A stretch of 32,431 nucleotides of DNA from Clostridia bacterium (GTDB taxonomy: Bacteria > Bacillota > Clostridia > Lachnospirales > Lachnospiraceae): assembly GCA_910574835.1 (NCBI GenBank), contig CAJTDE010000043.1, positions 1 through 32,431 of the forward strand, given 5' to 3'. The notes under the pieces were generated by a model that was given only the letters and a program-made list of their open reading frames with translations, did no database searches and was not told the DNA's origin. The position numbers and the translations under genes were made by a program. Positions within the stretch are counted from its first letter, which is position 1. Each line of letters starts with the position of its first letter. Shown here piece after piece: positions 1 through 32,431 of this stretch.

Positions 1-106
1 GTTATACTGGAAAGTTATCCACTTTTTACACTAAAGCAATGACGAAACAGAAATTTTATTTTCTCTGTTTTGTCCAAAAATCAATGTGCCCTTAACGGGG
101 TGCTGA

Positions 107-394
107 ACAGTTACCAAATATGTATTTAATTTTTCTATTGGCTCTATGCTTTTGATTTTCGGTTTCGCACTGGATTTGACAGTTAAGGTGCCAGGGTTAG
201 TTTTAAGGTTTGCAGCTTTAATACGGTATGCGTTTTTGATACATTTTACGGTTCAAAAATATATACATGTGATATGTGAACAGGTACATATAGACTATTA
301 TGAACATGGGTATTATATAACATTAACACTTGGATTAATCCTTACGTTTGTGCTATCGGCTGCATGGGAAAAAATTGTAGGTGTTAAAAAATAA
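107..394 (+). pseudogene. C-terminal remnant of an acyltransferase-3 family membrane protein
   Basis: The reading frame is open from just after a TGA at 104-106 to a TAA at 392-394. It encodes about 95 residues with no good ribosome binding site before its first ATG (146). The sequence is very hydrophobic. It contains a FLIHFTV segment followed by a final membrane helix and a short basic tail ending in VGVKK, which resembles the last helices of acyltransferase-3 (OafA/WecH-like) O-acyltransferases (YLIHFPV-like motif). Those proteins have 10 or more helices and usually exceed 330 residues, so this would be only the 3' end. The SGNH-like gene just downstream fits, since such proteins often partner acyltransferases in surface-polymer O-acylation. 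The family call is inference from a short stretch. Confidence 0.45.
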
Positions 395-630
395 TACTTT
401 TTTTGAATTACATATGTAAAGTGTGAATCTATAACCTGAATAAATCCATATGGGTTTTGGCGGTCTTCCGTCATTCGCCACGCCGTACTCTGTAGTATAC
501 CAATGTCCTCATGGATGATATAGCACGGAAAGGGAAAAGAAGAAACTATAAACCACCAGATTCATGCATTGTTTGTGCCGGAAGGCAGGGACGACGCAAG
601 GAGGGCATGCCGTACGGCGTGTTTGAAAAA

Positions 631-1716
631 ATGAAGCGTTTTCTTATTAAATTGCTAGGGGTTGTTCCAATTTTTATAGTTATTATATTTGTAAATTTTC
701 GAGTAGATCCTGCGAATATTTTTAAAAAAGACTATGAACGGAAAGCGGCAGAGATTCTTCTTTCAGGTCAAAGTGTTGTAGGAATGGATAATTATGATGA
801 GAGAATTTTGCAGGAAGAAATTATTCGAAGAATCAAAGAAACTCCGGATGCAATTATTATAGGTTCCAGTAGAGTGATGACGCTTTCCGATGAAGTGATA
901 GGAAACGAGGAAGAATATTGGAATCATGGGGTTTCGGGCGCAGGTATTCCGGACTATCTTGGGATTTTGGGTATCTATGATGAATATAGTGAACTCCCTG
1001 GACAGGTTATTATCGGGTTGGATCCGTGGATTTTAAATGATAACAGCGGGGATACAAGATATCAGTCTATTGCTAAATATGTAGATAGATTTAGAAAAAA
1101 AGTTGAAGGAACAGATAGCAGGATTCAACTGGAGCGAAATTCCTTTGAAAAAGAAATGCAATTGGTTTCACTGTCTTATTTTCAAAGCGCCTTTCATTTA
1201 GTTACTGAAAATCCAGAATTATTAAAAAAATCAGCGATTGAATTTTATGGTACGAACAAAAAGGATGTGGAGGATAGCATTCGCTATACGGATGGTAGTA
1301 TTGAGTATAATAAAGCTTTTAGAGAGCGAAGTGCAGAAGATACATTTGCAGATGCGAAAACATATGTATCGCAAGGGATATATCAAATTGAAAATTATCA
1401 AATGTTAAGTATGGAGAAACGCATGCTTTTTGAAAAAATGATAGATTATTTGCAAAAAGATGGAGTAGACGTTATTTTTTATCTGCCACCATATCATCCA
1501 TATGTTTATGAATACATAAAAGAAAATAAAAATTATGAAATGGTTCTTGAAGCGGAAAGATACTTTAGAAAAATAGCCGAGGGGGAAGGGATTAAATTAT
1601 ATGGCTCTTATAACCCAGAGACATTAGATTGTGTGGAAGAAGATTTTTTGGATGGTATGCATATGAAAAGAGAATGTATATCAAAATCTTGGAAACAAGT
1701 AAGTAATGTTTATTAA
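631..1716 (+). CDS. Membrane-anchored SGNH/DUF1574-like protein, probable surface-polymer modification
   Basis: From ATG 631 the protein has 361 residues. It opens with a basic MKRF and one hydrophobic helix (about residues 3-22), then an extracytoplasmic domain. Around residue 80 lies DAIIIGSSRVM, like the GSS/GxS block I of SGNH-fold proteins. Near the C-terminus FLDGMHMKRE resembles the block V DxxH site (D and H in DGMH). This pattern matches AlgX/DltD/DUF1574-type proteins linked to O-acetylation or alanylation of envelope polymers. The start is uncertain: a strong AAGGAGGG at 598-605 lies 1 base before ATG 607, 13 before GTG 619 and 25 before ATG 631. ATG 631 best fits the helix boundary. 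Codon use is AT-rich, unlike the core genes to the right. The gene follows the acyltransferase remnant, so it may be an orphan. Substrate unknown. Confidence 0.6.
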   Translation: MKRFLIKLLGVVPIFIVIIFVNFRVDPANIFKKDYERKAAEILLSGQSVVGMDNYDERILQEEIIRRIKETPDAIIIGSSRVMTLSDEVIGNEEEYWNHGVSGAGIPDYLGILGIYDEYSELPGQVIIGLDPWILNDNSGDTRYQSIAKYVDRFRKKVEGTDSRIQLERNSFEKEMQLVSLSYFQSAFHLVTENPELLKKSAIEFYGTNKKDVEDSIRYTDGSIEYNKAFRERSAEDTFADAKTYVSQGIYQIENYQMLSMEKRMLFEKMIDYLQKDGVDVIFYLPPYHPYVYEYIKENKNYEMVLEAERYFRKIAEGEGIKLYGSYNPETLDCVEEDFLDGMHMKRECISKSWKQVSNVY

Positions 1717-1737
1717 AGTTTCTCGCAAAAATTTACT

Positions 1738-1803
1738 GATAGTTTTTGTGGTGGAAACTTTGAGATAATCCGGAGAATGCTTTGCTCCATCGTTTATGAG
1801 TAA
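1738..1803 (+). pseudogene. Relic of an AAA-ATPase-like (PF09820-type) gene
   Basis: In one frame this stretch reads GGNFEIIRRMLCSIVYE and then a TAA stop. It closely parallels GNFERTRGMLCSIIGNE inside the intact AAA-ATPase-like protein encoded just downstream (near 2278-2331). Nothing else of the gene is recognisable on either side, so this is a short internal fragment. It suggests a second copy of the family once stood here and was mostly deleted. Confidence 0.55.
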
Positions 1804-1889
1804 TGTAACAATGAGTTCAAATATCCGGATGATTGTTAATCTTGTTGATATAAAATGGACTAATTGCTTAGGAATTTTCTTAAATTTTG

Positions 1890-1917
1890 TTGAACTTCCC
1901 CCAATATCTGTTAAAAT
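1890..1917 (+). promoter_or_regulatory. Putative sigma-A promoter of the AAA-ATPase-like gene
   Basis: TTGAAC at 1890-1895 and TAAAAT at 1912-1917 are separated by 16 bases. This gives a predicted start near 1924 and a leader of about 48 bases. A purine-rich AAGGGAGTGA lies about 10 bases before the ATG at 1972. Confidence 0.5.
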
Positions 1918-1971
1918 AAAAGTCAAGAATTCTATAAATATTAGCAGATTCCGCAAGGGAGTGAAGCGATC

Positions 1972-3693
1972 ATGAAAACAACCAAAAACCTGCCCATCGG
2001 CATCGAACATTTTGAAGAAATGCGCAGGGAAGACTTTTACTATGTAGATAAAACAGGGATGATAAAAGAACTGCTAGAAGACAAGGCAAAAGTGAATCTG
2101 TTCACCAGGCCAAGAAGATTCGGGAAATCCCTGAATATGAATATGCTCCAATATTTCTTTGAATACGGATGTGACAGCAGTCTTTTTGAAGGCCTTTCCA
2201 TAGAAAAAGAGGAGAATCTCTGCCAGGAATATATGGGGAAGTTCCCGGTGATTTCAATTACTTTGAAGGGCGCAGGCTCCGGAAACTTTGAGAGGACTCG
2301 GGGGATGCTTTGTTCCATTATAGGGAATGAAGCGATGAGGTTTCCATTTTTGAAGGAGAGTCCTCAGCTTTCTGATGAAGAAAAAGAGCAATACAAGCAG
2401 CTTGTGAACGTGGATACAAGCGGCCAACAGGCATTTATTATGCCGGATGCGGTACTTGAGGATAGTCTGCGGACGCTGTGCCGTCTGCTCCGGAAGCATT
2501 ATAGCCAGAAAGTGATTCTTTTGATCGACGAATATGATGTTCCCTTGGATAAGGCGCAGCATAATGGCTATTATGATGAGATGCTGAATTTGATAAGAGG
2601 AATGCTGGGGCAGGCGCTGAAAACAAATGACAGTCTTCAGTTTGCCGTGCTGACGGGATGTCTGCGTGTTGCGAAGGAAAGCATTTTTACAGGTCTGAAT
2701 AATCTAAGGGTTCTGTCAATAACCGGTGTGCAGTTTGACGAATATTTTGGTTTTACGGATCGAGAGGTTCGGGAGCTGCTGAAGTTTTATAGCTTGGAGA
2801 ACAAATATGACGCAATAAAAGAATGGTATGACGGATATCGGTTCGGAAATAAAGATGTCTACTGTCCGTGGGATGTGATTAATTATGTAAGTCTCCTGCG
2901 TGCGGATCCGGAAGCCTCTCCAAAGGCCTTTTGGATCAATACCAGTGGAAATGATGTGATTCGGACCTTTCTTCGGATGGCAAAAGGAGGCGTGAAACGG
3001 GAGATTGAGGAGTTGATCAATGGCGGAACGGTTGCGAAGAGGCTGAATGAGGAGTTAACCTACCGTGATTTATACAGCAGTATTGATAATCTTTGGAGCG
3101 TACTCTTCACCACAGGATATCTGACGAGACGGGGCGAAATGACGGATGAGACCTGCGAGCTGGCAATTCCCAATTTTGAAATCCGGAAGATTTTTATGGA
3201 GCAGGTCATGGAATGGTTCCAGGAAGAAGCCAGAAGGGATGCCGCAAGTCTGGATGCATTTTGTGATGCATTTCCGAAAGGAGATGTAGATACCATTGAG
3301 GAACAATTAAATGCTTACCTTTGGAAAACAATTGGTATCCGTGATACCGGTGCTCGAAAGGGCAGAAAAGAAAATTTTTACCACGGACTTTTATTGGGAT
3401 TGCTGAGCCATAAAGAAGATTGGTACATTGTATCCAATGCGGAGTCGGGAGAGGGCTACAGCGATATTTTAATAGAGATAGAAGATGAACGGATCGGAAT
3501 TGTCATAGAGGTAAAATATCCGGATGAGAACAGTCTGGAAATCGAATGCCAGAAAGCCCTTGAACAGATCGAAAAAATGAGTTATGATGCTAAGCTCTAT
3601 CAGGATGGAATGACCACGATTTTAAAATATGGAATTGCATACAGGAAGAAGAGCTGTATGGTGAGACTTGGAATGATCTGTGAAACAGCATAA
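1972..3693 (+). CDS. AAA-ATPase-like / PD-(D/E)XK nuclease-like protein (PF09820 + DUF1703 type)
   Basis: 573 residues, the usual length for the family. The N-terminus (IGIEHFEEMRREDFYYVDKT) is the typical opening of PF09820 proteins. TRPRRFGKS (residues 45-53) is the P-loop-like motif and VILLIDEYDVPL (about 181-192) the Walker-B-like motif. The C-terminal part has GYSDILI and IGIVIEVKYP (about 495-517), matching the acid-xxx-E-x-K core of the PD-(D/E)XK/DUF1703 domain. These proteins are highly multicopy in Lachnospiraceae and Bacteroidetes and their biological role is not settled. A link to mobile DNA or defence is often suspected but unproven. The gene appears intact, has its own promoter, and sits beside a relic of the same family. 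It ends just before a repeat/terminator region. Confidence 0.85.
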   Translation: MKTTKNLPIGIEHFEEMRREDFYYVDKTGMIKELLEDKAKVNLFTRPRRFGKSLNMNMLQYFFEYGCDSSLFEGLSIEKEENLCQEYMGKFPVISITLKGAGSGNFERTRGMLCSIIGNEAMRFPFLKESPQLSDEEKEQYKQLVNVDTSGQQAFIMPDAVLEDSLRTLCRLLRKHYSQKVILLIDEYDVPLDKAQHNGYYDEMLNLIRGMLGQALKTNDSLQFAVLTGCLRVAKESIFTGLNNLRVLSITGVQFDEYFGFTDREVRELLKFYSLENKYDAIKEWYDGYRFGNKDVYCPWDVINYVSLLRADPEASPKAFWINTSGNDVIRTFLRMAKGGVKREIEELINGGTVAKRLNEELTYRDLYSSIDNLWSVLFTTGYLTRRGEMTDETCELAIPNFEIRKIFMEQVMEWFQEEARRDAASLDAFCDAFPKGDVDTIEEQLNAYLWKTIGIRDTGARKGRKENFYHGLLLGLLSHKEDWYIVSNAESGEGYSDILIEIEDERIGIVIEVKYPDENSLEIECQKALEQIEKMSYDAKLYQDGMTTILKYGIAYRKKSCMVRLGMICETA

Positions 3694-3749
3694 ATTTATT
3701 ACGCTATCCTCAAACCTCAAACGGGATTGTTACAAAATAAGACATCAGC

Positions 3750-3823
3750 TATTTCCATATCCTGTGTTCGGACGATTCATGTACACTGGATATTGGCATG
3801 TCCATTTGGCGACTGCCGCGACG
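3750..3823 (+). repeat. Composite repeat: half of the large palindrome fused to the two-hairpin element
   Basis: Bases 3753-3784 match the left-arm core of the palindromes at 10019-10244 and 12229-12465 (TTTCCATATCC, then TGTTCGGACG). The match stops after TGTACAC, and no opposite arm follows. From 3794 to 3821 a 28-base stretch is identical to 24679-24706 in the disrupted pseudogene. The adjoining hairpin at 3824-3859 is the second half of that element. So two repeat families abut here. Confidence 0.7.
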
Positions 3824-3859
3824 GTCAAATACCCCGCAACTTGCTGCGGGGTATTTGAC
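3824..3859. terminator. Perfect 15-bp hairpin between convergent genes, probable bidirectional terminator
   Basis: GTCAAATACCCCGCA (3824-3838) pairs perfectly with 3845-3859 around a 6-base loop. It lies between the convergent 3' ends at 3693 (plus) and 3900 (minus). Flanking T/A-rich bases are short, so it may act weakly. The hairpin is also part of a dispersed repeat. Confidence 0.6.
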
Positions 3860-3899
3860 TTTACAACAGCCCCATTTTTATACTCCGCATGTAATCCGG

Positions 3900-5186
3900 T
3901 TACATTTCTGCTGCCATATCTTCGATTTCATCCTCCCGCGGCAAATAAATATGCACCTTATCAATCCGATTCTTATCCACCTCATCCACCACCAACCGAA
4001 TCCCATTCTCCGTAGTCACGGATTCCCCGGCCTGGGGCAGACGGTCCAGAAGTTCAATCACAATACCTCCGATAGAATCATAATCCTCCGACTCAAGCTC
4101 CAGACCAATCTGGTCCTGCAGATCCTCAAGCTTCGAAGAACCTTCCACAATGTACTCATAATCACTGATTTTCTGAATCAGCTCCGCCTCGGAACCATCA
4201 TACTCATCCCGAATCTCCCCTACAATCTCTTCCAGAAGATCCTCTAAAGTCACAAGCCCCACCGTTGCCCCATACTCATCCAGAACAATCGCAAGACTGA
4301 TGGAATTTTCACGCATCTCCATCATCAGCTCCGAAGACTTTTTAAACTCATGTGTAAAATAAGCTTCCCGGAGAATATGCCGCACATCAAAATGCTCCTT
4401 ATTCTCGTAGAGAATCAGATCCTTCACATTCAGAATACCAAGAATATTGTCCCGGTGCTCCTCATAAACCGGAAGCCTGGTAAACAAATTCTCTCTATAT
4501 ACTTCAATGGTTTCTTCATAAGTAGCATTGACATTTAAAAAGGTCATATCCACTCTGGGAACCATAATATCCTTTGCCTGATGGTCATCCAGATCAAACA
4601 CATTGTTGATCATCTTGCGCTCTTCACTCTCAATAGCGCCGTCCTGGTGGCTGACCTCCACAATGGTACGAATCTCATCCTCCGTATAAATATCATTGCG
4701 CTTATTGGGATCTATCCGCAGAAGCTTCAGCACGCCCATAGAAAATGCATTGATAATAAAAATAAGAGGCGTGGCAATCTGCATCCAGGTATAAACCACT
4801 CCGGCAAACCGCAGGGACAGCTTTTCCGCTGAAAGCGTAGCGCAGGTTTTCGGTGTAATCTCTCCAAAAACCAGTACCAGGAAGGTCAGAATACCTGTTG
4901 CGATACCGGCTCCGGCGCTTCCGAAAGCTTTGGTAGCAATGACAGTACCGAGAGAGGACAGACTCATATTAACAATATTATTTCCTATCAAAATGGCGCT
5001 GAGCATCTTCGACGGTTCGTCCAGAATTTTCTGAAGGCGCAGAGCACGCTTGTCCCCCTCTTCCACCAGGGTTAAAACTCTGATTTTGTTTACGGTAGTT
5101 AACGCAGTCTCCGCAGAAGAAAAAAATGCGGAAAGACCTAACAACAGCAGCAATACGGCCAATTGTATGGCGTCACTTGAATCCAA
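3900..5186 (-). CDS. HlyC/CorC (CNNM-CBS) family membrane protein
   Basis: 428 residues. The N-terminal third is a DUF21/CNNM membrane domain with the typical opening LGLSAFFSSAETALTTVNK and the conserved LVFGEITPKT. A CBS pair follows (about 205-325, with DIMVPRVDM and GLVTLEDLLEEIVGEIRDEYD). The C-terminal CorC_HlyC domain (about 345-420) ends in an acidic tail. Members are implicated in Mg2+/Co2+ efflux or homeostasis; the older haemolysin label is historical. The start ATG is preceded on the minus strand by a GGAG-type site and the promoter at 5276-5304. The gene stands alone and is convergent with the AAA-ATPase-like gene. Confidence 0.9.
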   Translation of the reverse strand: MDSSDAIQLAVLLLLLGLSAFFSSAETALTTVNKIRVLTLVEEGDKRALRLQKILDEPSKMLSAILIGNNIVNMSLSSLGTVIATKAFGSAGAGIATGILTFLVLVFGEITPKTCATLSAEKLSLRFAGVVYTWMQIATPLIFIINAFSMGVLKLLRIDPNKRNDIYTEDEIRTIVEVSHQDGAIESEERKMINNVFDLDDHQAKDIMVPRVDMTFLNVNATYEETIEVYRENLFTRLPVYEEHRDNILGILNVKDLILYENKEHFDVRHILREAYFTHEFKKSSELMMEMRENSISLAIVLDEYGATVGLVTLEDLLEEIVGEIRDEYDGSEAELIQKISDYEYIVEGSSKLEDLQDQIGLELESEDYDSIGGIVIELLDRLPQAGESVTTENGIRLVVDEVDKNRIDKVHIYLPREDEIEDMAAEM

Positions 5187-5275
5187 GAAAAGTTCACTCC
5201 TTTGTATGATGTGCCGTTTGGAAGTGGAGCAAAAGCAGCTCCGTTCCGTTTCGACAGTAATAAAGTATCTTTTTT

Positions 5276-5304
5276 ACTATACAATATTTTTAAGGGAAAT
5301 GCAA
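5276..5304 (-). promoter_or_regulatory. Promoter of the CorC-type gene
   Basis: Read on the minus strand: TTGCAT (5304-5299), a 17-base spacer, then TATAGT (5281-5276). The predicted start is near 5269, leaving a leader of about 80 bases that contains a small GGAGC/GCTCC hairpin. Confidence 0.65.
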
Positions 5305-5316
5305 GTATGGAGCAAA

Positions 5317-5469
5317 CTTTTGGCAAAAAGCTTTTGGCAAAAAGCACATTAGCTTCGGCTTTGGTTTTGACTCATGCTTTGACACATCTTCGGCAAAAGA
5401 AATCTGCAAAAAGAAGGCACAGCGGGCTATTGCTCACACCCACGCCAACCGCCTTGCTGATTGGCGTGG
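5317..5469. repeat. Intergenic region with a 14-bp tandem duplication and a small hairpin
   Basis: The 329-base gap between the two minus-strand genes (5187-5515) holds no credible gene. CTTTTGGCAAAAAG occurs twice in perfect tandem (5317-5330, 5331-5344). CCACGCCAA (5440-5448) pairs with TTGGCGTGG (5461-5469), a 9-bp hairpin 47 bases beyond the stop of the TIGR04086-type gene. It has no T-run on either strand, so terminator function is doubtful. Confidence 0.5.
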
Positions 5470-5515
5470 AGCCGATAGAATGAGAAAGCCAAAAAAACTG
5501 CTCCAAGACACCGGA

Positions 5516-5890
5516 CTAAGACACCATCCCCCCTAAGGTCCCGCCGGCCGTGCACAGGATCAGTGTGGTGACAAAGTGGGAAGACCCGCCTCCGAAGCCC
5601 TGGTTTACGGCAAGGGAAATCAGAGCAAGTATAGCAAAATAGAGAAGCCCTGCGGCGGCGCCCCACAGGAATTTCCGGGCCTTCATCATTTTACCCTCCA
5701 AAAAGCCGCCAAGAAAGCTGGAAATCACATATACAATGATAATTCCGATATTGACTTTAGGTTCCGAAAGCTGAAACTTATACAGCAGAAGGGCCAGGAA
5801 TAAAAGCAGGATTCCTGTGATAATATAAGCGCTCAAAAGGGATTTCAGCATCCGTATTGCTATGTTCTGATAAGATTTTCCTTTTTCCAT
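5516..5890 (-). CDS. TIGR04086/DUF3792-type small membrane protein
   Basis: 124 residues with four predicted membrane helices (about 15-38, 47-65, 71-92, 100-122), glycine-rich helix interfaces (SSFLGGFLEGKMMKARKFLWG) and a soluble basic N-terminus. Length and pattern fit the TIGR04086 (YrzE/DUF3792) family. From knowledge of clostridial genomes, that family is commonly encoded just upstream of the SCIFF peptide. Here it sits next to scfA but on the opposite strand, so the two share a 165-base divergent intergenic region. The ribosome binding site GGGGAGGAA lies 5-6 bases before the ATG. Function unknown. The family name is from memory of gene context and fold, not a search. Confidence 0.65.
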   Translation of the reverse strand: MEKGKSYQNIAIRMLKSLLSAYIITGILLLFLALLLYKFQLSEPKVNIGIIIVYVISSFLGGFLEGKMMKARKFLWGAAAGLLYFAILALISLAVNQGFGGGSSHFVTTLILCTAGGTLGGMVS

Positions 5891-5983
5891 CGTGTTCCTC
5901 CCCGGATCAGATACTGGGGAACCGTCCTTTGCATGACAGTCCCTTATTTAAGACAATATATGAACAGGCCGGTAAAAAAATAC

Positions 5984-6012
5984 TTTTAAATTACTGCGGA
6001 GTGTGCTATACT
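5984..6012 (+). promoter_or_regulatory. Putative promoter of scfA
   Basis: TATACT at 6007-6012 follows TTTTAA at 5984-5989 with a 17-base spacer. The predicted start is near 6019, leaving a leader of under 40 bases that carries a strong AGGAGG (6041-6046) before scfA. The -35 is weak. Confidence 0.5.
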
Positions 6013-6055
6013 GCTACCATGTATTATAGGAACATAAAATAGGAGGGCGAAGAGG

Positions 6056-6199
6056 ATGAAACACATTCAGACTTTGAACACACAGATTTTACAGAATACC
6101 GTAAAAAAGGGCGGCTGCGGCGAGTGCCAGACTTCCTGCCAGTCCGCATGCAAGACTTCCTGCACGGTAGGCAACCAGACCTGTGAGAATCACAAATAA
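6056..6199 (+). CDS. scfA: SCIFF six-cysteine ranthipeptide precursor
   Basis: 47 residues. The leader MKHIQTLNTQILQ is followed by a core with exactly six cysteines (positions 21, 24, 28, 32, 36 and 43) interspersed with Ser and Thr, ending ENHK. This is the SCIFF (six cysteines in forty-five) signature. In characterised SCIFF systems the maturase forms Cys-to-acceptor (often Thr) thioether bridges. The mature product's role is not firmly established, with quorum sensing or regulation proposed. AGGAGG lies 9 bases before the ATG. A hairpin separates the gene from the maturase at 6298, as expected when the peptide must be made in excess of its enzyme. Confidence 0.95.
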   Translation: MKHIQTLNTQILQNTVKKGGCGECQTSCQSACKTSCTVGNQTCENHK

Positions 6200-6222
6200 G
6201 AAACAGCACAAGAAACAAAAAC

Positions 6223-6272
6223 AAGGGTGTCTCAAAAGCCCAAAGAAGTAGGCAGGCTTTTGGGACATCCTT
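6223..6272 (+). terminator. Hairpin between scfA and scfB, probable attenuator or partial terminator
   Basis: Bases 6223-6240 pair with 6255-6272: 18 positions, two of them G-U or mismatched, around a 14-base loop. Only two T residues end the right arm and no T-run follows. Partial termination or 3'-end protection of the scfA transcript is more likely than full termination. The next gene starts 26 bases later. Confidence 0.65.
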
Positions 6273-6297
6273 ATTGTGCGGAAGAAAGGGGACAAAG

Positions 6298-7665
6298 ATG
6301 GTCCATTTATATAGAAATAACGGCTGCAACATCGCGTTAGATGTAAACAGCGGAGCCGTTCACGTAGTAGATGATCTGGCTTATGAGGCAATTGCCCTCT
6401 TCGAAACATACGGCCAGGAAGAAATCCTTGACAAGCTTCGGGATCGATATGAAGAACAGGAGATCCGGGAAGTCCTTGAGGACATAGAAGAACTGAAAAA
6501 ACAGGGAACTCTGTTTACGGAGGACACCTATCGGGACAAAATCATAGATTTCAAAAAACGCTCCACCGTGGTCAAGGCCCTGTGTCTGCACATTGCCCAT
6601 GACTGCAACCTGGCCTGCCAGTACTGCTTCGCGGAAGAGGGAGAATATCACGGACGCCGTGCGCTCATGAGCTACGAGGTGGGAAAACAGGCGTTAGACT
6701 TCCTGATATCCAATTCCGGAAGCCGCCGGAATCTGGAGGTAGACTTCTTCGGCGGCGAACCCCTGATGAACTGGCAGGTGGTCAAGGACCTAGTGGCCTA
6801 CGGCCGGGAGCAGGAGAAGCTTCACGGCAAAAAGTTCCGTTTTACGCTGACCACCAACGGAGTGCTGCTCAATGACGAAGTAATGGAATTTGCCAACCGG
6901 GAAATGAGCAATGTAGTCTTAAGCATTGACGGCCGGCAGCAGGTTCACGATAAAATGCGCCCCTTCCGGAACGGCAAAGGAAGCTACGAACTGGTAGTAC
7001 CCAAGTTCCAAAAGCTGGCAAAAAGCCGCAATCAGAATAATTACTATGTCCGGGGCACCTTTACCCGGAATAACCTGGATTTTAGCGAGGATGTGCTCCA
7101 TCTGGCGGACCTGGGCTTTCGGCAGATTTCCGTGGAACCGGTGGTAGCGCCCCCCGAAGCGCCCTATGCAATCCGGGAGGAGGACATTCCGGTTCTCTGC
7201 GAGCAGTATGATCGGCTGGCGGCTGAGATGGTGAAGCGTCACGGAAAGGAAAATGATTTCAATTTCTTCCATTTTATGATTGATTTGACCGGCGGCCCCT
7301 GCGTCTACAAGCGTCTGTCAGGCTGCGGCTCCGGCACGGAATATCTGGCGGTAACCCCTTGGGGAGATCTCTACCCCTGCCATCAGTTTGTAGGAGAAGA
7401 GAAGTTCCTTATGGGAAATGTTTTCGACGGGATTCAAAATACGGATCTGCGGGACGAATTTAAGAGCTGCAATGTGTACGCCAAAGAAAAATGCCGAAAC
7501 TGCTTTGCAAAATTTTACTGCAGCGGCGGCTGCGCTGCCAATTCCTACAATTTCCACGGCTCCATCAACGATGCCTACGATATCGGGTGCGAGCTGCAGA
7601 GAAAACGTGTGGAGTGCGCCATTATGATCAAAGCAGCCACAGCAGGAAATGCGGAAAATGCTTAA
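6298..7665 (+). CDS. scfB: SCIFF peptide maturase, radical SAM/SPASM thioether-forming enzyme
   Basis: 455 residues. The N-terminus (about 1-90) looks like a PqqD/RRE-type leader-binding region. The radical SAM cluster motif is C103-NLA-C107-QY-C110, followed by FFGGEP, which binds SAM. The C-terminal third is a SPASM/twitch domain with many cysteines (SGCGSG, YPCHQF, CRNCFAKFYCSGGC, GCELQ) for auxiliary Fe-S clusters. The enzyme installs thioether bridges on the SCIFF peptide made by the gene just upstream. ATG 6298 was chosen because GAAAGGGG sits just before it; the upstream in-frame codons lie inside the hairpin end. GC-rich codon use matches the core chromosome. Identification is firm from motif and context. 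Confidence 0.95.
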   Translation: MVHLYRNNGCNIALDVNSGAVHVVDDLAYEAIALFETYGQEEILDKLRDRYEEQEIREVLEDIEELKKQGTLFTEDTYRDKIIDFKKRSTVVKALCLHIAHDCNLACQYCFAEEGEYHGRRALMSYEVGKQALDFLISNSGSRRNLEVDFFGGEPLMNWQVVKDLVAYGREQEKLHGKKFRFTLTTNGVLLNDEVMEFANREMSNVVLSIDGRQQVHDKMRPFRNGKGSYELVVPKFQKLAKSRNQNNYYVRGTFTRNNLDFSEDVLHLADLGFRQISVEPVVAPPEAPYAIREEDIPVLCEQYDRLAAEMVKRHGKENDFNFFHFMIDLTGGPCVYKRLSGCGSGTEYLAVTPWGDLYPCHQFVGEEKFLMGNVFDGIQNTDLRDEFKSCNVYAKEKCRNCFAKFYCSGGCAANSYNFHGSINDAYDIGCELQRKRVECAIMIKAATAGNAENA

Positions 7666-7867
7666 TTGCAAAGCAATGCATACCCTGATTAAGATGGATT
7701 TCACCAAGCATATCTCCTGAATACTGCACCCAAGCATATACCGATAAGACGGAGAGATCCGGTTTGTTTAAGGTAAACTTTGCAGGTATACCATAATATA
7801 TCCTTGTGAGGAACGAAAAAAGCAATATAGGGATGGAAGAAAAAAGAAAGAAGGCTGAGTTAGTACT

Positions 7868-10012
7868 ATGAAGAAAAACACAGGAATTTTAACCTTGCTG
7901 CTCACCGCTCTGGTTACGGCGGGACTGATCTACGGTGCGGCCGTAGGCTTTGGAGAGACCCAAACCGGCGCGGCGAAAAATATTAAGCTGGGCCTGGACC
8001 TGGCCGGCGGTGTCAGCATCACTTATCAGACGGTGATTGACAATCCCACCCAGGAGCAGATGGATGATACGGTCTATAAGCTCCAGAAGCGTGTGGAGGG
8101 CTACAGCACCGAGGCCGTGGTTTACCAGGAGGGAGGGAACCGGATTAACATCGAGATTCCCGGCGTGTCCGACGCCAATGCCATCTTGGAGGAGCTTGGA
8201 CGGCCCGGCTCTCTGGAGTTTCAGGATATCAGAGGAAATGTGCTCATTGAGGGAACGGACATTAAGAGCGCCGAGGCCAGAGGGTATACGGACAACCTGG
8301 GCAAGAACTCCTACGAGGTGGCCCTGACCCTGACGGACGAGGGCGCGGAGAAGTTCGCGGAAGCGACCAGGGAAAATCTCGGTCTGCAGATTCCCATTGT
8401 CTATGACGGGGAAGTGATCAGCGCACCTACGGTTCAGGCGGAGATTACGGGCGGCAATCCTTCCATTACAAATATGGAGTCCTTTGAGGCGGCGGAGCGT
8501 CTCGCTTCCACTATCCGAATCGGTTCCCTTCAATTGGAGCTTACGGAGCTGCGTTCCAAGGTTGTAGGGGCACAGCTTGGCGAGGAAGCCATTTCTACCA
8601 GTCTGAAGGCAGGAGCCGTAGGCTTTGTTCTGGTGCTGATATTTATGGTTGCGGTTTACCTGCTTCCGGGCCTGGCCTCCGGTATCGCATTGACAATCTA
8701 TGTGGCTTTGATGCTGGTGCTGTTAAATGCCTTTGAGCTGACGCTGACGCTTCCGGGTATCGCAGGTATTATCTTGAGTATTGGTATGGCTGTGGACGCC
8801 AATGTCATTATTTTTGCCCGGATTCGGGAGGAGCTTGCTACCGGAAAGACAGTGCGCTCCGCTATGAAAATCGGATTTAAAAAGGCTCTGTCCGCCATTG
8901 TGGACGGCAATATTACCACCCTGATTGCGGCGGTGGTACTGGGGCTTCGGGGATCAGGAAGCGTGAAGGGCTTTGCACAGACTCTGGCGCTTGGTATTGT
9001 GATTTCCATGTTTACGGCTCTTGTGGTTACACGCCTGGTGCTCAATGCGCTGTTTGCACTGGGACTTAAGAGTGAGAAGCTTTACGGAGTTCAGAAGGAG
9101 CGGAAAACAGTTGATTTTCTGGGGAAGAAGAATCTTTGCTTTCTTGTTTCCGCCGTACTGATTCTGGGCGGTGCGGTGGTTATGGGCGTCCAGTCCGGGC
9201 GCGGCGCCGGTGCGCTGAATTACAGCCTGGAATTTCAGGGCGGTACTTCTACGACGATTCCTTTTGCGGAGGCTATGACCATTGGGGAGATTGACGCCGA
9301 TGTGAAGCCGGTGGTGAGCGAGGTGATTGGAAGCAATGAGATCCAGGCTCAGCAGGTGCAGGGAAGCAATGATGTTGTGATTAAGACCAGGGTGCTTGAT
9401 CTGGAGACCAGACAGGCGCTGAATAAGGCTCTGGCGGAGAAATTCGGCGTGGATGAGACGGCGATTACGGCGGAGAATATCAGCTCTTCCATCAGCAGCG
9501 AGGTTCGGTCGGATGCTCTGGTGGCTGTGATTCTGGCTTCTGTTTTGATGCTGCTTTATATTTGGTTCCGGTTTAAGGATCTGCGGTTCGCGGCCAGTGC
9601 GGTGACGGCTCTGGTGCATGATGTGCTGGTGGTGCTGGCGTTTTATGCCGTGGCGCGGATTTCGGTGGGAAATACGTTTATTGCTTGTATGCTGACCATT
9701 GTGGGGTATTCCATTAATGCGACGATTGTTATTTTTGACCGGATTCGGGAGAATTTGGCTTCCGCGGGGAAGAAGGATGAGCTTAAGGAGATTGTGAATC
9801 GGAGTATTACGCAGACCTTGACGCGGAGCGTTTATACATCGCTTACTACTTTTATTATGGTGGCGGCTTTGTTTGTGATGGGAGTGGCTTCGATTAAGGA
9901 ATTTGCTCTGCCGCTGATGGTGGGGATTGTTTGCGGGGCTTATTCTTCGGTTTGTATTACGGGGGCGCTTTGGTTTGTTTTGAAAACGAAGGTTCAGAAA
10001 AAAGAGAAGTAG
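7868..10012 (+). CDS. secDF: Protein translocase SecDF (fused SecD and SecF)
   Basis: 714 residues. A first membrane helix (about 7-27) precedes the SecD motif KLGLDLAGGV (residues 40-49) and the P1 periplasmic domain. A helix bundle with the VDANVIIFARIREEL signature follows. The SecF half starts near residue 415, with SLEFQGGTS standing for the usual DFxGGT and NATIVIFDRIREN as its second signature. About 12 helices are expected. SecDF uses the ion gradient to pull exported proteins across the membrane after SecA-driven translocation. It follows scfB by about 200 bases, the usual clostridial order. Many genomes have separate secD and secF; here they are one reading frame. Codon use shifts inside the gene, from C-ending codons to T/G-ending codons from about 9500 on. 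The ribosome binding site is weak (AAGAAGGCTGAG). Confidence 0.95.
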   Translation: MKKNTGILTLLLTALVTAGLIYGAAVGFGETQTGAAKNIKLGLDLAGGVSITYQTVIDNPTQEQMDDTVYKLQKRVEGYSTEAVVYQEGGNRINIEIPGVSDANAILEELGRPGSLEFQDIRGNVLIEGTDIKSAEARGYTDNLGKNSYEVALTLTDEGAEKFAEATRENLGLQIPIVYDGEVISAPTVQAEITGGNPSITNMESFEAAERLASTIRIGSLQLELTELRSKVVGAQLGEEAISTSLKAGAVGFVLVLIFMVAVYLLPGLASGIALTIYVALMLVLLNAFELTLTLPGIAGIILSIGMAVDANVIIFARIREELATGKTVRSAMKIGFKKALSAIVDGNITTLIAAVVLGLRGSGSVKGFAQTLALGIVISMFTALVVTRLVLNALFALGLKSEKLYGVQKERKTVDFLGKKNLCFLVSAVLILGGAVVMGVQSGRGAGALNYSLEFQGGTSTTIPFAEAMTIGEIDADVKPVVSEVIGSNEIQAQQVQGSNDVVIKTRVLDLETRQALNKALAEKFGVDETAITAENISSSISSEVRSDALVAVILASVLMLLYIWFRFKDLRFAASAVTALVHDVLVVLAFYAVARISVGNTFIACMLTIVGYSINATIVIFDRIRENLASAGKKDELKEIVNRSITQTLTRSVYTSLTTFIMVAALFVMGVASIKEFALPLMVGIVCGAYSSVCITGALWFVLKTKVQKKEK

Positions 10013-10018
10013 ACGGAC

Positions 10019-10244
10019 GGAGGGGACTGCCGCGAAATACGTCATTTGGCTTTTCCATATCCCCTGTTCGCACGGTTCTCGTACATCCTGTCTGCTCTTG
10101 GCGGACTAACATTTTTGGTTTTTGCAGGCTTCGCCTGGTGTAAGCTTTGGATGTTAGTCCGCCAATATCAGACAGGCTGTACGCGAACAGGCGGACATGG
10201 GATATCGGAAAAGCCGCATGACGCATTTCGCGGCAGTCCCCTCC
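10019..10244. repeat. 226-bp imperfect palindrome directly after secDF
   Basis: Two 94-base arms (10019-10112 and 10151-10244) are reverse complements of each other at roughly 85 percent of positions, around a 38-base loop. The outermost 18 or so bases and the innermost 15 (TTGGCGGACTAACAT) match perfectly. The element begins 6 bases after the secDF stop. The same core occurs in the palindrome at 12229-12465, and half of it at 3753-3784. In RNA it would fold into a very long hairpin. No transposase is present nearby. Confidence 0.9.
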
Positions 10245-10410
10245 TGGTTTTTGGGGGCGGATGAAAGGTTGAAAGGGTGTGAGATGGGGAATTGGAGGGT
10301 GAGCGGACGGGTGTTTGATGTAAGGATTTTGTTTTCTAAAAGGATTACGGGCAATTTGGGGTGTTGCGGATGTATTTTTGATGGGGAAGGGGAACGTTTT
10401 TGGGAGGTCT

Positions 10411-10433
10411 GGGGAAAAGGGAGGGTGTTGGGG
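10411..10433 (+). other. G-quadruplex-type motif in the recJ leader
   Basis: Four G runs (10411-10414, 10419-10421, 10423-10425, 10430-10433) are separated by 4, 1 and 4 bases, which meets the usual G3+N1-7 rule. It lies on the coding strand about 75 bases before the recJ start, inside a strikingly G-rich non-coding stretch (10245-10509) that holds no credible gene. Confidence 0.55.
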
Positions 10434-10509
10434 AGTGGAGGTTGGGAGTTGGGAGTGTAATGGGTGGGAAGTGGTTGTAGGAGTTTTTTTGATGGAAAGG
10501 GGATTGGAT

Positions 10510-12225
10510 ATGAGAGAGATTTGGGTGGAGGCGCCTCGGATGGAGGGGAATCGGGAGATGGCTCGGGAGCTTGGGGTTAGTCCTTTGGCGGTGCGGATGA
10601 TTCGGAACCGGGCCGGGATGAGTGAAGGGGAGGTTCGGGAGTTCCTTTTTGGCGGGATGGAGGAGCTTTCGGACCCGTTTTTGATGAAGGGGATGCGGGA
10701 GGCGGTTGCGCTGCTTCGGAGGAAGCGGGATGAGGGGGCGGCTGTCCGCATTATTGGGGATTATGATATTGATGGGGTGAATGCGACGCATGTTTTGCTT
10801 ACGGGACTTACCAGGATTGGGGCTAAGGTGGATACGGTGATTCCGGATCGGATGAAGGATGGGTATGGGGTGAATGAGAATTTGATCCGTAAGGCTGCAA
10901 AGGAGGGGATTGATACGATTGTTACCTGTGATAACGGGATTGCGGCTGCGGAGGAGATTGGGCTGGCAAAGGAGCTTGGTATGACGGTGGTGGTGACGGA
11001 TCATCATGAGGTTCCTTTTCGGGAGGAGAATGGGGAACGAGTTTGGATTCTGCCTCCGGCGGATGTGATTGTGAATCCGAAGCAGGCGGATTGCGGGTAT
11101 CCCTTTAAGATGCTCTGCGGGGCGGCGGTGGCCTGGAGGCTGGTGGAGGCGCTGTACGCGGAGGAAGGGATTTCCAGGGAGGAAGTCTTTGAACTGGCGG
11201 AGTTTGCGGCGGTGGCTACGGTGGGGGATATTATGGAGCTGCGGGGGGAGAACCGTATTTTGGTGCGGTATGGGCTGAAAAGGCTGGAGCAGACGAAGAA
11301 TCTTGGGTATCGGGCGCTGATTGGGGCAAATGGTTTGGAGGGGAAACGGCTTACGGCGTATCATATCGGGTTTGTGATCGGGCCTTGTATCAATGCAAGC
11401 GGGCGGCTGGATACGGCGAAGCGTGCTTTGAATCTTTTGGGAGCGAAGAGCCGGGGGGAGGCGGAGAAGCTTGCCGGGGATTTGAAGGCGCTCAATGACA
11501 GCAGGAAGGCGCTTACGGTGAAAGGGACGGAGGAGGCCAGAAGGCAGATTGAGGAGACAGAGCTTAAGGGGGATCGTGTTTTGGTGGTGTATCTGCCGGA
11601 GTGCCATGAGAGCCTGGCCGGGATTATTGCCGGGCGGATTCGGGAGCTGTATTATCGGCCCTGTTTTATTTTGACGGACGGAGAGGAAGGGGTGAAAGGC
11701 TCCGGGCGTTCTATTGAGGGGTATCATATGTTTGAGGAAATGACGAAGGTCGGGGAGCTGTTTACCAAGTTTGGGGGGCATCCTATGGCGGCGGGGCTTT
11801 CTATGAAGAAGGAAAATGTGGAGGAGCTTCGGAGGAGGCTGAATGAGAATTGTGTGCTTACGGAGGAGGATTTGGTTCCTCGAAAGTATTATGATGCGGT
11901 TTTGCCGATTCAGTATGTGGGGGAACCGCTGATCCGGGAGCTGGAGATTTTGGAGCCCTTTGGGAAGGGGAATGAGAAGCCGTTTTTTGCGGCGGGGAAT
12001 CTTATTGTGCTGAGTGCGCGGATTTTGGGGAAGAATCGGAATGTGCTGAAGGTGATTTTGGAGGATGATGACGGGAAACGGATGGAGGCGGTGAGCTTTG
12101 GGGATGTGGTGGGGGATTTGGAGTATATAGAGGGGAAGGAGAGGGTTTCTGTGCTTTATTATCCGGAGATGAATGAGTATATGGGGAAGCGGACGGTGCA
12201 GCTTGTGGTGGAGGCTTATCGGTAG
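10510..12225 (+). CDS. recJ: Single-stranded-DNA 5'-3' exonuclease RecJ
   Basis: 571 residues. DHH-superfamily motifs appear in order: GDYDIDGV (Asp84, Asp86, Asp88), VTCDNGI (Asp141) and VTDHHE (164-166), then INASGRLD. The DHHA1 region contains HESLAGIIAGRI and GSGRSIEGY, followed by FGGHPMAAGL and a C-terminal OB-like domain. RecJ degrades 5' single-stranded DNA ends in recombination and mismatch repair. ATG 10510 follows GGAAAGGGGA at a good distance, and the protein then begins at the usual N-terminus; in-frame ATGs further up lie in non-family sequence. Family norms have Val rather than Ile in DYDxDG and no Cys in VTCDNG; these are mild changes. Codons are strongly G/T-ending. A large palindrome lies on each side of the gene. 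Confidence 0.92.
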   Translation: MREIWVEAPRMEGNREMARELGVSPLAVRMIRNRAGMSEGEVREFLFGGMEELSDPFLMKGMREAVALLRRKRDEGAAVRIIGDYDIDGVNATHVLLTGLTRIGAKVDTVIPDRMKDGYGVNENLIRKAAKEGIDTIVTCDNGIAAAEEIGLAKELGMTVVVTDHHEVPFREENGERVWILPPADVIVNPKQADCGYPFKMLCGAAVAWRLVEALYAEEGISREEVFELAEFAAVATVGDIMELRGENRILVRYGLKRLEQTKNLGYRALIGANGLEGKRLTAYHIGFVIGPCINASGRLDTAKRALNLLGAKSRGEAEKLAGDLKALNDSRKALTVKGTEEARRQIEETELKGDRVLVVYLPECHESLAGIIAGRIRELYYRPCFILTDGEEGVKGSGRSIEGYHMFEEMTKVGELFTKFGGHPMAAGLSMKKENVEELRRRLNENCVLTEEDLVPRKYYDAVLPIQYVGEPLIRELEILEPFGKGNEKPFFAAGNLIVLSARILGKNRNVLKVILEDDDGKRMEAVSFGDVVGDLEYIEGKERVSVLYYPEMNEYMGKRTVQLVVEAYR

Positions 12226-12228
12226 GGG

Positions 12229-12465
12229 GGTAAAAGTTCAGACGGGCTGCGGCGAAATCCGCTCTCCCACATTTCCATATCCTGTGTTCGGACGGTTCAC
12301 GTACACGCTGTCTGCTCTGTACGGACATTGCCTTTTGATTTTTTTATGCGGGTGGTTTTGGGGCAATGTTCATCCATATCAGACAGCGTGTACGCGAACA
12401 GCCGGACACTGGATATCGGAAATGCCGGAGAGCGGATTTCGCCGCAGCCCGTCTGAACTTTTACC
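12229..12465. repeat. 237-bp palindrome directly after recJ
   Basis: Arms 12229-12332 and 12362-12465 (104 bases each) are near reverse complements around a 29-base loop. The outer ends (GGTAAAAGTTCAGACGGG) are perfectly paired. The element starts 3 bases after the recJ stop. The two arms differ from each other in the same places as the arms of the palindrome after secDF (CATATCC in the left arm opposite GATATCC in the right), so the two are copies of one family. Confidence 0.9.
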
Positions 12466-12499
12466 TTGGGGGCGGTAGGTTGTGTTATTGTGTAAAGTG

Positions 12500-12528
12500 T
12501 TGTCAAATGGATAAATCCGTGATATAAT
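12500..12528 (+). promoter_or_regulatory. Strong promoter upstream of apt
   Basis: TTGTCA at 12500-12505, a 17-base spacer and a perfect TATAAT at 12523-12528. The predicted start is near 12535. This gives apt a leader of about 195 bases that contains the 51-base-spaced repeat. It means apt and downstream genes need not depend on transcription through recJ. Confidence 0.75.
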
Positions 12529-12627
12529 GTGTTCCATTGGTGAACAGGGGAAGCCTTCTATGAGCTGAATGGTTGTGATGAGGGTGGGATGCCCTGTTGT
12601 TTGTGATGTTACTTTACGATTGGGGAG

Positions 12628-12717
12628 ATACCTTTATGCATGGGAAACATGTGCGGAACAGAGAAATGCCCTACGGGTATACCTTTATGCACGGAAAACT
12701 TGTGCGGATCAGGGAAA
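12628..12717 (+). repeat. Direct repeat (two 39-bp copies, 51-bp period) in the apt leader
   Basis: Copies at 12628-12666 and 12679-12717 agree at 34 of 39 positions, starting ATACCTTTATGC and ending near the apt ribosome binding site. The 51-base period is a multiple of three, and one frame reads YLYAxxTCAxQ twice. That frame runs into apt, but apt's own start and ribosome site lie downstream. I see no terminator or riboswitch fold that explains it. Confidence 0.75.
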
Positions 12718-12730
12718 GGAGCATAAAAGG

Positions 12731-13255
12731 ATGAAAAAAATGGAAGAATATGTTAGGAGTATTCCGGATTTTCCGGAGGAAGGGATTATTTTTCGGGATG
12801 TGACTTCTGTGCTGCAGGATGCGGATGGTTTGAGGCTGGCGATTGATTCTATGCAGGAGCTTTTGAAGGATGTTGAGTTTGATGTGGTGGTGGGGGCGGA
12901 GTCCCGGGGGTTTGTGTTTGGGACGCCGATTGCTTATAATCTCCATAAGCCTTTTGTGCTGGTGCGTAAGAAGGGGAAGCTGCCCTGTGAGACGATTTCC
13001 AAGGAGTATGATTTGGAATATGGGAGCGCGGTGATTGAGATGCACAGGGATTCGATTCAGCCGGGGCAGAAGGTGGTTCTGGTGGATGATCTGATTGCTA
13101 CGGGGGGAACGATACAGGCGGCGGCGGAGCTGGTGGAAGAGCTTGGCGGTGAGGTTGTGAAGATTATTTTTCTGATGGAGCTTGCGGGGCTTAAGGGCCG
13201 GGAGAAGCTTTCTAAGTATGATGTGGCTTCTGTGATTCGCTATGAGGGAAATTAG
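12731..13255 (+). CDS. apt: Adenine phosphoribosyltransferase
   Basis: 174 residues, the normal length. It begins MKKMEEYVRSIPDFPEEGI, the standard APT opening. GAESRGFVFGTPIA and the PRPP-binding loop VVLVDDLIATGGTI are present. The enzyme converts adenine plus PRPP to AMP in purine salvage in the cytoplasm. The start at 12731 is preceded by AAAGGAG with 9 bases between. The frame stays open further upstream, but that extension is only the repeated leader sequence. In clostridia apt commonly precedes the RelA/SpoT gene, as here. Confidence 0.95.
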   Translation: MKKMEEYVRSIPDFPEEGIIFRDVTSVLQDADGLRLAIDSMQELLKDVEFDVVVGAESRGFVFGTPIAYNLHKPFVLVRKKGKLPCETISKEYDLEYGSAVIEMHRDSIQPGQKVVLVDDLIATGGTIQAAAELVEELGGEVVKIIFLMELAGLKGREKLSKYDVASVIRYEGN

Positions 13256-13440
13256 GAAGCGGCTTGAGGAGTAAATGGAGATTTTTTCCGGGACTGGCCG
13301 CGGAGTGAACAGCAACTTTGGGGCGGCATAGGATAGAAGGCAGGGCCTGTGAGCGGATGGTTTTGAGGTTAGTGGATGTGCGGGCTTTTGATGACGGTTT
13401 GGAGGAGTACTTAAAAGAGATAGAAGCAGGTGGTTGACAG

Positions 13441-15747
13441 ATGGCAGAGATGAAGATTGGTGTAAAGGACCGGGGCGGGGCTTTGGCCAGGGCGGATGAG
13501 AATGTGAAGACGATGCAGGACTTTACGGACCCGGCGGAGCTTTACCAGGAGCTTATTAAGAGTGTGCGTAAGTATCACCCGTCCACGGATATTTCTATGA
13601 TTGAAAAAGCATATCGTATTGCCTTCAAAGCCCATGAGGGACAGCTTCGCAAATCGGGTGAGCCTTATATTATTCACCCTCTTTGTGTTGCCATTATTCT
13701 TGCGGACTTAGAGCTTGACAAAGAGACGATTGTGTCAGGGCTTCTTCACGATGCCGTGGAGGATACCGTTATGACCACCGAGGAGATTGCGGAGGAGTTC
13801 AGCCAGGAGGTGGCTCTTTTGGTGGACGGCGTTACCAAGCTGGGCCAGTTGTCCTATTCTAAGGATAAGATTGAGATCCAGGCGGAGAATCTGCGGAAGA
13901 TGTTTCTTGCTATGGCTAAGGATATCCGCGTGATTCTGATTAAGCTTGCGGACCGCCTTCACAATATGCGTACCCTCCAGTATATGAAGCCGGAGAAGCA
14001 GAAGGAAAAGGCCCGGGAGACGATGGATATCTATGCGCCTATTGCGCAGCGGCTTGGTATTTCCAAGGTTAAGAATGAGCTGGATGATTTGTCTCTTAAG
14101 TATCTGGAGCCGGAGGTTTATTATGAGCTGAAGGAGCAGATTTCCGATAAGAAGAGCACCAGGGAGGCTTTTGTCCGGGGAATTGTGGAGGAAGTGAAGC
14201 GCCACATGGAAAACGGAGGCATCGAGGCCCATGTGGACGGACGGGTAAAGCACTTCTTCAGTATTTATAAGAAAATGGTGAACCAGAGTAAAACGCTGGA
14301 TCAGATTTATGATTTGTTTGCCGTGCGGATTATTGTGGATACGGTGAAGGACTGTTATGCGGCGCTCGGTGTGATTCATGAAATGTACACGCCGATTCCG
14401 GGGCGGTTCAAGGACTATGTGGCCATGCCCAAGCCCAATATGTACCAGTCGCTTCATACGACTTTGATTGGTCCCAACGGACAGCCCTTTGAGATTCAGA
14501 TCCGCACCTTTGACATGCACAAGACGGCCGAGTACGGAATTGCGGCGCACTGGAAGTATAAGGAGAGCAGCGACGGCAAGAAAACCGTGGATCAGCAGGA
14601 AGCGGAGAAAATGAGCTGGCTTCGGCAGATCCTGGAGTGGCAGCGCGACATGTCCGACAATAAGGAGTTTATGAATCTCCTGAAAAGTGATTTGGACCTG
14701 TTTTCCGAGAGCGTCTATTGCTTTACGCCTACGGGAGATGTGAAAACCCTGCCAAGCGGCTCCACGCCCATTGATTTTGCCTACAGTGTCCACAGCGCCG
14801 TGGGAAATAAGATGATTGGGGCCAGGGTCAACGGCAAGCTGGTGACGATTGATTATACCATTCAGAACGGGGACCGCATTGAGGTGCTGACGTCTCAAAA
14901 TTCTCGGGGACCGAGCCGGGACTGGCTGAATGTGGTTAAGAGCACTCAGGCGAAAAATAAGATCAATCAGTGGTTTAAGCATCAGTTTAAGGATGAGAAT
15001 ATTTTGCGGGGCAAGGAAATGCTTGCCCAGTACTGCAAGGTAAAGTCTATTGTGATGTCCGATATTATGAAGCCGGAGTTTCAGAATATCGTGATGCGCA
15101 AATACGGCTTCCGGGACTGGGATTCCGTTCTGGCGGCCATTGGACACGGCGGTCTGAAAGAAGGCCAGGTTATCAATAAGATGACTGAGGAGTATGACAA
15201 GCTCCACAAGAAGGAATTTACCGACGAGAAGGTGATGGAGGCCGTAGCCGACAATAAGGACAGCAAGATCCGCATTACCAAGTCCAAGAGCGGAATTGTG
15301 GTCAAGGGCCTTTCGGATGTGTCCGTGCGGTTTTCCAAGTGCTGCAGCCCGGTACCGGGGGATGAGATTATCGGGTTTGTTACCCGGGGGCGGGGCGTTT
15401 CCATTCACCGGACGGATTGTATCAATGTGCTGAATCTTCAGGAGCTTGAGAGGCGGCGGCTGATTGACGCGGAGTGGCAGGATATGGGAGCGGCGGCCTC
15501 CGGGGAGAAGTATGCTACGGAGATTAAGATATACGCCAACAACCGGACGGGGTTACTGGTGGATATTTCCCGGATTTTTACGGAGCGGGGGATTGATATG
15601 ACCAGTATCAATGTGCGTACCAGTAAGCAGGGGACGGCCACCATTTCCATTACCTTTGATATCGGCGGGAAGGATGAGCTGCAGAGAATTGCGGATAAGC
15701 TTCATCAGGTGGAAAGCGTTCTGGATATTGAGCGGGCTATGGGCTGA
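13441..15747 (+). CDS. relA: Bifunctional (p)ppGpp synthetase/hydrolase, RelA/SpoT homologue
   Basis: 768 residues, full length for a long RSH. The HD hydrolase domain contains LLHDAVEDT (His103-Asp104) and KLADRLHNMRTL. The synthetase domain contains YDLFAVRIIVD, GRFKDYVAMPKPNMYQSLHT and EIQIRT. A TGS domain (YCFTPTGDVKTLPSGSTPIDFAY) and a C-terminal ACT domain follow. Both catalytic centres look intact, so it should both make and degrade (p)ppGpp, the alarmone of starvation. The gap to apt (13256-13440) shows no clear promoter or hairpin, so co-transcription from the apt promoter is likely. Codon choice drifts back to C-ending in the second half. Confidence 0.95.
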   Translation: MAEMKIGVKDRGGALARADENVKTMQDFTDPAELYQELIKSVRKYHPSTDISMIEKAYRIAFKAHEGQLRKSGEPYIIHPLCVAIILADLELDKETIVSGLLHDAVEDTVMTTEEIAEEFSQEVALLVDGVTKLGQLSYSKDKIEIQAENLRKMFLAMAKDIRVILIKLADRLHNMRTLQYMKPEKQKEKARETMDIYAPIAQRLGISKVKNELDDLSLKYLEPEVYYELKEQISDKKSTREAFVRGIVEEVKRHMENGGIEAHVDGRVKHFFSIYKKMVNQSKTLDQIYDLFAVRIIVDTVKDCYAALGVIHEMYTPIPGRFKDYVAMPKPNMYQSLHTTLIGPNGQPFEIQIRTFDMHKTAEYGIAAHWKYKESSDGKKTVDQQEAEKMSWLRQILEWQRDMSDNKEFMNLLKSDLDLFSESVYCFTPTGDVKTLPSGSTPIDFAYSVHSAVGNKMIGARVNGKLVTIDYTIQNGDRIEVLTSQNSRGPSRDWLNVVKSTQAKNKINQWFKHQFKDENILRGKEMLAQYCKVKSIVMSDIMKPEFQNIVMRKYGFRDWDSVLAAIGHGGLKEGQVINKMTEEYDKLHKKEFTDEKVMEAVADNKDSKIRITKSKSGIVVKGLSDVSVRFSKCCSPVPGDEIIGFVTRGRGVSIHRTDCINVLNLQELERRRLIDAEWQDMGAAASGEKYATEIKIYANNRTGLLVDISRIFTERGIDMTSINVRTSKQGTATISITFDIGGKDELQRIADKLHQVESVLDIERAMG

Positions 15748-15811
15748 TACGGAATGTGTTTGTGTGCGGGAGTATGGGAAGCGGCGGTGTGAGAAAGGAT
15801 AACAGGGAAGT

Positions 15812-16435
15812 ATGAGAATAGAGACGCTTGTTTTGGGGGATGTGCGGACCAACTGCTATCTTCTGATCAACGAGGAGACATTGGAGACGATTGTGGTGGA
15901 CCCGGCGGACCGGGCGGATGTGATTGTCAGGAAGGCTGTGGACGAAGGATTGTCCTTGAAGGCCGTTTTTCTGACACACGGGCATGGGGATCACATTCTG
16001 GCGGTTTCGGATTTGAAGCGGGATTTCGGAGTGAAGGTCTACGCGGCGGAGGCGGAAGAAGGGCTGCTTCTTGATCCGGCGCAGAATCTGTCAAAGGCGC
16101 TGTTTGGCGCAGCGGTTACGGTAAAGCCGGATGTGCTTCTTGAGGACGGGCAGGTGTTTGAAGAGGCCGGTATGAGCTTTCGGATGCTTTTCACGCCGGG
16201 ACATACGCCGGGAGGCTGCTGTTATTATCAGCCGGAGGCGAAGGCGCTGTTCAGCGGGGATACGCTGTTTTGCGGCTCTATCGGAAGAACGGATTTCCCG
16301 GGAGGGAGCCTTTCGGCGCTAGTGCGGTCCGTGAAGGAAAAGCTTCTGGTGCTGCCGGAGGATGTAAAGGTGTATCCGGGACATGAGGAAATGACGACTG
16401 TCGGTCATGAGAAGAAGTACAATCCTTATATGTAA
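15812..16435 (+). CDS. MBL-fold metallo-hydrolase (glyoxalase II-like)
   Basis: 207 residues. The metal motif THGHGDH has His56, His58, Asp60 and His61. Further ligands are likely in FTPGHTPGG, LFSGDTLF and YPGHEEMT. This is the short glyoxalase-II-like subgroup encoded next to relA in many Firmicutes, with substrate not established (a thioester or hydroxyacyl-glutathione-like compound is possible). AAAGGA precedes the start. It lies 64 bases after relA, where a D-Tyr-tRNA deacylase gene is often found in relatives; none is present here. Confidence 0.88.
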   Translation: MRIETLVLGDVRTNCYLLINEETLETIVVDPADRADVIVRKAVDEGLSLKAVFLTHGHGDHILAVSDLKRDFGVKVYAAEAEEGLLLDPAQNLSKALFGAAVTVKPDVLLEDGQVFEEAGMSFRMLFTPGHTPGGCCYYQPEAKALFSGDTLFCGSIGRTDFPGGSLSALVRSVKEKLLVLPEDVKVYPGHEEMTTVGHEKKYNPYM

Positions 16436-16494
16436 AATGGGCTGTAATTCGTTCCGTGACCAATAACGAAAAGATGCGGTTTTGCGCTGAAAAA

Positions 16495-16533
16495 CGCGGG
16501 ATTTCCGCACAAAATGTATGGAAACATCCCGCG
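16495..16533 (+). other. Stem-loop between the MBL gene and hemZ
   Basis: CGCGGGAT (16495-16502) pairs with 16526-16533 and TTCC (16503-16506) with GGAA (16520-16523), leaving a 13-base loop and a 2-base bulge. No T-run follows, so it is more likely a processing or attenuation structure than a terminator. Confidence 0.45.
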
Positions 16534-16597
16534 GAACAGCGGCGTGTGAACCGTAACGGACAGATGCTTATGTTTGCAGAGATATTGGGGACAGATG

Positions 16598-18052
16598 ATG
16601 ATAGAAGTTAGGATCAATCAGGAAAGCTTTGCCTATGACATTCATTCTCTGATCAAGGCTTTTTACCCGGAGGAGGAAGTAAATGTTCGGGAGAAGACCG
16701 CATTTACGGAGGATGTGCCTCTTCAGATGGCGGCAGTCATAGGGGAAGAGGAAATCGAATTTGCGGTATATGAGAATGAGGCTCTTCAAAAGAAGAGCCG
16801 TGTTTGTGTGGAGAATCCTGAGCGGAAGCTTGTGAAAAATCAGTTGAAGCAGTTGATTTACGGGGTGCTCTCTGATTTTACAGGAAGGAAGCTGCCCTGG
16901 GGAACGCTGACGGGAATCCGTCCGGTGAAGATTCCGATGGCAATGCTGGAGCAGGGAAGGTCCAATGTGGAGATTGCGGACTATATGCGGGGCACCTATC
17001 TTTGCAGCAATGAAAAGACGGCCCTGGCCGTGTCCATCGCCAACCGGGAACGGGAGGTGCTGAAAGGGCTTGATTATCAAGAGGGCTACAGCCTTTATGT
17101 GGGGATTCCTTTCTGTCCGAGCATTTGCCTGTACTGTTCTTTTTCCTCTTCGCCTCTGAATCGGTGGGAGAAGCAGGTGGACGCCTATCTGGAAGCGCTT
17201 TTTTCGGAGCTTCGTTTTCTGGGAAAGGCTTATAAAGGCAGGAAGCTGAATACGATTTATGTAGGGGGCGGAACGCCTACCACACTTACGGCGGAGCAGC
17301 TTCACCGTCTTATGGGCGTTCTGGAGGAAGCCTTTGATTACGGGCATCTGCGGGAGCTGACGGTGGAAGCCGGCCGGCCGGACAGCGTGACGCCCAAGAA
17401 GTTCCGGGTGCTGAAAGAACATGGGGCGACGCGGGTTTCGGTAAATCCGCAGACTATGAATCAGGCGACACTGGACCTCATCGGGCGGAGGCATACGGTG
17501 GAACAGACGAAGGAAGCATTTTACATGGCAAGAGAATCCGGCTTTGACAATATCAACATGGATTTGATTGTGGGTCTGCCGGGGGAAGAGCTGCCGCAGG
17601 TGAAGCATACGCTGGAGGAGCTTCGCGTACTGGGACCGGACAGCATTACCGTTCATTCCCTGGCGGTGAAGCGGGCGGCGCGGCTTAAGCTGTTCCAGGA
17701 GGAGTACCGGGAGATGGGGCTTAAGAACAGTCAGGAAATTATGGATCTGGCTTACCGCAGCTGTGTGGAGCAGGAGCTTTATCCCTATTATCTCTACCGC
17801 CAGAAGAATATGGCGGGAAATTTTGAAAATGTAGGGTATGCAAAGGTTGACAAAGCCGGAATTTACAATATACTGATTATGGAGGAGAAACAGACGATCC
17901 TGGCCGCAGGTGCGGGAGGCGCCTCGAAGTTTGTGTTTGGGGCGGACCATATTGAGCGTGTGGAGAATGTGAAGGATGTGGCTCAGTATATGGGCAGGAT
18001 TGAGGAAATGATCGAACGTAAGAGAAGCTTTTTGGCAGCGAATCACTTGTAA
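16598..18052 (+). CDS. hemZ: HemZ-type coproporphyrinogen dehydrogenase-like radical SAM protein
   Basis: 484 residues from ATG 16598 (GGGGA seven bases upstream; two earlier in-frame ATGs give 1- and 8-residue extensions). The first 165 residues form a HemZ-specific N-terminal domain. The radical SAM motif is C173-PSI-C177-LY-C180, followed by YVGGGTPT, VNPQTMNQATL and NMDLIVGLPGE, as in HemN-like enzymes. Family knowledge: oxygen-independent oxidation of coproporphyrinogen III. Many Lachnospiraceae lack full haem synthesis, so this protein may serve another radical SAM or haem-handling function there. No other haem genes are in the window. Confidence 0.88.
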   Translation: MIEVRINQESFAYDIHSLIKAFYPEEEVNVREKTAFTEDVPLQMAAVIGEEEIEFAVYENEALQKKSRVCVENPERKLVKNQLKQLIYGVLSDFTGRKLPWGTLTGIRPVKIPMAMLEQGRSNVEIADYMRGTYLCSNEKTALAVSIANREREVLKGLDYQEGYSLYVGIPFCPSICLYCSFSSSPLNRWEKQVDAYLEALFSELRFLGKAYKGRKLNTIYVGGGTPTTLTAEQLHRLMGVLEEAFDYGHLRELTVEAGRPDSVTPKKFRVLKEHGATRVSVNPQTMNQATLDLIGRRHTVEQTKEAFYMARESGFDNINMDLIVGLPGEELPQVKHTLEELRVLGPDSITVHSLAVKRAARLKLFQEEYREMGLKNSQEIMDLAYRSCVEQELYPYYLYRQKNMAGNFENVGYAKVDKAGIYNILIMEEKQTILAAGAGGASKFVFGADHIERVENVKDVAQYMGRIEEMIERKRSFLAANHL

Positions 18053-18163
18053 CGGTTCCGGCGGCGGGGCTGTTGCAGCGACTTAAGTACTCTTGGGAAC
18101 ACGGCCGCAGGATAGGGGCAGGGCGTTTTTGCGGGTACGCGGCTTTTGGAGTTAGGTGAGACA

Positions 18164-18787
18164 ATGAGAGAGGCAGCATTGAGAGAAGCGCTAACAGACG
18201 ATTGGACGATGTTTGAGGAGGACGCCACGGAGGAATTGCGGCATGGAATCTGTGTCAGCAATCTGGCTTACTGCGTGGCAAAGCAGTACGGTCTCTATGA
18301 AGACCAGTGCCATGAGCTGGCGGTGGCAGGGATGCTCCATGACATCGGAAAGCTCAGGGTGTCCGGCTATCTGTACGGCAGGGATGAGGATACCTTGAAT
18401 ATTGAGGAAATGAAGTATGTGCGGATGCATCCGAGACTGGGGTATGAGACGCTGATCCGGTATGATTTTTCGGATGATATTCTGGAGAGTATTTTGTATC
18501 ATCATGAGAATTATGACGGCTCCGGTTATCCGGAAAACCTTGCAGGGGATCAGATTCCGATTGGCGCCCGGGTTTTGCGGGTATGTGATACCTATGCGGC
18601 CCTGACCTCGGACCGGCCCTATCGGAGAGCCTTTGACCGGCAGACGGCTATGGAGCTGATGATTGAGGAAGTGAAAAATTTTGATATGAAGGTGTTTCTG
18701 GCTTTTCAGACAGTGATTCACGATGAGGAGCTGCAGCACAAATGGGCGCCCGGAAGCTTTCGGGTCGGGATAGCGGAACTGGAATAA
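18164..18787 (+). CDS. HD-GYP-type phosphohydrolase domain protein
   Basis: 207 residues and only the domain itself, with no sensor or receiver. HDIGK (His59-Asp60) and HHENYDGSGYP (113-123) are the diagnostic HD-GYP signatures, followed by RVLRVCDTYAALTSDRPYR. Such domains hydrolyse cyclic di-GMP or related cyclic dinucleotides, though many are uncharacterised. ATG 18164 follows GGAGTTAGGTGAG; a TTG 18 bases earlier is a less likely start. The last 60 residues lose similarity to the domain. The gap from hemZ (18053-18163) shows no clear signal. Confidence 0.8.
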   Translation: MREAALREALTDDWTMFEEDATEELRHGICVSNLAYCVAKQYGLYEDQCHELAVAGMLHDIGKLRVSGYLYGRDEDTLNIEEMKYVRMHPRLGYETLIRYDFSDDILESILYHHENYDGSGYPENLAGDQIPIGARVLRVCDTYAALTSDRPYRRAFDRQTAMELMIEEVKNFDMKVFLAFQTVIHDEELQHKWAPGSFRVGIAELE

Positions 18788-18804
18788 GACAGAACGAAAA
18801 GCCG

Positions 18805-19094
18805 CTCTCAATACAGGTGTGTCGAAGCGGCTTTACCCTTTAGTGCCATCACGCAGCGACAGGTAAAGCCGCAAAGACGCACGAGAGGAACTTTCATGAG
18901 TGCCCTTTCGAATGAAAGTTTCTCTCACCACGGGTGCGTCGAAGTGACTTTACCCTTTAGAGCTGTCGCACAGCGACAGGTAAAGTCGCAAAGACGCACG
19001 AGAGGAACTTTCATGAGTGCCCTTTCGAATGAAAGTTCCTCTCAATACAGGTGTGTCGAAGCGGCTTTACCCTTTAGTGCCATCACGCAGCGAT
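18805..19094. repeat. Tandem array of hairpin repeats (117-bp period, about 2.5 units) before hisS
   Basis: CTCTCA starts a unit at 18805, 18922 and 19039. Units 1 and 2 are complete; unit 3 stops after about 56 bases. Within each unit GCGGCTTTACC (18827-18837 in unit 1) pairs with GGTAAAGCCGC (18862-18872), 11 perfect pairs. Outer pairs GTGTGTC/GACGCAC and AAAGTTCCTCTC/GAGAGGAACTTT extend this to a stem of about 35 bases. In unit 2 the inner stem reads GTGACTTTACC against GGTAAAGTCGC: a base changed in one arm is matched in the other. The array fills nearly all of the 328-base gap between the HD-GYP gene and hisS. Confidence 0.9.
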
Positions 19095-19115
19095 TTAGAA
19101 TAGGAGGATACGATT

Positions 19116-20360
19116 ATGATTACACAAGCCCCAAGAGGCGTAGAGGATTGGTACGGCGAGCGGATGCACAGGCGCGCTTATGTGGAAAAGATTGCGCGGG
19201 ATCTGGCGCGTACCTATCATATGACAGAGATCATTACCCCCATGTTTGAGCATACGGTGCTGTTTCAGCGCGGTGTGGGGGAGACAACAGATGTGGTACA
19301 GAAGGAAATGTACACCTTTACGGACAAGGGTGATCGGAGCATTACCCTGAAGCCGGAGGGAACGGCAGGCGTGATGCGCGCTTATCTGGAGCACAATTTG
19401 TATGCAAATCCGGCGCCGGCCAAGCTGTATTATGTCACCCAGGCATTCCGCTATGAGAAGCCTCAGAGCGGGCGGCTTCGTCAGCATCATCAGTTCGGAG
19501 TAGAGTTTGTGGGAGCAAAAAGCCCTTTAGCGGAGGTGGAGCTGATTTCCCTGGTGACTGCTTTTATTGCCAAGTTGGGCTTAAAGGATGCAAAGCTTCA
19601 TATTAACAGCATAGGCTGCCCAAACTGTAAGAAGGATTACAATGATGCGCTTTTGTCATATCTGCAGAAGCATGAGGACAAGCTGTGCCCCACCTGCCGG
19701 GAGCGTATGCAGAAGAATCCGCTCCGCGTCATTGACTGCAAGGTTCCTGAGTGCAAGGAAATCGTAAAGGACGCTCCAAGAACCATTGAATATCTGGATG
19801 AGGAGTGCCGCGCCCATTTTGAGGAGCTTAAGAGCCTGCTGACCCAGATGGAGATTCCCTTTGAGGTGGATACGGGCATTGTCCGGGGGCTGGATTATTA
19901 TACCAAGACCGTTTTCGAGTTTGTGAATCAGGACGGCTTCACCCTCTGCGGCGGCGGGCGTTATGACGGTCTGATTCATGAGATTGACGAGAAGCAGGAC
20001 ATTCCTTCCGTTGGTTTCGGAATGGGAATTGAGCGGATACTCTATTTCCTGGAAAAAGAGGGCGTGGAGCTGCCACCTATGGAGACGCCGGATCTCTATG
20101 TGGGAATCCTGGGAGCCGAAGCAAAGGCGAAAGCCTTCCGGCTGGTAAATGAGATCCGCTCCCACGGGCTGATTGTGGAAACCGATTATATGGACCGCAG
20201 CGTAAAGGCCCAGATGAAGTATGCCAACAAAATCGGCGCAAAGAAGGTCGTAATCATCGGCGCAAACGAGCTGGAAAAGGGCACGGCCAATGTAAAAGAT
20301 ATGGCAACAGGGGAACAGACGGAGACAGAGCTTTCCAGGCTGCCGGAATTGTTTGGATAA
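19116..20360 (+). CDS. hisS: Histidyl-tRNA synthetase
   Basis: 414 residues, class II synthetase. The start [15 protein letters not shown] is the usual APRG-D opening. Motif 2 appears as [18 protein letters not shown] and the histidine-specific motifs as [12 protein letters not shown] and GGGRYDGL, followed by motif 3 GFGMGIER. The C-terminal anticodon-binding domain ends in [15 protein letters not shown] lies 8 bases before the ATG, just past the truncated third repeat unit. No T-box leader is visible. It attaches histidine to tRNA-His. Adjacent aspS downstream is the classic hisS-aspS pair of Firmicutes. Confidence 0.97.
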
Positions 20361-20377
20361 TAGATAAAATAAACAGT

Positions 20378-20466
20378 AATATCCCTCACAGTGAAAAAAT
20401 CATTTACAGATACGGCTAACCATGACCGGAGATTCATTTTATACCGGGTGTATGGTAAGGGATATT
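20378..20466 (+). other. Long-range inverted repeat in the hisS-aspS gap
   Basis: AATATCCCT (20378-20386) is the perfect reverse complement of AGGGATATT (20458-20466). The 71-base interior holds a CCGG...CCGG motif. It ends 15 bases before the aspS ribosome binding site and could be a leader structure. I see no T-box consensus. Confidence 0.35.
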
Positions 20467-20497
20467 GCGAAACTTTAATTAGGAGGACATTCGTAAA

Positions 20498-22267
20498 ATG
20501 TTTCAGTCAAGAACACATACCTGCAACGACCTGCGTATGGAGCATGCAGGAGAAACCGTAACGCTGACCGGATGGTATGAAAATCTGCGCAAGGTCAGCA
20601 AGAACCTGGGCTTTCTGATTCTGCGGGATTTTTATGGAACCACCCAGTTTGTTATTGAAACCGAGGAAATGATGGAGAAGCTTTCCGGCGTAAATACGGA
20701 ATCCACCCTGTCAATCACAGGCGTGGTGCGGGAGCGCTCCAGCAAAAACCCCAACCTGCCTACGGGGGATATCGAGGTAGTGCCGGAATCCATTGAGGTA
20801 TTGGGAAAATGCCGCTACAATGAGCTTCCCTTTGAGATCAACCGTTCCAAGGAGGCGGACGAAAATACGCGTCTGCGCTACCGCTATCTGGATCTGCGCA
20901 ATCCGGCAGTCAAGGATCGCATTATTCTGCGCTGCAATGTAGTTGCGGAGCTGAGAAAAAGCATGACGGAGCATGGCTTCCTGGAGATTACCACCCCCAT
21001 TCTCACCTGCTCCTCCCCCGAGGGCGCAAGAGATTATCTGGTGCCCTCCAGAAATCATCCGGGGAAATTTTATGCGCTTCCCCAGGCTCCGCAGCAGTTT
21101 AAGCAGCTTTTGATGACCTCCGGCTTTGACCGCTATTTCCAGATTGCTCCCTGCTTCCGCGATGAGGACGCCAGGGCGGACCGTTCTCCGGGAGAGTTTT
21201 ATCAGCTTGATATGGAGATGGCATTTGCCACTCAGGAGGATGTATTTGCGGTACTGGAGGATGTGCTTCCGCCTGTTTTTGCAAAATACGGCACGTATCA
21301 TACGGCTTCCAAAGCGCCCTTTAAGCGGATTTCCTTCCATGACGCAATGGAGCGGTACGGATCGGACAAGCCGGATCTGCGGATTGATCTGACGCTGACG
21401 GACGCCACGGACTGCATGGAGGGCTGCGGCTTCGGGCCTTTTGAGGGACAGAACGTGCAGGCGGTTGTATTCGGCGGCTTTGGCGCTACCAGAAAAGTGA
21501 TAGATAAGATGTGCGCCGACGTGGAGGTTCAGACCGGTAATAAGGCGTACTGGTTCCGTCTGGACGACAAGGGAGAGCTGGTCGGCGGTATTTCGAAGTT
21601 CCTGGCGGATCGGAAGGACGCAGTAGCGGAGGCCCTTTCCCTTAAGCCGGGAGATTTTGTAGGACTGGCGGCAGGAAAGAAGGAGGCCGCCCAGAAAACG
21701 GCCGGTGTGTTCCGCAAGGTTCTGGGAAATACGGTAGAAGGCCATATGAATAAAGAATGTTATGAATTTTGCTGGATCGTAGACTTCCCCATGTATGAGA
21801 TTGGGGAGGAATCGGGAAAACTGGAATTTTGTCACAATCCCTTTTCTATGCCCCAGGGCGGCATGAAGGATCTGTTAGAGAAAGATCCTTTGGACATTTA
21901 CGCATACCAGTATGATCTGGTGTGCAACGGTGTGGAGCTGTCCTCCGGCGCGGTTCGGAACCATGACCCGGAGATTATGGTGAAGGCTTTTGAACTGGTG
22001 GGACTGGGCGAAGAGGATGTGAAGGCCAAATTCCCGGCCATGTACAATGCGTTCTGTTACGGAGCGCCGCCTCACGCGGGCATTGCTCCCGGCGTGGACC
22101 GCATGGTAATGCTGATTGCCGGGGAGGAGAGCATCCGGGAGATTATTCCCTTCCCCATGAACAAGACGGCTCAGGATGTGATGATGGGGGCGCCGGCCGA
22201 AGTCGATCCCCAGCAGCTTAAGGATGTGCACATCGCCATTGAGCTGCCGGAGAAGAAGGAAGTATAG
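20498..22267 (+). CDS. aspS: Aspartyl-tRNA synthetase, bacterial type
   Basis: 589 residues, normal for the bacterial form. An N-terminal OB-fold (VTLTGWYENLRKVSKNLGFL) is followed by class II motifs: FRDEDARADRSPGEFYQLD (motif 2) and GIAPGVDRMVML (motif 3). The bacterial GAD insertion domain sits between them, and FCHNPFSMP is conserved. It charges tRNA-Asp. Whether it also charges tRNA-Asn cannot be told from sequence alone. AGGAGGA precedes the ATG by 10 bases. It ends 9 bases from the convergent DUF1294 gene with no obvious terminator between. Confidence 0.97.
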   Translation: MFQSRTHTCNDLRMEHAGETVTLTGWYENLRKVSKNLGFLILRDFYGTTQFVIETEEMMEKLSGVNTESTLSITGVVRERSSKNPNLPTGDIEVVPESIEVLGKCRYNELPFEINRSKEADENTRLRYRYLDLRNPAVKDRIILRCNVVAELRKSMTEHGFLEITTPILTCSSPEGARDYLVPSRNHPGKFYALPQAPQQFKQLLMTSGFDRYFQIAPCFRDEDARADRSPGEFYQLDMEMAFATQEDVFAVLEDVLPPVFAKYGTYHTASKAPFKRISFHDAMERYGSDKPDLRIDLTLTDATDCMEGCGFGPFEGQNVQAVVFGGFGATRKVIDKMCADVEVQTGNKAYWFRLDDKGELVGGISKFLADRKDAVAEALSLKPGDFVGLAAGKKEAAQKTAGVFRKVLGNTVEGHMNKECYEFCWIVDFPMYEIGEESGKLEFCHNPFSMPQGGMKDLLEKDPLDIYAYQYDLVCNGVELSSGAVRNHDPEIMVKAFELVGLGEEDVKAKFPAMYNAFCYGAPPHAGIAPGVDRMVMLIAGEESIREIIPFPMNKTAQDVMMGAPAEVDPQQLKDVHIAIELPEKKEV

Positions 22268-22276
22268 AATTTATTC

Positions 22277-22591
22277 TTAGAATACAAACATGGTAAAGAA
22301 TGAAGCTGTTTCAGAAAGATGCCGCATAAAAAGAACGGCCGCCAGAATAATCTGAATAATCAAAATACAGGGCATACCGATGACAAAGGCGGTATGCTTT
22401 GTTTTATGGCGGAAAAGCTGCATACCCAGGATGGAGCCGATACTGCCGCCCAGGATTGCGGCGAGGAACAATGTCTTTTCCGGTATGCGCCATTTTTTAT
22501 GGCGGGCCTTGTACTTATCCTGGCCCATCAGAACAAAGGCGAGGATGTTCATAAAAATCAGATAGCAGAGCAGTATGTCAGGTAATTTCAT
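22277..22591 (-). CDS. DUF1294 small membrane protein
   Basis: 104 residues. Three hydrophobic helices and the conserved block MGQDKYKARHKKWRIPEKTL followed by LGGSIGSILGMQLFRHKT are typical of DUF1294 proteins, whose function is unknown. The start is set by GGGAGG seven bases before ATG (22591 on the minus strand); a longer upstream extension lacks family similarity. It is convergent with aspS. Confidence 0.88.
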   Translation of the reverse strand: MKLPDILLCYLIFMNILAFVLMGQDKYKARHKKWRIPEKTLFLAAILGGSIGSILGMQLFRHKTKHTAFVIGMPCILIIQIILAAVLFMRHLSETASFFTMFVF

Positions 22592-22693
22592 AGAACCTCC
22601 CGGTATGGTGCCTGCGGCACCGGAATAAGAACAGTATACCATGAAATAATAAATGTGTGAATCGGAGCTTGAGAAAAATATCAAAAAAAGTAC

Positions 22694-22722
22694 TTGCTTT
22701 TTTGTATGCTCTCGCATATAAT
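22694..22722 (+). promoter_or_regulatory. Promoter of glyA
   Basis: TTGCTT (22694-22699), a 17-base spacer, then a perfect TATAAT (22717-22722). The predicted start is near 22729, giving a leader of about 75 bases without a recognisable riboswitch. Confidence 0.75.
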
Positions 22723-22804
22723 GGAGCATGTGTTAAAAAGACAAATGTACGCTGTAGAAAGACAAACAGAGCGCGCATAAAACAACTGAAAACAGGAGGA
22801 ACCT

Positions 22805-24046
22805 ATGTATTCATTTGAGAAAGTGAAAGCGGTAGACAGTGAAGTGGCTGCGGCCATTCAGTCTGAGATGGAGCGGCAGAACAGCCACATTGAATTGATT
22901 GCATCGGAAAACTGGGTATCCAAGGCTGTGATGGCGGCTGCGGGAAGCCCTTTAACAAATAAATATGCGGAAGGATATTCCGGAAAGCGGTATTACGGCG
23001 GCTGCGAGTGTGTGGACGTTGTGGAGGATCTGGCTATAGAGCGGGCCAAGAAGATTTTCGGCTGTGAGTATGTAAATGTGCAGCCCCATTCCGGCGCCCA
23101 GGCTAATATGGCGGTAGAATTTGCCATGCTGGAGCCGGGGGATACCATTATGGGACAGAATCTGGCCCACGGCGGACATCTGACCCACGGAAGTCCTGCC
23201 AATTTCTCAGGAAAATACTTTAACGTCGTACCTTACGGCGTCAATGACGACGGTGTGCTGGATTACGACGAGATCCGCCGCCTGGCTCTTGAGTGCAGGC
23301 CGAAGCTTATCATTGCAGGTGCAAGCGCTTATGCCAGAACCATTGATTTCAAGCGGTTCCGGGAGATTGCTGATGAGGCAGGCGCTTATCTGATGGTGGA
23401 TATTGCCCATATTGCAGGACTGGTGGCGGCAGGGCTTCATCCAAGCCCCATCCCTTATGCACATGTAACCACTACAACCACGCATAAGACCCTCCGGGGA
23501 CCCAGAGGCGGTATGATTATGTCCGACGCGGAGACGGCGAAGAAGTTCAACTTCAACAAGGCCGTATTTCCGGGAATCCAGGGCGGACCTCTGATGCATA
23601 TCATTGCGGCCAAGGCTGTCTGCTTTGCGGAGGCGCTGACGCCGGAGTACAAGGCATATCAGGAACAGATTGTAAAGAACGCTCAGGCTTTGTGCAAGGG
23701 GCTGATGGAGCGGGATATTAAGATTGTATCCGGCGGAACGGACAATCATCTGATGCTTGTGGATCTGACGCCGTATGATTTGACCGGTAAGGATGTGGAG
23801 CACCTTCTTGACGCGGCTAATATTACAGCGAATAAGAACACGATCCCCAATGATCCCAAATCCGCATTTGTTACAAGCGGTGTGCGGATCGGAACGCCGG
23901 CAGTAACGGCCAGGGGCCTTAAGGAAGCGGATATGGATACGGTGGCGGAGGCTGTGGCTATGATGATCAAAGAAGGCGAGTCCGCTACGGAGAAGGCGAA
24001 GGCTTTGGTGAAGAGCCTTACGGATAAATATCCTTTGGATATGTAA
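22805..24046 (+). CDS. glyA: Serine hydroxymethyltransferase
   Basis: 413 residues. [11 protein letters not shown] and the PLP lysine motif [16 protein letters not shown] (Lys228) identify SHMT, with [10 protein letters not shown] and [14 protein letters not shown] also intact. The enzyme interconverts serine and glycine, making 5,10-methylene-tetrahydrofolate, and is the main cellular source of one-carbon units. AGGAGG lies just before the ATG. The gene is monocistronic: its own promoter and a strong terminator bracket it. Confidence 0.97.
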
Positions 24047-24199
24047 GAGCATCGTACAAAGCGATAGGGATGAAATAGGAATGTCGTTTAAATGAGCTTT
24101 TGTAGTTGAGTATCGCCAGAGCCATGCCGAACATATATCAAAGATGCTCTGCTGTAAATTATGAACGGGATTTCTTAAATGAATTAAGATGAGAAGTGG

Positions 24200-24253
24200 A
24201 AAGGATTCTGTAAAGCAGTTGGATACTGGCTGTTTTCGGAATCCTTTTTTTTT
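24200..24253 (+). terminator. Intrinsic terminator downstream of glyA
   Basis: AAAGGATTC (24200-24208) pairs with GAATCCTTT (24239-24247). A shorter inner AGCAG/CTGTT pairing adds to it, and a run of nine T residues extends to 24253. The 522-base gap 24047-24568 otherwise has no credible gene, only an AT-rich stretch and the promoter at its end. Confidence 0.85.
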
Positions 24254-24525
24254 ATACAATTTTTTCCAACAAGCTTAATACACTTTTTTATATTCATTTT
24301 GTATTCTCTGAGTGTCATAGTTGATAATTAAAAAATTGTAAAAAAATAGAAATTATATTGTATTTTTTCTAAAATATGTTAAACTAAGTATGTTATAAAG
24401 TAGATCGGCGGGAGGAAACTGCTGATCTCAAAGATTTCACAAGAAAACAATTCCGTTTTCCCATTCCCACGATAACAAATATACATTTAAAGCGAGTGTG
24501 ATGCCTATGATTGTTTTTTATGGTC

Positions 24526-24554
24526 TTGCAGGATAAACAGGAAAACCGTATAAT
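24526..24554 (+). promoter_or_regulatory. Promoter of the disrupted gene at 24569
   Basis: TTGCAG (24526-24531), 17 bases, TATAAT (24549-24554). The expected start point (about 24561) falls inside the AAAGGAGAA ribosome site that precedes TTG 24569, so the transcript would be almost leaderless. Confidence 0.65.
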
Positions 24555-24568
24555 GAAAGGAGAACAAA

Positions 24569-25279
24569 TTGAAAATCAACATAAGCAAAATATTCCGTTT
24601 CCAAAAACGGGCCAACCGAAAGTGCAAGGATGAACTGTTTCGGTTTATTCCCGCGAGCAACGAGCCAAGCGGACATGCTGGCATGTCCATTTGGCGACTG
24701 CCGCGAGGGTCAAATATCCCGTAGCTTGCTGCGGGGGATTTGACTTTCCATGATAAGAGGGATCCGCTGTCTCTTTAAAACGCCGTCAACGGCACGAATT
24801 ACCAAGATCCGGATGACCTGGAGATTAACACCCTGGAAAATGTCATTTATCTGAAAATGAAAAATGATCTTTCCTTTCTGGTGGGTGCTTCCCTGAATCT
24901 TTATGAGCATCAGAGTACGTGGAATCCAAATATGCCTCTGCGCGGGCTGCTGTATTTTGCGGAGCTGTATGAGCGGTGCATCAACAGCAAAGGGTATCGT
25001 CTGTCCGGGAATACGTGTATTCCTCTGCCATTTCCCAATTACATTGTATTTTACAATGGCTTGGAGAGAGAGGCGGAGCGGGAATATCTGCGGAAGGGAG
25101 CGATTGAGGAAGGCTTGGAGCAGGGCATTGCGCAAGGTATGATACTTGGAGGCTTTGGAATACTGGCCTCTCTGGTAGATGACGGAATCCTGTCCGCGGA
25201 GCAGGCGGCGAAACGTGTGGAGGATAAACAGGAAGAGTTTCTTACATGGTATCAGGAACAGAAAAAAGAGAAAAAATAA
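24569..25279 (+). pseudogene. Disrupted gene of a Lachnospiraceae hypothetical family (Rpn/PD-(D/E)XK-like), with in-frame repeat insertion
   Basis: One frame runs from TTG 24569 (AAAGGAGAA before it) to the TAA at 25279. It reads ANRKCKDELFRFI, then 32 foreign codons, then FHDKRDPLSL-stop-NAVNGTNYQDPDDLEIN and on through NPNMPLRGLLYFAELY to a Gln/Glu-rich tail. Two in-frame stops break it: TAG 24722 inside the inserted repeat and TAA 24776 where I would expect a Tyr codon (LSLYNAVNG). Remove the insert and mend that codon, and a full protein of about 204 residues appears. From memory, proteins with this text occur in many copies in gut Lachnospiraceae and resemble Rpn-like recombination-promoting nucleases, but I cannot confirm that. 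ATG 24857 could still express a 140-residue fragment. Confidence 0.75.
24650..24745 (+). repeat. 96-bp two-hairpin repeat inserted in frame
   Basis: The insert begins CCCGCGAGCAACG and ends GGGGGATTTGAC plus two or three bases. GGACATGC and GCATGTCC (around 24671-24688) form a tight first hairpin. GTCAAAT and ATTTGAC flank the second, around CCCGTAGCTTGCTGCGGG. Bases 24679-24706 are identical to 3794-3821, and a diverged relative lies at 26591-26713. Insert length is 32 codons exactly. Confidence 0.8.
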
Positions 25280-25309
25280 ACATTTAAAAACAAAAACGGA
25301 GGACAAACT

Positions 25310-25657
25310 ATGCTATTCATCGAATACCCAAAATGCACCACATGTCAAAAGGCAAAAAAATGGCTGGAGGCCAACCACATTGAATTTGAGGATCGCCATA
25401 TCGTAGAGCAGAATCCTACGGAGGAAGAGCTGAAAATCTGGATTAAGGAAAGCGGCCTGCCCCTCAAGCGCTTTTTCAACACCAGCGGCATGAAGTACCG
25501 GGAGCTGGGGCTGAAGGACAAGCTGGAAACCATGAGCGAGGAAGAGCAGATACGGCTGCTTGCCACAGACGGCATGCTCGTAAAACGCCCTCTGATCATC
25601 GGGAAAAGAATCCTTACGGGATTCCGCGAAAAAGAGTGGACAGAGGCGCTCCTGTAG
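25310..25657 (+). CDS. ArsC/Spx-family thioredoxin-fold protein
   Basis: 115 residues. The N-terminal PKCTTCQKA carries the C-x-x-C pair (Cys9, Cys12) of the ArsC/Spx/YffB family. RFFNTSGMKYRELGLKDKL and LVKRPLIIG are conserved in the group. Members include glutaredoxin-linked arsenate reductases and the RNA-polymerase-binding regulator Spx. The lone short form with RFFNTSG resembles the uncharacterised YffB-like branch more than Spx. No ars genes are nearby. GGAGGA precedes the ATG. It follows the disrupted gene by 30 bases and may be served by that promoter. Confidence 0.85.
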   Translation: MLFIEYPKCTTCQKAKKWLEANHIEFEDRHIVEQNPTEEELKIWIKESGLPLKRFFNTSGMKYRELGLKDKLETMSEEEQIRLLATDGMLVKRPLIIGKRILTGFREKEWTEALL

Positions 25658-25730
25658 CCTGCCCTGCCGCTGCCCGGCTGAACGGATACTGTGCAAAATA
25701 TATAAACCTTCAAAAGAAAGGCTGCCAATA

Positions 25731-25759
25731 TTGACAAAAATTACAATTAATGGCACAAT
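25731..25759 (+). promoter_or_regulatory. Promoter of the Sir2-like gene
   Basis: A perfect TTGACA (25731-25736), a 17-base spacer, then CACAAT (25754-25759). The predicted start near 25766 gives a leader of about 77 bases with a weak TCCTGG/CCAGGA hairpin and an AGGAGG site before the ATG at 25843. Confidence 0.65.
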
Positions 25760-25842
25760 AGAAGAAGAAAAAAGATAAATGCACTCCTGGCGCAGACGAA
25801 AGAAATCCCAGGAATGCAAGGAATTCTGCAGGAGGTATAAGT

Positions 25843-26589
25843 ATGGATCAATATGGAATGATTCGGGAAATTCTGGAGAAAAGCACCTACACAGTAGCTA
25901 TGTGCGGCACAGACATGATGAAGGAATCGGGAATGCAGAGTATGCGCGCCCCTGAGATTTCATATAAGGTAGAGAGGGAGTACGGCTATTCCCCGGAAGA
26001 GATCTTTTCCTCCGTATTCTACACCAACCGCACGGAGACATTCTTTAAGTATTATAAGAAAGAGATGCTGGAGCCTACCTTGGAGCCAAGCGAAGGATTT
26101 ACCGCCCTTGCGGAGCTGGAGCGGAAAGGACAGCTTCAATATTCCATTACCAATAACGTTTACGATCTGCCGGAGAGGGCCGGATGCAAGAATGTTCTGA
26201 ATCTTCACGGAACGATTTTTGACAACGAGTGTCCGCGGTGCGGAAAGAAGTATCCGATGGAGTACATACGAGACGCAAAAAAGATCCCCCTGTGTGAAAA
26301 GTGCCAGATTCCCGTGCGGCCCAAGGTCATGCTGTTCGGAGAGCAGGTAGACAATCAGCTGATGACCCATGCGGTCAATGAGATTTCCAAGGCGGATGTG
26401 CTGCTGCTTCTCGGCACAACCTTCAGTTCCGGGCTCTGCGACCAGTATGTCAAGTACTTTGAGGGAAGCAGTCTGATTTTGATAAACGGTCAGGAGCACT
26501 TTATGGATGAAAAGGCGGACGTGATTCTTCATGAAGAGGTAAAAACCGCATTGCCGAAGATTGTCTGGCCGGAAGGAAAAAAAGCATAA
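25843..26589 (+). CDS. Divergent Sir2-family protein (NAD-dependent deacylase fold)
   Basis: 248 residues. The Sir2 architecture is clear: catalytic His122 in NVLNLHGT, a zinc ribbon C130-x2-C133 and C151-x2-C154, then RPKVMLFGE and LLLLGTTFSS. The NAD-binding motifs are altered. GAGISxxSGIP is GTDMMKESGMQS (22-33), and TQNIDGLH is TNNVYDLP (103-110), so the usual Asp and first His are missing. The enzyme may use NAD differently or bind another ADP-ribose-type ligand. The ribosome site is AGGAGG and the gene has its own promoter. It stands between an ArsC-like gene and xpt with no obvious functional link. Confidence 0.85.
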   Translation: MDQYGMIREILEKSTYTVAMCGTDMMKESGMQSMRAPEISYKVEREYGYSPEEIFSSVFYTNRTETFFKYYKKEMLEPTLEPSEGFTALAELERKGQLQYSITNNVYDLPERAGCKNVLNLHGTIFDNECPRCGKKYPMEYIRDAKKIPLCEKCQIPVRPKVMLFGEQVDNQLMTHAVNEISKADVLLLLGTTFSSGLCDQYVKYFEGSSLILINGQEHFMDEKADVILHEEVKTALPKIVWPEGKKA

Positions 26590-26590
26590 G

Positions 26591-26713
26591 TAAGGACTTC
26601 CCTTGTGCCGGCATATCCGTTCGGCGAGGGTCTGCCCTATTTTATCGGGCGCTGCCGTTAGGGTCAAATACCATGCAGCTTGCTGCGGGGATTTGCCCCT
26701 GGCGGCAGTCCTT
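26591..26713. repeat. Degenerate palindromic repeat between the Sir2-like gene and xpt
   Basis: AAGGACT (26592-26598) and AGTCCTT (26707-26713) are the outer ends. GGGTCAAAT opposite ATTTGCCCC, around GCAGCTTGCTGC, repeats the second hairpin of the element at 24650-24745 and 3824-3859. GGGTCTGCCC with GGGCGCTGCC forms a further small fold. It begins 1-2 bases after the Sir2-like stop. No purine riboswitch is recognisable in the xpt leader. Confidence 0.6.
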
Positions 26714-26774
26714 TATATGTATCCCCAATTTATAGGAAAGATACTTCATCACAGCAAAAAGGAGAACAAATCAT

Positions 26775-27341
26775 ATGAAATTACTGGAAGAACGCATTTT
26801 GCATGAGGGAATTGTCATTGGGCAGGATATCCTTAAGGTAGATGGATTTATCAACCATCAGGTAGACATAGAGCTGATGGAAGCACTTGGAAAAGACATG
26901 GCGGAGCATTTTGCAGGACAGGGCGTCACCAAAGTATTTACCATCGAATCCTCGGGAATTGCACCTGCGCTGTTTACGGCAAAATACCTGAATGTTCCTG
27001 TGGTAATACTGAAAAAACAGGTGTCAAAAAATCTGGGGACCGAGGTATGGCAGACAGAAGTATCTTCCTATACAAAGGACATTTCCTATGAACTGACCCT
27101 TGCGAAAAATTACATTTCGGATACGGATCATATTCTGATTGTGGACGATTTTCTGGCCAACGGCGAGGCGGCCACAGGAGCGGTGCGTCTTATCCGCAAG
27201 GCCCACGCCACCATAGCGGGCGTAGGCGTCCTCATAGAAAAAGCCTTCCAGCCCGGACGGACAAAGCTGGAGAGCCAGGGAATCACCATATACGCCCAGG
27301 CAAGTATTCGGGCCTTTGAAAACGGACAGGCAGTATTTTAA
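26775..27341 (+). CDS. xpt: Xanthine phosphoribosyltransferase
   Basis: 188 residues. It opens MKLLEERILHEGIVIGQDILKV, the standard Xpt start. The PRPP loop is ILIVDDFLANGEAATG. The enzyme converts xanthine plus PRPP to XMP for guanine nucleotide salvage. GGAG lies 10 bases before the ATG. Unlike the Bacillus xpt-pbuX operon, there is no permease gene next door and no G-box riboswitch visible, only a repeat element, so its regulation is unclear. Confidence 0.93.
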   Translation: MKLLEERILHEGIVIGQDILKVDGFINHQVDIELMEALGKDMAEHFAGQGVTKVFTIESSGIAPALFTAKYLNVPVVILKKQVSKNLGTEVWQTEVSSYTKDISYELTLAKNYISDTDHILIVDDFLANGEAATGAVRLIRKAHATIAGVGVLIEKAFQPGRTKLESQGITIYAQASIRAFENGQAVF

Positions 27342-27439
27342 AGAAGATTACAGATAACACCCGCGCCAATGAGCGAAGCACCGGCGTGACAGGGAATTGC
27401 AATCGAAGATTAACCAGAGAAAGAAGGAAAACCAATCAA

Positions 27440-28330
27440 ATGAAAATAGCTTCATGGGGACTGGAAAAGCGGGATCTGCCGCGGCTGTTCACAGCCATCG
27501 CGGGAATGTTTGTCTTTTCCATCGGAATCAATATCTTTGTAGTTCCGGCAGAGCTTTACAACGGAGGTGTACTCGGAATCAGCCAGATTCTACGTACCCT
27601 CTTAATTCGCTACGCGCACTTAAGTTTCGGCAGCGTAGACGTTGCCGGCCTTATCAACCTTTTATTCAACATCCCGCTGTTCTTTCTGGCCTACCGTTCC
27701 ATCAGCCGGGGGTTCTTTGTACGCACCCTGATCTGTGTTATCAGCCAGACCATGTTCCTCACCGTCATTCCCATACCGGCTGTTCCCCTGGTAGAAGATA
27801 CCCTGACAGCCAGTCTCATCGGAGGAATCGTAACAGGAGCCGGAATCGGCATCGCCCTCAAAAACGGCGGCTCCAGCGGCGGTATGGACATCCTGGGCGT
27901 CTACTTCACCAAGCGCCGTCAGGATTTCAGCGTAGGCCGTCTTTCTCTCACGGTAAACCTGTTTATCTACCTGGCCTGCGCCCTGCTGTTTGACATCACC
28001 CTGGTCATCTACTGCATCATCTACACCGCAGTAAGCACCCTGATCATGGATCGCACCCACAGTCAGAACATCAGCACCGAGGTATTCATTTTCACCAAAG
28101 AAAATCCGGATCAGATCATGACCTATATCCTGAAAGAGCTGATCCGGGGAGCCACCTACTGGGAAGCCAAAGGCGGCTACACCGAGGAAACCACCAACAT
28201 CATATTCACTGTAATCTCCAAGCACGAGCTTACCGCCCTCAAGCGCAGGCTCCGTGTCCTGGACCCCCAAGCCTTCGTCGTAAGCAAAGAGCATGTAGGC
28301 ATAGAGGGCAAATTTGTGAAACATCTGTAG
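27440..28330 (+). CDS. YitT family membrane protein (DUF161 + DUF2179)
   Basis: 296 residues from ATG 27440 (AAGAAGGAAAA before it). Five to six helices fill the first 200 residues, with INIFVVPAELYNGGVLGISQI and KNGGSSGGMDILGVYF typical of YitT/DUF161. The C-terminal DUF2179 domain (from about 210) is a small soluble ligand-binding-like fold containing RGATYWEAKGGYTEETTNI. The transported or sensed compound is not known for the family. The stop is immediately followed by a palindromic repeat. Confidence 0.9.
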   Translation: MKIASWGLEKRDLPRLFTAIAGMFVFSIGINIFVVPAELYNGGVLGISQILRTLLIRYAHLSFGSVDVAGLINLLFNIPLFFLAYRSISRGFFVRTLICVISQTMFLTVIPIPAVPLVEDTLTASLIGGIVTGAGIGIALKNGGSSGGMDILGVYFTKRRQDFSVGRLSLTVNLFIYLACALLFDITLVIYCIIYTAVSTLIMDRTHSQNISTEVFIFTKENPDQIMTYILKELIRGATYWEAKGGYTEETTNIIFTVISKHELTALKRRLRVLDPQAFVVSKEHVGIEGKFVKHL

Positions 28331-28486
28331 AGCGTGTTTGAAAATTATTTTCTGACAGATGTGCATCGAATTTGTGGGAGATTTGAGCTAAATGAAGGGC
28401 GTGTAGCGGGCAACGTCCTTCATTTGGCTCAAAGATACCGCAAAGTGGGGCGTGCAGGCGGTGGAAATGAATTTGTGAAACACGCT
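28331..28486. repeat. 156-bp palindromic element directly after yitT
   Basis: AGCGTGTTT (28331-28339) matches AAACACGCT (28478-28486) in inverted orientation. An inner 17-base stem pairs 28382-28398 with 28417-28433, with one G-U position. AATTTGTGAAACA occurs both at the end of yitT (near 28312) and in the right end of the element, a possible insertion duplication. Sir2-like coding sequence resumes right after it. Confidence 0.75.
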
Positions 28487-28489
28487 CCG

Positions 28490-28792
28490 GCAGTCCGTGT
28501 CGGAAATCGTGATATGACTGCACGGCAGACAGATATGAAAATACCCTCCGAGCTAATCCCCCATTGTCCCGTGTGCGGAAAACCAATGACAATGAATTTA
28601 AGAGCCGATGACACCTTTGTTCAGGATAAAGGATGGTATCAGGCAGGTGAAAGATATTCAGATTTTATCCGCGGACATAAGGGGCTTCAAGTGCTGCTTC
28701 TGGAGCTTGGTGTTGGTATGAACACTCCGATTATCATAAAATATCCGTTTTGGCAGATGACGGCAGATTTAATTCTATCACTTGGAAAATAG
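28490..28792 (+). pseudogene. C-terminal remnant of a Sir2-family gene
   Basis: The frame reads VGNRDMTARQTDMKIPSELI, then HCPVCGKPMTMNLRADDTF, then LLLELGVGMNTPIIIKYPFW. This is the zinc-ribbon and following part of a Lachnospiraceae Sir2-like protein, different in type from the one at 25843. The N-terminal NAD-binding half is missing, replaced by the palindrome. After QMTA (28765) the sequence departs from the family and hits a stop at 28792. A further piece of the same gene, continuing QMTAANPKAIYAC, appears at 30094-30165. Confidence 0.7.
28721..28774 (+). repeat. Junction repeat copy 1
   Basis: The 45-base core 28721-28765 (AACACTCCGATTATC to GATGACGGCA) lies inside the Sir2 remnant. 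Its right flank GATTTAATT is shared with copy 3 but not with copy 2. Its left flank is ordinary Sir2 coding sequence. Confidence 0.85.
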
Positions 28793-30089
28793 CATTGCTT
28801 TTGCTAACTGTCATGGCGGCAAACTGTATATTGGCATCAGGGATGACGGTACGGTAGCCGGACTTGATAATCCTGACAGTGTTTCTTTGCAGATCAGCAA
28901 TATGGTAAGGGATGCAATTAAGCCCGATGTGACGATGTTCCTGCATTATAAAACAATAAAAGAAGATGGAAAAGAAATTGTTGAGGTGGATATTCAGCGA
29001 GGAACGGATCGCCCTTATTATCTTGCTAAAAAGGGGATGCGTCCGGAGGGTGTATATGTCAGACAGGGATATTTTTCTGTCCCCGCCACTGACACGGTAA
29101 TCCGCCGTATGATCAAGGAGACGGATGGAGACCGCTTTGAAGCTATGCGCTGCTTAAATCAGGAACTTACATTTGAAGCCACAAAAAAAGAATTTGCGCT
29201 TCGGAAAGTGGAGTTTGAGTCACAGCAAATGCGCACTTTGAAGCTCATCGATCAGGATAACCTCTACAGTAACTTAGGTCTGCTTCTGTCTGATCAATGC
29301 GTCCATACGATTAAAGTCGCTGTTTTTCAGGGGACGGATCAGACAATTTTTAAGGATCGCCGGGAATTTACCGGATCGCTGATGCAGCAAATGAACGAAG
29401 TTTATGATTTTATCGATTTCCGCAATCAAACCCGTGCAACCATAGAAAGATTGTTGAGAATTGATGTCAGGGACTATCCTGAGATCGCCGTCAGGGAGGC
29501 GCTTCTAAATCTGCTGGTTCACCGTGATTATTCCTTTAGCGCCAGTGCGCTTATCAGTATTTATACGGATCGGATTGAATTTGTATCCATTGGAGGATTG
29601 ATGCCGGGAATTGATCTGGAAGATATTATGGTAGGCATTTCCGTATGCAGAAATCAGGACCTTGCGAATGTGTTCTACCGGCTGCATCTGATTGAGGCTT
29701 ACGGTACTGGAATGGGAAAGATTATGAGGGCATACGAAGGCATGGAAGAAAAGCCTTCGATTGAAACAACCAAAAATGCCTTTAAGATCATATTGCCTAA
29801 TATTAACGCAAAATATGAAACGGGAAAGTTTTCTGCACCGAAAGCGGAATCAATCACAAGTTCTGCTGCCGGGGCTGAAAAAATCCAAAGCGATGAAGAA
29901 AGAGTATTGGAATATGCCTGGTCTCATGGCGCTATTACAAGAAATGATGTAATCGAATTGCTTAAAGTAAGTACATCTACCGCTTCCAGAGTCATTAGGA
30001 GAATGGTGAAAAGCAACTTGCTAAAGCAGAATGGAAAAGCAAGAAGCACCAACTACACTGTTATAAATAATAAAAATGGTGCGCAATAA
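28782..30089 (+). CDS. AlbA_2/GHKL-ATPase winged-helix putative regulator, 5' truncated
   Basis: 435 residues from TTG 28782. It starts in the middle of the AlbA_2 (Schlafen-like) domain (SIAFANCHGGKLYIGIRDDGTVAGL), so about 20-30 usual N-terminal residues are lost. In-frame TAA 28770-28772 blocks any upstream extension, and no ribosome site precedes the TTG. A GHKL/HATPase-like region follows (REALLNLLVHRDYS, YTDRIEFVSIGG, YGTGMGKIMRAYEG). A C-terminal winged helix ends the protein (NDVIELLKVSTSTASRVIRRM). Intact relatives are annotated as DNA-binding ATPases or transcriptional regulators; their targets are unknown. Its last codons (NGAQ) fall inside the shared junction repeat. It may be non-functional. 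Confidence 0.75.
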   Translation: MENSIAFANCHGGKLYIGIRDDGTVAGLDNPDSVSLQISNMVRDAIKPDVTMFLHYKTIKEDGKEIVEVDIQRGTDRPYYLAKKGMRPEGVYVRQGYFSVPATDTVIRRMIKETDGDRFEAMRCLNQELTFEATKKEFALRKVEFESQQMRTLKLIDQDNLYSNLGLLLSDQCVHTIKVAVFQGTDQTIFKDRREFTGSLMQQMNEVYDFIDFRNQTRATIERLLRIDVRDYPEIAVREALLNLLVHRDYSFSASALISIYTDRIEFVSIGGLMPGIDLEDIMVGISVCRNQDLANVFYRLHLIEAYGTGMGKIMRAYEGMEEKPSIETTKNAFKIILPNINAKYETGKFSAPKAESITSSAAGAEKIQSDEERVLEYAWSHGAITRNDVIELLKVSTSTASRVIRRMVKSNLLKQNGKARSTNYTVINNKNGAQ

Positions 30090-30138
30090 ACATAACGCTC
30101 CGATTATCATAAAATATCCGTTTTAGCAGATGACGGCA
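30073..30138 (+). repeat. Junction repeat copy 2
   Basis: Left flank AAAATGGTGCGCAATAAAC is shared with copy 3. The core is 30094-30138. The right flank continues as authentic Sir2 coding sequence (AANPKAIYAC) rather than GATTTAATT. One core base change turns the TGG codon into TAG in the Sir2 frame. Confidence 0.85.
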
Positions 30139-30165
30139 GCGAATCCGAAGGCAATTTATGCCTGT
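30094..30165 (+). pseudogene. Second fragment of the Sir2-family gene
   Basis: Reads NAPIIIKYPF-stop-QMTAANPKAIYAC in one frame. This repeats the last 15 codons of the remnant at 28490-28765 and then extends it by about 10 codons. It looks like the continuation of the interrupted gene after an insertion. Confidence 0.6.
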
Positions 30166-30206
30166 TTTCAAATAAATAAAAATTTTACTGTTTTGAAACC
30201 GGTTCC

Positions 30207-30235
30207 TTGCATATCCTATTTTGTGTTGGTATAAT
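30207..30235 (+). promoter_or_regulatory. Promoter of the AAA/DUF4143 gene
   Basis: TTGCAT (30207-30212), 17 bases, TATAAT (30230-30235). The frame upstream of ATG 30297 starts exactly on this -35 box, so it cannot be coding. The leader is about 55 bases. Confidence 0.75.
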
Positions 30236-30296
30236 AGGAATTGCAATGTGGTTTCAAAAAAATAAAAAAATCTATTTTTTGAAAGCGAGCGATTAT

Positions 30297-31511
30297 ATGA
30301 AGACAATAACAAGAACAAAGTATCTGAATAGGGTAATTGAGTTGAACCAGACTCCTGATATTAAAATCATTACAGGCATTCGTCGTTCGGGAAAGTCAAA
30401 ATTGATGCAGGCATATATTGAGTACCTGAAAAATCATTATGAAAATATCAATATTATCTTTATTGACTTTATGGATCTGATATATGAAGAAATCAGAGAG
30501 TATCACGCACTTCATGCTTACGTAGAGGAACATTTTCAAGAGGAAAAAGCAAATTACCTTTTCGTGGATGAAGTTCAAATGTGTCCCAAATTTGAATTGG
30601 CGCTCAACAGTCTTTATTCCAAAGGAAAATATGATATTTATATTACAGGTTCTAATGCCTTTTTATTAAGTGCTGATCTGGCAACTCTTTTTACCGGACG
30701 TTATATTGAAATTCATGTGTTTCCATTCAGTTTTCAGGAATACTGCCAGTATTATGATGAGACTGGCGATAAGGAAAAACTCTTTGATGAGTATTTCATA
30801 AAGGGAGGACTGGCAGGTTCTTACGCTTACAGAACGGAAAGGGATAGAATAAATTACATTAAGGAAGTTTATGAAACGATTGTCACGAGAGACCTTGTGC
30901 AGAAATATTCTTTGCCGGATACGCTGGTTCTGCAAAGACTGAGCGAATTTCTCATGGATAACATCAGCAACCTTACTTCTCCAAACAAGGTCAGTCAGCT
31001 GCTGACAGCAAATAAGACAACAACTAATCATGTAACAGTCGGAAGATATATTAAATATTTGTGCAATGCCTTTGTTTTTTATGACATAAAGCGTTATGAT
31101 ATCCGGGGAAAGAAGTATTTGGAAAGTTCTGAAAAATTTTATTTGTGCGATACAGGTATCCGATATGCCATTTTGGGAAGCAGGAATATAGACTATGGCA
31201 GAGTATATGAGAATATGGTCTGTATTGAACTGCTCCGCCGGGGATATGATGTGTATGTCGGAAAATTGTATCAGAAGGAAATTGATTTTGTAGTGCAAAA
31301 AGGGAGCGAGAAAATCTATATCCAGGTCAGTGACAATATTTCGGATCAGAATACCCTTGAAAGAGAATGTTTGCCATTACTGCAAATCCGAGATGCTTAT
31401 CCCAAAAAGGTCATTGCCAGGACCAGGCACCCGAAATATGGTTATGAGGGTATTGAGATTTACAATATAGTTGATTGGCTGTTGCAGGAAGAGGAAAATG
31501 GCGCGCAATAA
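30297..31511 (+). CDS. AAA_14/DUF4143 ATP-binding protein
   Basis: 404 residues. Walker A is GIRRSGKSK (27-35) and Walker B YLFVDEVQ (about 86-93). Sensor-like YITGSNAFLLS and the DUF4143 signature KGGLAGSYAY follow. The C-terminal domain (YENMVCIELLRRGYDVYVGK, EIDFVVQKG, IYIQV) has PD-(D/E)XK-like features. These ATPases are abundant in Bacteroidetes and Clostridia and largely uncharacterised. The start is fixed by the upstream promoter. The gene is complete, and its last residues NGAQ are supplied by junction repeat copy 3. It lies between two Sir2-derived repeats, so it looks like a self-contained cassette with its own promoter. Confidence 0.88.
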   Translation: MKTITRTKYLNRVIELNQTPDIKIITGIRRSGKSKLMQAYIEYLKNHYENINIIFIDFMDLIYEEIREYHALHAYVEEHFQEEKANYLFVDEVQMCPKFELALNSLYSKGKYDIYITGSNAFLLSADLATLFTGRYIEIHVFPFSFQEYCQYYDETGDKEKLFDEYFIKGGLAGSYAYRTERDRINYIKEVYETIVTRDLVQKYSLPDTLVLQRLSEFLMDNISNLTSPNKVSQLLTANKTTTNHVTVGRYIKYLCNAFVFYDIKRYDIRGKKYLESSEKFYLCDTGIRYAILGSRNIDYGRVYENMVCIELLRRGYDVYVGKLYQKEIDFVVQKGSEKIYIQVSDNISDQNTLERECLPLLQIRDAYPKKVIARTRHPKYGYEGIEIYNIVDWLLQEEENGAQ

Positions 31512-31569
31512 ACATAACGCTCCGATTATCATAAAATATCCGTTTTGGCAGATGACGGCAGATTTAATT
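31495..31569 (+). repeat. Junction repeat copy 3
   Basis: It combines the left flank of copy 2 (AAAATGGCGCGCAATAAAC), the 45-base core (31516-31560) and the right flank of copy 1 (GATTTAATT, 31561-31569). An ATG at 31498 would read MARNKHNAPIIIKYPFW and on to a stop at 31623, a 41-residue frame I do not regard as a gene. Confidence 0.85.
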
Positions 31570-31600
31570 ATTACTTCGAGAAATTGTAAATTTTCCATAA

Positions 31601-32371
31601 AGTTCGGCATATTCAGGAGATAAATATGATGCGTGGATGGATTATTGTACCTATGGGGGATTGCCGCTGATACTGAGCAGAAAAACAGATGAATTAAAGT
31701 CAAAGTATCTGATTGATTTGTGCAGGGAGTTATATCTGAAGGATATTGAAGAGCGTCATGGGCTGCGCGGAGATAACTGTATGGCGGCACTGGTAAATAT
31801 CCTTGCATCGGCGGTGGGGTCTTTGACCAATCCTCTAAAACTGGCGAATACTTTTGGCAGCAATGGGATGCATGTCAGCGATAAAACTATAGGAATTTAT
31901 ATCGGATATCTGTTAGATGCTTTTTTTATCAGCAAAGCAGAACGGTATGACATCAAGGGAAAAAGATATATTGCTTCCCCCTTTAAATATTACTTCACGG
32001 ATGTGGGGCTGCGCAATGCCCAGCTTAACTTCAGACAGCAGGAAGAAAACCATATTATGGAGAACATTATTTACAATGAGCTGCTGATTAGAGGATTTAA
32101 TGTGGATGTTGGCGTTGTGGAGCATTCCGAACGCAATGAGAATGGAAAGATGGTGCGCAAGAGGTTGGAGGTGGATTTTGTCTGCAACCGTGGCAATCAG
32201 AGATATTATATTCAGTCTGCCTTTGCGATTCCGGACAGCAGCAAAATGCAGAAGGAGCAGAAGTCATTGGTGCATATTGGCGATTCTTTTAAGAAAATCA
32301 TTGTAGTCAAGGACAGGATTAAATTAACTCGTTGTGCTACTTATATAATTAATAACACATACTTTGCTTAA
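31601..32371 (+). pseudogene. Headless AAA_14/DUF4143 ATPase gene
   Basis: The frame opens after TAA 31598-31600 and reads GDKYDAWMDYCTYGGLPLIL, which corresponds to the middle of the family. It runs through the DUF4143 region (ADKYR-like AERYDIKGKRYIASPFKYYFTDVGLRNA) to the C-terminal nuclease-like part (LEVDFVCNRGNQRYYIQ) and a normal stop. The whole P-loop half is absent and junction repeat copy 3 sits where it should be. First ATG 31637 gives 244 residues but has no ribosome site. It is a different paralogue from the intact gene beside it. The remaining 60 bases of the window show nothing identifiable. Confidence 0.75.
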
Positions 32372-32431
32372 ACACTGAAAAAGCGCAAAAAGTCCCTATG
32401 ATTTTTCGAAATATTTTTTTAGAATATCAGT

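Follow-up and report, generated by a model that had tools for sequence, protein, structure and literature searches.

An integron cassette is a single gene whose stop codon is followed directly by a short recombination site; such cassettes are arrayed and are rich in toxin-antitoxin and defence-type genes, and how they gain that site is, to our knowledge, still open. SCC elements insert at the 3' end of rlmH/orfX, and SCC cassettes without ccr exist. Within the large serine recombinases (LSRs), the DUF4368 domain marks enzymes with relaxed specificity, and the TndX/TnpX-like clade that bears it has been described as multi-targeting. ECC combines an LSR with att sites in direct repeat, several attR at a single position and variable cargo (PMC6222049). 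The sequences that we compared indicate that gut bacteria related to the host of the present DNA stack small, swappable defence-like genes in one sirtuin gene, at one fixed point, in an apparently integron-like manner. The literature that we searched describes no such arrays.

The window, the whole analysed stretch of 32,431 nucleotides, contains an array of three cassettes, now decaying, within the gene for SirTM, a class M sirtuin. Arrays of this kind consist mostly of single-gene cassettes, each closed by a shared recombination site, and resemble integron cassettes in that single genes are followed right after the stop by a short site, in their stacking and in their toxin-antitoxin and defence-type cargo. 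They differ in that the site is not attC but a putatively unfolded-looking half-site (the P-half) adjoining a coding target, in that the candidate enzyme is a serine and not a tyrosine recombinase, and in that the cargo genes are preceded by promoter-like sequences. No intI-attI platform was seen, with cargo models among which there is no integrase of the intI kind. A promoter scan of the region, with 22 sites versus 12.3 +- 3.7 in shuffles, carries no weight here. An LSR, direct-repeat att sites, several attR at one place and variable cargo are common to SCC/ECC and the SirTM arrays, but SirTM cassettes are mostly one gene, usually without a recombinase in the array, and their target is an internal codon of SirTM, codon 254, not the 3' end of rlmH/orfX. 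Moreover, the LSR of one related locus, L092, scored 40.3 bits against CcrB and 29.6 bits against CcrC, where the cut-offs are 900. The domain content of this LSR is that of the TndX/TnpX-like, DUF4368 clade, and one such enzyme has a TT core, with which the AA/TT of the junction agrees. Whereas multi-targeting is described for that clade, the five LSR right ends found in our exact scan, together with that of L172, all lie at SirTM codon 254.

The sirtuin gene and the three repeats of the window

The initial annotation had placed a duplicated target inside a Sir2 gene. The gene is indeed a sirtuin, though not a generic Sir2: the protein of locus L073 matches the SirTM structure 5a3a-c (E 1.8e-66), and a macrodomain gene lies upstream of SirTM in the sister genome L202. 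Structure similarity and this linkage make it a macrodomain-linked, ADP-ribosylating sirtuin. In the window, SirTM lacks its first part and the macrodomain gene has been lost as well. The features are as follows.

28508 to 28765, + strand: what remains of SirTM, from its middle through its 3' part as far as the core; 92% nucleotide identity to L202 SirTM (28508-28767), SirTM match 71% in amino acids
28721 to 28765, + strand: core copy 1, of native type, at the array head; corresponds to SirTM codons 254-268
28766 to 28774, + strand: GATTTAATT, start of the AlbA cassette; identical junction in L052 (Dorea sp. 5-2)
28782 to 30089, + strand: cargo 1, headless AlbA_2/GHKL gene with an NGAQ-stop end; Pfam SLFN_AlbA_2 and HATPase_c_4; 95.6% nucleotide identity to L052
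30078 to 30095, + strand: P-half (element right end) GGTGCGCAATAAACATAA, its AA common to codon 254
30094 to 30165, + strand: core copy 2 (30094-30138), continuing into further sequence of the displaced native SirTM 3' end; contains TAG; 30073-30165 has 91% nucleotide identity to the L202 displaced end
30300 to 31511, + strand: cargo 2, AAA/DUF4143 gene with an NGAQ-stop end; Pfam AAA_14 and DUF4143; PADLOC PDC-S01, E 2.7e-150
31500 to 31517, + strand: P-half GGCGCGCAATAAACATAA
31516 to 31560, + strand: core copy 3
31561 to 31569, + strand: GATTTAATT after core copy 3
31637 to 32322 (end approximate), + strand: cargo 3, second AAA/DUF4143 gene, headless, 3' end cut by an insertion sequence; Pfam DUF4143
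32318 to 32431, no strand assigned: terminal part of an insertion sequence (DDE transposase), closing the contig; 89% identical to L202 4945-5056, DDE_Tnp_1_3 in L202

The 45-nt cores, reported initially as differing at one or two bases, differ at two positions between copies 1 and 2 and at one between copies 1 and 3 and between copies 2 and 3. Beyond these, copy 1 is matched in the window at no more than 24/45 positions, and at no more than 27/45 in 200 shuffled windows. The repeat is genuine and part of a recurrent arrangement. The exchange of flanks noticed earlier was borne out: copies 2 and 3 are alike on the left over 13 exact bases (longer if a mismatch is allowed), copies 1 and 3 have 9 further bases in common on the right (GATTTAATT), and only from copy 2, whose core contains a TAG, does sirtuin sequence extend further, by about 28 nt. 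Local copying from behind core 1 may account for the GATTTAATT that follows core 3. NGAQ does terminate two of the cargos, but the left flank AATGGYGCGCAATAA, and not the core, supplies their stop. Nor are both of these cargos complete: the Pfam match of cargo 1 begins at profile position 23, and L052 has the full gene after the same GATTTAATT, so that the AlbA_2 gene of the window looks internally deleted. We therefore dropped target-primed reverse transcription, with its precise 3' and truncated 5' ends, as a reading. Cargo 3 is headless, as first described, and its 3' end is also cut by the insertion sequence, which we take to be IS982-like; a homologue is intact in L025. The last part of cargo 3 lies at G000:C30, elsewhere in the genome, where a further right end was found; a search past the window end for a fourth copy had been proposed initially. 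Window positions 30163-31561 are 97.8% identical to L202. Cassette junctions in a sirtuin gene stand, and the telling point is where a half-site of 16-18 bp meets codon 254 (context LGVGx-N-TPG); the 45-bp core is the conserved sirtuin segment adjoining that junction.

One right end behind unrelated cargos

The arrays read SirTM, cargo, GGYGCGCAATAAACAT(AA), SirTM from codon 254, next cargo. The same P-half of 16-18 bp follows unrelated cargos, with AbiE, YoeB, RhuM-Fic and LSR genes joining the AAA/DUF4143 and AlbA_2/GHKL genes of the window; a search for other cargo had been proposed at the outset. Cargo homology stops 0-9 nt from the end of the 17-mer in 44 of the pairs counted and beyond that end in others. 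Among 40 distinct right ends with SirTM behind, the cargo was AAA in 14, AlbA in 12, AbiE in 4 and LSR in 5; three of the five unmatched ones are YoeB, RhuM-Fic and AbiEii. The right end is thus precise and recurrent. Exact matches to the 17-mer numbered 72: a SirTM 3' piece came next in 38, a tested cargo type preceded in 45 (without SirTM after it in 12), and one or both neighbours were present in 50. About 60 matches are expected by chance, by arithmetic with equal base frequencies, and most of the 22 matches with neither neighbour, many of them from unrelated phyla, are therefore taken as chance. Two of the 22 (L027 and L088) sit in loci with arrays bearing variant half-sites. The junction pattern occurred in 12/299 family genomes, the window genome included, and its reversed control in 0/299. 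Conversely, when detached SirTM 3' ends were collected by protein searches, the P-half preceded 9/10 (the exception being G011:C81), or 5/6 when the window genome and G216, which had been chosen by the pattern, were set aside.

Uninterrupted sirtuin genes, proposed initially as something to look for in relatives, were found. In L202, a foreign 3' end has taken the place of that of the native SirTM, whose own end is found after the cassette: relative to copy 1 of the window, the displaced segment differs at 3/45 positions and the head segment at 11/45, with the preceding gene 92% identical. Between the head of L027 and a displaced piece of L088, identity jumps from 0.51 to 0.95 at codon 254. 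Moreover, the window cassettes are 95.6% and 96.2% identical to those of L052 and L090, genomes whose glyA is only 68% and 74% identical. Cassettes near-identical in distant genomes point to movement. As to vehicles, plasmid carriage was rejected on merely partial matches (60-80%) in 4 plasmid records, and phage carriage on a phage-labelled contig that has an AAA gene at 75% but lacks SirTM and, at up to 4 mismatches, a P-half; five viral stretches have the 17-mer, and none matches the SirTM, AlbA, AAA1 or AAA2 references.

A serine recombinase and the proposed course of insertion

The window itself shows no integrase, as first noted, but at six loci of relatives (L092, L172, L069, L087, L058 and L084) only 12-29 nt separate the end of an LSR gene from the same P-half downstream, with SirTM behind it. 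The LSR gene thus abuts the half-site there; no LSR was seen within most arrays. Extra bases before the P-half, TAAATGAYTTYATTTT, are common to LSR and AbiE tails. No intact LSR was seen at these loci: an in-frame stop interrupts the L092 gene, the N-terminus is absent in L172, and only the C-terminal part is visible in L058, L069, L084 and L087. A close LSR was present in 3/20 array genomes and, with at most 5 candidates scored per genome, in 0/397 family genomes and 1/391 class genomes, the last being the L092 genome itself.

The best model, to which we give a probability of about 0.6, is that an LSR inserts cassettes at codon 254, that the cassettes are mobilised in trans and that the target is regenerated. 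A cassette, mostly one gene or a toxin-antitoxin pair ending in the P-half GGYGCGCAATAAACAT-AA, would enter SirTM at codon 254, giving the order host SirTM 5' part, SirTM 3' end, cargo, P-half, displaced SirTM 3' end. Since the incoming piece resembles the displaced one, the left junction could again be a target, and cassettes could therefore stack at the head, as at integron attI. The likely enzyme would be an LSR with DUF4368, of the TndX-like clade, encoded by a sister element that has this P-half too, and would serve LSR-less cassettes in trans. Homologous recombination between repeated SirTM 3' ends may later shuffle and remove cassettes. That no intact LSR was seen, the rarity of close ones, the relaxed specificity associated with DUF4368 and shared blocks that begin at +36 to +154 count against the LSR model, as do the nearly equal average 3' identities of same-cargo and other pairs, the detached 3' end of G011:C81 and the 12 matches that have cargo but lack SirTM.

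More tentatively, these arrays might form a distinct gene-capture system of the Lachnospiraceae. Its cassettes, carrying defence and toxin-antitoxin functions mostly as single genes and no recombinase, would have only the 16-18 bp half-site in common and be stacked in a sirtuin gene. Because the other half of the cassette mimics the target gene, each insertion would regenerate the target site and a full-length sirtuin, and a rare serine recombinase in trans could therefore add or remove cassettes by one reaction. If so, common gut bacteria would have an integron-like route for exchanging genes of defence type, among them the widespread AAA/DUF4143 (PDC-S01). How single genes gain a recombination half-site, and whether a serine recombinase works reversibly when its two sites share one half, would become testable.

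Homologous recombination and other possible movers

In 8/9 same-cargo pairs the shared block sets in only past codon 254, at scattered points from +36 to +154 nt (wide intervals in two pairs), and homologous recombination thus presumably acts too. As the main mover we consider it unlikely. The P-half/SirTM junction would then stem from an old site-specific event, and circles or linear DNA with cargo, P-half and SirTM 3' end would since have recombined via the sirtuin 3' repeats. Within arrays, each cargo is indeed flanked by SirTM 3' ends, and the head and displaced pieces of L073 are identical over 110 nt, but one half-site behind unrelated cargos with different tails, and the change exactly at codon 254 in L027/L088, would be left unexplained. 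Quite improbable is another site-specific recombinase (tyrosine, DDE or of unknown type) encoded elsewhere, with the LSR genes as mere cargo: most of the array genomes examined lack the LSR and the copies seen are broken or incomplete, yet it lies at one distance class from the half-site in six loci, as integrase genes often adjoin their site, and it is the only recombinase found at the 40 right ends. Segmental duplication of one locus, held out initially as the better explanation should relatives fail to bear the junctions out, agrees with the near identity of the three window cores but is rejected in general, with hardly any probability left to it, since many genomes have the half-site after cargos that are not related to one another, and distant genomes have cargos in common.

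Two further readings were dropped. Cargo does not appear always to travel with its SirTM 3' end, average 3' identity being 73.5% in same-cargo pairs and 72.8% in other pairs. A general 45-bp target-site duplication does not fit most arrays listed, in which the head 3' end of a locus is about as similar to its displaced counterpart as expected from background (mean 70.8%, sd 5.3); identity is above background in L073, L027, one L088 piece and the window, and the window and L052 do look like duplication.

The repeats and their host gene

The three 45-nt repeats lie exactly where the initial annotation had placed them, are similar far above chance, and share their flanks in the manner it had described. 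Copy 1 corresponds to codons 254-268 of a sirtuin gene, and copies 2 and 3 to the same segment:

28721-28765: core copy 1
30094-30138: core copy 2
31516-31560: core copy 3

The assignment of this gene to the sirtuins was correct, but it is a SirTM rather than a generic Sir2, since a full-length homologue in stretch L073 matched structure 5a3a-c (E 1.8e-66) and gave no match to Pfam SIR2 at 1e-3. In L202, a stretch of a genome of the window's genus (G009), a macrodomain gene is found directly upstream of SirTM, and glyA, about 7 kb upstream, is identical to that of the window genome. Linkage to a macrodomain is the defining trait of SirTM according to a passage of PMC4518038, which names the Lachnospiraceae. 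The window has neither the macrodomain gene nor the first part of SirTM. A second SIR2 gene, recognised by Pfam (PF02146) and distinct from SirTM, is present at 25843-26589. Also, a unit of about 39 bp forms many tandem copies upstream of the SirTM operon in L202 (198-588), and a single copy is retained at 28463-28507, beside the window deletion.

Right ends, arrays and cargo

In the arrays, SirTM is followed by a cargo gene, by a 16-18 bp element right end (the P-half) and by a displaced SirTM 3' end that starts at the AA of codon 254, after which the next cargo may follow; L031, L032, L088 and L197 are examples with several units. SirTM cassette arrays were undescribed in the titles and abstract openings of the literature searched, where coverage of subscription papers and preprints was thin. 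The left flank of core copies 2 and 3 was found again on another contig of the window genome (C30), after the end of a DUF4143 gene. Because the ends of the window and of C30 match consecutive parts of a single uninterrupted gene in L025, with a transposase gene at both breaks, C30 probably continues the window array and carries a further right end, with no SirTM piece after it.

An exact scan for GGYGCGCAATAAACATA gave 72 matches in 71 stretches. A SirTM 3' piece followed 38 of the matches and a tested cargo type preceded 45; one or both neighbours were present at 50, and neither at 22. A longer pattern, allowing up to two mismatches, gave 16 sites, two of them the window's, spread over 12 of 299 family genomes; the reversed pattern, used as a control, occurred in none of the 299. 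Across 46 sites, conservation was high from -16 to -1 before the AA and dropped at -17, although its level is biased because many of these sites were picked by pattern.

Variants of the P-half
L088: GGTGCGCAAAAAACAT
L172: GGTGCGCAGTAAATAT
G216: GGTGCGCAATAAACAA

Detached SirTM 3' ends were also collected through protein searches for SirTM, independently of the P-half pattern. Nine of ten followed a P-half: five in the window's genus (two in G002, one each in G009, G014 and the window), all three in G216 and the single one in G337. The tenth, on contig C81 of G011, also of the window's genus, had none. G216 had originally been picked through the P-half pattern; with G216 and the window genome left out, the count is five of six. 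SirTM genes in G333, G334, G005, G006 and on contig C23 of G199 had no P-half within the fetched stretch.

At 40 distinct right ends followed by SirTM, the cargo was AAA/DUF4143 (14, in three groups), AlbA_2/GHKL (12), a large serine recombinase (LSR; 5), AbiE (4) or unmatched (5). Two of the unmatched ends, L035 and L108, remained without a class; the others were as follows.

Unmatched right ends
L109: YoeB
L110: RhuM-Fic
L116: AbiEii

PADLOC labels the AAA genes PDC-S01 and the RhuM-Fic gene PDC-S23, lists AbiEi and AbiEii under their own names, and gave no match for YoeB or SirTM. A phage-labelled contig (MT836380.1; L223, 6992-8188) carries an AAA/DUF4143 gene with 84% amino acid identity and neither P-half nor SirTM; thus, this cargo is also moved outside the arrays. 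Both L030 (near 4966) and L017 (near 1501) have a DUF4143 gene that is fused in its middle to GGTGCGCAATAAACATA; at that point the homologue in the window has ATGGTGCGCAAGAGG (32149-32163). These joins perhaps reflect recombination at a look-alike site.

A candidate recombinase

The gene before the P-half in L092 codes for an LSR with Resolvase, Recombinase, zinc ribbon and DUF4368 domains, and carries an in-frame stop. The C-terminus of this LSR, at 69-100% identity, stops 12-29 nt ahead of the half-site in L058, L069, L084, L087, L172 and L092; L057 has only a middle LSR fragment, with SirTM absent behind it. The LSR and AbiE tails have extra bases in common ahead of the P-half, which ties the LSR element to other cassettes. 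According to PMC10083194, DUF4368 occurs in 63% of the LSRs in one multi-targeting clade, to which TndX-like transposases belong, and in 0.73% of the site-specific LSRs; one LSR of the DUF4368-rich clade has a TT core. The AA at codon 254 is compatible with a TT-type core, and may be the crossover.

Close relatives of this LSR were present in three of 20 array genomes. With at most five candidates per genome scored, none was found in 397 family genomes and one in 391 class genomes, that of L092 itself. Four further class-level LSRs, at 41-45% identity, had no SirTM within the fetched stretch. On a viral contig (L172, 3-8429), several more recombinase-family ORFs surround the LSR and a SirTM remnant. 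Upstream of the LSR in L092 (361-1618) are a sigma-factor-like ORF and a small TnpW-like ORF, the latter with no Pfam match. These ORFs suggest a larger mobilisable element with its left end beyond the contig.

Exchange of SirTM 3' ends

The 5' and 3' identities were compared for the 14 listed pairs with the most similar SirTM 5' parts. They agree in the two array-free pairs (84/84 and 79/80, the second with the broken gene of G335), which are few as controls. Among the ten other pairs not involving the window, 3' identity was at least 7 points below 5' identity in eight (for example 93/76, 85/73, 83/69 and 80/59) and showed no such gap in two (79/77 and 74/76). The clearest case is L202, 92% identical to the window SirTM over 260 nt. 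Against window copy 1, the head segment on its host gene shows 11 differences in 45 positions, and the displaced segment that follows the cassette and P-half shows 3 in 45. In L202 the native 3' end has been shifted downstream, with a foreign 3' end now in its place.

The window's AAA cassette shares 97.8% identity with its counterpart in L202 and 96.2% with the one in L090; for the window's AlbA cassette, identity to the L052 copy (Dorea sp. 5-2) is 95.6%. By comparison, glyA of the L052 and L090 genomes is 68% and 74% identical to that of the window genome. The cores on both sides of the AlbA cassette look host-derived in the window and in L052.

Were LSR insertion sufficient by itself, cargos that are nearly identical would be expected to have a common SirTM 3' end starting at codon 254. 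In eight of nine same-cargo pairs, the common stretch begins only at +36 to +154 after this codon, two of the eight with wide intervals (lower bounds +4 and +26); L027/L088 alone changes at codon 254. Mean 3' identity differed little, at 73.5% for 30 same-cargo pairs versus 72.8% for 295 others, and comparison of 78 pieces gave four pairs at 86% or more.

Pairs with 3' identity of at least 86%, and where they change
L027/L088: -1 to 2
L204/L085: -3 to 80
L202/L032: 18 to 75
Fourth pair: unrelated

L204/L085 is informative for the displaced end only, because L204 is an uninterrupted gene. These comparisons led us to propose that a cassette would first insert at codon 254 of SirTM and that the SirTM 3' ends, then repeated, would later recombine with one another. 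The main rival to this two-step scheme is that homologous recombination alone accounts for cassette movement.

In the probable history of the window, its SirTM gene would have acquired cassettes. The macrodomain gene and the heads of SirTM, AlbA_2 and the third cargo would have been lost, and an insertion sequence would have landed in the third cargo. The window array appears to be in decay.
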